Shown here: in pieces, positions 1 to 64,000 of the stretch | Layout: the number at the start of each line of letters is the position of its first letter | Position numbering within the stretch: position 1 is the first letter of the stretch | Assembly (NCBI GenBank): GCA_021731045.1 | Contig: JAKFYE010000013.1 | Location: 1-64,000 of the forward strand | Length of the DNA stretch: 64,000 nucleotides | Source: Bdellovibrionales bacterium | GTDB lineage: Bacteria; Bdellovibrionota; Bdellovibrionia; Bdellovibrionales; JAKFYE01 | Direction of reading: 5' to 3' | Made by a program: the position numbers and the translations under genes | Notes under the pieces: model-generated | What the model saw: the letters and a program-made list of their open reading frames with translations, nothing else | What the model was told of the DNA's origin: nothing | Database searches by the model: none

Positions 1-709
1 GGTCTTTACAGCGATCTCCGTTTTTATAAGTAAATGTGCACTGTCCACGATCTCTTAAAGTTACCTGTCGTGCGACAGATAAGTTCTTTCGGTTTTTTAG
101 CTTTTCAGATTTTTGTACTGGATCTTGCTTTTCAAGATAAATATCCAGCAGCACTTCAAGAGTTTCTTCAAGGCTTACAGACTTTCGCTTTTTTTGCGAT
201 TCAAGATCTTGCGCTCGTTTAAGTTTCTTACTTAATAATTCTGAAATACCAAGTTGTAGATTAAGTCTGTCTTCGCTTACAAACTTCATTCGTTCAGGGA
301 CAGCTTCTTTAGGACAAGCCTTAGCGACATAGTGTTCAAGTTTGCGCTGCGGCAGCTCAACTGCCATCTGCAGCCATTCTTTTTGATTACTTGAGGTGAG
401 CACAGGAGTAATCTTTCGAGCCTTTGACACGCTTAGAGCTCCAGATTCAATAATAGATTTAAGCTCCGGAACTTCTTTAGCCTTACGAGCAACGGTAATA
501 AAGTTAAACGCAACACTTTCTGAAAGCTTTAAGATATTAATGGCGTATTCATGAAGATTCTTACATTCAAAAAGATAATAAACCCGGTACTCATCTACTT
601 GTTGTAAAATATCAAGAAGCTCAGCTTCCACACGTTTATAACGCTCAACAACTCCAAGGGCTCTTTGATGAATCTCAAGCTGCATATTTTTTTCGAAAGA
701 ATCTGTCAT
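1..709 (-). CDS. HNH endonuclease-like protein (3' part missing)
   Basis: The gene starts at an ATG whose complement is 707-709, behind a good ribosome site (AAGGAGAG), and runs off the left edge after 236 codons. The N-terminal ~200 residues are helical and charged. The last visible residues, RDRGQCTFTYKNGDRC, are the start of an HNH nuclease domain of the type found in many copies in Bdellovibrio genomes. The catalytic HNH residues lie outside the window, so activity cannot be judged. Just before that motif the gene contains a near-palindrome (63-80) that encodes SVARQV. The target and cellular role are unknown. It could be a homing-type or DNA-processing nuclease. Confidence 0.8.
   Translation of the reverse strand, partial: MTDSFEKNMQLEIHQRALGVVERYKRVEAELLDILQQVDEYRVYYLFECKNLHEYAINILKLSESVAFNFITVARKAKEVPELKSIIESGALSVSKARKITPVLTSSNQKEWLQMAVELPQRKLEHYVAKACPKEAVPERMKFVSEDRLNLQLGISELLSKKLKRAQDLESQKKRKSVSLEETLEVLLDIYLEKQDPVQKSEKLKNRKNLSVARQVTLRDRGQCTFTYKNGDRCKD
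63..80. repeat. Near-palindrome inside the HNH gene
   Basis: The 18 bases read ACCTGTCGTGCGACAGAT. They differ at two positions from the perfect palindrome at 976-993. The site lies in frame in the HNH gene, immediately upstream of the start of the nuclease domain. Confidence 0.6.
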
Positions 710-975
710 GAAAAATCTCTCCTTACAAATCAGAAAGAAACCATAACATAGGTTTTAAAATATCAAGTTGATGAACATAAAACCCTCTTAACAACTCAAT
801 TCAAAACACATCTAAAACTTTATTACGCCATGGAGATTAAAAGATAAAAGCAAAACCACCAAAACAAAAGCCAGATGTATTTAAACTTTGCAATCAAACC
901 AATAAAAACAAAAAAACACGTCAAGTATTTTCTAGGTTGTGCCTCAAAAAAATTAAATTATTATTCTAAAAAATC

Positions 976-993
976 ACCTGTCGCGCGACAGGT
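976..993. repeat. 18-bp perfect palindrome
   Basis: The sequence ACCTGTCGCGCGACAGGT is a perfect inverted repeat with no loop. It matches the near-palindrome in the neighbouring HNH gene at 16 of 18 positions. It could be a protein binding site or a nuclease recognition site. Confidence 0.65.
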
Positions 994-1124
994 AAATAAT
1001 CTTTCCAACACCGAACTTCAAATCTTCACCCATCCTCAAATCTCAACCTCTCCCTCTCTAACTCCTCGTCACCAAAAACACGAAACATCTGACCCAAAAA
1101 ATATTTTACTTCATAACCCAGTGG

Positions 1125-1160
1125 GCGGCTGTTGGGGCTCCAGCGCCCCCTTGAAGCCGC
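1125..1160. other. Nested G+C-rich hairpin
   Basis: The outer stem GCGGCT (1125-1130) pairs with AGCCGC (1155-1160). The inner stem GGGGC (1134-1138) pairs with GCCCC (1145-1149) around a six-base loop. There is no adjacent T-tract, so it is not a classical terminator on either strand. Confidence 0.5.
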
Positions 1161-1215
1161 TTTGATCAACCTAATTAAAATATTTTTCCCCGCCTAAAAG
1201 TCGGCCCAAACGGAA

Positions 1216-1248
1216 CAGGCTCAAGGGCCCATTTAGGGTCCACGCCTG
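1216..1248. other. Hairpin downstream of kdsD
   Basis: CAGGC (1216-1220) pairs with GCCTG (1244-1248). Inside, GGGCCC (1225-1230) pairs with GGGTCC (1236-1241) with one mismatch, around the loop ATTTA. It lies about 30 bases past the kdsD stop codon and may protect or end the operon transcript. Confidence 0.4.
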
Positions 1249-1276
1249 CCCGCCAATCTTCCACTTAAAATTTACT

Positions 1277-2254
1277 CTAACGTATTTTAGCTTTTAAAAG
1301 ATCTTGAAGATGCAGCAAGCCGACTGGCTTATCTGAAGAGCGCGAACTCTCAACTACGAATAACGATTGAATCGAATGATTTTCCATCACGAATAAAGCA
1401 CGTTCCGCCATTTCATTAATATCGATCAACTTCGGATTTAAAGACATGATATCGGCTGCTTTTTCTTGCAACGGGTTTACGCTCTTATCGAGTCGACGAC
1501 GTAAATCTCCATCTGTAATCGTGCCCATTAAGCGGCCCTCATGATCGATCACGCCGGCAATGCCACGCACATGTTTCGCCGTCATTTTACCTATTACCGA
1601 TTTCATATCCTCATCTCGTCCGACCAATGCCAGTTCTTCTCCGGTGTGCATTAGATCTTTTACACGCGTGAGTAATCGTGCACCTAAACTTCCAGACGGA
1701 TGATACTCAGCAAAGTCTTCCGATTTAAATCCGCGACGTTTTAATAACGCCACGGCAAGAGCATCTCCCATTGCTAAAGTGGCCGTGGTACTAGCCGTCG
1801 GGGCTAAACCCAAAGGACATGCCTCTTCTTTTACACCTACATCTAAAACACACGTAGCCGCTTGGCCTAACGCACTTCCTGTTTTACCTGTGAAAGCGAT
1901 AAGCGGAATACCTTTTCGAGCAGCATAACTAATCAAATGACCAAGCTCTGAAGTTTCACCGCTATAACTCAAAGCTACAATTGCATCGCCTTTGGCAATC
2001 ATACCCAAATCACCATGACTACTTTCCGCAGGATGTACATAAATGGCAGGAGTTCCCGTACTACTGAGAGTCGCCGCAATTTTTCTAGCAATGATTCCAG
2101 ATTTTCCCATTCCCGTAATAATAACTTTACCGGTACACGCTTTAAGAATATCGAGAGCCGCAATAAAATTATCAGACACTTTGGATTTCAAATCCAAAAT
2201 CGCTTGCGCTTCAATATCAAATACGCGTTTGGCTTCTTCGAGATCTCGATTCAC
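1277..2254 (-). CDS. kdsD: Arabinose-5-phosphate isomerase (Kdo pathway)
   Basis: The 325-residue protein has an N-terminal SIS sugar-isomerase domain (about 30-180, with GMGKSGIIARKIAATLSSTG and the S-S-x-G-D stretch HPAESSHGDLG) followed by two CBS domains (about 205-320). This is the usual KdsD/KpsF layout and length. It converts ribulose-5-phosphate to arabinose-5-phosphate, the first step to Kdo for lipopolysaccharide. The start is GTG with AAGGA five bases upstream. It is the last gene of the engB-kdsB-pyrG-kdsD operon, 11 bases after pyrG. Confidence 0.94.
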   Translation of the reverse strand: MNRDLEEAKRVFDIEAQAILDLKSKVSDNFIAALDILKACTGKVIITGMGKSGIIARKIAATLSSTGTPAIYVHPAESSHGDLGMIAKGDAIVALSYSGETSELGHLISYAARKGIPLIAFTGKTGSALGQAATCVLDVGVKEEACPLGLAPTASTTATLAMGDALAVALLKRRGFKSEDFAEYHPSGSLGARLLTRVKDLMHTGEELALVGRDEDMKSVIGKMTAKHVRGIAGVIDHEGRLMGTITDGDLRRRLDKSVNPLQEKAADIMSLNPKLIDINEMAERALFVMENHSIQSLFVVESSRSSDKPVGLLHLQDLLKAKIR

Positions 2255-2265
2255 AGTGTTCCTTA

Positions 2266-4038
2266 TTAATTTCTATTTCGAAAAGCCGCATGCTTAACTG
2301 CGGCAGATTGCTTTGAGGACTTTCCCTTATTACTTTCACGACCTACATCTTGAGTCGCATCCTTAAGTTTTGAATGTTCTAGAGCCGCAGCAACGAAACT
2401 TTTAAATAATGGGTGTGGCTGGAGAGGTTTAGATTTAAATTCAGGGTGAAACTGCACGCCCAAAAACCAAGGATGATCGCGCAATTCTATAATCTCAACT
2501 AAATCACGCTCTTCGCAAATTCCAGATAAGGTCATGCCATGTTTTTCAAATAGCTGACGATACTGATTGTTAAACTCATAGCGATGGCGATGGCGTTCAG
2601 AAACCGCATTCTTTCCGTAAACTTGAAGCGCTAATGTATTTTTTTGAAGCTTACAATTATAAGCACCCAAGCGCATCGTGCCGCCTTTTTGCTTACCTTT
2701 TTGATCTTGCATAATATCAATCACAAAGTTTCGGGAGTTCAATTGCTTATTGGATTTGTCAAATTCACGTGAGGTTGCATCTTTAATGCCGCACATGTGA
2801 CGAGCAAATTCGATACTCGCCAATTGCATTCCTAGACAAATGCCAAAAAATGGAATTTTATTTTTGCGAGCAAATTCGATCGCCTTAATTTTACCCTCAA
2901 TACCGCGTTCGCCAAAACCGCCCGGAACTAAAATCGCATCGACTCCCGAGAGAGCAACGGCCACGTTCTTGTCCGTTAAAGTTTCGGAGTTTACATATAT
3001 ACAATTTACTTTGGAATTGTTCGCAATACCTCCGTGAACGAGAGCTTCGTTCAAAGACTTGTAGCTTTCTTTAAGATCCACATATTTTCCAACCACACCG
3101 ATCGTAATTTCGCGCGCAGGCTTTTTCAAAATACGAATCATTTTTTCCCAACCTTCAAGGTCAGGTTCGTGTGTTTCAATTCCTAAACGTGCGCAAACTT
3201 TTTTATCAAAACCTTCACGATACAAAAGTAACGGCACCTCATAAATCGTCAACACATCGTACGCTGGAATCACATTCTCTGGACGTACGCTACAAAACAA
3301 ACCAATCTTTGCTCGCATGTCTTCTGGTAAAGGTTTTTCACTGCGACAAATTAAAAAATCAGGTTGAATCCCCTCTTCGCGTAATTCTTTAACAGAGTGT
3401 TGTGTCGGTTTACTTTTGGCTTCACCTGCGGCCGCGATATACGGAATGTATGTAACATGAACGTAAAGTGTATTTTCAATTCCTTCATCCACGCGCATTT
3501 GGCGAATCGCTTCAATAAAAGGTAAGCTTTCGATATCGCCCACCGTTCCGCCGATTTCTACTAACGTAACTTCTGCACCTTGAGCCACATCATAAATTCG
3601 GGCTTTGATTTCATCTGTCACGTGCGGAATCACCTGCACCGTTCCGCCCAAATAATCGCCACGACGTTCTTTGGCAATGACAGTTTCGTAAATCTGTCCA
3701 GTCGAAACACTATTCGCCCTGGTCGTGACGGGCGTCGTAAACCGCTCATAGTGACCTAAATCTAAATCTGTTTCAGCTCCGTCTTCAGTGACATACACTT
3801 CGCCATGTTGAAACGGAGACATCGTTCCTGGATCCACATTAATATACGGATCAAACTTCATAATTGAAACTTTAAGTCCCCGAGCTTCGAGCAATGCACC
3901 TAATGCCGCCGTAGATAAACCTTTGCCGACCGACGACACAACTCCACCCGTTATAAAAATAAATTTGGGAGTCAGTGGTCTAAATGCCGACCCTGATTTA
4001 CGACCAGACTTTGAAAATGCTTTTCCATTTTTTTTCAT
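2266..4038 (-). CDS. pyrG: CTP synthase
   Basis: This enzyme makes CTP from UTP, ATP and glutamine. The N-terminal synthetase domain carries [14 protein letters not shown] (about 28-41) and [16 protein letters not shown]. The C-terminal glutamine amidotransferase domain carries the nucleophile motif FFGICLGMQ and GVQFHPEF. At 590 residues it is longer than the usual ~540, through a basic N-terminal extension of about 23 residues and a Lys/Ser-rich tail of about 30. It overlaps kdsB by four bases (ATGA-type coupling). This fits the need for CTP in CMP-Kdo formation. Confidence 0.97.
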
Positions 4039-4778
4039 TTTTTATTTCCTAATGATCGTAGCTTAGCCTCAACTTTTATCACATCTTCGGGCGTGTCAAC
4101 ACCCCAACTTTCAAGCTCTGTACGCACCACCTTGATTTTAGCTCCAAGGTAAAGCGCACGTAATTGCTCTAAGCCCTCAGCCAACTCTATTGGAACGGGT
4201 TTTTGCTGACAAAATCGTCCCAAAAACGCTTTACGGTAGGCGTATATTCCGACATGCTTGAGGCTTATATACCGCGTCAGATCCTGAACGCCTCGAGAGT
4301 ACGGTAAGGGGAACCGACTAAAATAAATCGCCTCATCCAGATGATTGAGCAAAATTTTAGCGCTGCTACTGCTTTCAAGTGCTTCAGCCGTCATCGGCCT
4401 TCCCAGAGTCGCCATTTCGGCTTCGGGATGATCAATCATAGACTGTACCAGCGCATCGAGGGCTGAGGCTTCAATTAAAGGTTCATCGCCCTGAATACTT
4501 AAAGCAATATCACATGCAAGATTTTGAACGACAGCCCATACTCGATCACTACCTGACGGCAAATCAGGATCTGTCATCACTGCCGTCACTCCCGATTTTT
4601 TTGCAAGCTCCGCGATGACCGTGTCATCGGTCGCGACGATCACTTCCGAAATTAATTTTGATTGAAGAGATCGCTCAATCACCCAAGTTAACAGCGGTTT
4701 ACCCAATATTGAAACCAACGGTTTACCCGGAAATCGAGTCGACCCATACCGAGCAGGAATAACGCCGATGACTTTCAC
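4035..4778 (-). CDS. kdsB: 3-deoxy-manno-octulosonate cytidylyltransferase
   Basis: KdsB activates Kdo with CTP to CMP-Kdo for lipid A-core assembly in the cytoplasm. The family signature [15 protein letters not shown] stands at residues 6-20, and [10 protein letters not shown] lies mid-protein. The length, 247 residues, is typical. The start is GTG with GGGAG seven bases upstream and overlaps the stop of the upstream small membrane gene (GTGA). It sits between that gene and pyrG in the same operon. Confidence 0.96.
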
Positions 4779-5014
4779 AAATATACTCCCAATTTACCTT
4801 GAAGTTTTAAAACCGAAATCCAAACTCCGACTAAGAAGCAAGATAAAAATAAAGCAATCGCAATCAACGTTGCGAGACTCGAATGAAACAATGCAGGCGT
4901 ATTCACAGATTTTTTTATTACAAGTTCAGGACGGAGCCAAATAAGTAAATTTAAAACGACTAATACCGAAATAAAAAAAGCCCCCACTAGAAGAAATATA
5001 ACATCACGATTCAA
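4775..5014 (-). CDS. Small protein with two membrane segments
   Basis: The 79-residue protein has two clear hydrophobic helices (about 5-27 and 47-70) joined by a short polar stretch, so both ends probably lie on the same side of the inner membrane. I do not recognise a family. It starts at TTG behind GGAG, follows engB by 21 bases and overlaps kdsB by four. Translation is therefore likely coupled to the Kdo genes, but its function is unknown. Confidence 0.7.
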   Translation of the reverse strand: MNRDVIFLLVGAFFISVLVVLNLLIWLRPELVIKKSVNTPALFHSSLATLIAIALFLSCFLVGVWISVLKLQGKLGVYL

Positions 5015-5035
5015 TCCAAAATCTCCATTAGTTTA

Positions 5036-5662
5036 TCAATCAAACTTTTCCATTAAACTTTTAGGTTTTTCTAAATTTGGCTTTACCCAACTCGCATAGA
5101 CAAACTCTTCGATCGCTTTCATGCCTACGCGTTTAGGCGACGACGTAAAGAAAATATTTTTTAACTTAGAGGTTTTCCGAACTCTTTGCTCGGCCTTTGC
5201 TAGCTCATTCTTGGTAAGCTTATCAATTTTAGTAGCGATGAGTGCTACCGGAACATTGAGTTGCTCGAGCCACTTGCACAGCATGATTTCATCTTGCCCC
5301 CAATCACGACGTACATCCATGATCAAAAGCACGCCCACAAGTATCGGCCGCTGCTCAAGATAATCCTCAACCAAATTACGCCAAGTTCTTTGCTCATCAC
5401 CACTGCGTGCGGAGTATCCATAACCAGGCATGTCCACAATACGGTAACTCTCGCCTACTTCAAAAAAATTAAGAAGCGTTGTCTTTCCAGGCATCGAGCT
5501 CGTTTTTGCTATGTCTGAGCTTGCTAGCGCATTTAAAAATGAAGATTTACCTGCATTCGAACGCCCGGCTAACGCAATTTCGCATTTTATTGGCGGTGGA
5601 TAATCATGATACGCAGCCGCGCTTTTTATAAATACAGTTTTAATAGCCCATCCTCCGCGCAA
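5036..5662 (-). CDS. engB: Ribosome-biogenesis GTPase EngB/YsxC
   Basis: EngB is an essential GTPase of the TrmE-Era group that acts in 50S assembly. All G motifs are present: G1 GRSNAGKSSF, G2/G3 around the conserved T and DMPGYGYS, G4 ATKIDKL and G5 near FFTSSPK. The length of about 205 residues is normal. The start is uncertain. TTG at 5662 has no ribosome site, whereas an ATT at 5644 lies seven bases behind GGAGG. It is the first gene of the operon reading through kdsD. Confidence 0.93.
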   Translation of the reverse strand: MRGGWAIKTVFIKSAAAYHDYPPPIKCEIALAGRSNAGKSSFLNALASSDIAKTSSMPGKTTLLNFFEVGESYRIVDMPGYGYSARSGDEQRTWRNLVEDYLEQRPILVGVLLIMDVRRDWGQDEIMLCKWLEQLNVPVALIATKIDKLTKNELAKAEQRVRKTSKLKNIFFTSSPKRVGMKAIEEFVYASWVKPNLEKPKSLMEKFD

Positions 5663-5672
5663 GAGTTTTCAT
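5640..5672 (-). other. Possible leader peptide overlapping the engB start
   Basis: An ATG at 5672 opens a ten-residue frame, MKTLARRMGY, that ends in a TAA overlapping the candidate ATT start of engB. It could couple or restrain engB translation. It has no strong ribosome site of its own, so this is tentative. Confidence 0.25.
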
Positions 5673-5904
5673 GTCGTTGACTCCTACGATTATCCGGTTT
5701 TGTCCGAATCTTAGGACCGACTTTTTGAGTCGTCGGACCCTTTGTCACTCGCCTTTTAATTTTCGCCCAGCGTACCACGAAAATACCATAAATTTTAATA
5801 CTTTATGAGTCCTTTAAAAATCCTACCTACAGGCATACGATTTGAAGTGGCCCTGCCTACTAAACAAGAGCGGACAATTACGTTTGTTCTTAATCGGAGG
5901 TCCC

Positions 5905-7194
5905 ATGTCCACACAAAGAATCCCGGCTCAAAACCCTAAAGTGGTTGAAAAAGCCTATCTTATCTCTGCCGAAAACTCTGGCACCCAAGCCCTGGAGCTT
6001 GGTGAATTTTTAACAATCGGTCGCGACAATCACAGCGATTTGGAGCTAGCAGATCCCTTTGTTTCCACTCGTCATGCGAGAATCGAAAAAAAGCCTGAGG
6101 GTTTTTTAATTCGCGATCTCAGAAGTCAAAATGGCAGCTTTGTTAACGGTTTACGCGTCGTAGAAGCCTATTTAAATGTTGGCGATCGCTTGCGATTTGG
6201 GCAACGCGAATTTATTTTTCAAACCGATGCTATGCAAACGCCCAACGATCCTCTTTTAAAAAGTAAAAACGAAGAGTGGGCTCAACATTTAAAAAGTCTC
6301 CCGCTTTTTGCTCGTACGGATTTGCCCGTACTACTCTTAGGCGCATCCGGAACCGGCAAAGAAGTTCTCGCAAAACTCACACACGCACATTCAACCCGTG
6401 CAAGCGGACCATTTGTAAGCGTGAATTGTAGTGCTTTAAGTGAAAGTCTTATTGAAAGCGAACTTTTCGGTCATACTCGCGGAAGTTTTACAGGCGCCAC
6501 TCACGATCGCAAAGGCGCATTTGAATCGGCACGTGGAGGCACACTCTTTTTAGATGAGATTGGAGATCTTCCATTACCGCTTCAACCAAAGCTTCTGCGC
6601 GCACTAGAAAATCGAGAAATCCGTCCTGTAGGGAGTGATCGCAATATCACAACGAACGTGAGAATCATCGCCGCCACTCATAAAAATTTAGCCCAACTTG
6701 TGCAACAAGGGCTGTTTCGCGCAGATTTATTCTTTCGATTGCATGTCATTCGCCTTACATTACCGGCACTTAAAGATCGTATGGAGGATTTTGAAACTAT
6801 TTTGTATAGCTTTGCACGTGAAATGCGCGTGAGATTCTCTTTCGATGCCATTCAGAGTATGAAGCTTCATCCGTGGCCAGGAAACATTCGTGAGCTCAAA
6901 AATATGGTTTCGCGCGCTTCGGCACTCTTTCCGAACGAACATTTGCAAGCCGAACATTTAAAACTTATCTTAGATGCTCCTCAAGCTACAACCTTGGATT
7001 TAGGTCGGCATGTTGAGGGTCGTCCTTTGATTCGCGAAATTGAAAGAGAATTAATTATTCAAAAATTAATTGATAATAGCGGAAATCAAAGAAAGACCGC
7101 CCTTGATCTTGGCTTACCAAAGAGCACCTTACATGATCGTATTAAAACCTACGCGATTAATATTGAAAATGTGTTGAAGGGTGAACGTAGTTAA
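5905..7194 (+). CDS. FHA-domain sigma-54-dependent transcription activator
   Basis: The start at 5905 is chosen because GGAGG lies just upstream. An in-frame ATG at 5842 has no such site. The 429-residue protein has an N-terminal FHA domain (about 15-100, phosphothreonine binding: TIGR, STRHARI and SQNGSFVNG). An AAA+ domain follows (Walker A GASGTGKE near 146, Walker [10 protein letters not shown]). The C-terminal Fis-type helix-turn-helix contains [18 protein letters not shown]. The sigma-54 contact loop reads GSFTGA instead of GAFTGA. Proteins of this type activate sigma-54 promoters in response to Ser/Thr kinase signals. Target genes are unknown. Confidence 0.92.
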
Positions 7195-8340
7195 TCAAGG
7201 TTTCATTAAAATATCATCTATATAAACATTCTTTACCAGGCCTGTATTTAGGATGGCGCTCATTTCTCTCCGCAGGCCTTCTTTGAAGGCCTGCTTTCCC
7301 GAAGCCGTGACAATTTGGTCGTAATTGAACTCTTCTAAAACTCGTTGTGCTATATCGCGCATTTCTTTTTCACGATCCTTCATTTCGATAGCCGCCTCTC
7401 GGCTTGTCACTTCAAAATAAAGTCTGACCGCCACCATAGGATTTTGGCTCGAGCTTTCTGAGGGTTTAATATTCACGATCACTTTATCTAGCAAAACCAC
7501 AAACTCGGGATACAAACCCTCTTCGCTCAAAGGCACAAAGGTTTTATTAGAAAATTCAACACCTTGAGAGTAATTAGCAAAATTCTCATGATAAGGATCT
7601 TTTGTTAACGACGTAAATGAAATCTGAGTTTTTAATAGAAAGCCGATACCGCCCAGAATACATAACAACATAAATACAATTAATTTTTGTATTTTAGTAA
7701 AGGAGGTGACTGTTGCGCGGATTTTTTGAAAGCCAGTTTTTATTGCTGCAAATATAAGACCTAATATTTTTTTAGCATCTTCTTTTAAAAACTTTATTAG
7801 ATACTTATGAGTCTGAACCGGAAGACTCGTAAGAAACTTAGCACTATGGGCATATTTTTTCTGTACATCTTTTTTAAAACTAGAAAAAAGACTGAGTTTC
7901 TTTGGTAACTCATCTGAAACGCTTTGCTCAAGCTCACTAGTAAAATCGGATTCAGATAAATTGATGTTTTTACCAATCAAATCCTTACCGGCTTCTCGTA
8001 ATATAGATAATTCGTTTTCAAATTCGGGCATTTCTTTTTTTATCAACGCATCTAAGTCATCAAACGACATACTCATATCGCCATTATTGTTTTTAATGAC
8101 GGGAGGGATCGTACTGGTATTGTTATAATTTATTTCTACTTTGGCTGCTTTGGCTTTAGGATCGGTAAGTGAGGGGGGCTTTGGAGTTAGGTTCAGAGTT
8201 GGATTAACTTCTACCGAACCCTCTACACGAGAATCCAGCGGTTGGAAGAGTTGTACATCTTGATCCAGCTCTCGTTTGAGTGTAGCCTCAATCTCTTTAA
8301 TTTTTTTGTCCTGCAATTTTTTATCTTGATCTTCAGCCAA
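7195..8340 (-). CDS. FliL-like single-pass membrane protein
   Basis: The 381-residue protein has a long acidic, low-complexity cytoplasmic N-terminus (1-215), one membrane helix (about 219-236) and a C-terminal domain of about 130 residues resembling FliL. That domain has a beta-rich start and then charged helices such as AAIEMKDREKEMRDIAQRVL. FliL sits at the stator ring of the flagellar motor. No other motor gene is nearby, so this may be a FliL paralogue with another role. Its stop codon abuts the stop of the convergent activator gene with no base between. Confidence 0.65.
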   Translation of the reverse strand: MAEDQDKKLQDKKIKEIEATLKRELDQDVQLFQPLDSRVEGSVEVNPTLNLTPKPPSLTDPKAKAAKVEINYNNTSTIPPVIKNNNGDMSMSFDDLDALIKKEMPEFENELSILREAGKDLIGKNINLSESDFTSELEQSVSDELPKKLSLFSSFKKDVQKKYAHSAKFLTSLPVQTHKYLIKFLKEDAKKILGLIFAAIKTGFQKIRATVTSFTKIQKLIVFMLLCILGGIGFLLKTQISFTSLTKDPYHENFANYSQGVEFSNKTFVPLSEEGLYPEFVVLLDKVIVNIKPSESSSQNPMVAVRLYFEVTSREAAIEMKDREKEMRDIAQRVLEEFNYDQIVTASGKQAFKEGLRREMSAILNTGLVKNVYIDDILMKP

Positions 8341-8490
8341 ATCGAATCCTTATCTGCTTATACCCTACTCGACCAAAGACAGAACCTTCGAATACCATCT
8401 TGATTAGTATGACAAAGACTTTATGTTTTCTAAAACAAAAAACTGTAAACTTTATGAACGATTTCTCCGAAATTACCCTTGGAGGGTTGT

Positions 8491-9087
8491 ATGAAGCTTG
8501 TAAAACTCACTTTGGTACTCATAAGCATAGGACTTTCGGCGTGTGCAATCGTAAGTCGTCACTCTTCGACCGATTATGCAGATTCGAGATTTGATGAAGA
8601 AAGCCGCACAGTGCTGGATTCTGAAAAAGCGCGTAATCTCTCACCTCAAGAACGCGAAGCTCTTGAAGACCGTCTCACTCTCAATCGTTTAGAAAAAATG
8701 ATTCGAACTTCTGAAGAGCGCACTCAGTACAATAACTATAAGTCGTCACTCGAAAACGATCGCGAGCGTATTGAATTCTTGGCTCTAGACGGTACACGCG
8801 CACGTGAGCGTTATTTACAAAATAAAGGTTATTCGTCATCACCGACTCGTCACCGCCGCGATATTTCGTCTCTTATCGAACAGAACGACATTGCTGTGGG
8901 CATGGCTCGCGAAGCGGTACGAGAAAGTTGGGGCGATCCTGAAAGCGTGGAGGTTGCCGGTCGACGCGACTCCGGCAATGAGCGTTGGCGCTATACCGAA
9001 TACGTCACCACTCCTGAAGGTTATCAACAGGAGCAGCGACTTCTCTACTTCGAACAAGGTCGTCTTGTCGGTTGGGAAAAATACTAG
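8491..9087 (+). CDS. Lipoprotein with SmpA/BamE-like C-terminus
   Basis: Translation most likely starts at 8491, four bases after GGAGGG, giving 198 residues. The first 18 residues form a lipoprotein signal ending in LSAC with Cys18 as the lipidation site. The middle is charged and helical. The last ~65 residues (GMAREAVRESWGDP, then a W-rich strand and YFEQGRLVGWEKY) resemble the small SmpA/OmlA fold used by BamE. An outer-membrane assembly role is possible but not shown. Confidence 0.7.
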   Translation: MKLVKLTLVLISIGLSACAIVSRHSSTDYADSRFDEESRTVLDSEKARNLSPQEREALEDRLTLNRLEKMIRTSEERTQYNNYKSSLENDRERIEFLALDGTRARERYLQNKGYSSSPTRHRRDISSLIEQNDIAVGMAREAVRESWGDPESVEVAGRRDSGNERWRYTEYVTTPEGYQQEQRLLYFEQGRLVGWEKY

Positions 9088-9117
9088 TCTGTATCCGACT
9101 AATATTTAATTTTTTAT

Positions 9118-11790
9118 TTATTGGGCGGAATCCCAGTTGTCGCCAATAGCAACGTTGGCTTTGAGTGGGACATTGAGAGAAACTACGTTTTCCATAATCT
9201 CTTTAACTTTAGCGGCAATGTCTTTCGCATCCAAAGCCTCAACTTCTAAAATCAGTTCGTCATGAACTTGCAATAGCATTAAACCAGGAAATGCCGCATC
9301 GACTTCGAGCATGGCTTTTTTTACAATGTCGCTGGCGGTTCCCTGCATAGGAGCATTAATGGCCGCACGTTCTCCAAATTTTCGAATATTGCCGTTGTTT
9401 GATTTTAACTCGTCTAAGTAGCGACGTCGGCCAAATATCGTTTCGACATATCCCTGCTTCTTAGCCGTTTGAATCGTATTCTCCATGTAGTCTCGAATTC
9501 CCGGAAAGCGGCTAAAATATTTTTTTATAATATCTTTGGCTTCGTCAGCCGAGATCGAAAGGTTTTCGGCTAAACCATACGAACCCATTCCATATGCGAT
9601 TCCAAAGTTGACCGCTTTTGCGATACGCCGTTGCTCACTCGTAACCGTTTGCACATCAATATCAAACACCTCCGCGGCGGTAGCCGCATGAATGTCGAGA
9701 TCGTTTTCGAACGCACGAGTTAATCCAGGGTCTTCAGTAATATGCGCAAGAATACGCAATTCAATTTGGCTATAGTCTACCGACACTAAGCTTTTGCCTT
9801 TAGGTACGATAAACGCCTCGCGTATCTGAGCCCCGCGCGGCGTACGAATCGGAATATTCTGTAAGTTCGGATTCATACTAGAAAGTCGACCCGTCGTCGT
9901 AACGTTTTGATAAAAGCGTGTGTGTAAACGTCCATCTTCAGGATTTACCAACAATGGCAGTGAATCTAAATACGTGGATTTCAGTTTCGACAACTCTCGG
10001 TACTCGATCAGCTTAAGACAAACGGGATAATCTTTTGAAAGCTTTAGCAATACATCTGAGTCTGTAGAAAAACCTGTTTTTGTCTTTCTTATGACTGGCA
10101 TTTTCAACTTATTAAATAGAACATCACCGAGTTGTTTAGGACTCGTCAGGTTAAAAGTATGCCCTGTCGTTTCAAAAATTTCTTTTTCAAGATTGCGAAG
10201 GTCAATCTCCATTTTGTGGCTTTGTTTTTTAAGTTTTTCCACATCTAAAAGAATCCCTCGCTGCTCCATTTGGTACAAAACCGTCGCGAGCGGCAAATCA
10301 AATTGTTCATAGAGTTTATCTCCGTGAACTTGCGTGAGACGTTCTTTCAGAATGGACTCAAAGTTAATTTGAGCCGCATATATCTGATTCGGAGCCGAAA
10401 GATCTGGTAAGGCCGCACCTGTAAATTTTTGGTAACATTCATTAAAACTTCCGACATCTCCCGCTCTTAAAATATAAGCTGCCAGTGAGCTATCCCAAAC
10501 ACAACGGGGTTTGGTCAGTACAAAATGATGCCAATATTCTTTAATGTCATAACCTTTCCAAAAAAGCTGGAGCTTATCAAACTGTGTACTTAGTAATTTT
10601 AAATCTCCTGTAAGCCTGTAGACGTTTTGCTCGCTACCAACAAACAGTCCGCGATCCGTCGAAAATCCCCAAACGGTCGCGCCTGGTTTTAAAATTTCAT
10701 TTATATTACCGGCATGAATTTCTTTTTCGCCGATGGCCGCCGAACTTCCGGCGAGATCAAACATCGAAATCTGACTGTTTGAAGATAACATCGGAGAAGC
10801 TTGATGCACGCGAGAATCTTCAAGAGGAGGTAACTCCTCCACCGATGAAGATATTGGCGGCGTTATCATCATCGTCGATAAAGTTTGAGGTGAGGACTCT
10901 TTCATCACCGAGTTTTCTGCCCCCGTGGGGGCAGGTTTCGCCGAGCCAAACACTCGGCGTTCAAAAGATTTGAAGTCTAACTCTTCAAGCAGATTTTTTA
11001 ATTCGACCTCTGGCAAAGGTCGCAACTTCAGATCGTCTAGGGTAATACCAAGATCAATATCCGTTTTAATCGCGACTAGTTTTTTAGATAAATAGGCATT
11101 CGCTTTGTCGCTTTCGAGCTTTGTTTTTAAGCCGACATTTTTTATTTTATCAAGGTTCGCGTAGATTCCGTCGAGCGTTTTATATTCAGCTAAAAGTTTT
11201 TGTGCGCCTTTTGGGCCAATGCCTTTAACTCCCGGAATGTTATCTGAGGAATCCCCCACCAGTGAGAGATAGTCCATAACTTGAGAGGGTTCGATCCCCC
11301 ATTTTTCGATCACACCCGCCGGGTCGTATTTTATTTCTTTCATCGTATCGTACATCGTGACAAACGGAGATACGAGTTGGGCAAAATCTTTATCTCCGCT
11401 CACGATGACAACTTCTAAATTATGTTTGCGGCCATACTCCGTCAACGTACCGATAATATCATCAGCTTCAAAACCCTGACGATCATAAGCCGGTATTCCC
11501 AATGCTTCGGTGAGCTTTCTAATGTAAGGCACTTGAGGAACCAGATCTTCAGGCATTTCGGAACGATTGGCTTTATAACCGTCAAACATCTCTTTACGAA
11601 AACTAGGCTCTTTACGGTCAAAACAAAACGCCATGTAATCGGGCGACACCTCTTTAAGAAGCTTGATTGCCATCGAAAGAAATCCGTAAAGGGCATTCGT
11701 CGGCATTCCGGCCTTATTCGTTAGAGGACGAATTGCGTAGAAGGCGCGAAAATACATAGAACTGACGTCAACGAGGTAAAGCTTTTTCAT
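9118..11790 (-). CDS. polA: DNA polymerase I
   Basis: The 890-residue protein has the N-terminal 5'-3' nuclease (1-~290, with FEADDIIGTL and VSGDKDFAQLV), a linker, a proofreading-like domain (~350-520) and the polymerase domain. Polymerase motif A is SVDYSQIELRILAH, motif B RRIAKAVNFGIAYGMG and motif C LLQVHDELILEV. In the proofreading region the metal-binding D-x-E signature expected near residue 375 reads FSTDRGLF, so 3'-5' exonuclease activity is probably lost, as in Taq polymerase. The role is Okazaki fragment processing and repair. Confidence 0.97.
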   Translation of the reverse strand: MKKLYLVDVSSMYFRAFYAIRPLTNKAGMPTNALYGFLSMAIKLLKEVSPDYMAFCFDRKEPSFRKEMFDGYKANRSEMPEDLVPQVPYIRKLTEALGIPAYDRQGFEADDIIGTLTEYGRKHNLEVVIVSGDKDFAQLVSPFVTMYDTMKEIKYDPAGVIEKWGIEPSQVMDYLSLVGDSSDNIPGVKGIGPKGAQKLLAEYKTLDGIYANLDKIKNVGLKTKLESDKANAYLSKKLVAIKTDIDLGITLDDLKLRPLPEVELKNLLEELDFKSFERRVFGSAKPAPTGAENSVMKESSPQTLSTMMITPPISSSVEELPPLEDSRVHQASPMLSSNSQISMFDLAGSSAAIGEKEIHAGNINEILKPGATVWGFSTDRGLFVGSEQNVYRLTGDLKLLSTQFDKLQLFWKGYDIKEYWHHFVLTKPRCVWDSSLAAYILRAGDVGSFNECYQKFTGAALPDLSAPNQIYAAQINFESILKERLTQVHGDKLYEQFDLPLATVLYQMEQRGILLDVEKLKKQSHKMEIDLRNLEKEIFETTGHTFNLTSPKQLGDVLFNKLKMPVIRKTKTGFSTDSDVLLKLSKDYPVCLKLIEYRELSKLKSTYLDSLPLLVNPEDGRLHTRFYQNVTTTGRLSSMNPNLQNIPIRTPRGAQIREAFIVPKGKSLVSVDYSQIELRILAHITEDPGLTRAFENDLDIHAATAAEVFDIDVQTVTSEQRRIAKAVNFGIAYGMGSYGLAENLSISADEAKDIIKKYFSRFPGIRDYMENTIQTAKKQGYVETIFGRRRYLDELKSNNGNIRKFGERAAINAPMQGTASDIVKKAMLEVDAAFPGLMLLQVHDELILEVEALDAKDIAAKVKEIMENVVSLNVPLKANVAIGDNWDSAQ

Positions 11791-11877
11791 TTGCGCCTGA
11801 GCCTACTTGAAGATGCTGGAGGTGTCAGGCAAATCGACTTTTATTCAATAAAATTGATGCGGGCGACTCTGAATGGA

Positions 11878-12222
11878 TTAATCGATAAAAGAATCAAAAA
11901 TCGAATCATTTTTCTCTTCGATAATCTCTGACGTAACTTGAGAAACTTTAAGATCTTTCATGATCGCTTCGGCACGAGGGGCCTTGCTGACTTGAATATT
12001 AAAATTTTGTGCGTTCTCAAAAATTCGATCTAATAGTTGGGAGTAGGCATTTTGCGGTTGGTATATATTGGTTTCCCACTCGCTGACTGTCTGTTGACGA
12101 CACCTTAAGCGTCGGGCCAATTCGGCTTGGTTCCAGCCAAGTCGATGGCGAAGATCTTTAATTTTCTCTCCAGTCCAACTTAAATCGGACTGTGAGTCTG
12201 ATGACAACTGAGGCAAATCCAT
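11878..12222 (-). CDS. XRE-family helix-turn-helix protein
   Basis: A Cro/CI-type helix-turn-helix spans about residues 18-70, with LGWNQAELARRLRCRQQTVSEWE as the recognition unit. The C-terminal half is acidic and without known domains. The start is uncertain: an ATG (12222) is only two bases behind GGGGG, and a TTG lies nine bases earlier. The gene begins directly after the U-tract of the cold-shock gene's terminator, leaving no room for an ordinary promoter. It may be a DNA-binding repressor; targets are unknown. Confidence 0.8.
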   Translation of the reverse strand: MDLPQLSSDSQSDLSWTGEKIKDLRHRLGWNQAELARRLRCRQQTVSEWETNIYQPQNAYSQLLDRIFENAQNFNIQVSKAPRAEAIMKDLKVSQVTSEIIEEKNDSIFDSFID

Positions 12223-12236
12223 ATCCCCCAAAAAAT

Positions 12237-12263
12237 AAAGGTTATCCGCAATAGATAACCTTT
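12237..12263 (-). terminator. Intrinsic terminator of the cold-shock gene
   Basis: On the minus strand, AAAGGTTATC and GATAACCTTT form a 10-bp stem around a seven-base loop, followed by ATTTTTT. The T-tract runs into the ribosome site of the downstream XRE gene. Confidence 0.85.
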
Positions 12264-12280
12264 TTCACTTTTCAAAAAAA

Positions 12281-12523
12281 TTACGTTTGTGTTGGAGTGC
12301 TGGCAACAGCTTCTGGTGCGGTCTGTTTTACCGAAACATTTGCGGCTTGCGGGCCACGATCTGTTTCTAAAAGATCAAACTCAACGATAGAACCTTCTAT
12401 TAAAGTTTTAAATCCTTCACCTTGAATAGCTGTGTAATGCACGAAAACGTCTTTGCCGTCTTCTTGCTCGATGAATCCAAACCCTTTGCCATCGTTAAAC
12501 CACTTAACTCGACCATTTGCCAT
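12281..12523 (-). CDS. CspA-family cold-shock protein
   Basis: The 80-residue protein is a single cold-shock OB-fold with the two RNA-binding motifs KGFGFIE (RNP1) and VFVHYTAI (RNP2), plus a short Ala/Thr-rich tail. Such proteins bind single-stranded nucleic acid and melt RNA structure. The ribosome site GGAGG stands ten bases upstream of ATG. A promoter with a good -35 box lies 40-70 bases upstream, and a strong terminator follows, so it is a monocistronic gene apart from read-through into the XRE gene. Confidence 0.96.
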
Positions 12524-12561
12524 ATCTGTACTCCTCCGTACTACTCTGTCATGTCACTCAA

Positions 12562-12590
12562 ACGTAACCCTTTGAAAAAATTAAGGTCAA
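12562..12590 (-). promoter_or_regulatory. Candidate sigma-70 promoter of the cold-shock gene
   Basis: On the minus strand TTGACC (12590-12585) is followed after 17 bases by TTACGT (12567-12562). The -35 box is near consensus and the -10 box is weak. The start codon is about 40 bases further down. Confidence 0.45.
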
Positions 12591-12633
12591 GAAAAACTAG
12601 ACGGGTTGCGACATTGTGCGCAAATCAGAGGCG

Positions 12634-12936
12634 CTATTGATCATCAGAAAATACAAAAACAATTTCATCTTGGCCGACGAGATCTAACCGGTCACGCGCT
12701 TGGCGCTCTAAGAAACCTAAGTTTTTGGTTTCTTCAATTTGGGATTTTATAGAATTCGAAGCTATAGTGATGCGACCAATACGCTTGTCTAACTCTGTTT
12801 CTGAGTTAGTTAAAGACCAATACTTATAAAGGCTACCATCAAGCGTGATCGCCATTGTGCCCAAAACTAAACACAGAATGAAAACCCGAATAGGATTTAA
12901 AAGTAAGCGATTAATCAATTCGATCAAAACCGACAT
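12634..12936 (-). CDS. FtsB/DivIC-like septum protein
   Basis: The 100-residue protein has a short cytoplasmic N-terminus, one membrane helix (about 17-34), a coiled-coil-like stretch (about 42-72) and a C-terminal segment with FLERQARDRLDLV. This is the layout of FtsB/DivIC septum formation initiators, which bridge early and late divisome proteins. It lies between the csp gene and an outer-membrane protein gene; no other division gene is adjacent. The family assignment rests on topology and the short motif. Confidence 0.72.
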   Translation of the reverse strand: MSVLIELINRLLLNPIRVFILCLVLGTMAITLDGSLYKYWSLTNSETELDKRIGRITIASNSIKSQIEETKNLGFLERQARDRLDLVGQDEIVFVFSDDQ

Positions 12937-12980
12937 GGTTCTATACTATCAGTTCTCTTAAGATTTTGTGAAGAGAGCAA

Positions 12981-13005
12981 AAAAAAACGAGGCCGAAGCC
13001 TCGTT
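12981..13005 (-). terminator. UUCG-capped terminator of the outer-membrane protein gene
   Basis: On the minus strand AACGAGGC and GCCTCGTT form an eight-base stem around the stable tetraloop TTCG, followed by a run of T. It lies about 25 bases past the stop of the 13032-14126 gene. Confidence 0.9.
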
Positions 13006-13031
13006 CTTTAAATACAGTTTTATATAAAAAC

Positions 13032-14126
13032 TTAGAAAGTGATATCAGCCTCTAAGAAGTAGTTTGTGAAGTCTTCACCGTAAATAACGCTGGCTTCGTT
13101 GTTCTGAGCCTGATTGCGAAGATCTGGACCATCTTGCTCAACGCCCGCGATCAAAGTGACGTTATTAGTGAACGAGTACGCAACTCCAGTTTCAGCATAA
13201 ATATTGTCTCTTTGTGAAGATCTCAAACCGTAGTTTGAATCGCCATTGTACCATTTGTGGTCAAATCCAAGATCTGAATAGAAACCGAGTTTTTCAGTGG
13301 CATTGAATTCAACTTCAACAAAGTGGTTCAAACGGTAAGTGTTTGTTCCAACTTGAACAGCTTCACCTTTAGCATTACGTTGAATAGTTCCAGTTTCATC
13401 TTTTCTATCGTACGTTTTGTACTGCTCAAGATAAAGACGTGGTTCTGCAATGTACTTCACGGCTAATTTGTTACCGATTGGTTTTGCAAGTGTGATGTTA
13501 CCGCGAACAACACCGATTTGTCCCATAAACTGAGAGGCTTCAGACGTTGGAAGATAGTAACGTAAGTAACCTTTAGTTTTAAGATTGCCTGGTAGAGTTC
13601 CAAGGTTGCTATGAGCAGCCATCAAGTAAACGTCTGCTGGAGTCCATTTAGGTCGGCTCACTTGACTATCAGTTGCCGCAGTTTCAGCAGCACCGAAAGT
13701 GTGTGTAATGTCGATACCTGCAGCCAAGCTCACATCGTCAGAAAGTTTGTAACCAGGGCGAACAGTTAAAACACCGCTTGGCTCTGATGTTTCAGAACGG
13801 TTTGAAGTCGCAGTTGCGAAGCTTCCACGATCTGCGATTAAAATATTGAATTTGCTTTTCTTTACTTCTTGAGTGGCTTTTGCAACTTGAGTTACAGATT
13901 CCGCGCTAGAAGCAGGCGAACCAGCTGTTGGCTCGGCTACAGTTTGCGTAGGTTCAGCAACAGCAGCTTTAGCTTGAGTCGCAGTGGCTGATTGAGCTGG
14001 TTTAACGGCTTTTACTACGGCCGCTTTTTTTGCAGTTCGTGCTGCGGCTTTTTTTGCCGGAGCTGCGTACACCGCACTCGATACGATCATGCTAACAGCA
14101 AGACCGAAAATAACTGGATTCTTCAT
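13032..14126 (-). CDS. Outer-membrane beta-barrel protein
   Basis: The 364-residue precursor has a signal peptide (cleavage near AVYAAP, residue 21), an Ala/Lys/Pro-rich linker (about 22-90) and a region of alternating strands ending in a terminal phenylalanine (LEADITF), the usual BAM signal. It is probably a porin-like barrel with a periplasmic linker. It has a very strong ribosome site (AAGGAGG) and its own UUCG terminator, so it is likely well expressed. No family was recognised. Confidence 0.75.
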   Translation of the reverse strand: MKNPVIFGLAVSMIVSSAVYAAPAKKAAARTAKKAAVVKAVKPAQSATATQAKAAVAEPTQTVAEPTAGSPASSAESVTQVAKATQEVKKSKFNILIADRGSFATATSNRSETSEPSGVLTVRPGYKLSDDVSLAAGIDITHTFGAAETAATDSQVSRPKWTPADVYLMAAHSNLGTLPGNLKTKGYLRYYLPTSEASQFMGQIGVVRGNITLAKPIGNKLAVKYIAEPRLYLEQYKTYDRKDETGTIQRNAKGEAVQVGTNTYRLNHFVEVEFNATEKLGFYSDLGFDHKWYNGDSNYGLRSSQRDNIYAETGVAYSFTNNVTLIAGVEQDGPDLRNQAQNNEASVIYGEDFTNYFLEADITF

Positions 14127-14595
14127 ATACGTTCCTCCTTAAAGGATTTTTTAATTTAACGTTTCAGGAGTGTCTGTACCGTGACTCAGCTAAAACGTCC
14201 AATTTTATTTACTAGTTACATAGGTAATACATGGCACTATTGAGCAAGGCCTATGCCACTTTAAGTTGCGCGAGAGTCCGTGCGGTGATGTGTTCTATTA
14301 TTTGATATCACTCGGTTTTTTTGACTTCTTAAACCCTCTTAAATTGAGGATGTGAATCTCTATAGCGCGAACAAAGCATCGAATTGTCCCCAGCCATGTG
14401 TCGATGTGTCTCAAATGCACCTTTATTTAGAGCCAAAAAGCTCCCACATTCGAGACAAAAAAAGTCGCTTGCGTCTTAAATTGTCATATTCTTACATAGG
14501 TTTTACACAGGTTATTCAAAAACAGATTCGACAAAAATCTCTCGAGTGACTAATTTTTAGACAAAAAAACTCGTCAAATTCTTTAGTGGCTATGC
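14127..14595. other. 470-base intergenic region
   Basis: The left part is the leader and promoter region of the outer-membrane protein gene: on the minus strand TTGGAC, 18 bases, then TACAGA is one possible promoter. The right part follows the thioesterase gene. A 65-codon frame on the plus strand (14352-14549) has no ribosome site and no domain. No RNA gene was recognised. Confidence 0.5.
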
Positions 14596-15006
14596 CTAAG
14601 TTTTAATTCCGACCGCCGTCAACCATTCCGGAGTGGCAGCGATGAGTCGGCGTTTATTCATATCAAAAAGACCAATTTTAAAAGTCGCGAGACAACGAAT
14701 ATCACCTTCTGCGCCTTTGACTTCATGCTGAATCGTGCCCACAACTTTGGAATATTCCGTTACGTGCGTTTCAATCGTAATGAACTCGCGCAATCGAATT
14801 TCTTTTTTAAATTGTAAGTGAATATCTAAAATAGTAGGACCAATTTTAGTCTCATGGATTTTTTCGTAACCATAACCGCGACTCGAAATTAAATCCCAAC
14901 GCGCTTCTTCTAAGATTTGTAAATACGTTGCATTGTTCACGTGACCAAAAGAATCGAGATGCGCCTCGAGCACTTGCATTTTATAAATATGCAATTCGCC
15001 GATCAT
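14596..15006 (-). CDS. YbgC-type acyl-CoA thioesterase
   Basis: The 136-residue protein is a single hot-dog domain. The active-site region [19 protein letters not shown] (about 17-35) has the conserved aspartate and the HVNN sequence of the 4-hydroxybenzoyl-CoA thioesterase/YbgC group. Such enzymes hydrolyse acyl-CoA thioesters; the natural substrate is not predictable. Its ATG overlaps the enolase stop codon by four bases, so the two are translationally coupled. Confidence 0.85.
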
Positions 15007-16274
15007 CTCTTAAACGCTGATGCGCCCCAAAACTCGGCCGTCGTACCTAACTGTTCTTCAATGCGTAAGAGTTGGTTGTATTTTGCGGTTCGCTCACCTC
15101 GACATAGGCTTCCTGTTTTGATTTGTTGGCAACCCATGCCCACAGCTAAATCAGAAATCGTGGAGTCTTCGGTCTCACCACTTCTATGGGACATGATCGT
15201 CGCCATACTATGGCGTTGAGCTTTTGTGACCGCATTCCATGTTTCGGTCAACGACCCAATTTGATTTACTTTTACTAACAGCGCATTGGCGGCGCCTTTT
15301 TGTATTCCCATTTCGATGCGTGTCGGATTTGTAACAAATAAATCGTCACCCACAATTTGAAGTTTTTTGCCGTGATCCCCGGTAAAACTCACCCAAGAAT
15401 CCCAATCGTCTTCTGAAAAGCCGTCTTCGATACTGATCAGCGGAAAGTTCTTCATCCAATCGGCGTACACAGCTTGTAATTCTGCAGACGAAATTTTTTT
15501 ACCATCCCATTTGTATTTTCCGTCTCCATACATTTCGGTCGCGGCAACGTCGAGTGCGAGCAAAATGTCGGTTCCCATTTTGTAACCGCTTTTTTCTATG
15601 GCTAAAGCAATTAGTTCAAGGGCTTCGCGATTTGATTTTAGTGCAGGCGCAAAACCGCCTTCATCTCCGACGCCGGTGGAAAGGCCTTTATCGCCTAAAA
15701 CTTTTTTAAGAGTGTGAAAAACTTCGCTCCCTGCGCGGAGAGCTTCTTTAAAACTGCCGCCACAAACGGGTACAATCATAAATTCTTGAACATCCAAACC
15801 ATTATTGGCGTGTGCGCCGCCATTGAGAATATTCATCAAAGGTACGGGAAGTTTGTGGGCATTTGTACCGCCGATATATTGAAACAACGGAATTCCAACT
15901 TCGAGAGCGGCGGCTTTTGCACAGGCGAGCGACGCACCCAAAATTGCGTTGGCTCCCAGCTTAGATTTATTTTCGGTGCCGTCGAGTTCCAAAAGGGTTT
16001 TGTCGATCATCGTTTGATGACTGACGTCTAAGCCGAGAATTTCTTCGGCAATGACGCTATTCACGTGCGCGACTGCTTTTTGAACGCCTTTGCCCCCATA
16101 GCGAGATTTATCGCCATCACGAAGCTCATTGGCTTCATGCGCGCCTGTCGAAGCGCCCGAAGGAACCGCGGCTCGTCCCATTACACCTGCCGCCGTGATC
16201 ACATCAACTTCAACGGTAGGATTGCCTCGGCTATCCAAAATTTCGCGCGCTTTTATTGATACGATCTCCGACAT
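15003..16274 (-). CDS. eno: Enolase
   Basis: The 423-residue enzyme converts 2-phosphoglycerate to phosphoenolpyruvate. Visible marks are the N-terminal [17 protein letters not shown], the acid/base loop [10 protein letters not shown], the metal-ligand segments ISIEDGF and VGDDLFVTN, and the C-terminal [12 protein letters not shown]. The ribosome site AAGGAG stands upstream of ATG. It follows a histidine kinase gene by only 13 bases and overlaps a thioesterase gene, an uncommon setting for a glycolytic gene. Confidence 0.98.
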
Positions 16275-16287
16275 TTTTAAATTCTCC

Positions 16288-17763
16288 TTAGGGGTTCAGT
16301 GGTAAATCAATTGTGAATTTAGAGCCTTTGCCTTTTTCACTTTTTACGTCGATATGACCATCATGCATTTCTACAATCGAATGGACAATACTTAACCCTA
16401 GGCCCGTACCGCGACCCGGCTGCTTCGTAGTAAAATAAGGCGTGAAGATATGACTCAAAGTTTCGGGGTCCATACCTGTGCCGTCGTCTTCAATTTCGAT
16501 CGAAGCGAGTTCGCCCTTAATGTAGGTCGAAACTTTAACGGTGCCGCTCTCGCCCACCGCTTGGGCCGCATTGTTGAGCAAATTCACCAATGCTTGTTCG
16601 ATTCGTCCCGGAATAACCGTGACGGTTCTTTCGAGCTTTAAATTCTTTTTAATTGATGCGTGTGTGGGTAGGTTCGCGTTGACCATTTTAATCGCGTTCT
16701 CGGCGATTTGATTGAGATCCGATTGTACTTTTTCAGAAGCTTGCGCAAATTTTGGTCCGGCTAGATACGAAAGATCTTTTACGATGTCGCGCACACGTTG
16801 AAGCCCGTCACTAGCTTCGCGTACGACCGAAGGGTATTCGTTCGTAATAAACTCCCAATCCATGCGTCTCATGGCCTCACGTACTTGAGGTGTCATGCGA
16901 TCTTGACCCACAAGAATTGTGATGAGTTGTTGCCCACGTGCCAAATAATCATTGAGGCGCAGAAGATTACTCATCACGTATGCTAAAGGATTATTTACTT
17001 CGTGAGCGAGACCTGCGGCAATTTCAGATAGATTTGAGAGTTTCTCATTTTGTACCGTGTATTTAAACTTCGAACGTAACTCTTTTTGCGCGAGATTTAA
17101 TTCGTTGTTCTTTTCAACAAGCTCACGGTTTTTTTCTTCTAAATCTTTTTGAGACGTCTCAAGCGACTGAACTAAGGATTGCAAAAACTGTGGATTGATT
17201 TGCTGACCACCACCGTCCTCGCCAAAAAGGTTAGGTTGATTTTCGGCAAATCTAAGTTCGACAATTTTGTCATCCCATTTTCCGTTGGCTGCGGGTCGTC
17301 CCATGTAGGCAGGTAAAGATTCTAAGGCCGCTAATAAATATGCGGCACATAAGGGGTATTCGTTGCGAGAAAACGGAGCTTCAAACGAAATCGAATCTTG
17401 ATCGCTTTTGGCATTTCGAATCTGGGCGTTGCGAACTATTGGCGCCGGAGAAATAAAGTACGATAAAATACGATCGGGCTGCATAAACAAATCCTGTGGA
17501 CTCGACATCATCCGCAAAACGCCGTCAAGCACACCCCAAGCACGAAGGTCCGGACTTGCTAAGCCCACAGTTTCGATCACGTCGCCATAGTGTTTTGAAA
17601 ATTGATAGAGAAAGCTTTCCATACGGCCGGCATCTAACCAGCTAGACGGATTGCGCAGAAACTCTTCTGGCACATCGATCAAAGAGTCGAGCGGCTCTTC
17701 GTTTAGCTGATTACGATCAATGAACGTAAAAAATGAGTTTGAAATTTTGCTACTGAAAAGCAT
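16288..17763 (-). CDS. Soluble sensor histidine kinase
   Basis: The C-terminal half is a complete kinase core: H-box [15 protein letters not shown]-box [17 protein letters not shown]1 IEDDGTGM and G2 [21 protein letters not shown] coiled coil of about 45 residues precedes it. The N-terminal ~200 residues have no membrane helix and no domain I recognise, and are presumably the sensor. The start may be ATG 17763 or a TTG at 17790. No response regulator is adjacent. It sits between a Tad ATPase and enolase in a tight gene string. Confidence 0.9.
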
Positions 17764-17826
17764 CAAAAAGTTGTGCCCAATTTTTGGCAAAGATTCAAGA
17801 CTGGAGCCGTGGGTTACGAGAAATAC

Positions 17827-18954
17827 TCAGGATGCCTTTTGGAACTTCGATCGAGAAAAGGGGATTTTATTGGATTCAATCTCTTCAATGAAGGACGGAA
17901 TTTCGCCTGTTGGCTTTAATTCGCCGTGAAGAACACCGTCAGGACCGCGCATGAGATTACCCAGATCGAAAATAGGCGCGATATTATACGTCCCGTCTTT
18001 GTTAAGTCCGCGAACTTCCGAGATTGTCTTAATGCGTCGCGAGCCATCGGAGAATCTAGAAATTTGTACGATCATATCGATCGCGGAACCGATTTGGTAT
18101 TGTATCGCTTTTAAAGAAATTTGAGAATCGCCGCCCATCGCCAAGCCCTCAAGACGCACAACAGCATCATCCGGTGAGTTGGCATGAATAGTTCCTAGGC
18201 ACCCTTTGTGACCAGTATTCATCGCGTTGATAAGCTCAAGAGCTTCTGAACTTCGCACTTCGCCTACAATAATTCTGTCGGGGCGCAAGCGAAGCGAACT
18301 TTTGAGAAGATCACGAATCGTGATCTCGCCCTTGCCTTGCGCATCCGCCATTTTGGTTTCAAAAAATACGACGTGTTCGTAGTCGACCGTTAACTCGCTC
18401 GCATCTTCGATCACGATCACGCGCTGACCTGCCGGAATACGATTGCACAAAACACTCAACAAAGTGGTTTTACCAGAACCTGTTCCGCCGCTGACGAGAA
18501 TGTTTTTGCCGAGATACATGCAGAGATCTAAAAATCGGGCACCATCTTCGGTGATAGCGCCAATTTTGACGTAATCTTTAAATGTCATTTTTACTTTTGA
18601 AAATTTGCGTATCGCAATGGTCGTTCCGTTGCGAGCGCACGGCGGGAGCACAACGTGTATACGTGAACCATCAGGTAAACGGGCATCGAGTGTTGGATTT
18701 TCTTCGGTAAGTCGACGTTGCACTCTCTGTGCGATGCTGTTTGCCGCTGCGATCAAGGCATCTTCGTCTTCAAACTGAGCATCAGTTTTATAGAGTTTGC
18801 CCGCACGTTCGATAAAAATTTCTTTGGGCCCGTTAATCATGATCTCAGTAACTGTAGGGTCATTCAGCAAATCGACGATCGGCGCGAGAAAATTGGCAAT
18901 TGCGGCTTCAAAAACTCCGCCATCTTGATCTTCTGAATTTCTCTCGCGGGCCAT
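17827..18954 (-). CDS. CpaF/TadA-type secretion ATPase
   Basis: The 375-residue protein belongs to the type II/IV secretion ATPases of the CpaF branch. It has the N-terminal LLNDPTVTEIMINGP segment, Walker A SGGTGSGKTTLL, the Asp box IVIEDASELT, Walker B RPDRIIVGEVRSSEAL and the His box CLGTIHANSPDDAVVRLE. CpaF drives Tad/Flp pilus assembly at the inner membrane. No other Tad gene lies in the window, so it may be an orphan motor. It starts two bases after the cupredoxin-like gene. Confidence 0.9.
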   Translation of the reverse strand: MARERNSEDQDGGVFEAAIANFLAPIVDLLNDPTVTEIMINGPKEIFIERAGKLYKTDAQFEDEDALIAAANSIAQRVQRRLTEENPTLDARLPDGSRIHVVLPPCARNGTTIAIRKFSKVKMTFKDYVKIGAITEDGARFLDLCMYLGKNILVSGGTGSGKTTLLSVLCNRIPAGQRVIVIEDASELTVDYEHVVFFETKMADAQGKGEITIRDLLKSSLRLRPDRIIVGEVRSSEALELINAMNTGHKGCLGTIHANSPDDAVVRLEGLAMGGDSQISLKAIQYQIGSAIDMIVQISRFSDGSRRIKTISEVRGLNKDGTYNIAPIFDLGNLMRGPDGVLHGELKPTGEIPSFIEEIESNKIPFSRSKFQKAS

Positions 18955-18956
18955 AA

Positions 18957-19472
18957 TTACTCCCCTTGAGAAGATAAGGCGCGAACCGGTGTGTCTCCGA
19001 TATAAACGACCATGCGTCCTTCTGCCGAAGTTTCAGGACACATAAAAGAATAAATGCCTTCTTTTTTAGGCGTGATTTCAAACTTTGTTATTTTGCCGAA
19101 GTACGTCCCGTGATGTTCTGAAAAACTATCTAAAATAAAACTTACGTTTTTCTCTTTGTCATTCACGTTCACAACGTAAACGGTATAAGCCGTATCTTTT
19201 TTTACGCGCACTGTTTTTGGAACAAAACCAGAGGCTGTCGACAGAATCACAATTTCTTGAGCCGGTGTACCGGCCGGCAAAATATTTTCGAAAAAACCTA
19301 AATCCGACTCTTTGGCAGTCGCCTTATTTGTAGGAGCCCCTTCAGTTTTTGTCACATTTTTGCGACGACGTGAAAGATCGATATCCCATGCAAATGATGT
19401 TGAAGCCATCAGTAAAAAGAGAACGCTAATTTTAATGTAAACTATTGCGCGCGTGGAAATCTGCAAATTCAC
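18957..19472 (-). CDS. Exported cupredoxin-like protein
   Basis: The start GTG at 19472 is chosen because GGAGG lies six bases upstream, inside the preceding gene, and it yields a good signal peptide (cleavage near STSFAW). The mature part has a cupredoxin-like beta domain (ILSTASGFVPKTVRVKKDT, then EHHGTYFG and IYSFMCPETSAEGRMVVY). A Cys and a Met stand at the usual C-terminal copper-loop positions but the loop His is absent, so type 1 copper binding is doubtful. It could be a structural or redox partner of the neighbouring Tad ATPase system. Confidence 0.7.
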   Translation of the reverse strand: MNLQISTRAIVYIKISVLFLLMASTSFAWDIDLSRRRKNVTKTEGAPTNKATAKESDLGFFENILPAGTPAQEIVILSTASGFVPKTVRVKKDTAYTVYVVNVNDKEKNVSFILDSFSEHHGTYFGKITKFEITPKKEGIYSFMCPETSAEGRMVVYIGDTPVRALSSQGE

Positions 19473-19710
19473 GAGCCACCTCCATAGCAAGATATTCTAA
19501 AATCTTTCCATCAAAATCTTTCAGCGAGCTCACCAACATCGGAATATCTTGGTGATACTCATTGGCAACTCGCATCGCCTCGCGAACATCTTCAAGATAA
19601 TGTGGCAATTCGTTCATGGCTTCTTGCCAATCTTTTTTTAAAACCGGATCAATTACACCAAGTTGATAAAGGGCATCGAACATATTTTGAAGTTGTCCCT
19701 GAAGATACAT
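19432..19710 (-). CDS. Conserved-looking 92-residue helical protein
   Basis: The protein is acidic and all-helical by composition, with no signal or membrane segment. I do not recognise a family. It is the first gene of the string running through the cupredoxin-like protein, CpaF ATPase, kinase, enolase and thioesterase. Its 3' end overlaps the cupredoxin start by 41 bases and contains that gene's ribosome site, supporting that both are real. Confidence 0.6.
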   Translation of the reverse strand: MYLQGQLQNMFDALYQLGVIDPVLKKDWQEAMNELPHYLEDVREAMRVANEYHQDIPMLVSSLKDFDGKILEYLAMEVAREFADFHARNSLH

Positions 19711-19923
19711 AGTCGCCTCTTTTCTCTTATGATTCTCATCGGATAGACGACCTCATCGGTTGAGTGTTCCCACACAGACCTAGACCTTTCACTTCGAATA
19801 TTAAGGGATAGGACGACCAACCTTGGTTAAGGTGTCATCTTTTGAGACGTTCGTTTGGCTTAGCGATATGCTATTAGGCATAAATCAACTGAGGTACCGA
19901 CTAAGAGTCGAAAATTTTAAAAA

Positions 19924-19943
19924 GCTGGAAGAAAAATTCCAGC
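19924..19943 (-). terminator. Terminator after phoH-like gene
   Basis: On the minus strand GCTGGAA and TTCCAGC form a seven-base stem around a six-base loop, followed by TTTTTAAAATTTT. It lies about 20 bases past the stop codon. Confidence 0.8.
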
Positions 19944-19963
19944 CGGATATAAATTAATTTTAC

Positions 19964-21313
19964 TTACAATAAATTTGAGGCGAGCTCGGCGAGTTCGGAA
20001 CGCTCGCCTTTTGTCAGCGTGATATGCGCAGCGATGTTTTGGCCTTTGAATCTTTCCACCGCATATGTCAAACCGCTGTTCGCAGAATCCACGTATGGAT
20101 TGTCGATTTGGTAACAATCGCCCGTCAGCACAATTTTCGTTCCTTCACCCGCTCGCGTAACGATGGTTTTGATTTCGTGTGGAGTTAAGTTTTGAGATTC
20201 ATCCACAATCAAATACTGATTTGGAATCGAACGACCCCGAATGTATGTGAGCGGCTCAATATTGAGCATGCCTTGATTAATAAGCTCTTGTGCGCGGCCG
20301 GCTGCTTTTTTTTGTGAGCCTTCTGAACCCATTAAATATTCAACGTTATCAAAAATAGGCTGCATCCATGGATTGAGTTTCTGCTCAACATCTCCCGGAA
20401 GATATCCAATATCACGACCCATCGGAAAAATTGGTCGACTGACCAGCAAACGTTGATATTTGCCTTCATCTAAAGTTTTTGAAAGCCCGGCGGCTAAAGC
20501 TAATAAAGTTTTACCTGTTCCCGCTTTACCGACAAGAGACACAAACATAATTTCATCGTTTAACAACGCATCCATCGCAAAGCTCTGCTCGACGTTTCGA
20601 GGGTAAATCCCCCAAATATTTTCGGCCGGCTTTATCAACGGAATAATACCTTTTTGGGTTTCGCTATATCGACCAATTGCCGAGTGATTAGGATTCGATT
20701 TATCTTTCATCACAACGTACTGGTTGCCTAAAAAAGTCACGTTCGCAATATCTTGAACTAATTTGTGCTGATAAAAATCATCGATGACGCCCGGGTCGAC
20801 TTCAACTTCGGTAACGCCCGCATAGAGCTCTTCGACAGAAACAGAATCTGGCTCATAATCACGAGCTTCAATTCCGTAAACATCGGCCTTAATACGCAAA
20901 TTCGTATCTTTGGTTATGAGTTCAACTTTGCAATCAGGGTGATCTTTTTTGAGCGAGATCGCGGTCGCTAAAATACGATTATCAGGCTTATCTTGATCTA
21001 AGCCTTTTGGAATCCCTACCAAACCATGATCGATATTAACGAAAACACGTGAGCGTGTCCGTTCGACTGTGACACCACGAGCAAGACTTCCCGCTCCTCT
21101 TAATACGTCGATAAATCGTGAGAACTGACGCGCATTACGACCGTTTTCACCAATATCGCGTTTAAAATGATCGATTTCTTCAAGTACCGCAATCGGGATG
21201 TAAATGTCTGCCTCTACAAATTTGTATAACGATTGGGGATCAAAAAGAATCACGTTGGTGTCGAGAATAATTTTTTTCTTATGGTTGCTGGATTCTAGCG
21301 TCGTGTTTGTCAA
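19964..21313 (-). CDS. PIN-PhoH fusion ATPase (YlaK/PhoH2 type)
   Basis: The 449-residue protein has an N-terminal PIN ribonuclease domain (about 15-150, with acidic KKIILDTNVILFD and LEEIDHFK) and a C-terminal PhoH ATPase domain (Walker A GKAGTGKTLLALAAG, Walker B YLIVDESQNLTPHEIKT, then TGDCYQIDNPY). Such PhoH2 proteins act as ATP-driven RNA unwinding nucleases in some bacteria. The start is TTG with GGGAG seven bases upstream. The gene is monocistronic with its own terminator. Confidence 0.9.
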   Translation of the reverse strand: MTNTTLESSNHKKKIILDTNVILFDPQSLYKFVEADIYIPIAVLEEIDHFKRDIGENGRNARQFSRFIDVLRGAGSLARGVTVERTRSRVFVNIDHGLVGIPKGLDQDKPDNRILATAISLKKDHPDCKVELITKDTNLRIKADVYGIEARDYEPDSVSVEELYAGVTEVEVDPGVIDDFYQHKLVQDIANVTFLGNQYVVMKDKSNPNHSAIGRYSETQKGIIPLIKPAENIWGIYPRNVEQSFAMDALLNDEIMFVSLVGKAGTGKTLLALAAGLSKTLDEGKYQRLLVSRPIFPMGRDIGYLPGDVEQKLNPWMQPIFDNVEYLMGSEGSQKKAAGRAQELINQGMLNIEPLTYIRGRSIPNQYLIVDESQNLTPHEIKTIVTRAGEGTKIVLTGDCYQIDNPYVDSANSGLTYAVERFKGQNIAAHITLTKGERSELAELASNLL

Positions 21314-21337
21314 CGATGTACTCCCTCATTGAAATGA

Positions 21338-21356
21338 ACTCTCAATTATAGAGAGT
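21338..21356. promoter_or_regulatory. Inverted repeat upstream of the PIN-PhoH gene
   Basis: ACTCTC (21338-21343) and GAGAGT (21351-21356) flank a seven-base A/T spacer, about 25 bases upstream of the start codon. It could be an operator or a leader hairpin. Confidence 0.3.
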
Positions 21357-21425
21357 ACTCTTCATCAGAAGTCCAAAGGAATCGTTAGTTTATCTTAAGA
21401 TTGCCGCGCACTGCAAAACGCGAAA

Positions 21426-21947
21426 TTACTTTTTAAAGGATTTTTGAAAATCACCAGAATCGCGATGAAGATCAACGCTGACACATTCGATGAACTTTAC
21501 AAAGTGTTCAAGCGCCTCTTCATTAACGGTGTCTTTTTCAAAATTAGCTCCGTAACGATTCACCCCTTCAGAAGGAATTTCTCGCACGTTGGAAATTTTT
21601 ATCGAGAATGGAAAATAAGTAAACTGACTTAAATACACCCGCATGGCGACTTCTTCGTCCAAAGATAGCTTTCCGACCTCAAATTCAAGATCAAAAGAAA
21701 GTCCTCTTTCAGAGATATCATAAAGCGCGACCTTTTTAAGGCCACTGCCAGGAATAATTAAGTACGCACCAATAAACTCAGTTAAGATCGTCCGTCGCAC
21801 AGACCGGCGTTCTTCCTGAAGAGCTGCCTGACGGCGCTCCACCATATCGAGGACCGGCGCAGATTCCACTATTGCAATATCATGTGATTTGCCTGTTTTA
21901 GCTCTACGACGTGAGTTTAAATCAATGACGTTCTTACGATTCCCCAT
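21426..21947 (-). CDS. PilZ-domain protein
   Basis: The start at 21947 is five bases behind GGGGGG and gives 173 residues. A longer frame upstream lacks a ribosome site. The domain has the basic RRSVRR motif (about 55-60) and YDISERGLSFDL, the D/N-x-S-x-x-G motif of PilZ. Both c-di-GMP contact motifs are thus present. It is probably a cyclic-di-GMP receptor, matching two diguanylate cyclase genes elsewhere in the window. Its promoter region is shared with the tonB-like gene and contains a MITE-like repeat. Confidence 0.78.
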   Translation of the reverse strand: MGNRKNVIDLNSRRRAKTGKSHDIAIVESAPVLDMVERRQAALQEERRSVRRTILTEFIGAYLIIPGSGLKKVALYDISERGLSFDLEFEVGKLSLDEEVAMRVYLSQFTYFPFSIKISNVREIPSEGVNRYGANFEKDTVNEEALEHFVKFIECVSVDLHRDSGDFQKSFKK

Positions 21948-22055
21948 TTGTGCCCCCCGGTACCTAGTACTTATCGGCAGAAATCGTCTCAACTTTAGAA
22001 AATGTTTTGAAATGAGACACTTGGTCCTGTTGATTAACCAACGAAAGTATATATG

Positions 22056-22179
22056 GGGTCTGTTCAAAAAGGGTCAGATTCCGCAGATGTGCCGAGGAGG
22101 GAGCGGCGGCGTACTGACTGTACGCCAGAGTGACGGACGACAGCGCAGATGAGGAAGATGGCCCTTTTTCAACAGACCC
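22056..22179. mobile_element. 124-bp MITE-like element
   Basis: Eighteen-base terminal inverted repeats (22056-22073 and 22162-22179, GGGTCTGTT at the tips) match at 17 of 18 positions. The interior is G+C rich, unlike the flanks, and carries a perfect hairpin GGCGTAC-tgact-GTACGCC plus two direct copies of CGCAGATG. It has no coding capacity for a transposase. I see no clear target-site duplication. It lies between the divergent PilZ and tonB-like genes. Confidence 0.75.
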
Positions 22180-22221
22180 ACTTGTTCCGAGCCCGCCCTT
22201 CGGCTATGCTCGACAGTAGAA

Positions 22222-23046
22222 ATGACCAGTATTCGCGGACTTACATTAAGCCTTCTCGTACACGGCCTTCTTTTAGGGCTGCTAACCTTTTGGGCAGATC
22301 AAGCTCAAAAAAATGGCCTCGTGAGGGATCTCCATAAGTTGATTCAGTTCGATCCTATAAAAACAGAGAATGAATTCATCTCGCTTGAAACCCAACCTCT
22401 TGATAATTCAAAAAAACCTCCTGTGCGTTACTCGGCTCAAAACACTCAGCGAGTTCGAGAGGAAACCCAAGCGCGTTTCTTAGGACCAACAGTCAACCGT
22501 CGATTTCCGACATATGAACCTACCAAAAAAGAAAATAAAAAAGAGCTTCAAGACTCCGATCAAACTGGTACTCTCGCGGTTCAAAACAACGAAGAAGTCA
22601 AACGCACAAAAATTCCACTTGGAATTTCGACCGTTCAATCGCAGTTAGATAAAGAAATTAAGTTTGGTGATTTTACGTCTCTCAATACAGACCAGAATTT
22701 ATTTTTTTCGTTTTATACACGGGCCGAAGCGCGCATTCGATTTCACTGGGAAGGTGGCGTCGAAAGCGTGATTGAATCCCTTAGTTTTCGCAATCTCGGT
22801 ATTCGCGATGAACGAACGTTCGTAACTGAAGTTGAAGTGCAATTAGATCGCGAAGGTAAGTATTTGCAAACATTACTTTACCGAACTTCGGGAGTAGAAG
22901 CCCTTGATCAAGCGGTTATACATTCTTTTGAACGGAGTGCTCCCTTTGTTAATCCTCCTCGAGAAATGGTGCGAGACGATGGTCTTATCCATCTTAATTA
23001 TGCCTTTCGTGTTTATTTTTCTCCCCAATTCTACTCGCGCCACTAA
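22222..23046 (+). CDS. TonB-like energy transducer
   Basis: The 274-residue protein has one N-terminal membrane anchor (about 6-24), a charged periplasmic linker and a C-terminal TonB-type domain with FVTEVEVQLDREGKYLQTLL and EALDQAVIHSFERSAPF. Proteins of this type transmit proton-motive force to outer-membrane receptors. The linker is not proline rich, and no ExbB/ExbD gene is near. The ATG has no clear ribosome site; the upstream region is occupied by the MITE-like element and a small CGAGC/GCTCG hairpin. Confidence 0.8.
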   Translation: MTSIRGLTLSLLVHGLLLGLLTFWADQAQKNGLVRDLHKLIQFDPIKTENEFISLETQPLDNSKKPPVRYSAQNTQRVREETQARFLGPTVNRRFPTYEPTKKENKKELQDSDQTGTLAVQNNEEVKRTKIPLGISTVQSQLDKEIKFGDFTSLNTDQNLFFSFYTRAEARIRFHWEGGVESVIESLSFRNLGIRDERTFVTEVEVQLDREGKYLQTLLYRTSGVEALDQAVIHSFERSAPFVNPPREMVRDDGLIHLNYAFRVYFSPQFYSRH

Positions 23047-23118
23047 CTTTACCTAACTCGACTTTTATTATTTGGATCTAGACCAATCTGAGCTCATTTT
23101 TCTGCTAGAATTTAAGCT

Positions 23119-23694
23119 ATGTCTTTACTCAAAAATTTCGTCGCGGCCTTCATTTTGTTTAGCATTTCCAATGCCTATGCAGGATTTGTCGAATTGGGCG
23201 CATCCGCGAACTACCACTCCTCTACAGTAACGTCTGAAAACTATAGCACAAGTGAATCGTATACAGGATCTTTGGGCTATTATTTTACCGAAAGCTCGGC
23301 ATTGGAATTTAGTTATACAAATGGTTATTCTAAAGCGAAAACAGAATCTTCGACCACAAAAGCCTATTACACAGTTTATGGATTAGATTTTATTCTCACC
23401 TTCGGTCCTAAAGACGCAGTTTTTCGCCCTTACTTAAAGGCCGGCGGCGCCTATGTTTATAAAGAGATCCGCTATCAACAGGCCGGGTATCCCGAGCCAC
23501 TCCCACCTGTTACCTCTTGCGGGATCGCGCCTTCAGCAGGCGGTGGATTTCGACTGTTGCTCTCACAAAACCTCGCAATTAAAATTGGTGCCGAAATTTG
23601 GTCAAGCCCGATCAACGACACGTGTTTGCCAGAATCACAACAAACATCAACCTACGACAATACGTATCGTGGTGGCATCTCTTGGATGTTTTAA
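23119..23694 (+). CDS. Small outer-membrane beta-barrel protein
   Basis: The 191-residue precursor has a signal peptide (cleavage near NAYAGF, residue 22), then alternating aromatic strands rich in Tyr/Ser and a terminal Phe (GGISWMF). This fits an eight-stranded OmpA/OmpW-like barrel. It is followed without a gap by a lipoprotein gene whose start lies within its last codons, so the two are probably co-translated. Confidence 0.75.
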   Translation: MSLLKNFVAAFILFSISNAYAGFVELGASANYHSSTVTSENYSTSESYTGSLGYYFTESSALEFSYTNGYSKAKTESSTTKAYYTVYGLDFILTFGPKDAVFRPYLKAGGAYVYKEIRYQQAGYPEPLPPVTSCGIAPSAGGGFRLLLSQNLAIKIGAEIWSSPINDTCLPESQQTSTYDNTYRGGISWMF

Positions 23695-24719
23695 AGATAC
23701 TTTTTCTACTCTTATTTCTGCCCTTACTCCAGGCGTGTCAGATCGATTACATAATTAAAAGTGGTTACGAACAGGCAAAAATACTTTCAAATCGTGTCGA
23801 TAACGAAGATATCCTTAAAGATCCCAATATGCCCGAAGAACAAAAACGCAAATTGCGACTGGCGGAAGAGGCAAAAGCTTTTGCCGAATCCGAATTAGGT
23901 CTTGCGCATTCAAAAAATTATTCAAGTTTTGTAAAGTTGGATCGACCTTACGCCAGTTACATTGTAAGTGCCGCTCCTAAATTTAAATTAGAACACCAAC
24001 TTTGGACGTTCCCGATCGTCGGTTCTTTACCCTACAAAGGTTATTTTTCAGAACAAGAAGCTCAAGATGAAGCTAAAAAAATGGAGCGCGATGGTTTTGA
24101 TACTTACGTGCGTGGTGCTAGTGCCTATTCGACGCTCGGTTATTTTCGGGATCCCATTTTGTCTTCGATGTTACGTTATCAAGATTCTGATCTCGTAAAT
24201 TTAATTATCCACGAAACCGTACACGTGACGCTTTATATTAAAAGTTCTGCCGACTTTAACGAGCGTATGGCAGTTTTTTTAGGCAACAAAGGGACCGAAG
24301 CTTTTTATCGCAAAAAAGAAGGTCCCAGTTCAGAGACTTTAAAAAATATTTATTCTGAAAATAATGATGAAGCGATTTTTTCAAAATTTATCACCGAAGA
24401 AAACCGCCGGCTTAAATCCTGGTATGAAGAACAAAAAAGCCCTTCAGAAGAAAGCAAAGCAGAGCAGCTTAAAAATATTAAAATAAATTTCAGCAAGCTC
24501 ATTCGACCGCAACTTAAATCTAAATCTTACGCAAATTTTGCAGAAGCTAATCTGAATAATGCGTATTTGCTTGCACTCAGCACATACGTTGCCGATTTGG
24601 ATGATTTCGAAAAAGCCTTCATCAAAAATGATCAAGACTTCAAAAAAACAATTGAATTTTTTAAGCAGTTACAAAACACAACGAAGCCCGAAGACACTTT
24701 AAAGCAACTTGTACTCTAG
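23682..24719 (+). CDS. Lipoprotein of the putative aminopeptidase family DUF2265
   Basis: I take the TTG at 23682 as start; it yields a lipoprotein signal MDVLKILFLLLFLPLLQAC ending at Cys19 and overlaps the barrel gene by 13 bases. The 345-residue protein carries a zincin-like HETVHVTLY and SADFNERMAVFLGNKG, the typical signature of the predicted aminopeptidase family Pfam Aminopep. Zinc would be bound by the two His and the downstream Glu. It probably acts at the inner face of the outer membrane on peptides. The substrate is unknown. Confidence 0.75.
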   Translation: MDVLKILFLLLFLPLLQACQIDYIIKSGYEQAKILSNRVDNEDILKDPNMPEEQKRKLRLAEEAKAFAESELGLAHSKNYSSFVKLDRPYASYIVSAAPKFKLEHQLWTFPIVGSLPYKGYFSEQEAQDEAKKMERDGFDTYVRGASAYSTLGYFRDPILSSMLRYQDSDLVNLIIHETVHVTLYIKSSADFNERMAVFLGNKGTEAFYRKKEGPSSETLKNIYSENNDEAIFSKFITEENRRLKSWYEEQKSPSEESKAEQLKNIKINFSKLIRPQLKSKSYANFAEANLNNAYLLALSTYVADLDDFEKAFIKNDQDFKKTIEFFKQLQNTTKPEDTLKQLVL

Positions 24720-24940
24720 TTTTTCGAAGCCCGATCTCGACGAGAACTATCCCTTAAAAACTTCATGTGTTCCCTTTGAGCTTGCGCCGAGGTCGATTCT
24801 TGCGTCTTCTCCGTTTGAATTTGATCCAAATACGCTTGTGTAAAATCGCTCGTATTTGGCGTGCGCGCAGGATCTCCATCCTTCGCAACTGCGGTCATCG
24901 AAACGAGAAGCGCTGCTGTTAGTATTAAAGCGCGTTTCAT
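24716..24940 (-). CDS. Small exported protein
   Basis: The 74-residue precursor has a signal peptide (cleavage near TAVAKD, residue 20) and a short, very hydrophilic mature part rich in Gln, Thr and Arg. ATG is preceded by AGGGGG. It is convergent with the DUF2265 gene, overlapping four bases at the stops. It follows the ECF sigma gene group in the same direction. The function is unknown. Confidence 0.6.
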   Translation of the reverse strand: MKRALILTAALLVSMTAVAKDGDPARTPNTSDFTQAYLDQIQTEKTQESTSAQAQREHMKFLRDSSRRDRASKN

Positions 24941-25007
24941 AAAATCCCCCTGTTATCTTAAGTGACTCTCGGAGCCCCTTAATGTGGTTAATCGGGGAAG
25001 TAATCCT

Positions 25008-25511
25008 TTACTCCTCGTGTACTATTCTAGGCTCCTTGCCCTTAATCCGAGACTCCGCGGTCTTCCCAGATTCAGCTAGAGCCCCTTTTAAACGTGTTAT
25101 CAGTCGATCTTTAAGTGCGAGATACTTTGCGACTTTAGGCGCGCCTAAAAGCTTTTCCAACTGCTCGACCTCGCGCATCTGGAATGTACCATACTCTTTC
25201 AAGTAACCTTTATATTCTTCGAGTAGTGCTGTTTGGGCTTTGTCCTCTTTTTGCATTTCCATCTTTTTGAGAACGTCGTCCATTTGGCCATCAAGTTTAA
25301 TTTTATCAGATCGCAATTTCTTCATAATTTTTGAAAACTCAAGCTCCTGCTTTGTATCCAGTCCTAAAGCATCACTGACTTTCCATAAAAAAAGTTCTTC
25401 CACACGTGCACGGCTCTTTTCGATATCATTCGCCATGACGGGCAAGCTTAAAAATATGCTCATCAATGCCGTGAGAATCCGTCGCGCCGTTCGGCTTGTC
25501 GATCTCTTCAT
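25008..25511 (-). CDS. Exported helical protein, possibly CpxP/Spy-like
   Basis: The start at 25511 has GGGGGA upstream. The 167-residue precursor has a basic signal peptide (cleavage near PVMAND, residue 27) and a mature helical domain of paired charged helices (EFSKIMKKLRSDKIKLDGQMDDVLKKME). This composition resembles periplasmic Spy/CpxP or anti-sigma sensor partners. It follows the anti-sigma gene by 32 bases, so it may sense envelope stress for the ECF factor. The family call is inference. Confidence 0.6.
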   Translation of the reverse strand: MKRSTSRTARRILTALMSIFLSLPVMANDIEKSRARVEELFLWKVSDALGLDTKQELEFSKIMKKLRSDKIKLDGQMDDVLKKMEMQKEDKAQTALLEEYKGYLKEYGTFQMREVEQLEKLLGAPKVAKYLALKDRLITRLKGALAESGKTAESRIKGKEPRIVHEE

Positions 25512-25543
25512 GTTGTCCCCCGGTTGGATTTCTCTCATATTTC

Positions 25544-26128
25544 CTACTTTAAAATATCTTCCATAACTTGTGCCAGTTCATCATCACTCATGTCTTCCGC
25601 GTGATAAGCTAATCGATCCAAAGTAAAGTCTTCATCGGTCTTATGAAGATTCAAAGTTTGCGCTAAGACTTCTGGATTCTCAAACGCCTCTTGTACAATC
25701 AAATCGGACTTGTCATGAGCTGTTTGAACCATATTCAGAGGTGCAGTTGAAGAGGGATTGAGAAAAGAAAAAAGTTTTTGTGAAATCCCGCCAACCAAAC
25801 CCGTAGATAAACCTAAAAATAATATAACAGATGCAGCGATGGGTCCCCACGTCTTGGGTTGCGTTATGATGATTTGCCATCGCGGTTGCACCGGCGTGTG
25901 ATGAATTTCCGACATGATGTTCTCAAATAATTTTTGATTAAACTCTGATTTTTTATACGGATCCGCATGTCGAATTGAACCACGCAATCTTTTTAGATCT
26001 TCTAAAATTTTTTCGTCAGCCTTCGAGTTTAAAAGCAGCTTTGCGTAATCTTCGCGTAAAGATGGATCAAGCTCATCTTCTAAATACTCAATCCAACTTT
26101 CTGTTGGCTTTCCTGATTTTGTTTTCAC
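25544..26128 (-). CDS. Putative transmembrane anti-sigma factor
   Basis: A GTG at 26128, seven bases behind GGAGG and overlapping the sigma gene's TGA, is the likely start. The 194-residue protein has a cytoplasmic helical domain (1-~105), one membrane helix (~118-135) and a short C-terminal periplasmic part ending in an acidic helix. It lacks the classical zinc HxxxCxxC motif. Its position right after an ECF sigma gene, with translational coupling, is the main reason for the call. Confidence 0.7.
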   Translation of the reverse strand: MKTKSGKPTESWIEYLEDELDPSLREDYAKLLLNSKADEKILEDLKRLRGSIRHADPYKKSEFNQKLFENIMSEIHHTPVQPRWQIIITQPKTWGPIAASVILFLGLSTGLVGGISQKLFSFLNPSSTAPLNMVQTAHDKSDLIVQEAFENPEVLAQTLNLHKTDEDFTLDRLAYHAEDMSDDELAQVMEDILK

Positions 26129-26730
26129 CCTTCTACCTCCGCAAGAGTTAAGTGTATTTCTGAAAATAAACTGTCTTCGCTCCCAACCCAATTCCGCAGC
26201 ATTTCATTTTCCTCAAGCGACTCTTTAACTTTAAGTAAACCATGTCGATAGTTCGCTTTGGCCGTGTCGTACGGACATTCCATAATCTGAGCAATTTCAT
26301 TAAAGCTCAGATCTTCATAAATGCGTAACTCAAGTGCGCGTCTTTGTTTTTCTGGCAATTTTTCAACTTCAGTTCTGAGAATCGCTTTGATATCTAAATG
26401 TATCAAAGTGGCTTCTGCAGATTCATTCGTTGCCATATGCACGTCGTCTATGTTGACGACTTCAAAACGCTGAGAGCGTAATTTGTTTCGGGCTGTATTA
26501 ATCGCAATCTGAAAGAGCCAACTTTTAAAAGAGCTTCGCCCTTCAAACATATTGATCTTGCGATACGCCTTTACAAAACTCTCTTGCACGATGTCTTCGG
26601 CTAACTCATGATCGCGCGTCATTCTTGCACATACGCGAAGCAAAGCCGTTTGGTGTCTCTTCACTAATTCAGTGAAGGCCTTCCCCTCGCCGGCTTTGAC
26701 CTCATCTACGAGCTCGAGATCCGCTTTCAT
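26125..26730 (-). CDS. ECF sigma factor
   Basis: The 201-residue protein has sigma region 2 (about 15-85, ELAEDIVQESFVKAYRKINMF and WLFQIAINTARNKLR) and region 4 (about 125-180, LPEKQRRALELRIYEDLSFNEIA). There is no region 1 or 3, as in the RpoE group. The ATG at 26730 has AAAGG four bases upstream; a GTG lies 12 bases earlier. It heads an operon with a membrane anti-sigma and an exported protein, typical of envelope-stress control. The regulon is not visible. Confidence 0.92.
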   Translation of the reverse strand: MKADLELVDEVKAGEGKAFTELVKRHQTALLRVCARMTRDHELAEDIVQESFVKAYRKINMFEGRSSFKSWLFQIAINTARNKLRSQRFEVVNIDDVHMATNESAEATLIHLDIKAILRTEVEKLPEKQRRALELRIYEDLSFNEIAQIMECPYDTAKANYRHGLLKVKESLEENEMLRNWVGSEDSLFSEIHLTLAEVEG

Positions 26731-26874
26731 CGTACCTTTCACTTGAGCCGTTAGCGCACCCCACAGACACGCACAGCTACTTAATCGTTAGACCAACGTC
26801 CAGTCGAAGTCGGTTAATCTCTTCAGGAAATCTCATCAAATCATCGGCGGCCAAGATCTTGGACTTAAGCCAAA

Positions 26875-26907
26875 AGCCGAGGAATATTGAGCACCTGGCT
26901 GTTTTTT
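26875..26907 (+). terminator. Terminator-like hairpin on the plus strand
   Basis: AGCCGAGG and CCTGGCT form a seven-base stem with one bulge around an 11-base A/T-rich loop, followed by GTTTTTT. Both flanking genes are on the minus strand, so no known plus-strand transcript ends here. Confidence 0.35.
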
Positions 26908-26988
26908 ATAAAGACAGAGCGTTATTTTAAGACGTAGGTCCTGAATTTTTTTATAAGGATCTTCAAACGGTGAGTTTGTGAAAGCGCG

Positions 26989-28017
26989 CTAAGATTTGAT
27001 TCGCAACTCGTTGCCGCGTTTATCAGTATTTTCAGGAACTAAAACATATTCCCCACGATAAAGATTGGGAGCTGGCCCCTCTTTATGAAGCCAGGAAAGG
27101 AATTCACGCTCTTCAGTTTGGCACACGAGCTGTCGGGTTTTACCATTTTCGACTAGTTGATCCCCTGTTAATCTACCCAATCGCGAAGATTGCGTCGAAG
27201 AGAGTTCCTTACGAATCGGATCAAAATTTGGTGCTTTGTCTTTTCGTGCGAGCAAATAAGAATACGTAATCGTAGAATTCTTCATCGGCAAATGAGCTTC
27301 AACCTCAGTCCACCATGAAGGGGGATCAAATTCGATACGGTCGTGACACCAATCTCGTCCACCTGAAAGGGGACAACGGGCTTGATGGGTACAAGGGGCC
27401 CAAATTGACCATCCCTTTTCAATAAGGCGGGTTCTTAAATTTGAGAGTCTCACAAAATCTTTTTGAGTCGAAGGCTCTAAAATCATCACGGCATCAAAAT
27501 CAAAAATCCATTTCGGAATATCTTTTAATTCATTCAACGAATAGGACATCGTAAGTACAGTTTTTTGATTTGGTATTTTTTTATAATCGTCGATGCGCTT
27601 ATACCACGAAAGCGGATGTGCTTGAAACGCCTTTAACTTTTTATGGAGTGCCACCGCAGAGTCTGAAGATTCAATGCAAGTTCCATTTTTAAGAATATTT
27701 TCTAAAGCAAAACTTGTCGTGCCGGGCCCACTTCCAAAATCAACATAAGAGTTAAGCCCCTCAAAAAATCCAAGCTTTTGCGCTTCATGTATCACAGACT
27801 GGATTCGGGCCACTCCCAAAGGTAAGAAATAACTGGCATAGGCTTCTATCGCCCCACTCGCGTTCCATGGCGTTTCTAATGATTGTGGATTTATAAAATA
27901 ATCGGAAAGCTTAAGAATGCTTTCGGAGAGTTTCTTTGCGGCTTCTAATGACTTGGTTGAATTAAGATATTCTAAAATAGAACTTTCGAGCTGCGGAGAA
28001 ATTCCAAATTTTCTCAT
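26989..28017 (-). CDS. Rsm22-family methyltransferase-like protein
   Basis: The 342-residue protein belongs to the Rsm22 group of ribosome-associated methyltransferase-like proteins. The Rossmann motif SYVDFGSGPGTTSFAL (SAM site) lies near residue 95. The downstream Cys cluster CTHQARCPLSGGRDWCHD matches the iron-sulfur motif of the family. It probably assists small-subunit assembly. It is the last gene of the operon running leftwards from 33348, nine bases after the FHA-GGDEF gene. Confidence 0.85.
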   Translation of the reverse strand: MRKFGISPQLESSILEYLNSTKSLEAAKKLSESILKLSDYFINPQSLETPWNASGAIEAYASYFLPLGVARIQSVIHEAQKLGFFEGLNSYVDFGSGPGTTSFALENILKNGTCIESSDSAVALHKKLKAFQAHPLSWYKRIDDYKKIPNQKTVLTMSYSLNELKDIPKWIFDFDAVMILEPSTQKDFVRLSNLRTRLIEKGWSIWAPCTHQARCPLSGGRDWCHDRIEFDPPSWWTEVEAHLPMKNSTITYSYLLARKDKAPNFDPIRKELSSTQSSRLGRLTGDQLVENGKTRQLVCQTEEREFLSWLHKEGPAPNLYRGEYVLVPENTDKRGNELRIKS

Positions 28018-28026
28018 AAGAAAAAC

Positions 28027-28956
28027 TTAAACCGCGGCAACACGATTTCGGCCAGCTTTTTTAGCTTTGTAGGCAGCTTGATCGGCTCTTTCAAATAATT
28101 CAGGCCATGAATTTGTACTGGCTTCTAAAGTCGCAACTCCTGCCGAGAGCGTAACCGGCAGCTTGCTTCCGTTATACATAAATTCGTTATTCTCAATAGT
28201 TTGACGAATGCGTTCGGCGACTTCTACTCCACGCTGGAGAGTTCCGCCAACTAGCAATAAACAAAATTCTTCTCCACCAAATCTAGCAAAAAAGTCGCCT
28301 TGACGGATCAAACGATTTTGTACAATTGAAGACACTTCACGCAATACGTAATCGCCCGCAGCGTGCCCGTAATTGTCATTCACTTTTTTAAAATGATCGA
28401 GATCAAAAACAATAACGGTCATTGGAGTTTCAGTGAGTTTTGCACGCCGAAAAACTTCTTCACCCGTGGCGTTCAAAGCCCCTTTATTGTATATTTGCGT
28501 CAACGGATCGAGTTGTGTACGATCGTAAGTACCTTTATTTGCAACGCTCTCGATGTTTCCTTTTTCAATAAATTTAAAAATAATATTTCCGAGTTTTAAT
28601 TGATCATTATTTTTTAATTTATGAGGTGTATTCGCAATCGTGAGCGAACCATTGACTTCGGTTCCGTTAGTCGAATTTAAATCTTCAAATTTAACTTCGT
28701 TATTCATGCCCAAAATAATGCGTGCATGTTTTTTACTGAGGCTACGATCATCGACAAAAATATGAGCTTCAACGACTCGGCCAATAAACATTTCAGATTT
28801 TGTAATCGGCCATTGTTTGCCCACCATGTGTGCGGGCCCCATAAGTAAAACTAACGCCGGAGGTGCGTTGACGACTTCGGTGAGTCGAACTTTAAGCGTG
28901 TCACCGCTTACAACATTTGTTTTATCATCATTACGCGAATCATCTGCTGCCGACAT
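28027..28956 (-). CDS. FHA-GGDEF diguanylate cyclase
   Basis: The 309-residue protein has an N-terminal FHA domain (about 40-110: FIGR, LSKKHARIIL, NSTNGTEVNG) and a C-terminal GGDEF domain (about 140-305). The catalytic motif is FGGEEF, an active variant, and RQGD five residues upstream is the feedback I-site. This is the same domain order as DgcB (Bd0742) of Bdellovibrio, which is needed for prey invasion. It should make c-di-GMP under control of phosphopeptide binding. It follows pgi by about 50 bases. Start ATG 28956; a GTG lies six bases earlier. Confidence 0.93.
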   Translation of the reverse strand: MSAADDSRNDDKTNVVSGDTLKVRLTEVVNAPPALVLLMGPAHMVGKQWPITKSEMFIGRVVEAHIFVDDRSLSKKHARIILGMNNEVKFEDLNSTNGTEVNGSLTIANTPHKLKNNDQLKLGNIIFKFIEKGNIESVANKGTYDRTQLDPLTQIYNKGALNATGEEVFRRAKLTETPMTVIVFDLDHFKKVNDNYGHAAGDYVLREVSSIVQNRLIRQGDFFARFGGEEFCLLLVGGTLQRGVEVAERIRQTIENNEFMYNGSKLPVTLSAGVATLEASTNSWPELFERADQAAYKAKKAGRNRVAAV

Positions 28957-29010
28957 GGACACCAGTATACGAAAAATGTATGGCTCTGTCCAAAGAACGC
29001 TAAAAAAACT

Positions 29011-30222
29011 CTACTGAGAAAGAATCTGCATAGCTAGCCGTTTGCCTAGCTCCACTCCAGGTTGATCAAATGCATCAATATCTAATGACTCTGCAACTCC
29101 CGCCACAAGCATTTCAAAAAATTGAAAGAGAAAGCCTAGAGACTTAGGACTCAAATCGACAATTACAAGTTCTAATGAATGTATACCTTCAGCCTTGAGG
29201 GCTTGTTGCGTCGCCAGTCTTTCGGCTTTCAAGATAGCACCCAGAGTCTTACCGTTGATAAAATCTGGCAGCCCTATCACGTTGGTAATCACATCGCCGG
29301 CTTGTTCAACAGATTCTATTCCTATAAAAAAAATAAATTTATCTCGTGCACCATCCATTACCTGCTGCAAAATAGAATGTTGATCGTTAGCCCCGACCAA
29401 GGCAAGAGGCGTACTCACTTGCGGAGCAAGACTCGCCTCGCGCGTAAGGCGTTTAGCCAAACTTTCTGCCCATAACTGTTGAACCCAACCTCCAAAATGA
29501 GAAAGTAAATCAGAATAACTCCAAAAAACTGTAATCCATTCATTTTTTTTGAAACTTGTCAGGACTTGCGCGACAACTTTAGCCAAAGTCTCGGTCTGTG
29601 CGAGAGCCTCTTGCGCCCCGGAGCGAAGCTCATCTGTTGAAACACCTAAAAATGCCGTCGGAATAATTCCCACCGGTGTCAAAACTGAGTAACGCCCACC
29701 CACGTTCTTAGGAATATGGAAAATCGGAACCTGATGGCTTCTCGCCCAGTCGGTTAAAGGATTATTGCCAGGGTCTGAGACCACTGTGAAATGTTTTGCG
29801 TAATCTGATTCTTTATAGTGTGTTAATAATAATGTTAATTGCGCCAGCGTCTCTAACGTTTTACCGCTCTTTGAGATGACAAGCCAATGGGCATCTCCAA
29901 AATTTCCTATACGTTTAAGATTCAACGAGAAACTGATCGGATCAACATTTTCAAAAAACACAATTTGGTTCTGTGTTTCAGCTGATAAAAACTGTTGAAT
30001 GACTTTCGGGCCTAGGGAGCTTCCGCCAATTCCTATAAGTCCCAGCGTCGAAAAACTTTGTGCTAATTTATGTCCATGCGCGGTGGCACTCGACCACATT
30101 TCGTCCATAAAAACGGTCTGCATAAAACCGCTAGAGGTTAAGTTTTTTAAATTCTGAACGGCGACATTCGCTTTTTGAATTGCGACTGCATCAGCCGTGC
30201 GATGGACAGACATTTTTAGCAT
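29011..30222 (-). CDS. pgi: Glucose-6-phosphate isomerase (short form)
   Basis: The protein interconverts glucose-6-phosphate and fructose-6-phosphate. The paired SIS domains show LGLIGIGGSSLGPKVIQQ (residues 62-79), WLVISKSGKTLETLAQL and GGRYSVLTPVGIIP. The active-site Glu region is QQLWAESLAKRL. With 403 residues it is much shorter than the 550-residue E. coli enzyme and matches the short bacterial form. It lies 12 bases after a phosphoesterase gene and before a diguanylate cyclase gene. Confidence 0.93.
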   Translation of the reverse strand: MLKMSVHRTADAVAIQKANVAVQNLKNLTSSGFMQTVFMDEMWSSATAHGHKLAQSFSTLGLIGIGGSSLGPKVIQQFLSAETQNQIVFFENVDPISFSLNLKRIGNFGDAHWLVISKSGKTLETLAQLTLLLTHYKESDYAKHFTVVSDPGNNPLTDWARSHQVPIFHIPKNVGGRYSVLTPVGIIPTAFLGVSTDELRSGAQEALAQTETLAKVVAQVLTSFKKNEWITVFWSYSDLLSHFGGWVQQLWAESLAKRLTREASLAPQVSTPLALVGANDQHSILQQVMDGARDKFIFFIGIESVEQAGDVITNVIGLPDFINGKTLGAILKAERLATQQALKAEGIHSLELVIVDLSPKSLGFLFQFFEMLVAGVAESLDIDAFDQPGVELGKRLAMQILSQ

Positions 30223-30234
30223 TGATAAAATCCC

Positions 30235-31341
30235 TTATGAAACGTCAACGTCTTCTTCGATACGATGAAAGCCACGCCATTCTTTAAGCCGACCTTGTGG
30301 GCGAAGCTGCACTCGCGTCCCTTCAGCTACAGGTTCTGTTTCAGCAGGGTATTCGATGTATACGTACGTTAATTTTGTTACTTTTCCTAAAGTAGGAATA
30401 TCAAGAGAAGTGAGTTCTGTCCAAGTTCCTGTGTTAAAATATTCCTTACCCAACCATTGACGGTACTGATATACGTGGCTGTGACCAAAGATAACGGTAT
30501 GCACACGCTCATCGTCGAGAATTTTGCGAGCAGCATAACTTAAATCAGGAAAGATGGCTCCTTCGATAAAGATCGCGAGCAATCGCTTCCAGGGCCAGTG
30601 GCGCCGAGCATCAAGCCCCAACATCGCTCGCAGAAAAAACCATATCAACTTCAAACTCGTTTTGATCGTAAAGCGGGTGTCTTGTAAGAGTCCCCAACGA
30701 AAGCTGGCTTTAAACGGACGAACCTTATCAATAAATGGATTTTCTAATTTAATTTTTAAAACAAAATCGACAAAAAAATGTGAGCCGAACGGGAGATTTA
30801 GAATTCGTTCAGGCAAATTCTTTTTTAAAAAGAATTTTTTAGGATCAATGCGATTGGCGGCTTCATACATATGTCCATGTTCAATGTGCACACCATCAAA
30901 AAAGTATACGATGTTTTTATAACGGACCGATGTACCTAAAACTTCATTCAGATACGTCTGTGTAGATGGCCAGAGCATACATTGATCGTGATTGCCCACT
31001 ACGTACGTAACGGAGTTTCTTCCGTTTGCTAAAAATTTACGAATAGATTGAAAAAACTTAGGGTGACCTTCAACGATACGGACTAACTTTTCAAGAGAAA
31101 TACTTTCCGTAATAACCGTTAAAAAATGTCCGCGATAGTCAATTTGGAGAAAATTAAAAATATCACCATTAAGTATAAGCTCGACTTCAGAATCAGCAAA
31201 CTCGCCGCTGGTATAATAATTTAAAAACTCTGAAAACTTATCATCATAATAAAACTCTTCGAGGGAGTTAATCTTTCCTCCCTCTAGAAGTTTTCCAACT
31301 CCGAGATGTAAATCACTGACGACAAGTTTAATTTTTCTCAT
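30235..31341 (-). CDS. Calcineurin-type metallophosphoesterase
   Basis: The metal-binding motifs of the family are all present: VVSDLHLGVG (residues 7-16), LILNGDIFNFL, YVVGNHDQCML, EHGHMYEAAN and VIFGHSHVYQ. The layout is like LpxH/UDP-diacylglucosamine hydrolases and related phosphatases, with a ~70-residue insertion containing basic residues after the EHGH motif. The 368-residue length is long for LpxH. It belongs to the operon of GGDEF, pgi and FHA-GGDEF genes, so it may act on a nucleotide or lipid phosphate. The substrate is not known. Confidence 0.85.
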   Translation of the reverse strand: MRKIKLVVSDLHLGVGKLLEGGKINSLEEFYYDDKFSEFLNYYTSGEFADSEVELILNGDIFNFLQIDYRGHFLTVITESISLEKLVRIVEGHPKFFQSIRKFLANGRNSVTYVVGNHDQCMLWPSTQTYLNEVLGTSVRYKNIVYFFDGVHIEHGHMYEAANRIDPKKFFLKKNLPERILNLPFGSHFFVDFVLKIKLENPFIDKVRPFKASFRWGLLQDTRFTIKTSLKLIWFFLRAMLGLDARRHWPWKRLLAIFIEGAIFPDLSYAARKILDDERVHTVIFGHSHVYQYRQWLGKEYFNTGTWTELTSLDIPTLGKVTKLTYVYIEYPAETEPVAEGTRVQLRPQGRLKEWRGFHRIEEDVDVS

Positions 31342-31353
31342 AACTTTTAGCGC

Positions 31354-32211
31354 CTAGCTCGCCACATTCACAATATTGCGGCTTTTATTTTTTCCTTCAT
31401 ACATGGCTTCATCAGCCATACGGAGTATATCTTCTTTTGTTTTTGCATGCTCGGGAAATGAGGCGACCCCGATGCTTAACGTTATGTGGACGCGGTGGTT
31501 TTCTACCGTAAATATCGTACTTTCTACTTGCTTACGAATACGTTCCCCGACGGCGAGTGCAGACTCTTTATTTGTTCCAATTAATAGTAAAATGAACTCA
31601 TCTCCTCCGTAACGAAATCCATAATCCATAATCCGAATATTTTGAGTTAATATTTTTGAGATCTGATAAAGCAGTTGGGACCCCACGAGATGTCCCTTGT
31701 TGTCATTGACGTTCTTAAAGTGATCAATATCGATAAATAGCGTTGAAAAATGTGTGCGAGAGCGTTCGGATCTTCGAATCTCTTTATCAAGCACCATATG
31801 AAGATATCTTTGATTGTAAAGTTGTGTCACGTCATCTTGAAACGCCAGCTCCTTTGCCGCAGATAATTTAACGGCTGACTGATAGAGCCCTGAAACTATT
31901 TTTTCTATTAACGGCCATTCTGTAGGTATATCGGGAGTTGGTTTGAACGCTTTTTTTACTCGCGAAAGAATTACGAATGCAATCGTGGCTCCGTGATTAT
32001 CAAATATGTGTAAAGAGTCTCGTAAACGGATAGGAACCTGGACCACGACCGGAGCCGCAACCCATGTCACCTTAACATCTCCAAAAAAAACTTGCAGCGC
32101 TTTACTTGCACGTTTATCAAACGTCTCTTTATCAAGACCAGATAGAGTTTTAATCAAATTTGCAATTTCATTAGGGACTATCGAATTTTCCCTTTTCCTT
32201 GGGAGTTTCAT
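31354..32211 (-). CDS. GGDEF diguanylate cyclase
   Basis: The 285-residue protein has an unrecognised N-terminal domain (1-~115, perhaps GAF-like) and a GGDEF domain (about 120-280) with the intact catalytic motif FRYGGDEF. RIMD five residues before it is the product-inhibition I-site. The start region DDVTQLYNQRYLHMVL and IDIDHFKNVND are typical. It should synthesise c-di-GMP. The gene follows the coiled-coil gene by 21 bases and precedes the phosphoesterase by 12. Confidence 0.92.
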   Translation of the reverse strand: MKLPRKRENSIVPNEIANLIKTLSGLDKETFDKRASKALQVFFGDVKVTWVAAPVVVQVPIRLRDSLHIFDNHGATIAFVILSRVKKAFKPTPDIPTEWPLIEKIVSGLYQSAVKLSAAKELAFQDDVTQLYNQRYLHMVLDKEIRRSERSRTHFSTLFIDIDHFKNVNDNKGHLVGSQLLYQISKILTQNIRIMDYGFRYGGDEFILLLIGTNKESALAVGERIRKQVESTIFTVENHRVHITLSIGVASFPEHAKTKEDILRMADEAMYEGKNKSRNIVNVAS

Positions 32212-32232
32212 AAATTTCCTTATAATACTTAT

Positions 32233-33348
32233 CTAGTCTGCTTTTTTAAGGGGCGTCGCTTCATGCTCGTCACCTTCTAGCATCGAGAGTGCTAAACGTA
32301 GTGCCTTAACGGTACGACGCACACGTTCTCGATTGTCATCTAATATACGATTTAACTCTTTACCCTTAGTTCTGTAATTTTCTAATTCATAATTTAATTG
32401 ATCAATTTTGCGTTTAAGATCCAAAACTATCTCATCTTTATTTTTTATGACCGCTTGGCTCTCAAGTTTAATAAGCTCGAGACGGTTTTCAAGTTCACGC
32501 TCTCGAACTCTAATTTTTTTAAGATCTCCGCTCAGACGTGTTTCTAATTGTTCAATTTTAATCTTTGCACGATTGAGCTCTTCATTTTTCGTCATCATAC
32601 TAGTTCTTAAGATGATCAGCTCTTCGTTGTAAATTTCTTGCTTTTCTTTGGTGGTGTGCTCAACGCGTTCCAACTGAGCATGAAGATCTTCGCTGCGATT
32701 TTTTAATGTTTCGCCTGCAGCTAGTAACTCTTCGTTCTCGGCTCTTAAACTGTCGACACTTTTTTCAAGCTCTAAAATTCTTTCTTGAGCAATGCGCAGA
32801 TGATCCGACTGCACAAGCGAGGCTTCTGCCGTGAGAATAAGCTCTGAGCTTGCGCGCTTCGCACGCGGAGCAACTGGCTCTGATTTTTTTTGTTCTTCAA
32901 TCGGCTCAACCGGTGAAATATGTGAACGAGTCGAGAAAAAATGAGAAATTTCTTCGACGCCCGAATCTTCTTCCATCATAACGGGCGTTAGATGGTCTTT
33001 TGAATTTTTCTTTGGCACGTCTTCCATTCGCGCGCCGATCCCTCTCTGAATATTTATTCCGAAGACACTCTTGTTACCGTCGATTTCTATTCGTTCGCTA
33101 CTTTCTTTGTTCTGCGTTTCAGATAAAGACGTTGGCCTATCAGGCAATCCTTTTGGTAACGCAAGTGTAGGATCTGCATCTTGCTCTTTAGATTTATCTG
33201 AAGGTCTATTTGTGGCTTTTGGCTTGTGTTTTGGATCCGATGTGACAACCGTCGCCTTAGGATCTGGAGAAAATGAGTCCTCATTCTCGTCACCCATGAC
33301 AAGATCTGCAAGTTCTGTTGATAAATCGACCTTTTTGTTTTTACTCAT
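32233..33348 (-). CDS. Long coiled-coil protein
   Basis: The N-terminal 170 residues are disordered and Ser/Asp/Lys rich. Residues ~185-345 form a continuous heptad-rich coiled coil (for example RILELEKSVDSLRAENEELL). No membrane segment or known domain is visible. It is the first gene of the c-di-GMP operon and could be a scaffold or localisation factor for the cyclase encoded next to it. That role is only inferred from position. Confidence 0.8.
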   Translation of the reverse strand: MSKNKKVDLSTELADLVMGDENEDSFSPDPKATVVTSDPKHKPKATNRPSDKSKEQDADPTLALPKGLPDRPTSLSETQNKESSERIEIDGNKSVFGINIQRGIGARMEDVPKKNSKDHLTPVMMEEDSGVEEISHFFSTRSHISPVEPIEEQKKSEPVAPRAKRASSELILTAEASLVQSDHLRIAQERILELEKSVDSLRAENEELLAAGETLKNRSEDLHAQLERVEHTTKEKQEIYNEELIILRTSMMTKNEELNRAKIKIEQLETRLSGDLKKIRVRERELENRLELIKLESQAVIKNKDEIVLDLKRKIDQLNYELENYRTKGKELNRILDDNRERVRRTVKALRLALSMLEGDEHEATPLKKAD

Positions 33349-33505
33349 TTTCAGTTAACATTTCGGAATGATTGAATAATGAGTTAAGCAAACCTGCGTC
33401 GAACTCGACCAACGGCGGGGGGCTCAAAAGCTTATTGCCTGATATTCGACATCAAACCTTAAGCCCTGGTCTTTAGTCGCAGACGGCGCTTCGTTGTTTA
33501 AAGTG

Positions 33506-34411
33506 TTAAAGAGTAATAACTTTAAGAAATTCTTGCTTACGAGTCTCAAAATCTGAAGCTGTCAGTGAACGTAATCGGTTTAGACCAAAATCTTGAATCG
33601 TAAAACTCGCCATCACCGTTCCGGAGAGACAGGCCTGTTTTAATTTTTCAGTACTTAAAGATTGGTTCGTTTTTGCCAGGTAACCCATGAGTCCACCCGC
33701 AAACGTGTCACCCGCTCCCGTCGGATCAATGACCTCAGGAACTGGCATAGCAGGAAGAATAAAATAACCTTCATGTGTAGCCATCACAAACCCATACTCG
33801 CCTCTTTTAATCACCACGGCCTTAGGCCCCATTCTTAAAATTTCTTTTGAGGCCGCAATAGCATTCGTCGTTCGCGTGAGAAGTTTACTTTCGTTTTCGT
33901 TAATGGTGAGCAAATCAACACGCTCAATGACTTTCAGCAAAGAATTTTTTTTGATGTCGATCCATAAATTCATCGTGTCGCTCGCCACAAGTTTTGGAGA
34001 TTTCACTTGATTGAGCACGCTGATTTGCAAATCGGGGTCTATATTGGCGAGAAAAACATAATCACATTTTTTATGAGCCTCTGAAAGTTGCGGATCAAAA
34101 TCAGCAAAAACATTTAAAGCTGTTTCAATCGTGACGGCTTCGTTTAAATCACCCTTGTACGAACCTTCCCAATGAAATGTCTTACCTGAAACTCTTTGCA
34201 TACCGGTAACATCGACACCTTTATCGGCCAAAAGACGAATGTCAGCTTCATCATAATCTTGGCCTACAACGCCGATCACATGTACTTGTGCAAACTGAGA
34301 AGCCGCGACAGAAAAATAATTCGCCGAACCCCCTAAAATACGATCCGCGCGCCCTGAAGGTGTTGAAATTGTATCGTAAGCAAGACTGCCCACTACCAGA
34401 ATATCCGACAT
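33506..34411 (-). CDS. PfkB-family sugar kinase
   Basis: The 301-residue protein shows the N-terminal GGSANYFSVAASQFA and the catalytic DPTGAGDTFAGGLMGYLA (about 233-250) of ribokinase-type kinases. The substrate could be a sugar or a nucleoside (adenosine- or ribokinase-like); the sequence alone does not decide. It starts 24 bases after rlmN ends, probably in the same transcript. Confidence 0.87.
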   Translation of the reverse strand: MSDILVVGSLAYDTISTPSGRADRILGGSANYFSVAASQFAQVHVIGVVGQDYDEADIRLLADKGVDVTGMQRVSGKTFHWEGSYKGDLNEAVTIETALNVFADFDPQLSEAHKKCDYVFLANIDPDLQISVLNQVKSPKLVASDTMNLWIDIKKNSLLKVIERVDLLTINENESKLLTRTTNAIAASKEILRMGPKAVVIKRGEYGFVMATHEGYFILPAMPVPEVIDPTGAGDTFAGGLMGYLAKTNQSLSTEKLKQACLSGTVMASFTIQDFGLNRLRSLTASDFETRKQEFLKVITL

Positions 34412-34435
34412 AAGTTCCTCCCGAAGGAGTGAACA

Positions 34436-35500
34436 TTAGGTCATTGCGGATTGAAGATCAAGTTTCTCGGGATGGCCTTCAAATTTGGAACGCAATTGGC
34501 CACAGGCCGCGTAGATATCACGCCCCATTGTTTTACGCCTTAAAACATGAACACCGATATCCATCAACTCATGATGAAACGCGACGATGGTGTCTTCATC
34601 GGGCCGTTCAAATCCTGAATCAGGATGCTCGTTAAACGGAATAATATTAATTTTGCAAGGAATGCCACGTACAACTTTTTTGAGTCGTCGCGCGTCCTCG
34701 ATAGAATCTGTCACACCTTTTAAAAGCACATATTCAAATGTAACTTTGTCTCCGGTTTCTTCTGTATAGTCTTTACACGCGGCTAAGAGCTGATCCATGT
34801 TCCATTTTTTATTGATCGGCATAACAAAGTCGCGAACTTCATTGGTCGTCGCATTTAAACTTACGGCCAAACGCACTTTATTTTTTGCCACTAGCGGAAT
34901 CATATCTACGAGCCCAGACGTCGAAACCGTTACCCGACGACGAGAAAAATTAAAACCCCACGGTGAGTGAATCACTTCGACCATTTTAAAAACGGCCTCA
35001 GGATTATCAAGTGGTTCGCCCATTCCCATAAACACAACATTCGTGATGCGTTGGTCGCCCTTTATAGCTTTGTCGGCTTGAACAAATTGGCCAACAATTT
35101 CTGCGGCCGTCATACGACGTTGCATTTTTTGTTTACCAGTAAAACAAAAACGACAACCCATGTTACAGCCCACTTCAGAAGACACGCATAAAGTTAGACG
35201 ATCTTCAGACGGAATTAGCACGGCTTCGACGGTTTTGCCTCCGCCCACATCAAACAAAAATTTTCGCGTGCCATCGGTACTGATAAGATCTTGAACAATC
35301 AATGGCAGATCAAATGTAAAAATATTAGGAAGTTCCGCGCGGAATGTTTTAGAAAGATCGGTCATCTGTTCAAAATCAGTGACTCCGCGTTGATAGACCC
35401 ATTGAAATAGTTGTTGAGCACGGAACTTTTCTTTTCCGTATTTTTTGAGGATCTCTTTGAGATCTTCAAGGCTTTGTCCAAAAAAATTAACTTTTTCCAT
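34436..35500 (-). CDS. rlmN: 23S rRNA/tRNA adenine-C2 methyltransferase
   Basis: RlmN methylates A2503 of 23S rRNA and A37 of some tRNAs by a radical SAM reaction. The cluster motif CNMGCRFCFTG supplies the three cysteines. The C-terminal methylated Cys lies in YAACGQL near residue 338. GMGEPLDN and SLNATTNEVRD are further family marks. The length of 354 residues is normal. Confidence 0.96.
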   Translation of the reverse strand: MEKVNFFGQSLEDLKEILKKYGKEKFRAQQLFQWVYQRGVTDFEQMTDLSKTFRAELPNIFTFDLPLIVQDLISTDGTRKFLFDVGGGKTVEAVLIPSEDRLTLCVSSEVGCNMGCRFCFTGKQKMQRRMTAAEIVGQFVQADKAIKGDQRITNVVFMGMGEPLDNPEAVFKMVEVIHSPWGFNFSRRRVTVSTSGLVDMIPLVAKNKVRLAVSLNATTNEVRDFVMPINKKWNMDQLLAACKDYTEETGDKVTFEYVLLKGVTDSIEDARRLKKVVRGIPCKINIIPFNEHPDSGFERPDEDTIVAFHHELMDIGVHVLRRKTMGRDIYAACGQLRSKFEGHPEKLDLQSAMT

Positions 35501-35632
35501 GCTCTTCCAAGGGTCAAGATCAGGTCAATGTAAGGCCCACGATATAACACAAGAGGACAAGCGATTGCACGAAAGATTTTAGTAGTAAGTTCGCGTAGTT
35601 ATATATTAAATGAGGGGCAAAAAGGGGGCCCT

Positions 35633-36478
35633 ATGTTCAAACTGTTGTTTACTCTACTATTTTTTGTATCTGCACACGCACTTGCTGAGCCAAAATTGGC
35701 GCAAATCTTCAAAAATAAAAAGCCGATTATTGGCGTGGTAAATTTACCAAATCTTCCGGGCCAAAAGAATTTCACCAATATGAATGAGGCAGTGGCTAAT
35801 GCTTTAAGCGAAATGACGATTCTAGAAGAAGAAGGCGTCGACGGGGTTATTTTTGAAAATCCTGATGGTGATATACCCTCAAATCCTGAAACCATCGCGG
35901 CCATGACCGTAATTGTGACGAAAGCCATGCAAAAAGCAAAAACCATCGTCGTCGGTGTTGAGGTTTTATGGCACGACCCACTTGCGTCTCTTGCAATTGC
36001 AAAAGCCACCGGCGCCAAATTTATTCGTACTGATTTTTTTGCCGATAAAATGATGGCGGATAAACAGCTTATTAATGAAAAACCAAAGCGAATCACAGAT
36101 TATCGAACTAAGATCGGCGCTGACAACGTTTTGATTCTCGCGGATGTGCAAGTTAAATACGGCGTGATGATCGACAAAAACAAAACGATGACCCAATCTG
36201 TAAACGACGCACTTGCAGGTAAATGTGATGCGGTCGTCGTGACAGGTAGAAAATCAGGAGTTCCACCCGAAGTCGATAAAGTCAAAGAGGTCAAAGCCGC
36301 GACTGGTTTAGATAACGACGTGGTTTTAGGTTCTGGCACTTCGGTCGAGAATGTTGCCGAACTTCTCAGTATTGCCGACGCCGCGATTGTCGGAACTTCA
36401 ATTTCTACAAAAACAGGCGGAGTGCTCGTACGAGAGAAAGTTCGAGCCTATATGGATGCGGTAAAAAAACTTCGCTGA
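35633..36478 (+). CDS. BtpA/SgcQ-family protein with a signal peptide
   Basis: The 281-residue protein has an N-terminal signal peptide (residues 1-18, cleavage near HALAEP) followed by the full BtpA/SgcQ TIM-barrel: IGVVNLPNLPGQ, VDGVIFENPDGD, LADVQVKYGV, VTGRKSGVPP, VLGSGTSVENVAEL, DAAIVGTSI. Cyanobacterial BtpA affects photosystem I stability and SgcQ is a sugar-operon protein; both are cytoplasmic. Export would be unusual. It stands alone, divergent from rlmN and convergent with the heptose kinase gene. The reaction is unknown. Confidence 0.82.
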   Translation: MFKLLFTLLFFVSAHALAEPKLAQIFKNKKPIIGVVNLPNLPGQKNFTNMNEAVANALSEMTILEEEGVDGVIFENPDGDIPSNPETIAAMTVIVTKAMQKAKTIVVGVEVLWHDPLASLAIAKATGAKFIRTDFFADKMMADKQLINEKPKRITDYRTKIGADNVLILADVQVKYGVMIDKNKTMTQSVNDALAGKCDAVVVTGRKSGVPPEVDKVKEVKAATGLDNDVVLGSGTSVENVAELLSIADAAIVGTSISTKTGGVLVREKVRAYMDAVKKLR

Positions 36479-36493
36479 TTTATTTTTTAGAAA

Positions 36494-37483
36494 TTACGTC
36501 AGCGTTTGAATTGATTCGATCAGTTCATCAATAGAGCACGGGACGCAACCGACTTTGCCAACTACGACCCCAGCGGCGTGGTTGGCGATAAGACATGAGT
36601 CTTCGAGTGACAATCCGGCCATCGAAGACATGGCCAGAGCAGCAATCATCGTATCGCCCGCACCCGTCACATCAAAAACAGCGCGTGCGTATGTCGGAAT
36701 TAACTTGCTGGTTCCATTTTCAAAAAGACTGACGCCATCTTTTCCGCGAGTGATCACAATTTTTTCGACGCCAATTTTTTTCATCAATTCGGCTCCCACT
36801 TCATTAATTTGGGAACTGATACCCCGAATATCATCAAGGGCACGACCAGCAAGGAGCATGGCCTCTTCTTGATTTGGCTTAAGCAACGTCGCACCCCGAT
36901 AATAATGGGCGGGAGTCGTCCGATGAGGGTCTACAAAAACGCTCTTCTTTGCTTTTTTGGCAATCGCAATAATAGATTGAATTGTAGTTTCACTTAAAAC
37001 ACCTTTAGCGTAATCCTGCAAAATAATGGCATCGCATTTTGTTAACGCCTGCTCAACACTCGTAAGTAGTTTTTGTTGGATAGAATCTGATAAATACTTT
37101 CGGCGTTCATAATCGACACGCACCAAATGATATTGCCCTGACATCACTCGTAACTTACGTGTGGTGGGGCGTTCTTTATCCACGACAAGATACTCAATAT
37201 TCACTTTTTGTTTTACCAAAAGTTTTTTTAAAGATTCCGCGGCTTCATCCGCGCCTACGACAGAAACTAAAATCGTTTTTCCACCCAGGCTTGTAATATT
37301 TTGCGTGACGTTAGCTGATAAACCTAAGCGCACATCCTCATCGCTGACTTCAACAATTGGAACAGGAGCTTCCGGGCTGATACGATGAACTTTTCCCATG
37401 ACGTATTCGTCAAGACCAACATCCCCAACAACGAGAATCGATGTGTTTTTTAATTTTTCAACTTTAGAAATTAAATCGTTCAT
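36494..37483 (-). CDS. rfaE1: D-beta-D-heptose-7-phosphate kinase (HldE kinase-domain type)
   Basis: The 329-residue protein is a PfkB-type kinase with VVGDVGLDEYVMGKVHRISPEAPVP and VFDVTGAGDTMIAALAM, signatures of the RfaE/HldE kinase domain. It phosphorylates heptose-7-phosphate for ADP-heptose synthesis in LPS core formation. The C-terminal adenylyltransferase domain of E. coli HldE is missing, so that activity must be elsewhere. I start at ATG 37483, just after the upstream glycosyltransferase; a longer frame would overlap it by 55 bases. Confidence 0.9.
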   Translation of the reverse strand: MNDLISKVEKLKNTSILVVGDVGLDEYVMGKVHRISPEAPVPIVEVSDEDVRLGLSANVTQNITSLGGKTILVSVVGADEAAESLKKLLVKQKVNIEYLVVDKERPTTRKLRVMSGQYHLVRVDYERRKYLSDSIQQKLLTSVEQALTKCDAIILQDYAKGVLSETTIQSIIAIAKKAKKSVFVDPHRTTPAHYYRGATLLKPNQEEAMLLAGRALDDIRGISSQINEVGAELMKKIGVEKIVITRGKDGVSLFENGTSKLIPTYARAVFDVTGAGDTMIAALAMSSMAGLSLEDSCLIANHAAGVVVGKVGCVPCSIDELIESIQTLT

Positions 37484-37494
37484 ATGTTTTCGTA

Positions 37495-38514
37495 TTACAG
37501 GCTTTCGTATTTTTGAATAATCGTGTCTACCGTAATGAGCTCCATACAATCATACTTTGGGCAAGTGGGTCCAATGCATTTTTTGATTCCCGGGCACTCG
37601 ACTTGCGGAGTTAAGGTCTCAACATGCAAACCTTTTGGTCCCCAACGTGTCACATTCTGACTTTTTACCGGACTGTAAATTCCAACCGTGGGAACGCCGA
37701 GGGCCGCGGCCAAATGTACGATGCCTGTGCTCGGCGCAACGACCATTTGCGCATAATTTAAAACCGTCAGAAGTTCTTCAGACGAAAGTTTTCCATCCAA
37801 CCACAAAATATTTTCTTGAAATCCATATTTGCGAAGTTCTTTGCGAATAGGAGAGAGCCAAGGTGCATCCGCGCGAGTACCCGTCATCACCACCCGTACT
37901 TTTTTTGAAATTCGAAAAAGTAAGCTCGCGTACTGAATGGCGGGCCAATTTCGAGCTGAGCCCCCCATACCCGCGTGGACCACGATGTAAGTTTTTGGTT
38001 GTAAATCGAATTGGGACAAAAGAGACTCACTTCCAGATCGGAGTCGTAAATACTCTATCGAATTCGACGGCTTGATCCCAAACAAATCTAAACTCTGCTT
38101 CATCAATTCATAGTTGTAGATCAGTTCACTTTTTTCGCCCAACAATCGGCTTTGGCGTATTCCTCGATTTAAAAATAAAAAGGAGTGCCATTGGCTTTTT
38201 CTTCCAGCGCGAAACGGGATACCCGCCATCCAGGCCGCGCAAGACATCCACCATGGTGCGTGAAAAAAAATTATGTGACTCGGTTTTTCTCTGCGAAAAA
38301 ACCGTTGGAGATCCAAATAACGTCGAAAACTGAATTTTCGTTCAAATGTAAAATGATGACGCCGTGGGTTTGCGTAATCACAGATAAAACCCAGGCCTTT
38401 GTTTACAAGCCACGTGACGTCGTAGGGCGATAAAAGATTATCTACGGGAAGAGTCAGCGCGAGATCGCCAATGTGATCAATGCGTACGCAGAAAATTTTA
38501 TTTTTTTGTAACAT
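37495..38514 (-). CDS. Glycosyltransferase family 9 (heptosyltransferase-like)
   Basis: GT9 signatures are present: IFCVRIDHIGDLALTLPV at the N-terminus, VVHAGMGGSARNWP in the middle and VVAPSTGIVHLAAALGVPTVGIYSP near the end. Family members transfer heptose or related sugars from ADP-heptose to the LPS core at the inner membrane. The ATG at 38514 has AGGA five bases upstream. It is followed after 11 bases by the heptose kinase gene, supporting a heptose substrate. Confidence 0.9.
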   Translation of the reverse strand: MLQKNKIFCVRIDHIGDLALTLPVDNLLSPYDVTWLVNKGLGFICDYANPRRHHFTFERKFSFRRYLDLQRFFRREKPSHIIFFHAPWWMSCAAWMAGIPFRAGRKSQWHSFLFLNRGIRQSRLLGEKSELIYNYELMKQSLDLFGIKPSNSIEYLRLRSGSESLLSQFDLQPKTYIVVHAGMGGSARNWPAIQYASLLFRISKKVRVVMTGTRADAPWLSPIRKELRKYGFQENILWLDGKLSSEELLTVLNYAQMVVAPSTGIVHLAAALGVPTVGIYSPVKSQNVTRWGPKGLHVETLTPQVECPGIKKCIGPTCPKYDCMELITVDTIIQKYESL

Positions 38515-38596
38515 CGTCATCCTGCGAAAAGAGTATCGCGTGTCGCGCTCCATGAGTCATCAGCAGACAGATGACCGTCCGCGACAAAAATAGTGT

Positions 38597-38625
38597 TTGA
38601 ACGACTCAAATCGTAGGCTTAGCTT
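38597..38625 (+). promoter_or_regulatory. Candidate promoter of gdhA-pyrD
   Basis: TTGAAC (38597-38602) and TAGCTT (38620-38625) are 17 bases apart. The -10 box is weak. The spot is about 30 bases before the gdhA start. Confidence 0.3.
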
Positions 38626-38652
38626 TATTAAATACTTTGGAGGCTATTTTTT

Positions 38653-39912
38653 ATGGATATCACGGACGGCGCGCTTTATCAGAACTCAGTTAAAATTCTC
38701 GAAGATGCAGGAAAAATTATTAACTGCGATCCCAATATTTTAAATCGTTTAAAAAAACCAAAACGCGCATTGATTGTGAGTGTTCCTGTTAGAATGGATG
38801 ATGGCTCTGTTAAAGTTTACACGGGCTATCGTGTTCAGCACAGTATGACCCTCGGTCCGGGAAAAGGTGGGATTCGTTACCACATGGGCGTTGATCTTTC
38901 AGAAGTGGCAGGTCTTGCAATGTTAATGACATTTAAAAATTCACTTTTGAATCTTCCGCTCGGAGGCGCCAAAGGTGGAATCACAGTTGATCCAACAGTT
39001 TTATCCCGTGCAGAACTCCAACGTATGACTCGTCGATACACATCTGAAATTTCAAATATTATTGGACCCGACAAAGATATTCCAGCACCAGATGTGGGAA
39101 CTAATCCCCAAACCATGGCGTGGTTAATGGATACTTACTCACAAGAAGTCGGCTTTGCTGTGCCTGGCGTCGTCACCGGAAAACCGATTGAAGTCGGTGG
39201 CTCACTTGGGCGTGAAGGCGCAACCGGAATGGGTGTCGTCTTTTGTATGGAAGAAGCCTGCAAAAAATTAAATTACCGTTTTGACGACACGCTGACAATT
39301 GCCGTTCAAGGATTTGGTAACGTGGGTTCACATGCAGCTTTATATTCTCACCAACGCGGAGCCAGAGTTATCGCGGTGAGCGATGTGGATGGTGGAATTT
39401 ACAATAAAAACGGACTCGATATTCCAAAATTGATTGCCCATTTTAAAGCAAAAAAGACACTTGATGGCTTTGAAAATGCTGAAAAGATCACCAACGAAGA
39501 GCTGCTTTGCCTCGATGTAAAAGCATTGATTCCCGCCGCTCTCGATGGTGCCATCAATGCAAAGTTAGCAGAAAAAATTAAAACTAAACTGATCATCGAA
39601 GGCGCAAACGGGCCCTGCACTGCCGAAGCCGGTGCTCTACTCGTAAGTCGAGGAGTTAAAATTATTCCTGATATTCTCGCGAACGGTGGCGGCGTAATTG
39701 TATCTTATTTTGAATGGGTTCAAGGTGTGAGTTCTTATTTTTGGGGCGAAGACGAGGTCAATGCTAAACTTCACACCGCGATTACATCTGCTTTTCATAA
39801 AGTTTGGAATTTTAGTGAAACGCATAAAATCTCAATGCGATTGGCAGCCATGTCATGTTCGATTCAACGCCTTGAAAAAGCGATGTTGCTCAGAGGCCTC
39901 TATCCACAATGA
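38653..39912 (+). CDS. gdhA: Glutamate dehydrogenase
   Basis: The 419-residue enzyme interconverts glutamate and 2-oxoglutarate plus ammonia. The substrate-binding motifs GPGKGGIRYH and LPLGGAKGGI, the catalytic DIPAPDVGTN and the nucleotide fold AVQGFGNVGSHAA are all visible. The size and the NAD-type fingerprint GxGNVG fit the hexameric NAD(P) enzymes. The ribosome site GGAGG lies about 11 bases upstream. It overlaps pyrD by four bases. Confidence 0.96.
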   Translation: MDITDGALYQNSVKILEDAGKIINCDPNILNRLKKPKRALIVSVPVRMDDGSVKVYTGYRVQHSMTLGPGKGGIRYHMGVDLSEVAGLAMLMTFKNSLLNLPLGGAKGGITVDPTVLSRAELQRMTRRYTSEISNIIGPDKDIPAPDVGTNPQTMAWLMDTYSQEVGFAVPGVVTGKPIEVGGSLGREGATGMGVVFCMEEACKKLNYRFDDTLTIAVQGFGNVGSHAALYSHQRGARVIAVSDVDGGIYNKNGLDIPKLIAHFKAKKTLDGFENAEKITNEELLCLDVKALIPAALDGAINAKLAEKIKTKLIIEGANGPCTAEAGALLVSRGVKIIPDILANGGGVIVSYFEWVQGVSSYFWGEDEVNAKLHTAITSAFHKVWNFSETHKISMRLAAMSCSIQRLEKAMLLRGLYPQ

Positions 39913-40910
39913 TGAAAAACTACAAGAGGCCGTGGCTCTGGTTGCCGGCCTCTGTTTCTCATTCCTTAGGTCCATTTTTCTTAAAACTTCACGGCAGCTT
40001 TCGAAGCTATAAAACGTATTCTTGGAATTCTTTTGAGTGGCGCGGTCTTAAATTTGCAAACCGCCTGGGGTTGGCCGCAGGTATGGATAAAGATGGCGCC
40101 CACATTGGCGATTGGTGGACGCTCGGAGCGGGTTTTTTAGAAATCGGTACGATTGTCCCGAAAGCCCAAAGCCCCAATTCTGGAATTTTACTCGACAGAG
40201 ACAATCACCTTCAAGCGTTGTGGAATCGTATGGGCTTTCCAAGTCGTGGCGTTGAAAGCTTTAAACATACGTTATCCAAATATGCCGACCGCCATCACAC
40301 TCCGATTTTTGTTAATATCGGAAAAAACCGCTCCACACCGCTTGAATCCGCAGCCGACGACTACGTTCATTTGATCAATGATTTAGATTTGTTTGCAGAC
40401 GCGTTTGTTATCAATATCAGTAGTCCCAATACGCAAGGTCTACGTACGCTTTTGAGCCGCGAATACCTGCAAAACTTCCTAGGACCTATTATAGAAAAGC
40501 GAAATCAAATCGGCACGACCCCATTGCTATTGAAACTCAGCCCTGATCTTTCAGATCAGGAACTCGAATTTTGCCTACTTCAAAGTTTAAAAATGAATAT
40601 CGACGGTTGGGTGATAACCAATACGACTTTGACTCGTCCTAAAGGTTCACGATTTCCGACAGACGGCGGAGTTTCAGGTACGCCACTCGCAAATTTGTCG
40701 AAAGAGGTTTTGAGAAAAACCGTAAAAATTCTTGGAGACCAGCGTGGCGATCGCTTAATTGTTTCGGTTGGAGGCGTGATGAGTTCAGAAGATGTCTTTG
40801 AACGCCTAGAGATGGGCGCAGACCTCGTTGAAATATTTACAGCTCTCATATTTGAAGGTCCATTTTTTTTCAAAAATGCCGCTCATGAGTACCGCACCCG
40901 TCATCAATAA
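39909..40910 (+). CDS. pyrD: Dihydroorotate dehydrogenase (quinone), class 2
   Basis: The 333-residue protein oxidises dihydroorotate in pyrimidine synthesis, passing electrons to quinone. LGLAAGMDKDG (FMN site), FVINISSPNTQGLR with the catalytic Ser and LIVSVGGVMSSED are present. It starts at ATG inside the gdhA stop (ATGATG). It is coupled to gdhA, a nitrogen-metabolism pairing. The N-terminal ~35 residues could contact the membrane. Confidence 0.94.
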   Translation: MMKNYKRPWLWLPASVSHSLGPFFLKLHGSFRSYKTYSWNSFEWRGLKFANRLGLAAGMDKDGAHIGDWWTLGAGFLEIGTIVPKAQSPNSGILLDRDNHLQALWNRMGFPSRGVESFKHTLSKYADRHHTPIFVNIGKNRSTPLESAADDYVHLINDLDLFADAFVINISSPNTQGLRTLLSREYLQNFLGPIIEKRNQIGTTPLLLKLSPDLSDQELEFCLLQSLKMNIDGWVITNTTLTRPKGSRFPTDGGVSGTPLANLSKEVLRKTVKILGDQRGDRLIVSVGGVMSSEDVFERLEMGADLVEIFTALIFEGPFFFKNAAHEYRTRHQ

Positions 40911-41013
40911 GCCTAATTCAATCCTTGAACAATTTTGCACAAACTGAACAAAGCCTTACAAACTTTTATCGTTTGTTTTAATATATTTAAAAATTATCTT
41001 GGAGTTCAGTTCA

Positions 41014-41874
41014 ATGAAAACACTCGTCGCCATTTTATTTTTTATTTTGGTCAGTTTTGTATTCCAACTTCAAATCCAAGCCGATGAGGGTTTTAGTGAA
41101 GCCTCGACGGCTATCCCACCGTCTCTTCAAACTGCATGGGACGCGACTGTTCGTATTAAATTAGATCTGTGGCAAAATAGTAAAATCACACCACAAGGCC
41201 AGGGAAGTGGCGTCGTTATTAATTATGATTTCAATAAAAAAACTGCGATCGTCGTGACAAACGGTCATGTGGCGAGTTGTCCTGGTGGTCAATGTGTTTA
41301 TAATGTGATTTTCTTTAGTGATAAAAAAGCATCAAAGACTCTAAATTCTGTAAAACTACTAAAAGATTTTCCCACGCTAGACCTCGCATTTTTAGAAGTC
41401 TCTATGGGTGATTTAGTCCCATCCGTCGCAGCTCTCCGAGAAACTACAATAGATCTTCTAGGATCTGAAGTCGCCGCGATTGGCTATCCAGGTTTGTATC
41501 TCCGCAATAAAAAAACATGGCAAAATTCACCACCTCAAGATGCGAGCAAAAGTATAAAAAGATTTTCTGCCGGCGAAGTTTTAAAAAGACGCCCACTCAA
41601 TTTTGCAAACTATCCGTATGGACTTCATACCACGACAACGTTGAGTGTTCCGTATGTTCTCACTCATAATGCTGACACTCTAGAAGGCAATAGTGGTGGG
41701 CCCGTGGTTGAAACGCAATCAGGGCAAGTTGTCGGTTTAAATACTGGCATCTTAAATCCTAGTAAGAATCATCAGCACTGTGAGTCAGCAGTTCTCGAAC
41801 AAACTCTCAACTGTTCCTACTATTTAATTCCTTCAGATCTAATTATAGAAAAATATCAAGAGATCAGCCAATAG
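41014..41874 (+). CDS. Exported trypsin-like serine protease
   Basis: The ATG at 41014 has GGAG nine bases upstream. The 286-residue precursor has a signal peptide (cleavage near IQADEG, residue 25) and a trypsin-like fold with the triad His in VTNGHVAS, Asp in TLDLAFLEV and Ser in LEGNSGGPV. A PDZ domain is absent, so it is not a DegP. It may act in the periplasm or outside the cell; in a predator it could digest prey protein, but this is speculation. Confidence 0.85.
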   Translation: MKTLVAILFFILVSFVFQLQIQADEGFSEASTAIPPSLQTAWDATVRIKLDLWQNSKITPQGQGSGVVINYDFNKKTAIVVTNGHVASCPGGQCVYNVIFFSDKKASKTLNSVKLLKDFPTLDLAFLEVSMGDLVPSVAALRETTIDLLGSEVAAIGYPGLYLRNKKTWQNSPPQDASKSIKRFSAGEVLKRRPLNFANYPYGLHTTTTLSVPYVLTHNADTLEGNSGGPVVETQSGQVVGLNTGILNPSKNHQHCESAVLEQTLNCSYYLIPSDLIIEKYQEISQ

Positions 41875-41945
41875 CTCTGCGACACTAATGCGTCAATTAA
41901 GACATCTCTTTGACGCAAATCCGAGGTGGGTTTAGCCTGACTTCT

Positions 41946-42362
41946 ATGAAGCCCCGAAGAAAATTATGGATTCCGGTTGTAACAGGTCTTATTCATCGGG
42001 AAGGTAAAATTTTGCTCGGCAAGCGCCCAAAAGGCAGCCTCCAAGGACAATGGGAATTTCCGGGTGGCAAAATTGAAATCGGCGAAACCCCTGAAGAAGC
42101 CTTAAAACGTGAACTTTCTGAAGAACTTGGAATTGAAGCCGATATCGGGGCTTTAAGATTGGCTGCCACACATACTTACGGTGAACGTGGCGTTCTTATT
42201 CTTTTTTTCGATGTGGTTTTTTGGAAGGGCGAACCAAAAAGTCAACACCACGTCGAACTCAAATGGGTCCCCTACGATGAGATTCGCCAACACGAAATTC
42301 CTGAAGCCAATCGCAAGATGCTCGACCGTTTAATGAGCGTTATTAAAACTCCAATGGCCTAA
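41946..42362 (+). CDS. MutT-like Nudix hydrolase
   Basis: The Nudix box GGKIEIGETPEEALKRELSE is intact, with a following EELGI. A short preceding VVTGLIHREGKILLGKRP is typical of MutT/8-oxo-dGTP pyrophosphatase relatives. The start is 41946 (ATG) or a TTG 36 bases earlier; neither has a strong ribosome site. A role in sanitising oxidised nucleotides is likely but not certain. Confidence 0.82.
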   Translation: MKPRRKLWIPVVTGLIHREGKILLGKRPKGSLQGQWEFPGGKIEIGETPEEALKRELSEELGIEADIGALRLAATHTYGERGVLILFFDVVFWKGEPKSQHHVELKWVPYDEIRQHEIPEANRKMLDRLMSVIKTPMA

Positions 42363-42363
42363 T

Positions 42364-42387
42364 CTCTTATTCTCTTATTCTCTTATT
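42364..42387. repeat. Three tandem copies of CTCTTATT
   Basis: Three perfect eight-base units (42364-42371, 42372-42379, 42380-42387) fill the 23-base gap between the convergent Nudix and DegT genes and reach into the DegT stop codon. Confidence 0.85.
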
Positions 42388-43516
42388 AAAGAGCTTTTCG
42401 AACCCCAGCGATAATTGTGTCGATCTCTTTTTGAGTCAGCTCAGGAAATATCGGCAGCGCCAATACGGTTTGCGCACATTCTTCTGCGACCGGAAACTTT
42501 TCAGCAGGATTACGGAATTCTTTTAAAACGCTCTCGTCAGGAATCGCTTGGGGATAATAAATATCCGTCGGTACACCGAGCTCCGCCAAACGCGCTTTAA
42601 CTTGATCACGGTCTTTCACACGAATCACAAACTGGTGAAATACGTGTTTATTGCCTTCCATTGTGACTGGCAATACCAACCCTTTGCTTTCAAGATCTTT
42701 TAAATTTTTAATATATTGCCCGGCAATTTCGGCCCGTCGTTCATTCCATTTTTTTAAATGTTTCAATTTTATATTAAGATATGCGCATTGAAGTGCATCA
42801 AGACGCGAATTTGATCCTAGCATGGCGTACGTATACCGCTTTGGCATTCCGTGATTTTTTAAGAGCATCGCCTGTTGAGAGATAAGCTCATCATTGGTGA
42901 CGATCATGCCGCCATCTCCCGCGCCACCTAAATTTTTTGTGGGATAAAAACTAATGGCCCCCACATGACCAATACCTCCGGCCGGTTTTCCTTTATAAGA
43001 GGCGCCGATGCTTTGAGCCGTATCTTCAATAACCGGAATTCCGGTTTCTTTAGATAATTTCATCAATGCGTCCATGTCGGCGCATTGACCGTAGAGGTGA
43101 ACAGGCATAATGGCTTTTGTTTTAGATGTGATTTTCTTTTTCACTTGGTCGACATTTAAACAATACGAGTCTTTATGAATGTCTACCCAAACCGGTTTTG
43201 CATTTATCCACGTGATCGCGCCGGTTGAACCAAAAAAACTAAATGCGGGCGTGATCACTTCGTCCCCCGCTTTTACCCCGATAGCTTTAAGTCCCAAGAT
43301 CAACGCGTCCATTCCGGAAGCAACAGTCACGGCATGCTTAGCTCCAACCCATTGTGCGGCGGATTTTTCAAACTCCGTAACGTACGCGCCACCGATACAC
43401 GCCTGTGCATCGAGAATTTTTTCGAATGTACTCATCACTTCGGATTTAATTTCTTTATACTGACGCGTGATATCAAAAAATGGTAGTGAGGGATTTTGTG
43501 TGTTCATAGTTTTCAT
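42386..43516 (-). CDS. DegT/DnrJ/EryC1-family sugar aminotransferase
   Basis: The ~376-residue protein is a PLP enzyme that makes amino sugars for LPS or O-antigen. The family marks are VTVASGMDALILGLKAIG, the PLP-site Lys in SFYPTKNLGGAGDGG (Lys forms the Schiff base) and KNHGMPKRY. Start is ATG at 43516 or 43507; neither has a clear ribosome site. It lies near a glycosyltransferase and an O-antigen ligase gene. Confidence 0.92.
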   Translation of the reverse strand: MKTMNTQNPSLPFFDITRQYKEIKSEVMSTFEKILDAQACIGGAYVTEFEKSAAQWVGAKHAVTVASGMDALILGLKAIGVKAGDEVITPAFSFFGSTGAITWINAKPVWVDIHKDSYCLNVDQVKKKITSKTKAIMPVHLYGQCADMDALMKLSKETGIPVIEDTAQSIGASYKGKPAGGIGHVGAISFYPTKNLGGAGDGGMIVTNDELISQQAMLLKNHGMPKRYTYAMLGSNSRLDALQCAYLNIKLKHLKKWNERRAEIAGQYIKNLKDLESKGLVLPVTMEGNKHVFHQFVIRVKDRDQVKARLAELGVPTDIYYPQAIPDESVLKEFRNPAEKFPVAEECAQTVLALPIFPELTQKEIDTIIAGVRKAL

Positions 43517-43604
43517 ACTAAATAGAAATATGATTTCTCTCAACAAGTGTCTTATCCAATAAATCTTTGCAACTCGGTATGTCGATCTGTAGTCTCAAAT
43601 GTAA

Positions 43605-44861
43605 GTGAAACCCACATTGCCGCCGAAGCTTAATATTTGTTTAGTTACAAAAAAATTTCCGATTTTTGGAAGAGCGGCCGAATATAGTTTTTTGTGGCCA
43701 ATTGCTAAAGGTCTCGCATCGAAAGATCATGATGTCACCGTTATCGCGAGTGAAAGTCCGACAAAAACACCTGAGATCGTTTCTGACGGTGTCCGCGCAC
43801 TCTACTTGAGTGAAAATACGCAAATATCGCGTTACAGTTTCAAGCGGGCTGCTCGTTTAAAGTTTGCCGAACTTCATCGAGAAAAACCTTTTCATATTAT
43901 GCATTCGCTAGATTCTTCTGGTGCAGAAATCGCACAGTTCAAAAAGCAGTATAAAGTAGCAAGTGCTATTGATGTCAAAGCGACACAAATGGCGCAACTC
44001 TTTGCGATTCAAGGAATGGCGCAAGAAAATTTAGGCAGTCTCATGCGCACTGATTTTTCTATCGCGTATAAATTTTTGCGAACTTATTTTGGCGAAGACC
44101 GCGCCATTCTAAAATCAGCCGATGGCATATTTGTCACAAGCCCGCATCAGCGCATCGTCTTGGAAAGATATTATATGTATCCAGATTCGCGTATTTATAC
44201 TGTCCCGTACGGAATCGAAATAGGAGATCTCAACCCTAAAGAAAAATCAGAAGCTTTACGCACCAATTTAAAGCTTCCGCTCGACGGCAACGCCATCGTC
44301 ACGATTACCGATATGTCCGAACTTGAAGAAATTAAAAATCTTCTAAATGCATTCGAAAAAGTGGCCATAAAAAAACCGGATTCGCGATTAATCATTGTCG
44401 GCAATGGACCCAAACGAAAAGAAATTGAATACGAAGTTTACATGCTGGCATTGGGGAGCAAGGTGATTTTTACGGGCGCCGTTACTAATCAAGATCTAGC
44501 AGACTACATTGGGGTGGCAGATGTATTTATTAACCTCAGCAGTCGCACGACAGGCTTCGAACCGAGTATGCTAGAGGCCATGACGCAGAAAAAAGTTGTG
44601 ATTGGTTCGGAAGTGAGTGCGATGGCCAATATTATTGAAGACGGTATTGATGGATTCCTTATCCGCCCAGCTGATTTTCAATGGCTTTCACAATTGTTAA
44701 TTAATATTTTTACAGGTCAAATGATGACAGCCGAAATCGGTGATCGTGCACGACGCAAAGTGATTAATCTCTTTGACACAGGTAAGATGGTTGATGAGAC
44801 CATTAACGCATATTTTAAAATTCTCAGACGTACCGGAATGTATAGGACAAGCAAATCATGA
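43605..44861 (+). CDS. Family 4 glycosyltransferase
   Basis: The 418-residue protein has a GT-B fold, with an N-terminal VTKKFPIFGRAAEYSFLW acceptor domain and the C-terminal LIIVGNGPKRKEIE, VIFTGAV and FEPSMLEAM sugar-nucleotide motifs of GT4 enzymes. The expected GFEP catalytic glutamate is in TGFEPSMLEA. It probably adds a sugar to LPS or a similar glycan. Start is GTG 43605. It overlaps the O-antigen ligase gene by four bases. Confidence 0.88.
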   Translation: MKPTLPPKLNICLVTKKFPIFGRAAEYSFLWPIAKGLASKDHDVTVIASESPTKTPEIVSDGVRALYLSENTQISRYSFKRAARLKFAELHREKPFHIMHSLDSSGAEIAQFKKQYKVASAIDVKATQMAQLFAIQGMAQENLGSLMRTDFSIAYKFLRTYFGEDRAILKSADGIFVTSPHQRIVLERYYMYPDSRIYTVPYGIEIGDLNPKEKSEALRTNLKLPLDGNAIVTITDMSELEEIKNLLNAFEKVAIKKPDSRLIIVGNGPKRKEIEYEVYMLALGSKVIFTGAVTNQDLADYIGVADVFINLSSRTTGFEPSMLEAMTQKKVVIGSEVSAMANIIEDGIDGFLIRPADFQWLSQLLINIFTGQMMTAEIGDRARRKVINLFDTGKMVDETINAYFKILRRTGMYRTSKS

Positions 44862-46240
44862 GCTCTATGATCACGCCTTCACAAAAAATGCACAGCAATG
44901 TGAATCCCCTACCCTCTTCTCGTAACAACGACGGCGACAATCGCATCCTTTTTATGTTGAAAGTGATTTTTGGCACACCCATTCCTTATTTGTTTATTCT
45001 CTACAGCGTGGCACTTTTAACCAGTATGTCAGGAATGGAATTCGGCGCCTGGGGAATTGCACTGCTGACTCTGATCTATATTATTTTAGATCTTCCATCT
45101 AAAAATAGGGAGTTTCGTTTTTTTAGTTTAGGCACCGACCTGTCGCTACTGGGACTTCTCGTCGTGATTGGATTAGGACTTTATCTTAATTCACCTGACG
45201 CCGATTTTGTTAAAGAGCTCGGTAGTCTACGTTGGATTATTTTACTCTATCTTTTTAGTTACAGTTTTTCGCTCTTTCCGGGACTTAATAAATTATTTTA
45301 TATTATTATTGGCTTAGGATTTATCATTGGCTGTTACGCTATCTTTCAACATTTTACCGGCATGGATTTACGTTACGAGTGGGGGTTACGCGAAAACTCG
45401 GCGGTCACACCGGCCCCGTTTACCGATTCTTCAGTATTTCAAAGTGTCGGATTGATGAGCCATCATCTCACCTACGGTTATTTATTTTCTATGGTTTTTT
45501 GTTTTCCGCTAGCAGCATTGATGCTCAATCGACATCGCTCACCCGTTTTTCGTGGCTTTTTAGTTCTTACGATCTTTGCAATTGGCTTAAGCCTTTTGTG
45601 GACCTACGGTCGTGGAGTTTGGATTTCAACCGGGTGCGCGATTCTTTTTATGGCCGCATATGTGAGTCGAAAGGCACTCTTTGGAATTCTTATTTTAGGA
45701 ATTATCGTACTTGGAACTCTCTACAGTTCAAATCCAGGATTTCGCGAGCGGCTTGATTCCATCTGGGCTTCTAATTACACGAGCAATACGGATCGCCAAG
45801 ATCTCTGGCGCGCCAACATCGAAATGCTATCAGATTATCCCTGGATTGGAATTGGCTGGAATCAAAACGAGCACCGAATTTTTGAATATTATGAAAAATT
45901 GGGAATTCAAAATACCTTCGGAGGTCACGCCCACAATAGTTATCTCCAAATATTAGCCACTACGGGTATTCTGGGTTTTGCTTTTTTTATGATGTTTATT
46001 ATTGGATTTTTACTGCTCACGCATCGGCTTTGGAGTGACATTCCGAAATCTCACTATTGGCATAAAGTCTTTGTCTTAGGGGCCCTTGGATCACAGATCA
46101 GTCTGCATACTGGCGGTCTTACGCAATGGAATTTTGGTGATGCCGAAGTAAATCACTTTTTCATTTTTATTTTGGCGATTATCGCTTATATGGCAGAGCG
46201 TTATTCGATCGGTGTCGTTCCAGATGACCACTCATTGTAA
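44858..46240 (+). CDS. O-antigen ligase-like membrane protein
   Basis: The 460-residue protein has about ten to twelve membrane helices and a periplasmic loop, as in WaaL/Wzy proteins. A typical region is GIGWNQNEHRIFEYYEKLG followed by HAHNSYLQILATTGILGF, with the conserved His of the Wzy_C loop. Members join O-antigen to lipid A-core or polymerise O-units. Coupling to a GT4 gene supports an LPS role. It could alternatively be a Wzy polymerase. Confidence 0.85.
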   Translation: MSSMITPSQKMHSNVNPLPSSRNNDGDNRILFMLKVIFGTPIPYLFILYSVALLTSMSGMEFGAWGIALLTLIYIILDLPSKNREFRFFSLGTDLSLLGLLVVIGLGLYLNSPDADFVKELGSLRWIILLYLFSYSFSLFPGLNKLFYIIIGLGFIIGCYAIFQHFTGMDLRYEWGLRENSAVTPAPFTDSSVFQSVGLMSHHLTYGYLFSMVFCFPLAALMLNRHRSPVFRGFLVLTIFAIGLSLLWTYGRGVWISTGCAILFMAAYVSRKALFGILILGIIVLGTLYSSNPGFRERLDSIWASNYTSNTDRQDLWRANIEMLSDYPWIGIGWNQNEHRIFEYYEKLGIQNTFGGHAHNSYLQILATTGILGFAFFMMFIIGFLLLTHRLWSDIPKSHYWHKVFVLGALGSQISLHTGGLTQWNFGDAEVNHFFIFILAIIAYMAERYSIGVVPDDHSL

Positions 46241-46397
46241 GCGAACAGGTATGATAGGTTTTTTTCACAAGACCTAAGCCTTGAGCGCGTAGCACCTTAT
46301 TGAAAATACATAGGTTTTTCAAATAAACATGCAGATTACCGTTGAAATCAAGAAAAGACGGATTACACTATAGCTACGTAGTTTCAAGGGGTTAGAC

Positions 46398-46715
46398 GTG
46401 ACTAAAGCAGATCTCATAAATGTGATATCCGAGAAAGCCGGAATTACTCGTGTGAAAGCCGAAACTGTTGTGAATACTATTTTTGATTCGATGGTGGAAT
46501 CATTAATGAGTAATGATCGCATCGAAATTCGTGGTTTCGGGTCATTCGTCAATCGCTTCTACGAAGCCTATCAGGGGCGCAATCCACGAACGGGCGAAGT
46601 TATTAATGTTAAAGAAAAAAAATTACCATTTTTTAAAGTCGGCAAAGAATTAAAAGAAGACGTGAATAAGGGCACCGGTACGCCACTTCCCGCCGATGAC
46701 GACGACGAAGAGTAA
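46398..46715 (+). CDS. HU/IHF-family DNA-binding protein
   Basis: The 105-residue protein carries the HU signature GFGSFVNRFYEAYQGRNPRTG (about 46-66), the DNA-bending arm, and an acidic tail of about 15 residues (ADDDDEE) not usual in HU. GTG start. It probably organises DNA or acts as an IHF-like architectural factor. The upstream region carries the repeated sequence TTATTGAAAATAC. Confidence 0.93.
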   Translation: MTKADLINVISEKAGITRVKAETVVNTIFDSMVESLMSNDRIEIRGFGSFVNRFYEAYQGRNPRTGEVINVKEKKLPFFKVGKELKEDVNKGTGTPLPADDDDEE

Positions 46716-46727
46716 ATAAAAAACAGT

Positions 46728-48110
46728 TCAATTTATTTTTGGAAAGTGTCGAGTCTCAGACAAATCTTTTGCATTCACTAACAACATAAACAAACGATCA
46801 AGACCCAACGCAATTCCGCCAGCCGGTGGAAAACCTGACTCCATGGCACGTAGTAAATCTTCATCGAGCGGCAATTCCCGCTTACCCATTTGACGGCGTT
46901 TTTCGTTAGCTTCTTCGAATCTTCGGCGTAGTTCTACAGGGTCATTTAACTCATGAAACGCATTTGCAAGTTCAACACCTCGCCAATACAGTTCAAATCG
47001 ATCGGCCCACCCGTCTGACGTGAGTCGTGCCCAAGCGGCCTGCGATGGCGGATAATTACGTACAATCAAAGGACCTTGTGTTCCTAAACGTGGCTCTATT
47101 TTTTCTAAGAAAATTTTAAAAAATATTTCATCTCCGTCATCATCAACATTAATGTGCACGCCCATTTCAGAAGCAAGAGTGACCAGTTCAGATCGATGGG
47201 TATGCGGAGTTAAATCGAACTCACAATTTTCTTTAAAAAGTGCGGCGATGGTTGTTTCTCGTACGGCGCCCCAACCATGAATAGGTTCCGGCCAATGGAG
47301 TTTTAGATAATTTAAAAGACCTTTCACATCTTTGACGATCTGATCTAAATTGGCATACGCGCGGTACCACTCCAACATCAAAAATTCGGGCTGATGATGG
47401 GCGCTGAGCTCGTTATTGCGAAACGACGATTTAAATTCAAAAATACGCTCGTGCCCTAGGCTCAGAATTTTCTTGAGGCTAAACTCTGGGCTCGTCGGCA
47501 AATAAAATGTCTGGGTATTTTTGCCCATCGAAAATTCAGTAGAAAAAACATCGATGAACGGCTCAAGTCCCGGAGACGTCACCAACGTTGGCGTACGAAC
47601 TTCCGTGAAATTTAAAAAGGTAAAACATTTGCGTACGAGTTCTAAAAAAAGCTGCCATTGTTTATCTCGTTTTATCGTGACCTGTGATTCTAAGGGTGCT
47701 GTTTTGGACGGAGCTAAAAGTTTAATCTCAGTCGGACTCATGTTTTCGATTTTTGGAAACAAACCCGATGTATAGACATGAATCCATTCGACTCGAACTA
47801 AAACTAAATCATGGGGCTCAAGGATATGCTCCACTAACTCCTGACTTTCACTCGCCAGCAAGTTGGTTTTAAAAAAGAATTCTTCGCCACCAATAGTGAT
47901 GCAAAATTGCTCGATCGTATCGCTAAGAGGTGAGCGAATCAGACGTGTGAGGCGACCTCCTAAATAAAAAAACTCTGTTTTTGATTTTCCGCCGGCAGTT
48001 AAAATCGAAAACTCCGACTTCATTTCTTGAACGGTGAGGGTTTTAACGTCTAAAGACGGGTAAGGCGTCCATGTGTTTTCAATGTACTCGAGCCGTATTT
48101 TGTTACTCAT
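46728..48110 (-). CDS. EpmA-like EF-P lysine ligase with OB-like N-terminus
   Basis: The C-terminal ~310 residues match EpmA/GenX, the class II synthetase paralogue that attaches beta-lysine to EF-P: SSFRNNELSAHHQPEFLMLEWY (motif 2), RGVELANAFHELND and GIALGLDRLFMLL (motif 3). E. coli EpmA is ~325 residues; this protein has ~140 extra N-terminal residues that look like an anticodon-type OB fold (HDLVLVRVEWIHVYTSG, then ENMSPTEIKLLAPS). It could be an EpmA with OB domain, or a divergent LysRS. No EF-P gene is nearby. Confidence 0.8.
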   Translation of the reverse strand: MSNKIRLEYIENTWTPYPSLDVKTLTVQEMKSEFSILTAGGKSKTEFFYLGGRLTRLIRSPLSDTIEQFCITIGGEEFFFKTNLLASESQELVEHILEPHDLVLVRVEWIHVYTSGLFPKIENMSPTEIKLLAPSKTAPLESQVTIKRDKQWQLFLELVRKCFTFLNFTEVRTPTLVTSPGLEPFIDVFSTEFSMGKNTQTFYLPTSPEFSLKKILSLGHERIFEFKSSFRNNELSAHHQPEFLMLEWYRAYANLDQIVKDVKGLLNYLKLHWPEPIHGWGAVRETTIAALFKENCEFDLTPHTHRSELVTLASEMGVHINVDDDGDEIFFKIFLEKIEPRLGTQGPLIVRNYPPSQAAWARLTSDGWADRFELYWRGVELANAFHELNDPVELRRRFEEANEKRRQMGKRELPLDEDLLRAMESGFPPAGGIALGLDRLFMLLVNAKDLSETRHFPKIN

Positions 48111-48271
48111 GTGAAGAGTTGATACACGACTCAGTTGAGCTCCACAACACTTGGTTTAGTCATACCTAAGTTATTGAAAATACTATGGTTATGCCTCAAG
48201 ACGCCAGGCCTTACAAATCCCCTATTCCGTGGTATAGGCATTGCTTTATTAGAAGGTAACTCGGAGGAGAG

Positions 48272-48997
48272 ATGAAAAAGCAGGTATTTTTCGTATTCAC
48301 TATGACCCTATTAACCGTGGCTTCAAATGCGGCGTTGGCCTTTGTACGGGTCGGCAACAGTAAAATTTCAGCTCCTCAAAAAACTATAAAAGAAGCTCAA
48401 AAAAATAATTTTGGCATCTCCAACGAAGAGCGCCGAATTAAAAATGAAATCTTAAGTTTAAAAAAAGGCGATCAAAAAGCTTATGAAAAACTCGTACAAG
48501 ATTCTTTGGGACATCCTCCCGAATATAAAAGTTATTTGCTAGAAATTCGCGATGGATTAACTCAAATTGAAAAAGCAAAAATGATTGCTAAAAACACATT
48601 GTTCAATCAAATTCGCCTTAATAAAGATTTCGTATTTCAATCTATAGTGAATCGTCATGCCGCGCCTACATGGGCTGCCGCCGAATATTATATTAAACGT
48701 GATATTAATGACTCTTTAATTTACGTCTCTAAAAAAGAAAACGACTTTCAATTTGAAACGGCGGATTGGGGACGTGTCACCGTGGCAGCTAACTTGAAAA
48801 CAGCGAATTGGCATATGGACATTGCAAGTCGTTTTGATTTAAACAAGCCAGACCCTTCGGCAAAAGATATTAAAGTTGATACCGATGGCTCTTCTGCACC
48901 TCTTGATATGGATGAGAGTTTGCCACCGCAAGAAGAAGTTCCAGTTCCGAACTTGACCCAAGTAAACAAAAAATCAATTTTCAAACCGAGAAAATAG
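48272..48997 (+). CDS. Exported protein of unknown function
   Basis: The 241-residue precursor has a signal peptide (cleavage near ALAFVR, residue 24) behind GGAGGAGAG. The mature part is basic with helical stretches, a region with repeated Ala/Asn/Lys, and an acidic Pro-rich segment before a basic tail. No family was recognised. The leader contains the repeat TTATTGAAAATAC also seen before the HU gene. Confidence 0.65.
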   Translation: MKKQVFFVFTMTLLTVASNAALAFVRVGNSKISAPQKTIKEAQKNNFGISNEERRIKNEILSLKKGDQKAYEKLVQDSLGHPPEYKSYLLEIRDGLTQIEKAKMIAKNTLFNQIRLNKDFVFQSIVNRHAAPTWAAAEYYIKRDINDSLIYVSKKENDFQFETADWGRVTVAANLKTANWHMDIASRFDLNKPDPSAKDIKVDTDGSSAPLDMDESLPPQEEVPVPNLTQVNKKSIFKPRK

Positions 48998-49031
48998 TCA
49001 CAAACGAGAATGCGGCTGATTTTACTGATCG

Positions 49032-49739
49032 TTATCTTACAGCGATAGTACATTCGCGTTTGCTGGCATAACCCGCGATATCTAGTAACTCAAATCCATG
49101 ATGTTTTAAAGCGCGCTTAAGACGCCCTTTCGATGCGTAGGTTGCAAAGACACACTTTTCTTCAGTCGCGGAGCTTAAAACTTTATCTAAAGCTTCGAGA
49201 TCCCAAAGTTCAGGATTAATTTTATCGCTAAATGCATCATATAAAATAACCGAAAACTTTTTCTCACCTAAATCATAGTGCGAAGAAAACCCCTCCAATA
49301 GCTTGAGATCTTCAGATATCATGAGGCGCTTTAGGCTTTCTTTTGTTTTCAAAACTCCAAAATGACCATTCATTTTTTCTAAAACCTTCTCGTACGCCAA
49401 GGTAAAGTCGTCTTGCGCTTTTTCTCCCATCACCCAATTTCGAAATTGCGCTTTGAGGCTTTCTTCAGTTTCAAAAGACCAAATCTGGGGGGAAAGTTGA
49501 TACTTAAGACTGACGGCTACAGACATAATTTCGTTGTATCCGAGTCCTAATCCTAAAGAGAAAATATGTGGTGGTAGTCCTTTGTTGAGTGCAATTTCTA
49601 AAGCCCGACCATAAACGTGCACCGTCTCTGAAAATGCCCCCATAAAATGATGCATTTTTTCGACTTTTCCGTCAGATCTCATAATTTCTAACGTGGGACT
49701 GCCATCATCCGTTGTTTGGAATGCGAACTTGCTGCTCAT
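49032..49739 (-). CDS. MnmC-like methyltransferase-domain protein
   Basis: The ATG at 49739 gives 235 residues. The protein resembles the methyltransferase domain of MnmC (DUF752): TLEIMRSDGKVEKMHH, ETVHVYGRALEIAL, FSLGLGLGYNEI as SAM-binding loop and VILYDAFSDKINPELWD. MnmC finishes mnm5U in tRNA; the oxidase domain is absent here, which is common outside gammaproteobacteria. It is divergent from the YhcC gene with about 28 bases between the starts. Confidence 0.8.
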   Translation of the reverse strand: MSSKFAFQTTDDGSPTLEIMRSDGKVEKMHHFMGAFSETVHVYGRALEIALNKGLPPHIFSLGLGLGYNEIMSVAVSLKYQLSPQIWSFETEESLKAQFRNWVMGEKAQDDFTLAYEKVLEKMNGHFGVLKTKESLKRLMISEDLKLLEGFSSHYDLGEKKFSVILYDAFSDKINPELWDLEALDKVLSSATEEKCVFATYASKGRLKRALKHHGFELLDIAGYASKRECTIAVR

Positions 49740-49767
49740 GCGTTTAACATGTAAGACAGATTTCAAT

Positions 49768-50745
49768 ATGAGTCATCTGCCGTATTATCCTATCTCTAAA
49801 TATTACCAAGAACGCTTTGGAGAAAAGGTTTATAAAATTCCTGTGGCTGTAGCGGATGACTGTCCCAATCGTCGTGGCCTTAAAGGCATGCAGACTTGTA
49901 TTTTTTGTGATGAATGGGGTTCTGCCGCAAATAAAGAAAGTCATAAATCTGAATTACGTACGCAAATAGAAACCGTGCGTGCGCACATGATTAAAAAATA
50001 TCATGCGCGAAAATTTTTAGTTTATTTTCAAGCCTATACCAATACATTTGAGCGTCTGCCGGCTTTAAGAATGAATTACGACACGGCTCTTAGTTATGAG
50101 GATGTCGTTGGATTTGTTATTGGCACTCGCCCCGACTGCCTTTCTAAATCACTTTTTACGACTTGGAACGAATACGCAGAAAAGACGTCTGTTTTTGTCG
50201 AACTGGGAGTTCAAACACTCTTCAATGATCAGTTAGTTTTTTTAAGACGTGGTCATACCCGCGAACAATCCATCGACGCTATCTATAAGTTGCATGCAGA
50301 GACACCTAAAATAAGCCTCGGCGTGCATTTAATGTTTGGAATGCCGGGAGAAACCGACGAGCAGATTATTGAGACGGCTGAAGTTCTCTCGCAATTACCT
50401 ATCGACAATGTCAAACTTCACAATCTTCACGTCTTGACCAACACGCCTCTTGCAGAACTTTACCATCAAGGACATTTTGTGCCGATAGATTTTGAAACCT
50501 ACGCACGACGAGTGATGTTGTTTTTGCAGCATTTAAAACCAACAATTGCTGTTCATCGTTTAGGGGCAGTTGCGTCAAGGTGGGATGAGCTTGTGGCTCC
50601 CGAATGGACGCGGCACAAGATGGCCATTTTCCAGAATATTATCGATTACATGAAGGACCGCAAGGCTTCCCAGGGGCAGCTCTTTTCAGGTTCCACACCT
50701 AGTGGACAGCCCAATTCTCGCGTGCTAGCGTCTCAGACAATCTAA
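49768..50745 (+). CDS. TIGR01212/YhcC-type radical SAM protein
   Basis: The start at 49768 gives 325 residues. The iron-sulfur cysteines are in DDCPNRRGLKGMQTCIFC, the extended motif of the YhcC family. VELGVQTLFNDQL and LGVHLMFGMPGETDEQI are further family marks. Its reaction is not established. It is followed 15 bases later by gcvP and is probably co-transcribed with it. Confidence 0.88.
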   Translation: MSHLPYYPISKYYQERFGEKVYKIPVAVADDCPNRRGLKGMQTCIFCDEWGSAANKESHKSELRTQIETVRAHMIKKYHARKFLVYFQAYTNTFERLPALRMNYDTALSYEDVVGFVIGTRPDCLSKSLFTTWNEYAEKTSVFVELGVQTLFNDQLVFLRRGHTREQSIDAIYKLHAETPKISLGVHLMFGMPGETDEQIIETAEVLSQLPIDNVKLHNLHVLTNTPLAELYHQGHFVPIDFETYARRVMLFLQHLKPTIAVHRLGAVASRWDELVAPEWTRHKMAIFQNIIDYMKDRKASQGQLFSGSTPSGQPNSRVLASQTI

Positions 50746-50760
50746 ATTCTGAGGTTTCAC

Positions 50761-53601
50761 ATGATTTCATCACAACGTGAATTTGCGGATCGTCATATTG
50801 GTCCTTCGTCAGCTGAGCAAAAGAAAATGCTGGAGCATATTGGATTTCAAAATCTAACGGCTCTTACCGATAAAGCGGTGCCTCAATCGATTCAGTTAAA
50901 ACGCGATTTAGATTTACCGAAAGCTCTTAAAGAGAATGAAGCAGTTGAAAAAATCCAACATATGTTTTCTAAAAATAAAATTTTTAAATCGTTTCTCGGT
51001 CAAGGTTATAGCGACACGATCACACCGGGAGTCATCCTCAGAAATATTTTAGAAAACCCAGGATGGTACACTCAGTATACCCCTTACCAAGCCGAAATTG
51101 CACAGGGTCGTCTCGAAGCGCTATTAAATTTTCAGACAATGATCACCGATCTCACAGGGCTTGAAATCGCCAACGCCTCTTTGCTCGATGAGGCTACCGC
51201 TGCGGCCGAAGCGATGGCGATGGCTTATCATGCAGAAGGCTCAGAAACTAAAAACGTGTTTTTTGTTTCTGAACTTTGCCACCCGCAAGTGATCGAAGTG
51301 GTCATTACACGTGCGGAACCGGTAGGAATTAAAATTGTCATTGGCAACCACGAAACTCAAAAATTTAACGATCAAATTTTCGGTGCCCTCTTACAATATC
51401 CGGCGACGAACGGAACTGTTTTTGATTACACCAGTACGATTCAAAAACTTCATGACGTAAAGGCCTTAGCTATAGTTGCCGCCGATATTTTAGCGCTGAC
51501 CGTTTTAAAGTCTCCAGGAGACATGGGCGCCGATATCGCGATCGGAAACACGCAACGCTTTGGCGTACCCATGGGCTTTGGTGGCCCACATGCGGCCTAT
51601 ATGGCGACAAAACAAACGTTCGTTCGCTCTATGCCAGGACGAATAGTTGGAGTTTCTGTCGATGCACAAGGTCGCCCCGCCATTCGCTTAGCCCTTCAAA
51701 CTCGCGAACAACATATTCGTCGCGAAAAAGCGACAAGCAATATTTGTACGGCTCAAGTTTTACTCGCGATTATGTCGAGCATGTACGCGGTTTATCACGG
51801 GCCCGAAGGTACCAAAACTATCGCGCGCACCGTTTTAAGTTTGGCGCAGGGTTTTGCAAAAGAACTTCAAGCTAAAGGCATTCAAGTTCTCTCGACAGAT
51901 ATTTTTGATACCGTTGCCGTGCAAACGTCTGACGCCAAAACAATTTTAAATCGTGCAAATCAAAAAGGAATGAATCTTCGTAAATTCAGCGACACCGTTG
52001 TATTGGTGTCTTTTGATGAATGCAAAACCGAATCTGATGTTCTTGAGCTTATCGAAATCTTTACCGGAAAATCGGCAACGGTTTCTCTTAAGCTTCTCGA
52101 CGAATCGGTTTTAGGAAAACTCAAACGCTCCACACCTATTTTGGTGCATGAAGTTTTCAATCGCTATCATTCTGAAACCGAAATGCTTCGTTACATTTAC
52201 CGATTACAATCACGTGATTTATCTTTAGCTCATTCTATGATTGCTCTGGGTTCTTGCACGATGAAGTTAAACTCAACCGCCGAAATGATTCCTGTCACGT
52301 GGCCAGAAGTCGGTCGCATTCATCCTTTTGCACCTAAAGACCAAACGAATGGATATTTTGAACTCTTCAGCGATTTAGAACGTTGGCTTTGTGAAATTAC
52401 AGGCTTTGCCGGAGTTTCCCTTCAACCGAATGCCGGTTCGCAAGGGGAATACGCAGGTCTACTGGCAATTCGCAAATATCACGAAACGCGCGGAGATTCA
52501 GGCCGTAATATTTGTTTAATTCCAAGTTCCGCTCACGGCACAAACCCCGCGAGCGCGGTTATGGCCGGAATGAAAGTCGTCGTTGTCGCGTGCGATGACG
52601 GTGGCAACGTCGATCTTAATGATTTACGTGCGAAAGCCGAAGCTCACAGCCGCAATCTTGCCGCACTGATGGTGACGTATCCGTCTACACACGGAGTTTT
52701 TGAAGAACCGATCAAAGAAATTTGTAACATCATTCATAAACATGGCGGCCAAGTTTATATGGACGGCGCTAACATGAACGCACAAGTTGGCTTATGTCGC
52801 CCCGGAGATTTTGGGCCTGACGTTTGCCATCTTAATCTCCACAAAACATTTTGTATCCCGCACGGCGGAGGCGGCCCAGGCATGGGCCCGATTGGCGTGG
52901 CAAAACATTTACTACCATTTCTTCCTGGTCATAAAACCTACGGCGTAGGTACAAACCAAAGCTCCGGCGCTGTTTCGGCGACCCCATGGGGGAGTTCAAG
53001 CATCTTACCTATTCCGTGGATGTACATCGCTATGATGGGCGCCCAAGGATTAAAAACCGCGACACAAGTGGCAATTCTAAACGCTAACTATGTCGCCAAA
53101 AAACTCGATCCGCATTTTCCTGTACTATTTAAAGGTAAAGACGGTCTTGTCGCGCACGAATGTATCGTAGATTTAAGACCATTAACTGCTAAGAGCGGCA
53201 TCACGGTTGAAGACATTGCCAAAAGACTTATGGATTACAACTATCACGCGCCCACAGTTTCATTCCCCGTCCCGGGCACAATGATGATCGAACCCACCGA
53301 GAGCGAATCTTTGCACGAGTTAAATCGGTTCTGCGAAGCTATGATCGCCATCAGAAAAGAAATTCAAGACGTCATTGATGGTAAGACAGATAAAACAAAC
53401 AACACACTCAAAAACGCCCCACATACGGCCGCAGTTTTAACAACCGAAACCTGGAGTCATTCCTACTCCCGCGAAACGGCAGTCTTCCCACTCGCATGGG
53501 TCAAAGCCTCAAAATTCTGGCCCTCAGTAGGAAGAATCAACAACCCGCACGGCGACCGCAACCTCATCTGTTCCTGTCCCACCACCGACACCTACACTTA
53601 A
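50761..53601 (+). CDS. gcvP: Glycine dehydrogenase (decarboxylating), P-protein
   Basis: The 946-residue protein is the single-chain PLP subunit of the glycine cleavage system. It releases CO2 from glycine and passes aminomethyl to the lipoyl arm of Gcv[15 protein letters not shown] at the N-terminus and the PLP Lys in [18 protein letters not shown] are visible, with [12 protein letters not shown] before it. GAGG lies six bases before ATG. The partner genes gcvT and gcvH are not in the window. Confidence 0.97.
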
Positions 53602-53604
53602 AAC

Positions 53605-53632
53605 TTCGTACTCGCAATTTTGCGAGTACGAA
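53605..53632. other. Hairpin after gcvP
   Basis: TTCGTACTCGC (53605-53615) pairs perfectly with GCGAGTACGAA (53622-53632) around AATTTT. On the plus strand it is followed by A residues, not T, so it is not a classical terminator for gcvP, but it may protect its mRNA end. Confidence 0.6.
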
Positions 53633-53738
53633 AAAAACACAAAGTAATGACCCTATCCAGTCCTTCCTCAACTAACTTTGCCTACACGCTAAAACGTCAG
53701 CCCCAATTGTTACATAGGCCAACTTCGTAAGCTCTTTT

Positions 53739-53898
53739 CTGCGTTTCTATTCTCAATTTCAATATCTTCTAGAATAAGGATTGAACACACGATGGCCAAA
53801 GGCCATTCGCGCGCACGAGGCGCGCGAAAGTGTGTTCATGCGCCCACGGAGGGGCGCCCTTATTCTAGAAGATATTGAAATTGAGAATAGAAACGCAG
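53739..53898. repeat. 160-bp element with 41-bp perfect inverted arms
   Basis: Positions 53739-53779 are the exact reverse complement of 53858-53898. The 78 bases between the arms are themselves almost fully pairable: GAACACAC (53783-53790) with GTGTGTTC (53830-53837), enclosing hairpins 53792-53806 (ATGGCC-AAA-GGCCAT) and 53807-53827 (TCGCGCG-CACGAGG-CGCGCGA), then hairpin 53840-53857 (GCGCCC-ACGGAG-GGGCGC). The interior is G+C rich while the arms are A/T rich. It fills the convergent space between gcvP and the SPOR gene. No coding sequence was recognised in it. Confidence 0.9.
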
Positions 53899-53916
53899 GA
53901 GCGAGGTAAGTAAGTC

Positions 53917-54483
53917 TTATTCGTGAGCGATAATGGCGTCTTTGATTCCTTGGGATCGGAATTTTTCACGAAGCGTGTAAGCTTCTTCTTTCGAAGCCAC
54001 AGGTCCGATGCGCACTCTTGAATAGGGAATATCATTAACTGTGACCGATTGAATGTATCCCGTAAACCCTTTCGCTTTGTAATCTTCTAACATTTTTTGT
54101 GCGGCGGCTTCGTTATCGGCAATAGCCGCGATTTGCACACTAAATCCCGACTTCGTCGCATTTTCGGGACGAGCTTCAGGTTGGTGACCTTTGCCTCCGA
54201 CAAACTTAATTTTTTCACCTTTAGTTTTTTCTTCGTGAGAAACGATGGCAGGTGTAGCAACGGCCGCTTTGTGCAATTTAACTTCCATATGCTCATCGCT
54301 AGAAGGAACTCGCTGTTCTTCCGTTTTGGTCTCGACCGTTAAATCCTGAGTTGAGTTTTGAACTCCTGGCTCCGAGTGGATCGAAAAAAGCGTGTCCCCG
54401 GCTTGTCCTTTGAACGATATCAGGTAAAAACTTCCAAACACGACAGTAAATCCTACGACTGCACTTATTCCAAATCGCTTCAT
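53917..54483 (-). CDS. SPOR-domain membrane protein
   Basis: The 188-residue protein has one N-terminal membrane helix (about 6-25), a disordered periplasmic linker and a C-terminal SPOR domain (about 112-188: SGFSVQIAAIADNEAAAQKML, YSRVRIGPVASKEEAYTL). SPOR domains bind denuded septal peptidoglycan, so a role in cell division or septum processing is likely, as in FtsN, DedD or DamX. The stop lies 18 bases from the big inverted repeat. Confidence 0.86.
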   Translation of the reverse strand: MKRFGISAVVGFTVVFGSFYLISFKGQAGDTLFSIHSEPGVQNSTQDLTVETKTEEQRVPSSDEHMEVKLHKAAVATPAIVSHEEKTKGEKIKFVGGKGHQPEARPENATKSGFSVQIAAIADNEAAAQKMLEDYKAKGFTGYIQSVTVNDIPYSRVRIGPVASKEEAYTLREKFRSQGIKDAIIAHE

Positions 54484-54536
54484 AATGATCTCCTCATCTC
54501 ACTCTATCTATCGGGGATTATTTAGAGAAATATTAT

Positions 54537-55541
54537 GTGATCTTACTAGACGAATGTGCGGAAAAACGCCTATACACAGACATGCCACTTAGCCGCTTGA
54601 CCTTAGTCAGAGAAAAACCGCCCTCCGGTAAAAAAGAAGATCCTCCACGCTTGGATAATTTCTTAGCGGCGACCTTACCCGTAAGGATGGCACAACCCGT
54701 TTCGAAAGGTATGGTTCGCAAACTCATCATAGCCGGTGCCGTTTACATAAATGGTAAACGTGTGCGCATTGCTTCGCGCCCGGTTATTTACGGCGCCAAA
54801 GTGGACGTAATGGTCGATAAACAAAAATTGAATGCGAAGAACTACTTCGAAGAAAAATTAATTGAATTCACCGCTGCCAATATTTTATTTGAAGATGATG
54901 ATCTCATTGTTGTCCATAAGCCTATGGGTTTACCCACACAACCAACCCTAGATAAAGCCCGTAACAACCTTTACGCCGCCGTTCAAAAATTCTTACGTGA
55001 GCGAGAGGGTCATCCTGATGTTTACGTTGGTCTTCATCATCGATTGGATCGTGACACGAGTGGTTTATTGCTGTTAACAAAAACAAAGCGCGCCAACTCT
55101 CCCGTTTCCGATATGTTTCGCGAACACAGCATCACGAAGACGTATGTCGCCGTCGTGGGCAATGCCTCTCGGCTTGAAAAAGATGGTTCAACGTTTATAG
55201 TTTCCAACCATCTTAAAAAAGATCCCAACCCACAAAATCCCGTGACGAAATACACAGCGGCAACTTCAGGTGGCGATCGTGCGGAAACGCATTTTCAAGT
55301 TATCAGCCGACCGCAAGGAATCGTGCAAGCTCAACCCATCACAGGTCGAACCCATCAAATCCGCGTGCATCTGTCAGAACTCGGTTTTCCAATTCTTGGA
55401 GATCCTCTCTACGGCAAATCCTTCACCACGCAATCCCTCAGGCTCATGCTCCACGCGTGGAAGCTTGAATTCACTCATCCCTTTACCGACAAAAAAATCC
55501 TCGTAGAAGATCCTCTACCAAAAGAATTTCAACGAACTTAA
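54537..55541 (+). CDS. RluA-family pseudouridine synthase
   Basis: The 334-residue protein has an S4-like RNA-binding segment (about 55-95, VRKLIIAGAVYINGKRVR) and the RluA catalytic region with HRLDRDTSGLLLLTKT, whose Asp is the active-site residue, and GRTHQIRVHLSELGFPILGDPLYG. It isomerises uridine in rRNA or tRNA; RluD- or RluC-like target assignment is not possible here. The start may be GTG 54537 or ATG 54582. It diverges from the SPOR gene. Confidence 0.9.
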   Translation: MILLDECAEKRLYTDMPLSRLTLVREKPPSGKKEDPPRLDNFLAATLPVRMAQPVSKGMVRKLIIAGAVYINGKRVRIASRPVIYGAKVDVMVDKQKLNAKNYFEEKLIEFTAANILFEDDDLIVVHKPMGLPTQPTLDKARNNLYAAVQKFLREREGHPDVYVGLHHRLDRDTSGLLLLTKTKRANSPVSDMFREHSITKTYVAVVGNASRLEKDGSTFIVSNHLKKDPNPQNPVTKYTAATSGGDRAETHFQVISRPQGIVQAQPITGRTHQIRVHLSELGFPILGDPLYGKSFTTQSLRLMLHAWKLEFTHPFTDKKILVEDPLPKEFQRT

Positions 55542-55601
55542 TTCGATTCATTAAATTCTAGTTCTGATTTTTCAGTTCAGCCATTGTAGGGTTTTATTGA
55601 A

Positions 55602-56330
55602 TTAAGGCTCTTTCTGTTTTTCAGCTTCAAACCAAAATCCCAAAGGAAAGGGAAGAGGTTTGTTCTTTGAAAATCCCTTAGAAATAAGCTCACTTTTAAA
55701 ATTTGGAAGTCTATCTGGAACAAGTGAATCTAGCTTTTCAATTTTAATAAATTTCACAGTGTATCCAACCTTCTGAAGTGTCTCTTTATATTCATCAAAA
55801 AGACCTTGTGACATCAAAAGCTTTTCTACAACTGTATATGATTTCGTATCTTTATTTTCAGACTTTGCCAGAGCCGTCCATTCAGAACTTTTAGAAATAA
55901 TAAAACTCCATCGGCGAATCATTGTTTCGCCACGGAAAGGTATCTCTAAGCTCAGCTTGGCGGGTCGATTTGTCTGATTATTTAAAAGTGCACGCAAGGA
56001 CTTTTCTGTAAAAGCTATAGCCTCGACTGAGACGACATCACAAGTTTTCTCATAAAAAGCGTCCAAGGTGCCTGGTTTATAATTTAAAGAATTGTAGTCT
56101 AAACGAAAGTGCCCAACTTCATCAGGAACAATATGCATTTTAGCAAAGTACTTCTTGTCTAAGGGAGCAATAGACATTCCCATACTACAACTTGCAGTAC
56201 GGTCTTCAATCTTCTGGAATCCACTCGAATCACTTATAATTTTTAGGTCTTTCGTAGTTCCAGAAAAACCAATAAGACTAAATGAAATCACGACCCATAA
56301 AATAAATAAGAAATTCATTTTAAAACGCAT
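55602..56330 (-). CDS. Exported protein of unknown function
   Basis: The 242-residue protein has an N-terminal hydrophobic segment (about 5-25) that is either a signal peptide or an anchor. The rest is a soluble mixed domain with a conserved-looking SFIISKSSEWTALAK and two cysteines. No family was recognised. It lies 16 bases after the similar-looking exported gene at 56347-56733. Confidence 0.55.
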   Translation of the reverse strand: MRFKMNFLFILWVVISFSLIGFSGTTKDLKIISDSSGFQKIEDRTASCSMGMSIAPLDKKYFAKMHIVPDEVGHFRLDYNSLNYKPGTLDAFYEKTCDVVSVEAIAFTEKSLRALLNNQTNRPAKLSLEIPFRGETMIRRWSFIISKSSEWTALAKSENKDTKSYTVVEKLLMSQGLFDEYKETLQKVGYTVKFIKIEKLDSLVPDRLPNFKSELISKGFSKNKPLPFPLGFWFEAEKQKEP

Positions 56331-56346
56331 CTAATAAACTCCCCTG

Positions 56347-56733
56347 TTATTCAATACACTTAAAGGCAAGGTAATTGTAATTTACAAGTACCGGAAAAGA
56401 ATTATTGCCTTCCGTTTGTGAAAAAACAATTTCGAGAGACTTCCCCTTAGAAACAATAGCGCCAAAAGTCTTAGCTGGTCGATGATCATCACCGTATTGT
56501 TTGGTTCCGGCCGTCTCAGTCAAAAGTTTATATTTATTGGGATGGCAAAACTCTTCCATTTTCGCTAAGGCATCTCGTCGCCTCATTTCTTTTACAGGAC
56601 TTGCGCCTTGATCTAAATATTCGAGTACACCCGTTCGTTTTTCATGGTCTTTAAGAACCCAATTAGCGTCCATGATAGTTGCGAAGGCCATTTGGTAGTA
56701 AAGACTCAATATGATAGTTAGACCCAGCGTCAT
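56347..56733 (-). CDS. Small exported protein of unknown function
   Basis: The 128-residue precursor has a signal-like N-terminus (about 1-18, cleavage near MAFATI). The mature part has two cysteines (EEFCHPNKYK and FKCIE) that could form a disulfide. It precedes the next exported gene by 16 bases, so they are probably one transcript. No homologue is recognised. Confidence 0.55.
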   Translation of the reverse strand: MTLGLTIILSLYYQMAFATIMDANWVLKDHEKRTGVLEYLDQGASPVKEMRRRDALAKMEEFCHPNKYKLLTETAGTKQYGDDHRPAKTFGAIVSKGKSLEIVFSQTEGNNSFPVLVNYNYLAFKCIE

Positions 56734-56869
56734 AACAACTCCAATTTAAAATATTAATGCTTAAAAAGTAATATACCTATTTCTGGTTTTTTTGTCCATT
56801 GGCCAAAGTGATGACGCATCCTTTGTGACTAAAAAGGTAACCCAAAACTTGCAGAATAAACTAACTTTA

Positions 56870-57520
56870 CTAAGCTTCGAAATCGGGTTGCTGAGATGGA
56901 TGTGCTTTTTGAAACGCCTCGAGTTTTGAGCAGTTTTCACTCACGCGAAGGATATTGGGACAGGCGCTGAGATCAACTTTGAATCTTTGCGCGCCGAAAA
57001 CTTGGGGAACTAAAAAAACATCGGCGGCCGTCACTTGATCTCCGAAAGAATATGTTCCAGAAGATTTTTGGAGCAGTTCTTCAAGAACGCTCATTCCTTT
57101 GCCAACCCAATTTTGAATCCACTGGTCACGAAGGTCTTTATTTTGCGGAAATTTTTCTTCTAAAAACTGTGTCACTTTTAAGTTTCCGAGGGGCTGAATA
57201 CCGGAGTTGATCACTTCGCAAAATCGCAAAATTTGCGCACGCGTTTTAGCATCCTTAGAAAACAGCTTTGGACCATTATATTGATGCTCTAAATAATCAA
57301 TGATCGCCATAGATTCGCTCAGAACAAACGCGCCGTCTACCAGAGTCGGAACTTGTTCTGCGGGATTCAATTTTTTGTAATCATTGGAGTGTTGCTCCCC
57401 ACCTTTCTTTACAAGGTGAATCGAGCGGTACTCGTACGGAAGCCCTTTTAAATTAAGAGCAATACGAACGCGGTAAGATGCCGAACTTCTAAAATACGAG
57501 TAAAGAATGAGCGTGTTCAT
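56870..57520 (-). CDS. maiA: Maleylacetoacetate isomerase (zeta GST)
   Basis: The 216-residue protein is a zeta-class glutathione transferase. The N-terminal active-site motif SYFRSSASYRVRIALNLKG and the substrate segment LNPAEQVPTLVDG are clear. It isomerises maleylacetoacetate to fumarylacetoacetate in tyrosine breakdown. It diverges from a fumarylacetoacetate hydrolase-like gene. Confidence 0.9.
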   Translation of the reverse strand: MNTLILYSYFRSSASYRVRIALNLKGLPYEYRSIHLVKKGGEQHSNDYKKLNPAEQVPTLVDGAFVLSESMAIIDYLEHQYNGPKLFSKDAKTRAQILRFCEVINSGIQPLGNLKVTQFLEEKFPQNKDLRDQWIQNWVGKGMSVLEELLQKSSGTYSFGDQVTAADVFLVPQVFGAQRFKVDLSACPNILRVSENCSKLEAFQKAHPSQQPDFEA

Positions 57521-57650
57521 GCACTCAAACTAACTTTGAATTCGTATCTCGTCAAAATCTACTCACGGAATAAACACGCCAAGGTCTCTAGCCACGCGTC
57601 AACATTCAAATAAGTGACATCATAAACGAGTCACGTTAGGTCTTAGGACT

Positions 57651-58649
57651 ATGAAACTGGGCTCCTTAAGAGATTCTAAAAGACGTGACGGAATTCCCGT
57701 CGTGATCAGTCAAGATAACAAAACGGCCGTGCGTTTTGACTCAATCGCGAATTCACTTCGTGAAGCCATCGAAAATTGGAGTGAGTGTAAACCAAAGCTA
57801 GAGACTCTCTTTCGCGATCTCAATACCGGACGTGCCGACAAGAGCTTTTCCATTGATGAAAATGCATTTCACTCTCCTCTCCCGCGCAGTTTTCAGTGGG
57901 CCGATGGTTCGGCGTTTATTCAACACGTAAAACTCGTACGTAAAGCGCGCAATGCCCCTTTGCCTGAAACCCTCATGACCGTTCCGCTCATGTATCAGGG
58001 TGGAAGCGACACTATGCTGTCTCCACGCGAAGACATTCCGCTTCGTTCAGAAAAATATGGAATGGATTTCGAGGGTGAATTCGCCATCATTACAGATTTT
58101 GTACCTATGGGCACTACGGCTGAGGAGGCGCTAAAACATATTATTTTAATTGTGATGGTCAACGATGTCTCTTTGCGCGGACTCATCCCCGATGAACTTG
58201 CAAACGGGTTTGGATTTTTTCAATCAAAACCCTCTACTGCGTTTGGCCCTTTTGCGGTGACGCCCGACGAACTTGGCGATTCGTGGAAGAACGGACGTGT
58301 GCACTTACCATTGCATTCCGAGTACAACGGCAAATGGTTTGGCCACCCTGATGGTGGAGAAATGCATTTTCATTTTGGTCAAATCATCGCGCACGCCGCG
58401 CGTACACGTGATCTCGGACCCGGTACCATTATCGGCAGTGGAACGGTTTCCAACGAAGATGAAACCAGAGGTTCGAGCTGTTTGGCAGAAAAACGAATGC
58501 TCGAACAAATCAAAAACGGAAAAATTGAAACTCCCTTTATGAAAGTCGGCGATACAATCAAATTTGAATGTTTTGATAAGAATAAGAAAAATATTTTTGG
58601 AACTATCTTTCAAAAAATCGTGAAAGCAAAAATTCCAGACAACTATTAA
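57651..58649 (+). CDS. Fumarylacetoacetate hydrolase-family protein
   Basis: The 332-residue protein has a FAH domain with SPREDIPL, EGEFAIITDFVPMG, VMVNDVSLRGLIPDEL, QSKPSTAFGPFAVTPDELGD and GPGTIIGSGTVSNED; the metal-site Glu and Asp are present. The likely reaction is cleavage of fumarylacetoacetate to fumarate and acetoacetate, since maiA is its divergent neighbour. It is followed 19 bases later by an exported barrel protein gene. Confidence 0.9.
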   Translation: MKLGSLRDSKRRDGIPVVISQDNKTAVRFDSIANSLREAIENWSECKPKLETLFRDLNTGRADKSFSIDENAFHSPLPRSFQWADGSAFIQHVKLVRKARNAPLPETLMTVPLMYQGGSDTMLSPREDIPLRSEKYGMDFEGEFAIITDFVPMGTTAEEALKHIILIVMVNDVSLRGLIPDELANGFGFFQSKPSTAFGPFAVTPDELGDSWKNGRVHLPLHSEYNGKWFGHPDGGEMHFHFGQIIAHAARTRDLGPGTIIGSGTVSNEDETRGSSCLAEKRMLEQIKNGKIETPFMKVGDTIKFECFDKNKKNIFGTIFQKIVKAKIPDNY

Positions 58650-58668
58650 CCGTCTAACCGGAGGACGA

Positions 58669-59346
58669 ATGAAAAAATTGGGATTGATTCTTATTGCGCT
58701 GGGAGTAAGTGCCTTTGCTTTTAATACCTTAGCCGCAGAAAAACCTTCGAAAACAAAAAAACCTGAAACTACCGTTGAAGCCGTTCATCCTGAGCGTGAC
58801 CACACGGTTGAAGCCGATGACGTAAATGTAAAAAGAGAAAAAACCGTTTACGCAGGCTCAAGCAATCACTCAATGAACTTTGTCTTTCAACCGTTACCGC
58901 TTCTCTTAGGCATAGTGAATTTTGATTTGGATTTTAAATTGTCTAAGAGCATGACCCTCGGACCTTCGCTTATGTATTGGGACTCTGATTTTTTAAGCAC
59001 CCATATACGCGCTTATTCTCTTGGTATTCGCGCTAACTTTTATCCGGGCGGCGAAGCACTTGATAGCGACGGCTTATACGTTGGACCTTCTATCAATTAC
59101 ATGTCTATGAAGGCAGAAAAAAACAATCTCTCGGCCGAAATCAAAGGCACGGTTTTCACAACCGTCGCGGGCTATCAATGGATATGGGACAGCTTTAACA
59201 TCATGCTAGGTGGTGGTTTTACGATTTCAAACTTCCCAGATAAAGTGACAGTTAAAAATACTACGAGCAATTCTCAGGAAGAAGTTTCGGTTGGTGTCGC
59301 TTCAACTGGCTTAGCACTCGAATTTGGATTGGGATTTGCGTTTTAG
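58669..59346 (+). CDS. Outer-membrane barrel-like protein
   Basis: The 225-residue precursor has a signal peptide (cleavage near TLAAEK, residue 22), a charged Lys/Glu/Pro linker and about eight strands with GYQWIWDSFNIMLGGGFTI and a terminal Phe (GLGFAF). It resembles DUF3575-type outer-membrane proteins. GGAGGACG precedes ATG. A large terminator follows. Confidence 0.72.
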   Translation: MKKLGLILIALGVSAFAFNTLAAEKPSKTKKPETTVEAVHPERDHTVEADDVNVKREKTVYAGSSNHSMNFVFQPLPLLLGIVNFDLDFKLSKSMTLGPSLMYWDSDFLSTHIRAYSLGIRANFYPGGEALDSDGLYVGPSINYMSMKAEKNNLSAEIKGTVFTTVAGYQWIWDSFNIMLGGGFTISNFPDKVTVKNTTSNSQEEVSVGVASTGLALEFGLGFAF

Positions 59347-59356
59347 TGAGTAGATC

Positions 59357-59408
59357 AAAGGATCGAGGTGGCGAGGTCCATCCTTAGACAACGCCTCCCG
59401 ATCCTTTT
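59357..59408 (+). terminator. Terminator after the barrel protein gene
   Basis: AAAGGATCG pairs with CGATCCTTT (9 bp), extended inside by GGTGGCG with CGCCTCC with one mismatch, then a T run. It ends the fah-barrel transcript. Confidence 0.82.
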
Positions 59409-59857
59409 AGTGTTCAGATAATCTTAACTTACGTCAATTATGTTTTTAAGAATCTTAAATTCATATCGTTGGAGTCCAAATCTCCATAAAATCTCGAGAT
59501 CCGACATCTCTCTTTTGAAACTGTTTTTAGATTGTCCTATAAAATCCATAAGATGCGAAAACCCATCGTAGAAAACCCACGCGCCAGTTTCTTTGATCTC
59601 TCTTTTTAAATACGGACCCGTATTTTATAGTCAGGGGGAGAAGGCAATATTGTTTATTATTAAAGCACTCCCACCTTCATAAACTGGTCTATTCTTAAAA
59701 TAATGCAAAGAGTCGTCCTCTCTTCAAATTTATATGGCCCTAGTGATGGTCTTTGTAGTGTTTACAGCGAGTACAAATGCTCCTCCATGACGGTTGACTC
59801 AGCCTTAACTTTTGATGGATAACCTTTAAAATTTTAAAATCGTCACGTTAGGATTTT
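59409..59857. other. 450-base intergenic region
   Basis: A/T-rich sequence between the terminator and the short open frame at 59858. A near-palindrome AAATACG-GACC-CGTATTT lies at 59609-59626. No RNA gene or long frame was recognised. Confidence 0.45.
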
Positions 59858-59935
59858 ATGAGTTCCGCACTACTGGTTCTTGAATATTTTATTTTGCTAG
59901 TCCTATTTTGCGTCGCCGCTTCCAATATTTTGTAA
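59858..59935 (+). CDS. Possible 25-residue single-helix membrane protein
   Basis: The frame encodes MSSALLVLEYF followed by a hydrophobic helix ending in CVAASNIL. AGGA stands four bases before ATG. It ends 12 bases before the EamA transporter gene and could be a small membrane protein or a leader controlling that gene. It is short enough that chance cannot be excluded. Confidence 0.35.
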   Translation: MSSALLVLEYFILLVLFCVAASNIL

Positions 59936-59947
59936 GCCTATTTTTTA

Positions 59948-60832
59948 ATGCAAAAAGAGTTGCTTCCTTATTTTTTCGCTCTTGGAGCCAACTTGGCTTT
60001 TTCTTGGGCCACGATTGTCTTTGCCCATTTTTCTAAAACAGCTTCGGCATTGTGGATGAATGTTTTTAAAGCCACAATCGCGTTTACCGTTTTTGGCCTT
60101 ATCTTTCTATTTTTTGGAGATCATCATTGGCCAGAACAAACAACTTTAATAAGTTTTCTGTTAAGTGGATTTTTGGGGTTGGCTTTAGGAGATTGGTTTT
60201 TACTTAAAGCCTTTGCGACACTCGGAGCTTCGCGCGTACTCATGCTCTACGGTTTTCAACCACTGATGTTAGGTGTTGCGGGTTATTTATTATTTCATCA
60301 AAGTGTACCGTTAGAAAAACTCGTGGCGATTATTTTTCTGGTGGCGTGCCTTTTTGTATTTTCACTCGAAAATTTAAGAAAATACGGCCAGTGGCATTTG
60401 AAAGCGTTATTTATAGGTTTGATTGGCATCAGTCTCGACACCCTAGGCGTCGTACTGACCCGATATGGATTTGAAAACAGTCCCTCGATCACGCCGCTCG
60501 ATTGCAACTTTTATCGCGCCTGTGGGGCCATCGCCGGTTTTGTTGTTTTCTCATTTTTTGTCCCCCTTCGCATACATCAAACACTTCTTAAGTTTGATCG
60601 CAAACAACGAGCGCTCCTAATAATTGCGAGTCTTTCAGGCACGTTTCTCTCACTTTATCTTTATCTCTCTGCGGTTCGCATCGGACATCTGGCCACGATT
60701 TCATCAATCGGCATCACCGCCCCCCTCTTTGCGGGAATTCTAGAAAGTTTTGTGCAACGCAAGCTCCCAAGCCTCTACTTGGTCATCGCGTTTTTACTTT
60801 TTGCATGTGGATTTCTTATTCTTGTCTACTGA
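59948..60832 (+). CDS. EamA/DMT-family transporter
   Basis: The 294-residue protein has ten predicted membrane helices in two EamA repeats. FLLSGFLGLALGDWFLLKAFATLGASR in the first repeat is typical. Family members export amino acids or metabolites. The substrate is unknown. Start ATG at 59948 without a strong ribosome site. Confidence 0.85.
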   Translation: MQKELLPYFFALGANLAFSWATIVFAHFSKTASALWMNVFKATIAFTVFGLIFLFFGDHHWPEQTTLISFLLSGFLGLALGDWFLLKAFATLGASRVLMLYGFQPLMLGVAGYLLFHQSVPLEKLVAIIFLVACLFVFSLENLRKYGQWHLKALFIGLIGISLDTLGVVLTRYGFENSPSITPLDCNFYRACGAIAGFVVFSFFVPLRIHQTLLKFDRKQRALLIIASLSGTFLSLYLYLSAVRIGHLATISSIGITAPLFAGILESFVQRKLPSLYLVIAFLLFACGFLILVY

Positions 60833-60869
60833 GCTTGATGTTTGCGATTCCAGTCGTTAGAGTTTTTAT

Positions 60870-61880
60870 GTGGATTTTGAATCGCAGCTTAAAGAATTTG
60901 AATCACACTACAGCAACCTCAAAGATCGCGATCAAATTGCAGAGGATCTCGGTCCTCATACCTTCGTACTTAAATCAAAAAAACGAGCGCACGAAACAAA
61001 GGACATTGATCTGCTCTTTCTTGCACTTATCCACGGCAATGAAGTCGGTGGGGTTGCCGTTTTAAATCACGTGCTCAAAAGCATGACCGAAGGAAAGTTC
61101 AAGCCCGATATTAAAATGGCTTTCGCACTAGGAAACGTCGAAGCCGGTTTTAAAAATTCTCGCTTTGTAGAAAAAGATTTAAATCGTATTTTTGGAACTT
61201 ACGAAACCGCCACGCACGAAGATCGACGCGCGCGTGAACTAGAGACTCTCTTAAAACGAAGTCGTTATATTTTAGATATTCACCAGACCATTGAGCCAAC
61301 CGCAAGCCCGTTTTTTATTTTCGGCTTTGATAAAAAATCTTTCGTTATGGCTCACACCATCGCACCGAGTCTGCCTATTATCAGCTATTCCATTAATGAA
61401 CGTAAAGAGAACGGGCTGGTCGCCACCTCCTACGCTATTGAGCAAGGAGGCGTAGCCGTAACCGCCGAGCTAGGCCAAAAAGGCTTCGACCATACACAAT
61501 TGGACCTTGGCTACGGTCTCTGCCGACGTGCCTATTGGTACGTAAAGAACCAGCGCCTTCATGCTTTGAAAAACTTTTTTCTTTCTATCGTATTAAGAAA
61601 ATCGAAACCGCATGCGGATGATAAAATTTTGATTTTTAGTTATCGTCATCTAAATGAGGGCGCAACGAACAATCTTATGCCTGGTTTCACAAATTTTATG
61701 GATATCAAAAAAGGCCAAAAGTTAGGCGTCAGCTCTAAGGGAGATATTCTATCTCCGCTGGATGGAAAAATTTTATTTCCTAAATATGGTCAGGCCAAAC
61801 AAGAGTCCAAAGAGCTCTTCGTCATTCTCGAACAACTCAACGTTCAAAATTTTTTAAAAAGATTCAATCTTACGCTTTAA
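60870..61880 (+). CDS. Succinylglutamate desuccinylase/aspartoacylase-like protein
   Basis: The 336-residue protein is an M14-like metal-dependent deacylase: HGNEVGGVAVL supplies His and Glu zinc ligands, KDLNRIFG the Arg/Asn substrate site and LDIHQTIEP the third ligand. VTAELGQKGF is the general-base region. The natural substrate (acyl-amino acid) is unknown. Start GTG 60870, about 35 bases after the transporter. Confidence 0.85.
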   Translation: MDFESQLKEFESHYSNLKDRDQIAEDLGPHTFVLKSKKRAHETKDIDLLFLALIHGNEVGGVAVLNHVLKSMTEGKFKPDIKMAFALGNVEAGFKNSRFVEKDLNRIFGTYETATHEDRRARELETLLKRSRYILDIHQTIEPTASPFFIFGFDKKSFVMAHTIAPSLPIISYSINERKENGLVATSYAIEQGGVAVTAELGQKGFDHTQLDLGYGLCRRAYWYVKNQRLHALKNFFLSIVLRKSKPHADDKILIFSYRHLNEGATNNLMPGFTNFMDIKKGQKLGVSSKGDILSPLDGKILFPKYGQAKQESKELFVILEQLNVQNFLKRFNLTL

Positions 61881-62013
61881 CAAAGTTAATTTAGATGTAA
61901 ATCGACTCATATCCCAAGCTCTGTAAATAAATGATTTCTGCATAAGGGGATAACGTTCTGCGACACCTTTAAAACAAAACTTAAAGCCTCATGCACAATT
62001 ATAAAGAGTCACA

Positions 62014-62069
62014 CCTTGCCCAATAAGTCTTTTCCGGCCACCTTTATGAAAAGACTAATTGGGACAAGG
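62014..62069. repeat. Long inverted repeat before the TIGR03546 gene
   Basis: CCTTGCCCAATAAGTCTTTTC (62014-62034, given here as 21 bases of arm only by position) is matched by 62048-62069 with one mismatch and one extra base, around a 13-base loop. No T-tract follows directly. It lies 70 bases before the start codon of the downstream gene. Confidence 0.75.
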
Positions 62070-62140
62070 CACTAGACAGGCCTATCGTTTTTTGTGATGC
62101 TTGAGCCTACGCCTCTAATTTTTTGTGCACGGGAGAAGAC

Positions 62141-62671
62141 ATGACATTATTGTTAAAACAGATTTTTGCCTTTATTAAATTGCTCAACTCCGATCAAGGA
62201 ACCAATCAAATCGCAGCAGGTATCGCCTGCGGATTGATTTTAGGCTTCGCACCCGCATTTTCTCTTCAAACCCTTTTTGTTATTTTTTGTCTCTTCTTTT
62301 TTCGCATTCAAATTGGTGCGGCTACTTTAGCCGCATTCTTCTTTGCGTTCCCAGCGTATCTCTTTGATCCTGTTTTTCACAAAATTGGCGTTATGATTCT
62401 TGAACAAGACGGTTTAAAGCCTTTATTCACTACGCTTTACAATATGCCCATTGTTCCGTTTACAAAATTTTATAATTCGGTCGTGATGGGTGCGGGCGTA
62501 ACCAGCCTGGTGCTGGCCCCTTTCGTCTTTATACTTTCTAAATATTTAGTCATAAAATATCGCGTGACGGTCGTAGCGCGCTTCCGAGAGACCAAGTTTT
62601 GGAAGCTCGTAAAAGCCACTAGCTTTTACAAATGGTACGTAAAATACGATCAGATCTACGGCGCAGTTTAA
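62141..62671 (+). CDS. TIGR03546-family membrane protein
   Basis: The ATG at 62141 follows GGGAGAAGAC. The 176-residue protein has about four to five membrane helices, with AAGIACGLILGFAPAFSLQ (about 27-45) typical of this family. Its gene is normally adjacent to the TIGR03545 gene, as here (25 bases between). The function is unknown. An envelope role is likely from topology. Confidence 0.8.
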   Translation: MTLLLKQIFAFIKLLNSDQGTNQIAAGIACGLILGFAPAFSLQTLFVIFCLFFFRIQIGAATLAAFFFAFPAYLFDPVFHKIGVMILEQDGLKPLFTTLYNMPIVPFTKFYNSVVMGAGVTSLVLAPFVFILSKYLVIKYRVTVVARFRETKFWKLVKATSFYKWYVKYDQIYGAV

Positions 62672-62695
62672 TTTTCAAAATAAAGCGAGAGCAAA

Positions 62696-64000
62696 ATGAA
62701 TAACGAAAACACGACTCAAAACTCCACACCACCGGTAAAAAAACCAAAAAGAAAAGGCCCCATCCGCTTCGAGGCCGTAATACCTTTTACGGTGATTCTC
62801 ATCCTGATTATTTGTTACTTTAAATTTTTCTTTGATTTACATCTTAAAAAAGCCATTGAATTAGGTGGCTACTACGCCAACGGCGCCGAAGTCGATGTTG
62901 CGAGTCTTCACACTAGTTTTTGGGATTTATCATTTGAAATGACCGGACTCGAAGTGACCGATGCCAAACGTCCAACTAAAAACATATTAAAAATCGAACG
63001 TATTTATTCAAACCTTCTCTGGGATGCAATACTCAGATTTAAATTTGTTGTTGAAACCTCAGGAATTACCGGCATCCAAACATACGTCGATCGCAAATCT
63101 CCGGGCAAAGTCAAACCTCCTGAAGAAAAATCGACGGATAAGGGCGGAGGTTTTGACACCGTTAAAGATAAAACTTTAGATGTGGCCAAACAAGAGTTCA
63201 AAGGTAACGCCGTAGGCGATGTGGCAAAATTAGCAGATGGCGCTGATCTCGGTGGCACCTTGGGAAATATTGAAGGTCAGCTCAAGTCCAAAGCTTACAT
63301 CGAGCAACTCTCTAAAGAACTTGAAGGCAAAGATAAAGAGTGGAAAGCCAAAATCGATTCTCTCCCGAAGGGACCAGAAATTGATAATCTTAAAAAGAGA
63401 ATTTCGAGCATAAAAATTAACACCAGCAATTTTGCGGAACTTCAAAAAAATCTTAAAGAGATTGATTCTATCGCTCGAGAAGCCAATGATAAAGTTGGCG
63501 GCATACAAAAAATTGGCAATGAGTTACGTGCCGACATCGATAAATATTCTAAGGCCGTAGCCGAAGTCGATGCGCTCGTAAAAGAAGATCAAAAAATGCT
63601 CCAAAATCGTCTTAAAATTCCGAGCTTAGACGCAAAAGATTTAGCAAAAAATCTTTTTGGTCCTATGGTTATGGAAAAACTCGCAAAAGCAGAAGAGTAC
63701 ATGCGACTCGCCCGTAAATACATGCCCCCTAAAAAGACTGCAGAACAAAAAGCCGCATTGGAAGCTGAAAAAATTAAGCCTCCTCCACGAGGTCAGGGCA
63801 TCAATTACCAATTTGGTCGACCAAACTCCTATCCGATGTTCTGGGTAAAACGAACCGACATTACGTCTAAAGCCGCCCAAGGCGGAATGAACGGAAACGT
63901 TCAGGGGTACATCACGGATCTCACTTCAGATCCTCCTACAGTCGGTCGTCCAACCATACTGGATGTGAAAGGTAGCTTTCCCGAACAGAAAATCACTTCA
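62696..64000 (+). CDS. TIGR03545-family AsmA-like protein (C-terminus missing)
   Basis: The frame is open to the window edge for 435 codons. It has a short basic N-terminus, one membrane helix (about 29-50) and a long extracytoplasmic region: AsmA/DUF748-like start (FWDLSFEMTGLEVTDA, ILKIERIYSNLLWDAI), then a helical middle (DKEWKAKIDSLPKGPEI) and the start of another beta region (YPMFWVKRTDI). AsmA-like proteins bridge the envelope and may move lipids. It forms the usual pair with TIGR03546. Confidence 0.82.
   Translation, partial: MNNENTTQNSTPPVKKPKRKGPIRFEAVIPFTVILILIICYFKFFFDLHLKKAIELGGYYANGAEVDVASLHTSFWDLSFEMTGLEVTDAKRPTKNILKIERIYSNLLWDAILRFKFVVETSGITGIQTYVDRKSPGKVKPPEEKSTDKGGGFDTVKDKTLDVAKQEFKGNAVGDVAKLADGADLGGTLGNIEGQLKSKAYIEQLSKELEGKDKEWKAKIDSLPKGPEIDNLKKRISSIKINTSNFAELQKNLKEIDSIAREANDKVGGIQKIGNELRADIDKYSKAVAEVDALVKEDQKMLQNRLKIPSLDAKDLAKNLFGPMVMEKLAKAEEYMRLARKYMPPKKTAEQKAALEAEKIKPPPRGQGINYQFGRPNSYPMFWVKRTDITSKAAQGGMNGNVQGYITDLTSDPPTVGRPTILDVKGSFPEQKITS

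Follow-up and report, generated by a model that had tools for sequence, protein, structure and literature searches.

A perfect 18-bp palindrome lies beside an HNH nuclease gene at the edge of a Bdellovibrionales contig, and a near copy of it lies within the gene, directly ahead of the part that encodes the nuclease. What is this palindrome to the gene, and to the protein that the gene encodes? The window, by which we mean the whole 64,000-nucleotide stretch that was analysed, begins at base 1 of contig C14 (85 kb), and the gene (2-709, minus strand; 236 codons in the window) is therefore incomplete. It is 92% identical to its paralog P0001 over residues 1-236, and complete paralogs have 273 amino acids. 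In the numbering of P0001, residues 23-134 (308-643, minus strand) would form a ParB/Noc-like helix-turn-helix, to judge from a structure model, and residues 140-195 (125-292, minus strand), which have weak structural matches, a beta-alpha-alpha, ribbon-helix-helix-like segment and possible dimerisation module. The coding part of the HNH domain is cut off after its start (2-61, minus strand). This piece is too short for a Pfam HNH match in the window gene; in the paralogs the domain is whole (PF01844, E 2.2e-6 in P0001).

The free palindrome, ACCTGTCGCGCGACAGGT, is located at 976-993, 266 bases ahead of the start codon, and encodes PVARQV in the frame 875-1165. The in-gene copy (63-80, minus strand) matches it at 16 of 18 positions and encodes SVARQV at the junction with the HNH domain. 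The pair described by the sequence-only reading, with VARQV in frame at both places, was thus recovered in full, and in dinucleotide shuffles matches with ≤3 mismatches averaged 0.02 per window. Joined to the free palindrome is a non-coding block (994-1276, plus strand) whose start resembles type A, the flank that is most frequent in the arrays of the genome. Two GC-rich segments (1136-1158 and 1222-1246), each single in the window, recur in other array copies of the genome and are perhaps a further repeat family joined to palindromes. As to a restriction-modification pair, the frames within the first 4000 bases of the window, which include a sugar-phosphate-isomerase-like and a CTP-synthase-like one (named by eye), show no methyltransferase.

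We counted the palindrome in the window's own genome (G000; 2.58 Mb in 47 contigs, 83.5% complete). There are 65 sites at ≤3 mismatches vs. none for the reversed control pattern, and 51 vs. none for the inner 16-mer at ≤1 mismatch. A recount gave the same 65 sites: 42 are ≤1.5 kb from an HNH gene of the palindrome-linked family, 22 of the others are ≤1.5 kb from a contig end and one degenerate site is near neither. The proposed enrichment at HNH genes thus holds genome-wide, with counts far from those of an arbitrary 18-bp word. At 19 contig ends there is a site no more than 1.5 kb away, a crowding that is expected if palindrome repeats break the assembly. The genome_contigs collection, described as comprising 257 billion bases and possibly lacking the window's own genome, contains the exact 18-mer in nine stretches: five in one metagenome-assembled genome (MAG), one in another and three in unrelated species. 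Over the whole collection, 3.7 were calculated to occur by chance. We attribute the three copies in Acidipila, Stutzerimonas and Actinopolymorpha to chance, as each falls inside a long open frame of an unrelated gene (by eye) and their number equals the chance level. One of the chance copies (L041:2646-2663) is within a hydrolase-like frame that adjoins a DUF222-like frame (by eye).

The arrangement around the gene is regular in G000. Among the matches listed, ten gene copies or large fragments are 90-100% identical to the P0001 protein, and all ten contain the in-gene palindrome. In the six copies with both sites in the stretch (L006, L016, L018, L019, L020 and L021), the upstream palindrome is always 898-913 bp from the in-gene one. 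A further palindrome follows shortly 3' of the stop codon in all eight copies that are complete there (L016, L017, L018, L020, L021, L023, L031 and L032), and additional ones occur at about 91, 120 and 350 bp. The start of contig C41 (L208:1-760) consists of tandem 191-bp units with one palindrome copy each.

At E up to 1e-10, we detected the gene family in 49 of the 140 genomes of the order, the window's genome included, which is the sole member of its taxonomic family in the set. Of 143 genomes of the class, only G000 (19 times) and G028 (6 times) contain the 16-bp core of the window palindrome without a mismatch, so we looked for genome-specific words in the others. G119 has 12 paralogs. 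Eleven of them combine an in-gene palindrome, whose centre falls 67-76 bp ahead of the codon for the first HNH cysteine, with an upstream copy that matches or nearly matches it; in the twelfth (L122), the in-gene site is imperfect, with 6 of 8 pairs. Three palindrome types track three paralog groups: CTCTGTTTAAACAGAG (2 genes), CTCTGCGCGCGCAGAG (4 genes, one with a half-site hybrid as its in-gene site) and TTCTGTGCGCACAGAA (5 genes). The four type II genes repeat their word in another reading frame, which indicates a constraint that acts on the DNA. All eight positions pair, the centre included, in 10 of the 12 G119 in-gene sites. An RNA loop needs no central pairs, and we rejected an RNA hairpin on these grounds; in folding of the window RNA, the free copy has a z of -3.9 and the in-gene copy of -1.5.

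Other genomes differ in their words and in where they keep them. The G137 word, CAGTTCTTAAGAACTG, has nine sites at ≤2 mismatches (control, 2), seven of which surround three HNH genes outside the coding part; no site is listed for a fourth family match, on contig C29. The in-gene position is empty in all three genes, the best site before the HNH part having 5 of 8 pairs, and an in-gene site is therefore not universal. Among the matches listed, G137 and some other genomes have further full-length ones at only 25-30% identity, which may represent a separate branch. G106 has nine sites, of which five are within HNH genes ahead of the HNH part, one is upstream of such a gene and one is beside an HNH remnant. 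Two of the five in-gene sites are perfectly symmetrical (CAATTCTTAAGAATTG and CAGGTCTTAAGACCTG) and differ from one another on both sides; the other three miss one pair. Linker palindromes with 7 of 8 pairs are present in all three genes of G085, and single in-gene sites in G117 (L159) and G118 (L161). The encoded peptides vary (SVARQV, LCLNR, LCARR, FCAHR, QFLRI) and the DNA is palindromic throughout. The look at relatives that had been advised thus returned the same gene family with different, gene-matched palindromes (G119, G137 and G106).

We assessed these patterns with a strict definition, a perfect palindrome of at least 16 bp whose core recurs within the locus. Such palindromes are present at 23 of 49 HNH loci from 12 genomes, and five genomes have them with different words (8/10 loci in G000, 10/12 in G119, 3/3 in G137, 1/4 in G097, 1/7 in G106 and 0/13 in seven other genomes). 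The 26 loci without one include 5/5 in G001, 3/3 in G085 and 6/7 in G106. None was found in 73 control stretches (27 from the window and 46 from other loci). As these derive mostly from Actinopolymorpha and the window, we added 66 stretches from nine of the HNH-locus genomes, again with none. A palindrome with 8 of 8 pairs lies ≤200 bp before the first HNH cysteine in 12 of 49 genes (52 minus three without HNH cysteines) vs. 10 of 336 windows elsewhere in genes, a background that includes the second in-gene sites of G119. The shuffles, the reversed control and the locus controls together rule out a chance match. At the level of sequence, the sites are associated with the gene, their types track lineages and paralog groups, and symmetry is kept in the DNA in different words. 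That lineages have different words suggests that the word is the binding site of the protein itself and a recombination seam of its copies.

The structure model of P0001, built from 45 aligned family members, has a mean pLDDT of 93.9. Its residues 23-134 match the DNA-binding domain of ParB/Noc/Spo0J in the top 12 rows of VIA-align (Z 9.4 to 7.0 over 96-103 residues at 2.3-3.9 Å); the best row is ParB 7bnr_B (Z 9.4, 101 residues, 2.7 Å), and KorB is lower (Z 6.3). Because helical models can frequently reach Z values below about 13, support from sequence matters here. Pfam HTH_ParB matches 2 of 45 members (best E 4.1e-4), hhalign against four resident ParBs gives E 4.8e-4 at a probability of 32%, and a Foldseek search with the model returned no match under E 0.001. 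The ParB-like domain is thus supported by structure prediction as a likeness of fold, to which the sequence adds modest support. We did not find the N-terminal ParB/Srx CTPase domain in P0001, which has 22 residues before the helix-turn-helix match, within a helix at 2-40, and the ParB/Srx family is absent from the Pfam families listed for the 45 members. Residues 140-195 are modelled as beta-alpha-alpha, and the fragment with its neighbours is predicted at pLDDT 90.7. The top nine VIA rows of this fragment are weak (Z 3.7-4.5) and comprise chains of NikR, MatP, SvtR, ParD2 and Reg576, which we take to be mostly ribbon-helix-helix proteins. Foldseek gave no match for the fragment under E 3, and the model weakly supports a ribbon-helix-helix-like segment. 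Residues 210-273 are the HNH domain: PF01844 was detected in 45/45 aligned members at E up to 0.05, and C224, C234, H244, N258 and C263 are invariant among them. As to defence systems, PADLOC, run on four proteins, gave matches over the HNH end only (best E 1.1e-6), and PHROGs likewise gave mainly HNH families. With respect to a phage or plasmid origin, tblastn of P0001 at E 1e-5 returned no match in either of two collections.

The helix-turn-helix also contains candidate specificity residues. In the hhalign alignment, residues 95-98 of P0001 stand opposite the G-H-A-R/K motif of a resident ParB (G-H-A-K), a motif that we take to be positions 201-204 of Caulobacter ParB. Residues 95-98 and 100 are among the 29 of 214 alignment columns that separate the G119 groups (9 of 11 genes in the alignment). 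This is suggestive of a link to word specificity and falls short of proof, because the three G119 groups are related by descent. According to PMC7383237, the ParB DNA-binding domain binds palindromic parS with two-fold symmetry and has four specificity residues, position 201 among them; the paper also describes palindromic ParB/Noc sites (parS/NBS) of about 16 bp with words that differ by protein, which our family resembles in its sites and in its predicted ParB-type fold. Unlike ParB/Noc, the family has an HNH domain in place of the N-terminal CTPase domain and occurs in many copies, and the ParB of the genome is a separate gene (L192). The canonical parS word has no exact match in any of 209 loci.

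We consider it probable that the palindrome is the cognate site of the adjacent ParB-HTH/HNH protein, both an operator and, through nicking or cutting, a seam for recombination. The protein would combine a ParB/Noc-type helix-turn-helix, a ribbon-helix-helix-like segment and a C-terminal HNH nuclease, and would most likely sit on the palindrome as a dimer with one half-site per subunit. At the site upstream of the gene, the bound protein would limit its own expression. The second site, which in several lineages marks where the DNA-binding part of the gene meets the nuclease-coding part, could block completion of the nuclease or be cut for exchange of the nuclease part. Nicking or cutting at palindromes would start recombination between copies, and the palindromes would thereby turn into seams where parts of genes and non-coding blocks can be exchanged, duplicated or lost. 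Binding, dimerisation, cleavage and autoregulation by the protein are what we infer from the arrangement of sites, genes and predicted domains.

The rearrangements themselves are directly visible in G000, where the palindromes are junctions of rearranged blocks. We sorted the flanks of 60 sites into types, and these occur in several pairings: type A is joined to seven partners and types B and E to five each, some of these resting on single cases. According to our reading of the flank comparison, L016 and L018 contain the same blocks in a different order. The gene in L019 leads up to the palindrome and a non-coding block follows on the far side, so the HNH part was lost there. Ends of pairwise homology blocks fall in or within 6 bp of a palindrome in 169 of 1175 cases vs. 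69.1 expected, a count in which the pairs are not independent. Divergence also changes along the copies: between L016 and L017 it is 8.4% and 3.0% in two parts on the left and 9.3% in the HNH part, and between L018 and L023 it is 2.7% immediately to the left of the palindrome and 15.7% on its right side. Of the two proposals made from the window, a recognition or recombination site accords with the HNH association, the gene-matched words, the ParB-like domain and these block junctions. The other, that a gene fragment has spread, is not the principal explanation, as most free G000 copies lie in several different non-coding contexts unlike the coding flank.

Could the palindrome be an operator and nothing more? 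The protein would then repress itself at its promoter, the in-gene site would be a roadblock before the nuclease, the HNH domain would act elsewhere and the shuffling would be a by-product of repeats. The upstream and in-gene sites of 11 of the 12 G119 genes are what such an arrangement would look like. There is also a precedent in PMC2988022, where the nuclease I-TevI represses its own promoter at an operator that resembles its homing site; it shares with our family a recognition-like site ahead of the nuclease gene, and differs in that the family's sites are also inside and behind the gene and its nuclease is HNH rather than GIY-YIG. Nor did a host gene, intron or intein come up for the family in analyses that were aimed at other questions. 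A regular 26-bp array upstream of the HNH gene L121 in G119 is also in favor. We nevertheless think this reading unlikely, because it leaves aside the G028 sites without an HNH gene, the G000 and G137 sites downstream of the gene and block junctions that fall on palindromes above expectation. The L121 array (L209:957-1160, contig C7) has eight palindromes and resembles an operator or a centromere-like array.

Sites away from the gene bear on another alternative. RAYT proteins are thought to spread REP palindromes, and the palindromes here might be small mobile elements of a similar, selfish kind, spread by the HNH protein with the gene merely one of their hosts. The dispersed copies fit. One of the 15 G028 sites is in the HNH gene of that genome. 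For the other 14, the stretches read show no HNH match; nine of these are outside any open frame of at least 120 amino acids and five inside one. The congener G029 has one site, as does its control. In G119, 83 sites at ≤1 mismatch of a degenerate word stand against 14 for the control, and the places listed include 15 distinct exact words, 11 of them hybrids that combine two half-sites. In L040 of G028, homology to G029 ends just ahead of one palindrome and returns just past another. This is no proof of insertion, because the edges of homology are also gene ends, and neither an insertion unit nor an empty site is defined. Placement argues against mobile spread as well, with 7 of 9 G137 sites and 42 of 65 G000 sites at HNH genes and 22 more G000 sites at contig ends. 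What the family shares with REP and RAYT (TnpA-REP) is that short palindromes occur both at the gene for a nuclease-like protein and elsewhere; the family differs in having HNH and ParB-HTH domains instead of a Y1/HuH enzyme, and a palindrome inside the coding frame. No Y1 transposase model was among the Pfam and NCBIfam matches of eight members. On balance we give selfish spread a small chance. In L042 of G028 (2880-2990), a direct repeat, cagcccctgcgaagc, occurs on both sides of the palindrome, and also near the G028 site in L043.

A third explanation dispenses with the HNH protein. Slippage or homologous exchange between near-identical copies could be the work of the host, with the palindrome inherited along with the gene. 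Consistent with this, the G000 genes are mosaic throughout their length, also away from the palindrome, contig C41 has its tandem 191-bp units, and common descent of gene and flanks accounts for part of the type matching. What makes the explanation very improbable is that homologous genes of five genomes have different words, and that symmetry is kept in these different words and in the same word in two frames, where a passive repeat should lose it. That a linker peptide (VARQV, ELCxxRV) is maintained for its role in the protein, and is encoded by codons that are palindromic by accident, can practically be dismissed: every in-gene site does fit the open frame of its gene unbroken, but the peptide varies while the DNA stays palindromic, and copies are also in non-coding DNA.

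Returning to the palindrome as the protein's own operator and recombination seam, we tentatively suggest, at somewhat less than even odds, an undescribed class of self-targeting elements: ParB-HTH/HNH enzymes that have their own palindrome at the seam between reader and nuclease, where binding or cutting would limit, swap or remove the nuclease, and whose palindromes would spread through the genome and diversify with the reader domain. If so, parallel pairs of site and reader would exist within one genome. As far as the literature was searched, a ParB-type helix-turn-helix, an HNH nuclease and cognate palindromes in and around the gene are a new combination of known parts; the search, with most subscription journals outside its reach, returned no description of an HNH protein paired with a palindrome. 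To our knowledge, many-copy bacterial HNH genes are mostly without a known target. For this family the likely target can be read from the sequence within and next to the genes, in words that differ by paralog group, which makes target, specificity residues and function directly testable. The family would also provide a natural set of matched readers and sites for the evolution of DNA-binding specificity, and is a possible source of repeat-driven genome rearrangement.

We compared the family to other HNH proteins. The ParB part of GmrSD-type restriction enzymes is presumably the ParB/Srx nucleotide-binding fold and not a helix-turn-helix. What these enzymes have in common with the family is given in PMC12839542 as a 'ParB and HNH domain architecture'. 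P0001 reaches 26 bits with NCBIfam guided_IscB, over the HNH part only, and the best of eight members 41.5 bits, below the cut-off of 175. The DUF222/13E12 HNH proteins of Actinobacteria are likewise many-copy, with another N-terminal domain. Two of 45 family members match DUF222 weakly (best 0.0012), and P0001 has no PF02720 match at E up to 0.05. Among 30 DUF222 loci of Actinopolymorpha, one has a perfect palindrome of at least 16 bp that recurs, so we do not extend the pattern to Actinobacteria. In this single positive locus (L191), a perfect 20-22-bp palindrome with the core TTCTTCCGCGGAAGAA occurs twice, at 2379 and 3307.

Follow-up and report, generated by a model that had tools for sequence, protein, structure and literature searches.

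Large palindromic repeats of Bdellovibrionales with a conserved core and locus-specific, paired arms

The 160-base palindrome described here belongs to a group of large palindromic repeats of the order Bdellovibrionales. No name or description for this group was found in Rfam or in the searched literature, in keeping with the preliminary description of this DNA, which knew of no named family. Dispersed bacterial palindromes are usually known by a shared sequence. What the present elements have in common is a fold and a short core, and their long arms change together at dozens of loci. The best explanation, to which we give about an even chance, is a repeat of mobile origin that is kept as a hairpin at gene 3′ ends; we infer both its spread and its function from the comparisons below. 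These elements also mark gene 3′ ends in predators that pass through an attack phase without growth, in which the stability of messages should be important.

The window, the whole stretch of 64,000 nucleotides that was analysed, comes from a relative of the predatory Bdellovibrio (order Bdellovibrionales). Its source genome, labelled G000, is a draft of 2.58 Mb in 47 contigs and is 83.5% complete. The features of the locus are as follows.

50761-53601, + strand: gcvP, glycine dehydrogenase (Pfam PF02347), left convergent neighbour
53604-53633, - strand: intrinsic-terminator-like hairpin with TTTT, on the strand of the SPOR gene, about 106 nt beyond the element
53739-53779, + strand: left arm, 41 bp, A+T-rich, locus-specific, exact reverse complement of 53858-53898
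53761-53769, + strand: arm motif AATATCTTC, degenerate, common to core types A, B and C of G000 (alignments, census)
53780-53857, + strand: cloverleaf core of type A, G+C-rich, conserved among 12 full copies
53782-53838, + strand: core stem, 53782-53790 with 53830-53838 (fold, covariation)
53792-53806 and 53807-53827: hairpins inside the core stem, with loops AAA and ACGAG
53840-53857, + strand: third hairpin, GCGCCC-ACGGAG-GGGCGC, loop ANGGA invariant in 12 copies (fold, alignment)
53858-53898, + strand: right arm, 41 bp, its end facing the SPOR stop codon 18 bases off
53868-53876, - strand: inverted copy of the arm motif (GAAGATATT read on the + strand)
53917-54483, - strand: gene for a SPOR-domain protein (Pfam PF05036), right convergent neighbour, stop at 53917

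The arms are exact reverse complements of 41 bp each with 78 nt between them, as the preliminary description had stated. The flanking GCTC (53731-53734) and GAGC (53899-53902), which it offered as an extension of the pairing, are both present; an outer stem beyond the arms was not detectable in this copy. The RNA fold of the element reaches -122.3 kcal/mol (z = -19.6, none of 200 shuffles folding as well) and reproduces the proposed core layout, in which one stem encloses two hairpins and a third stands beside it. The DNA fold reaches -77 kcal/mol (z = -20.4). This palindrome is the only inverted repeat of at least 18 bp in the 64-kb window and is therefore far beyond chance, as had been argued from its arms. 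The convergent gcvP and SPOR genes and the distance of 18 bases from the SPOR stop were likewise borne out. No T-run was seen next to either arm end, again as described, so that the U-tract that directly follows the hairpin of an intrinsic terminator is missing from this copy. Searching positions 53400-54100 against Rfam gave no match at E values up to 1.

To look for further copies, we searched G000 at the DNA level. Thirteen copies, spread over many contigs, and some weak fragments were found, and a covariance model recovered the same 13; the palindrome is thus not a one-off. The 12 full copies (type A) are 146-194 bp long, with arms of 36-57 bp that have few or no mismatches. Each copy has its own arm sequences; common to the copies are the core and, in the arms, a short motif around AATATCTTC. 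Covariation, for which the preliminary description had asked, was clear in the type A alignment: 33 of 57 base pairs carry two-sided changes, 97.1% of cells are paired, and none of 500 shuffles matches this. Core helices 2-4 also show covariation. The thirteenth copy (L014, contig C10:29491-29578) has lost the two inner core hairpins and kept arms of 57 bp; in this copy the arms outlive the core.

A census of palindromes in 1.22 of the 2.58 Mb of G000 revealed three more core types. Type B (2 copies) has a core of 38-39 nt and the same arm motif as type A; a gapped pattern scan for the type B arms, with GARGATATT in place of GRAGATATT, undercounts them. Type C (6 copies) has a core of 114-121 nt and the same kind of arm motif, and the core of type D (5 full copies) is different again. 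In 10 of 20 elements examined (all six of type C and four of 12 of type A), the stem extends outward past an internal loop of 11-18 unpaired nt per side into an outer stem of 22-53 bp. Two type C paralogs, L303 and L346, look recent, and their few arm differences are apparently paired. On contig C6, a lone 40-bp stretch without a partner arm (L328:872-911) is 87.5% identical to the arm of an element 1.6 kb away and is possibly a decayed copy. Another repeated hairpin, AAAGGCGTCACTCTACTTTTCGTTCCGAGCCGC, occurs in four copies (L313:1914-1997 and 3037-3116; L350:9984-10059 and 18731-18810).

With the covariance model of the window family, elements were also reported in four further genera of Bdellovibrionales; the E values, of which the best is 8e-11, depend mostly on the long stem. 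Five Bdellovibrio elements served to build a second model, which matches 31 of 141 genomes in the order; the genus of HD100 accounts for 22 of the 31. This second family is present in most Bdellovibrio species, including B. bacteriovorus HD100 (G031) with 12 elements, and has no match in G000. Each of the four Bdellovibrio genomes searched in depth yielded 12 to 33 matches. The cores of the two families differ but short hairpins such as GCGCCCAYGGAGG and GCCACGATGGC recur, so that the families are likely homologous. In agreement with the identity of G031 as HD100, a c-di-GMP riboswitch falls inside the published merRNA coordinates. Phage records, plasmid records and viral contigs gave no match to the element, and a model search at class level, over 144 genomes, brought no element beyond the order. 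Three matches came from a pattern scan across the genome collection; none has a palindrome, and they were judged to be chance. In Bdellovibrio, elements often come in twos, oppositely oriented and about 200-350 bp apart, each with its own arms (L152, L153, L154, L155, L156, L157). Palindromes of genome G021, which look like a separate, related-looking family, lie near HNH endonuclease genes at six of eight loci (L075, L086, L089, L090, L091, L092).

Judged by their flanking genes, many Bdellovibrio elements stand at orthologous places across species. When loci L103 and L173 were aligned, both arms were altered and the flanks hardly so. Across 34 comparisons, divergence was 16.4% for the arms, 12.7% for the adjacent 60 bp, 10.3% for the farther flank and 7.1% for the core. 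By sign count, the arms exceeded the adjacent flank in about 21 of the 34; arm change is therefore at least roughly as rapid as that of the surroundings, and we make no claim that it is faster. In 32 comparisons, 107 arm pairs had changed on both sides and were still paired, and 132 had changed on one side. If the two arms changed independently, we estimate that roughly 1% of pairs would show two-sided changes that keep the pairing (the squared site divergence divided by about three), against 8% observed. At low divergence, one-sided changes outnumber two-sided ones by 26 to 5; at higher divergence the numbers are 106 and 102. Because one-sided changes dominate early and two-sided ones accumulate later, the course of change looks like compensation in steps. 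This fits selection better than a mechanism that copies one arm onto the other at once. A slow correction of one arm against the other may also play a part. The relatives lie at known HD100 coordinates and at orthologous loci in many species, which makes it testable whether long perfect hairpins are maintained by selection or by DNA repair.

These results bear on the two origins that the preliminary description had offered for the perfect arms, recent arrival of a MITE or foldback element and an actively maintained structure. The 13 dispersed copies, and a related element that is present or absent at an orthologous locus, speak for arrival. Youth is not the whole account of the perfection, because the arms are locus-specific and nonetheless paired, and because arms of the Bdellovibrio family change in step; the perfect arms of the window copy thus point to maintenance as well. 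The in-step change was seen in the Bdellovibrio family, whose homology with the window family is likely, not proven.

Selection on one RNA strand would be expected to tolerate G-U pairs but not A-C mismatches. To see which molecule is constrained, we counted both kinds of cell in the arms of 106 aligned elements and found 26 G-T and 37 A-C. A cruder count that reaches into the flanks gave 186 G-T and 135 A-C for Bdellovibrio, and 14 and 9 for G000. Three core helices pair at 98.7-99.5% with G-U almost absent; the whole core has 31 G-T and 7 A-C, largely from one poorly defined pair. The alignment used here, being fitted to the model, is biased towards pairing but should not prefer Watson-Crick pairs over G-U. 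Since the changes in arm pairs are nearly purely Watson-Crick and strand-symmetric, the constraint on the arms must lie at the DNA level or on the transcripts of both strands.

Both families take a similar position relative to genes. In each, it is the same end that is turned towards the nearest stop codon upstream, at medians of 28 and 29 nt, and the far end lies at medians of 114 and 118 nt from the opposing stop codon. These spacings use simple ORF calls, by which 20 of roughly 100 Bdellovibrio loci were unassignable. Type C elements lie between convergent genes in six of six cases, compared with 19% of all gaps, and several elements sit between tandem genes. At the orthologous locus L145, the element stands between stop codon and terminator in HD100, G028 and G014, and the terminator stands alone in G020 and G044. 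Around the 13 G000 copies, a relaxed scan (the first scan was too strict) found a terminator-like site within 300 nt at one locus. In HD100, one element falls within the mapped attack-phase transcript APsRNA6 (1,338,787-1,339,441), which runs 184 nt past the element. This transcript holds an ORF of 92 codons whose start is 26 nt behind the reported 5′ end, suggesting that APsRNA6, instead of being a non-coding RNA, may be a small mRNA whose 3′ untranslated region contains the element.

As expected for a MITE, the G000 family has 13 dispersed non-coding copies with inverted ends, and the Bdellovibrio relative has a filled and an empty site. No consistent direct repeat was seen outside the arms of the 12 type A copies, whose ends are uncertain, and none of the genes in 1.22 Mb of G000 is flanked by element arms, as an autonomous parent would be. 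Y1 transposase genes exist in G000 (5 matches), HD100, G050 and G021. No long palindrome was found at five Y1 loci of G000, two of HD100 and four of G050, where the only matches were weak and partial (21-34 bp), and the Y1 transposase was rejected as mobiliser since its genes do not adjoin elements at the loci examined. Terminal repeats of 30 bp, AAAAGGTGCCTACCACCTTTTGTGGATGCA, lie on both sides of one G000 Y1 gene, at L260:1329-1358 and 2120-2149 (contig C26), and L297, L307, L309, L314 and L316 contain this sequence again as perfect hairpins with loops of 3-9 nt. This set looks like a TIRtron family by analogy with those described in PMC3733652. The Y1 genes of HD100 (L274) and G050 (L275) carry analogous repeats.

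In the explanation that we favour, copies would have spread as non-autonomous mobile DNA, moved by a putative mobiliser. A copy that came to lie behind a gene would persist through the hairpin that it forms on the transcripts of both converging genes, or through a DNA hairpin or cruciform, and the hairpin might serve as a boundary or as protection for the 3′ ends of messages. Selection would be on arm shape and blind to arm sequence, so that the arms could drift freely provided that both sides change together. The Watson-Crick-only, strand-symmetric changes would fit, because hairpins would be needed on both transcripts; the setting between tandem genes makes a need on both strands less obvious. 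The palindrome might instead be selfish at the DNA level and have no host role: a folded single strand or cruciform would be recognised by a putative transposase or recombinase, with pairing upheld by intrastrand templated repair or by the movement of paired copies only. We regard this as possible but doubtful. It would account for arms nearly free of G-U and of strand preference, for the stereotyped internal loop in ten elements, for the recent-looking type C paralogs and for presence and absence at one locus. The early excess of one-sided changes, however, resembles stepwise compensation, the fixed polarity about 28 nt behind stop codons is unexplained by selfishness alone, and a linked recombinase was not found. 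Another reading, which we consider speculative, is that the elements are lineage-wide DNA hairpin sites read by shape. A putative dedicated protein of Bdellovibrionales would bind the core and the often two-tiered stem with its internal loop at a fixed distance, and the arms, free in sequence and mutually corrected, would give each locus a private arm sequence.

The other explanations fit poorly. Placement between convergent genes, 3-150 nt behind stop codons, together with the few separate terminators near G000 copies, would suit a bidirectional transcription terminator. The elements lack a T-tract, however, and are also found between tandem genes; APsRNA6 passes through one of them; and terminator-like hairpins lie beyond the element at the window locus and at L145, which makes this role improbable. 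An ANGGAN hexaloop closed by C-G is a known CsrA/RsmE site, and the hairpin at 53840-53857 shows one, which raised the question of whether the element is a CsrA RNA sponge. A sponge of the CsrB/RsmZ type presents multiple GGA hairpin loops on a single expressed small RNA. The invariant ANGGA loop occurs once per copy, similar loops exist in related elements, and csrA is present in all 13 genomes tested. It is equally present where no element was reported, and so does not discriminate; moreover, transcription from the nearest upstream gene would yield the strand opposite to the GGA strand, the loop sequence in many Bdellovibrio elements is CGA instead of GGA, and the pairing has little strand bias. 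We therefore find a sponge very unlikely. A REP-type palindrome mobilised by a Y1/RAYT enzyme is similarly hard to sustain. Y1 genes do exist in the four genomes named above, but those examined have no flanking long palindrome, one in G000 is bordered by another terminal repeat, which is also found as hairpins with short loops, and the size and layout are unlike those of REPs (PMC3733652). The draft assembly left room for a fold-back artefact, as the preliminary description had cautioned. This can practically be dismissed, as a single core is common to the 13 loci while their arms differ, and elements of the same kind occur at orthologous loci and in single-contig and complete genomes.

Among published repeats, YPAL, ERIC and QMITE2 come closest in lifestyle. 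The element is placed in none of them, because no consistent target-site duplication was found and because locus-specific arms are not described for them in the cited passages. YPAL inserts close behind stop codons. The cited account of YPAL, or RU-2 (Yersinia, about 168 bp), describes dispersed, intergenic palindromes with filled and empty sites, like our element in all these respects and in size, and proposes an influence on the RNA stability of upstream transcripts (PMC2229807). In contrast, YPAL has target-site duplications of 3-26 bp and belongs to another lineage, and co-evolving arms do not feature in that account. ERIC (127 bp) is likewise an intergenic repeat that folds into one long stem-loop; it is described as co-transcribed, with an orientation-dependent effect on message stability (PMC2229807, PMC2267715). 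ERIC copies share one consensus with 7-bp terminal repeats in these accounts, whereas our elements have copy-specific arms of 36-57 bp and a cloverleaf core. QMITE2 of Coxiella burnetii resembles the element in having inverted repeats around a core (113-145 bp) and in lying on the 3′ side of genes, mostly in 3′ untranslated regions; its terminal repeats are reported as 23-29 bp with direct repeats of 7-9 bp (PMC10969869), and such direct repeats were not found here.

REP/BIME, REPtrons and TIRtrons are, like our elements, dispersed extragenic palindromes with a supposed single-strand DNA mobility and several families per genome. A REP is a palindrome of 20-40 bp that carries a GTAG or CGTC tag, and REPs are often found on the flanks of a Y1 gene (PMC3733652); the tag is unpaired and stands at one end. 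Our element, in contrast, measures 160 bp or more, its type A copies with their long arms all exceed REP size, and it does not lie beside the Y1 genes examined. The attC sites of integrons keep their shape while their sequence varies, and they lie directly behind genes with fixed polarity. Our elements are like attC in placing shape over sequence and in their polarised position behind genes. They differ in that attC keeps its ends and varies its middle, whereas here the middle is conserved, the ends are variable and the copies are dispersed.
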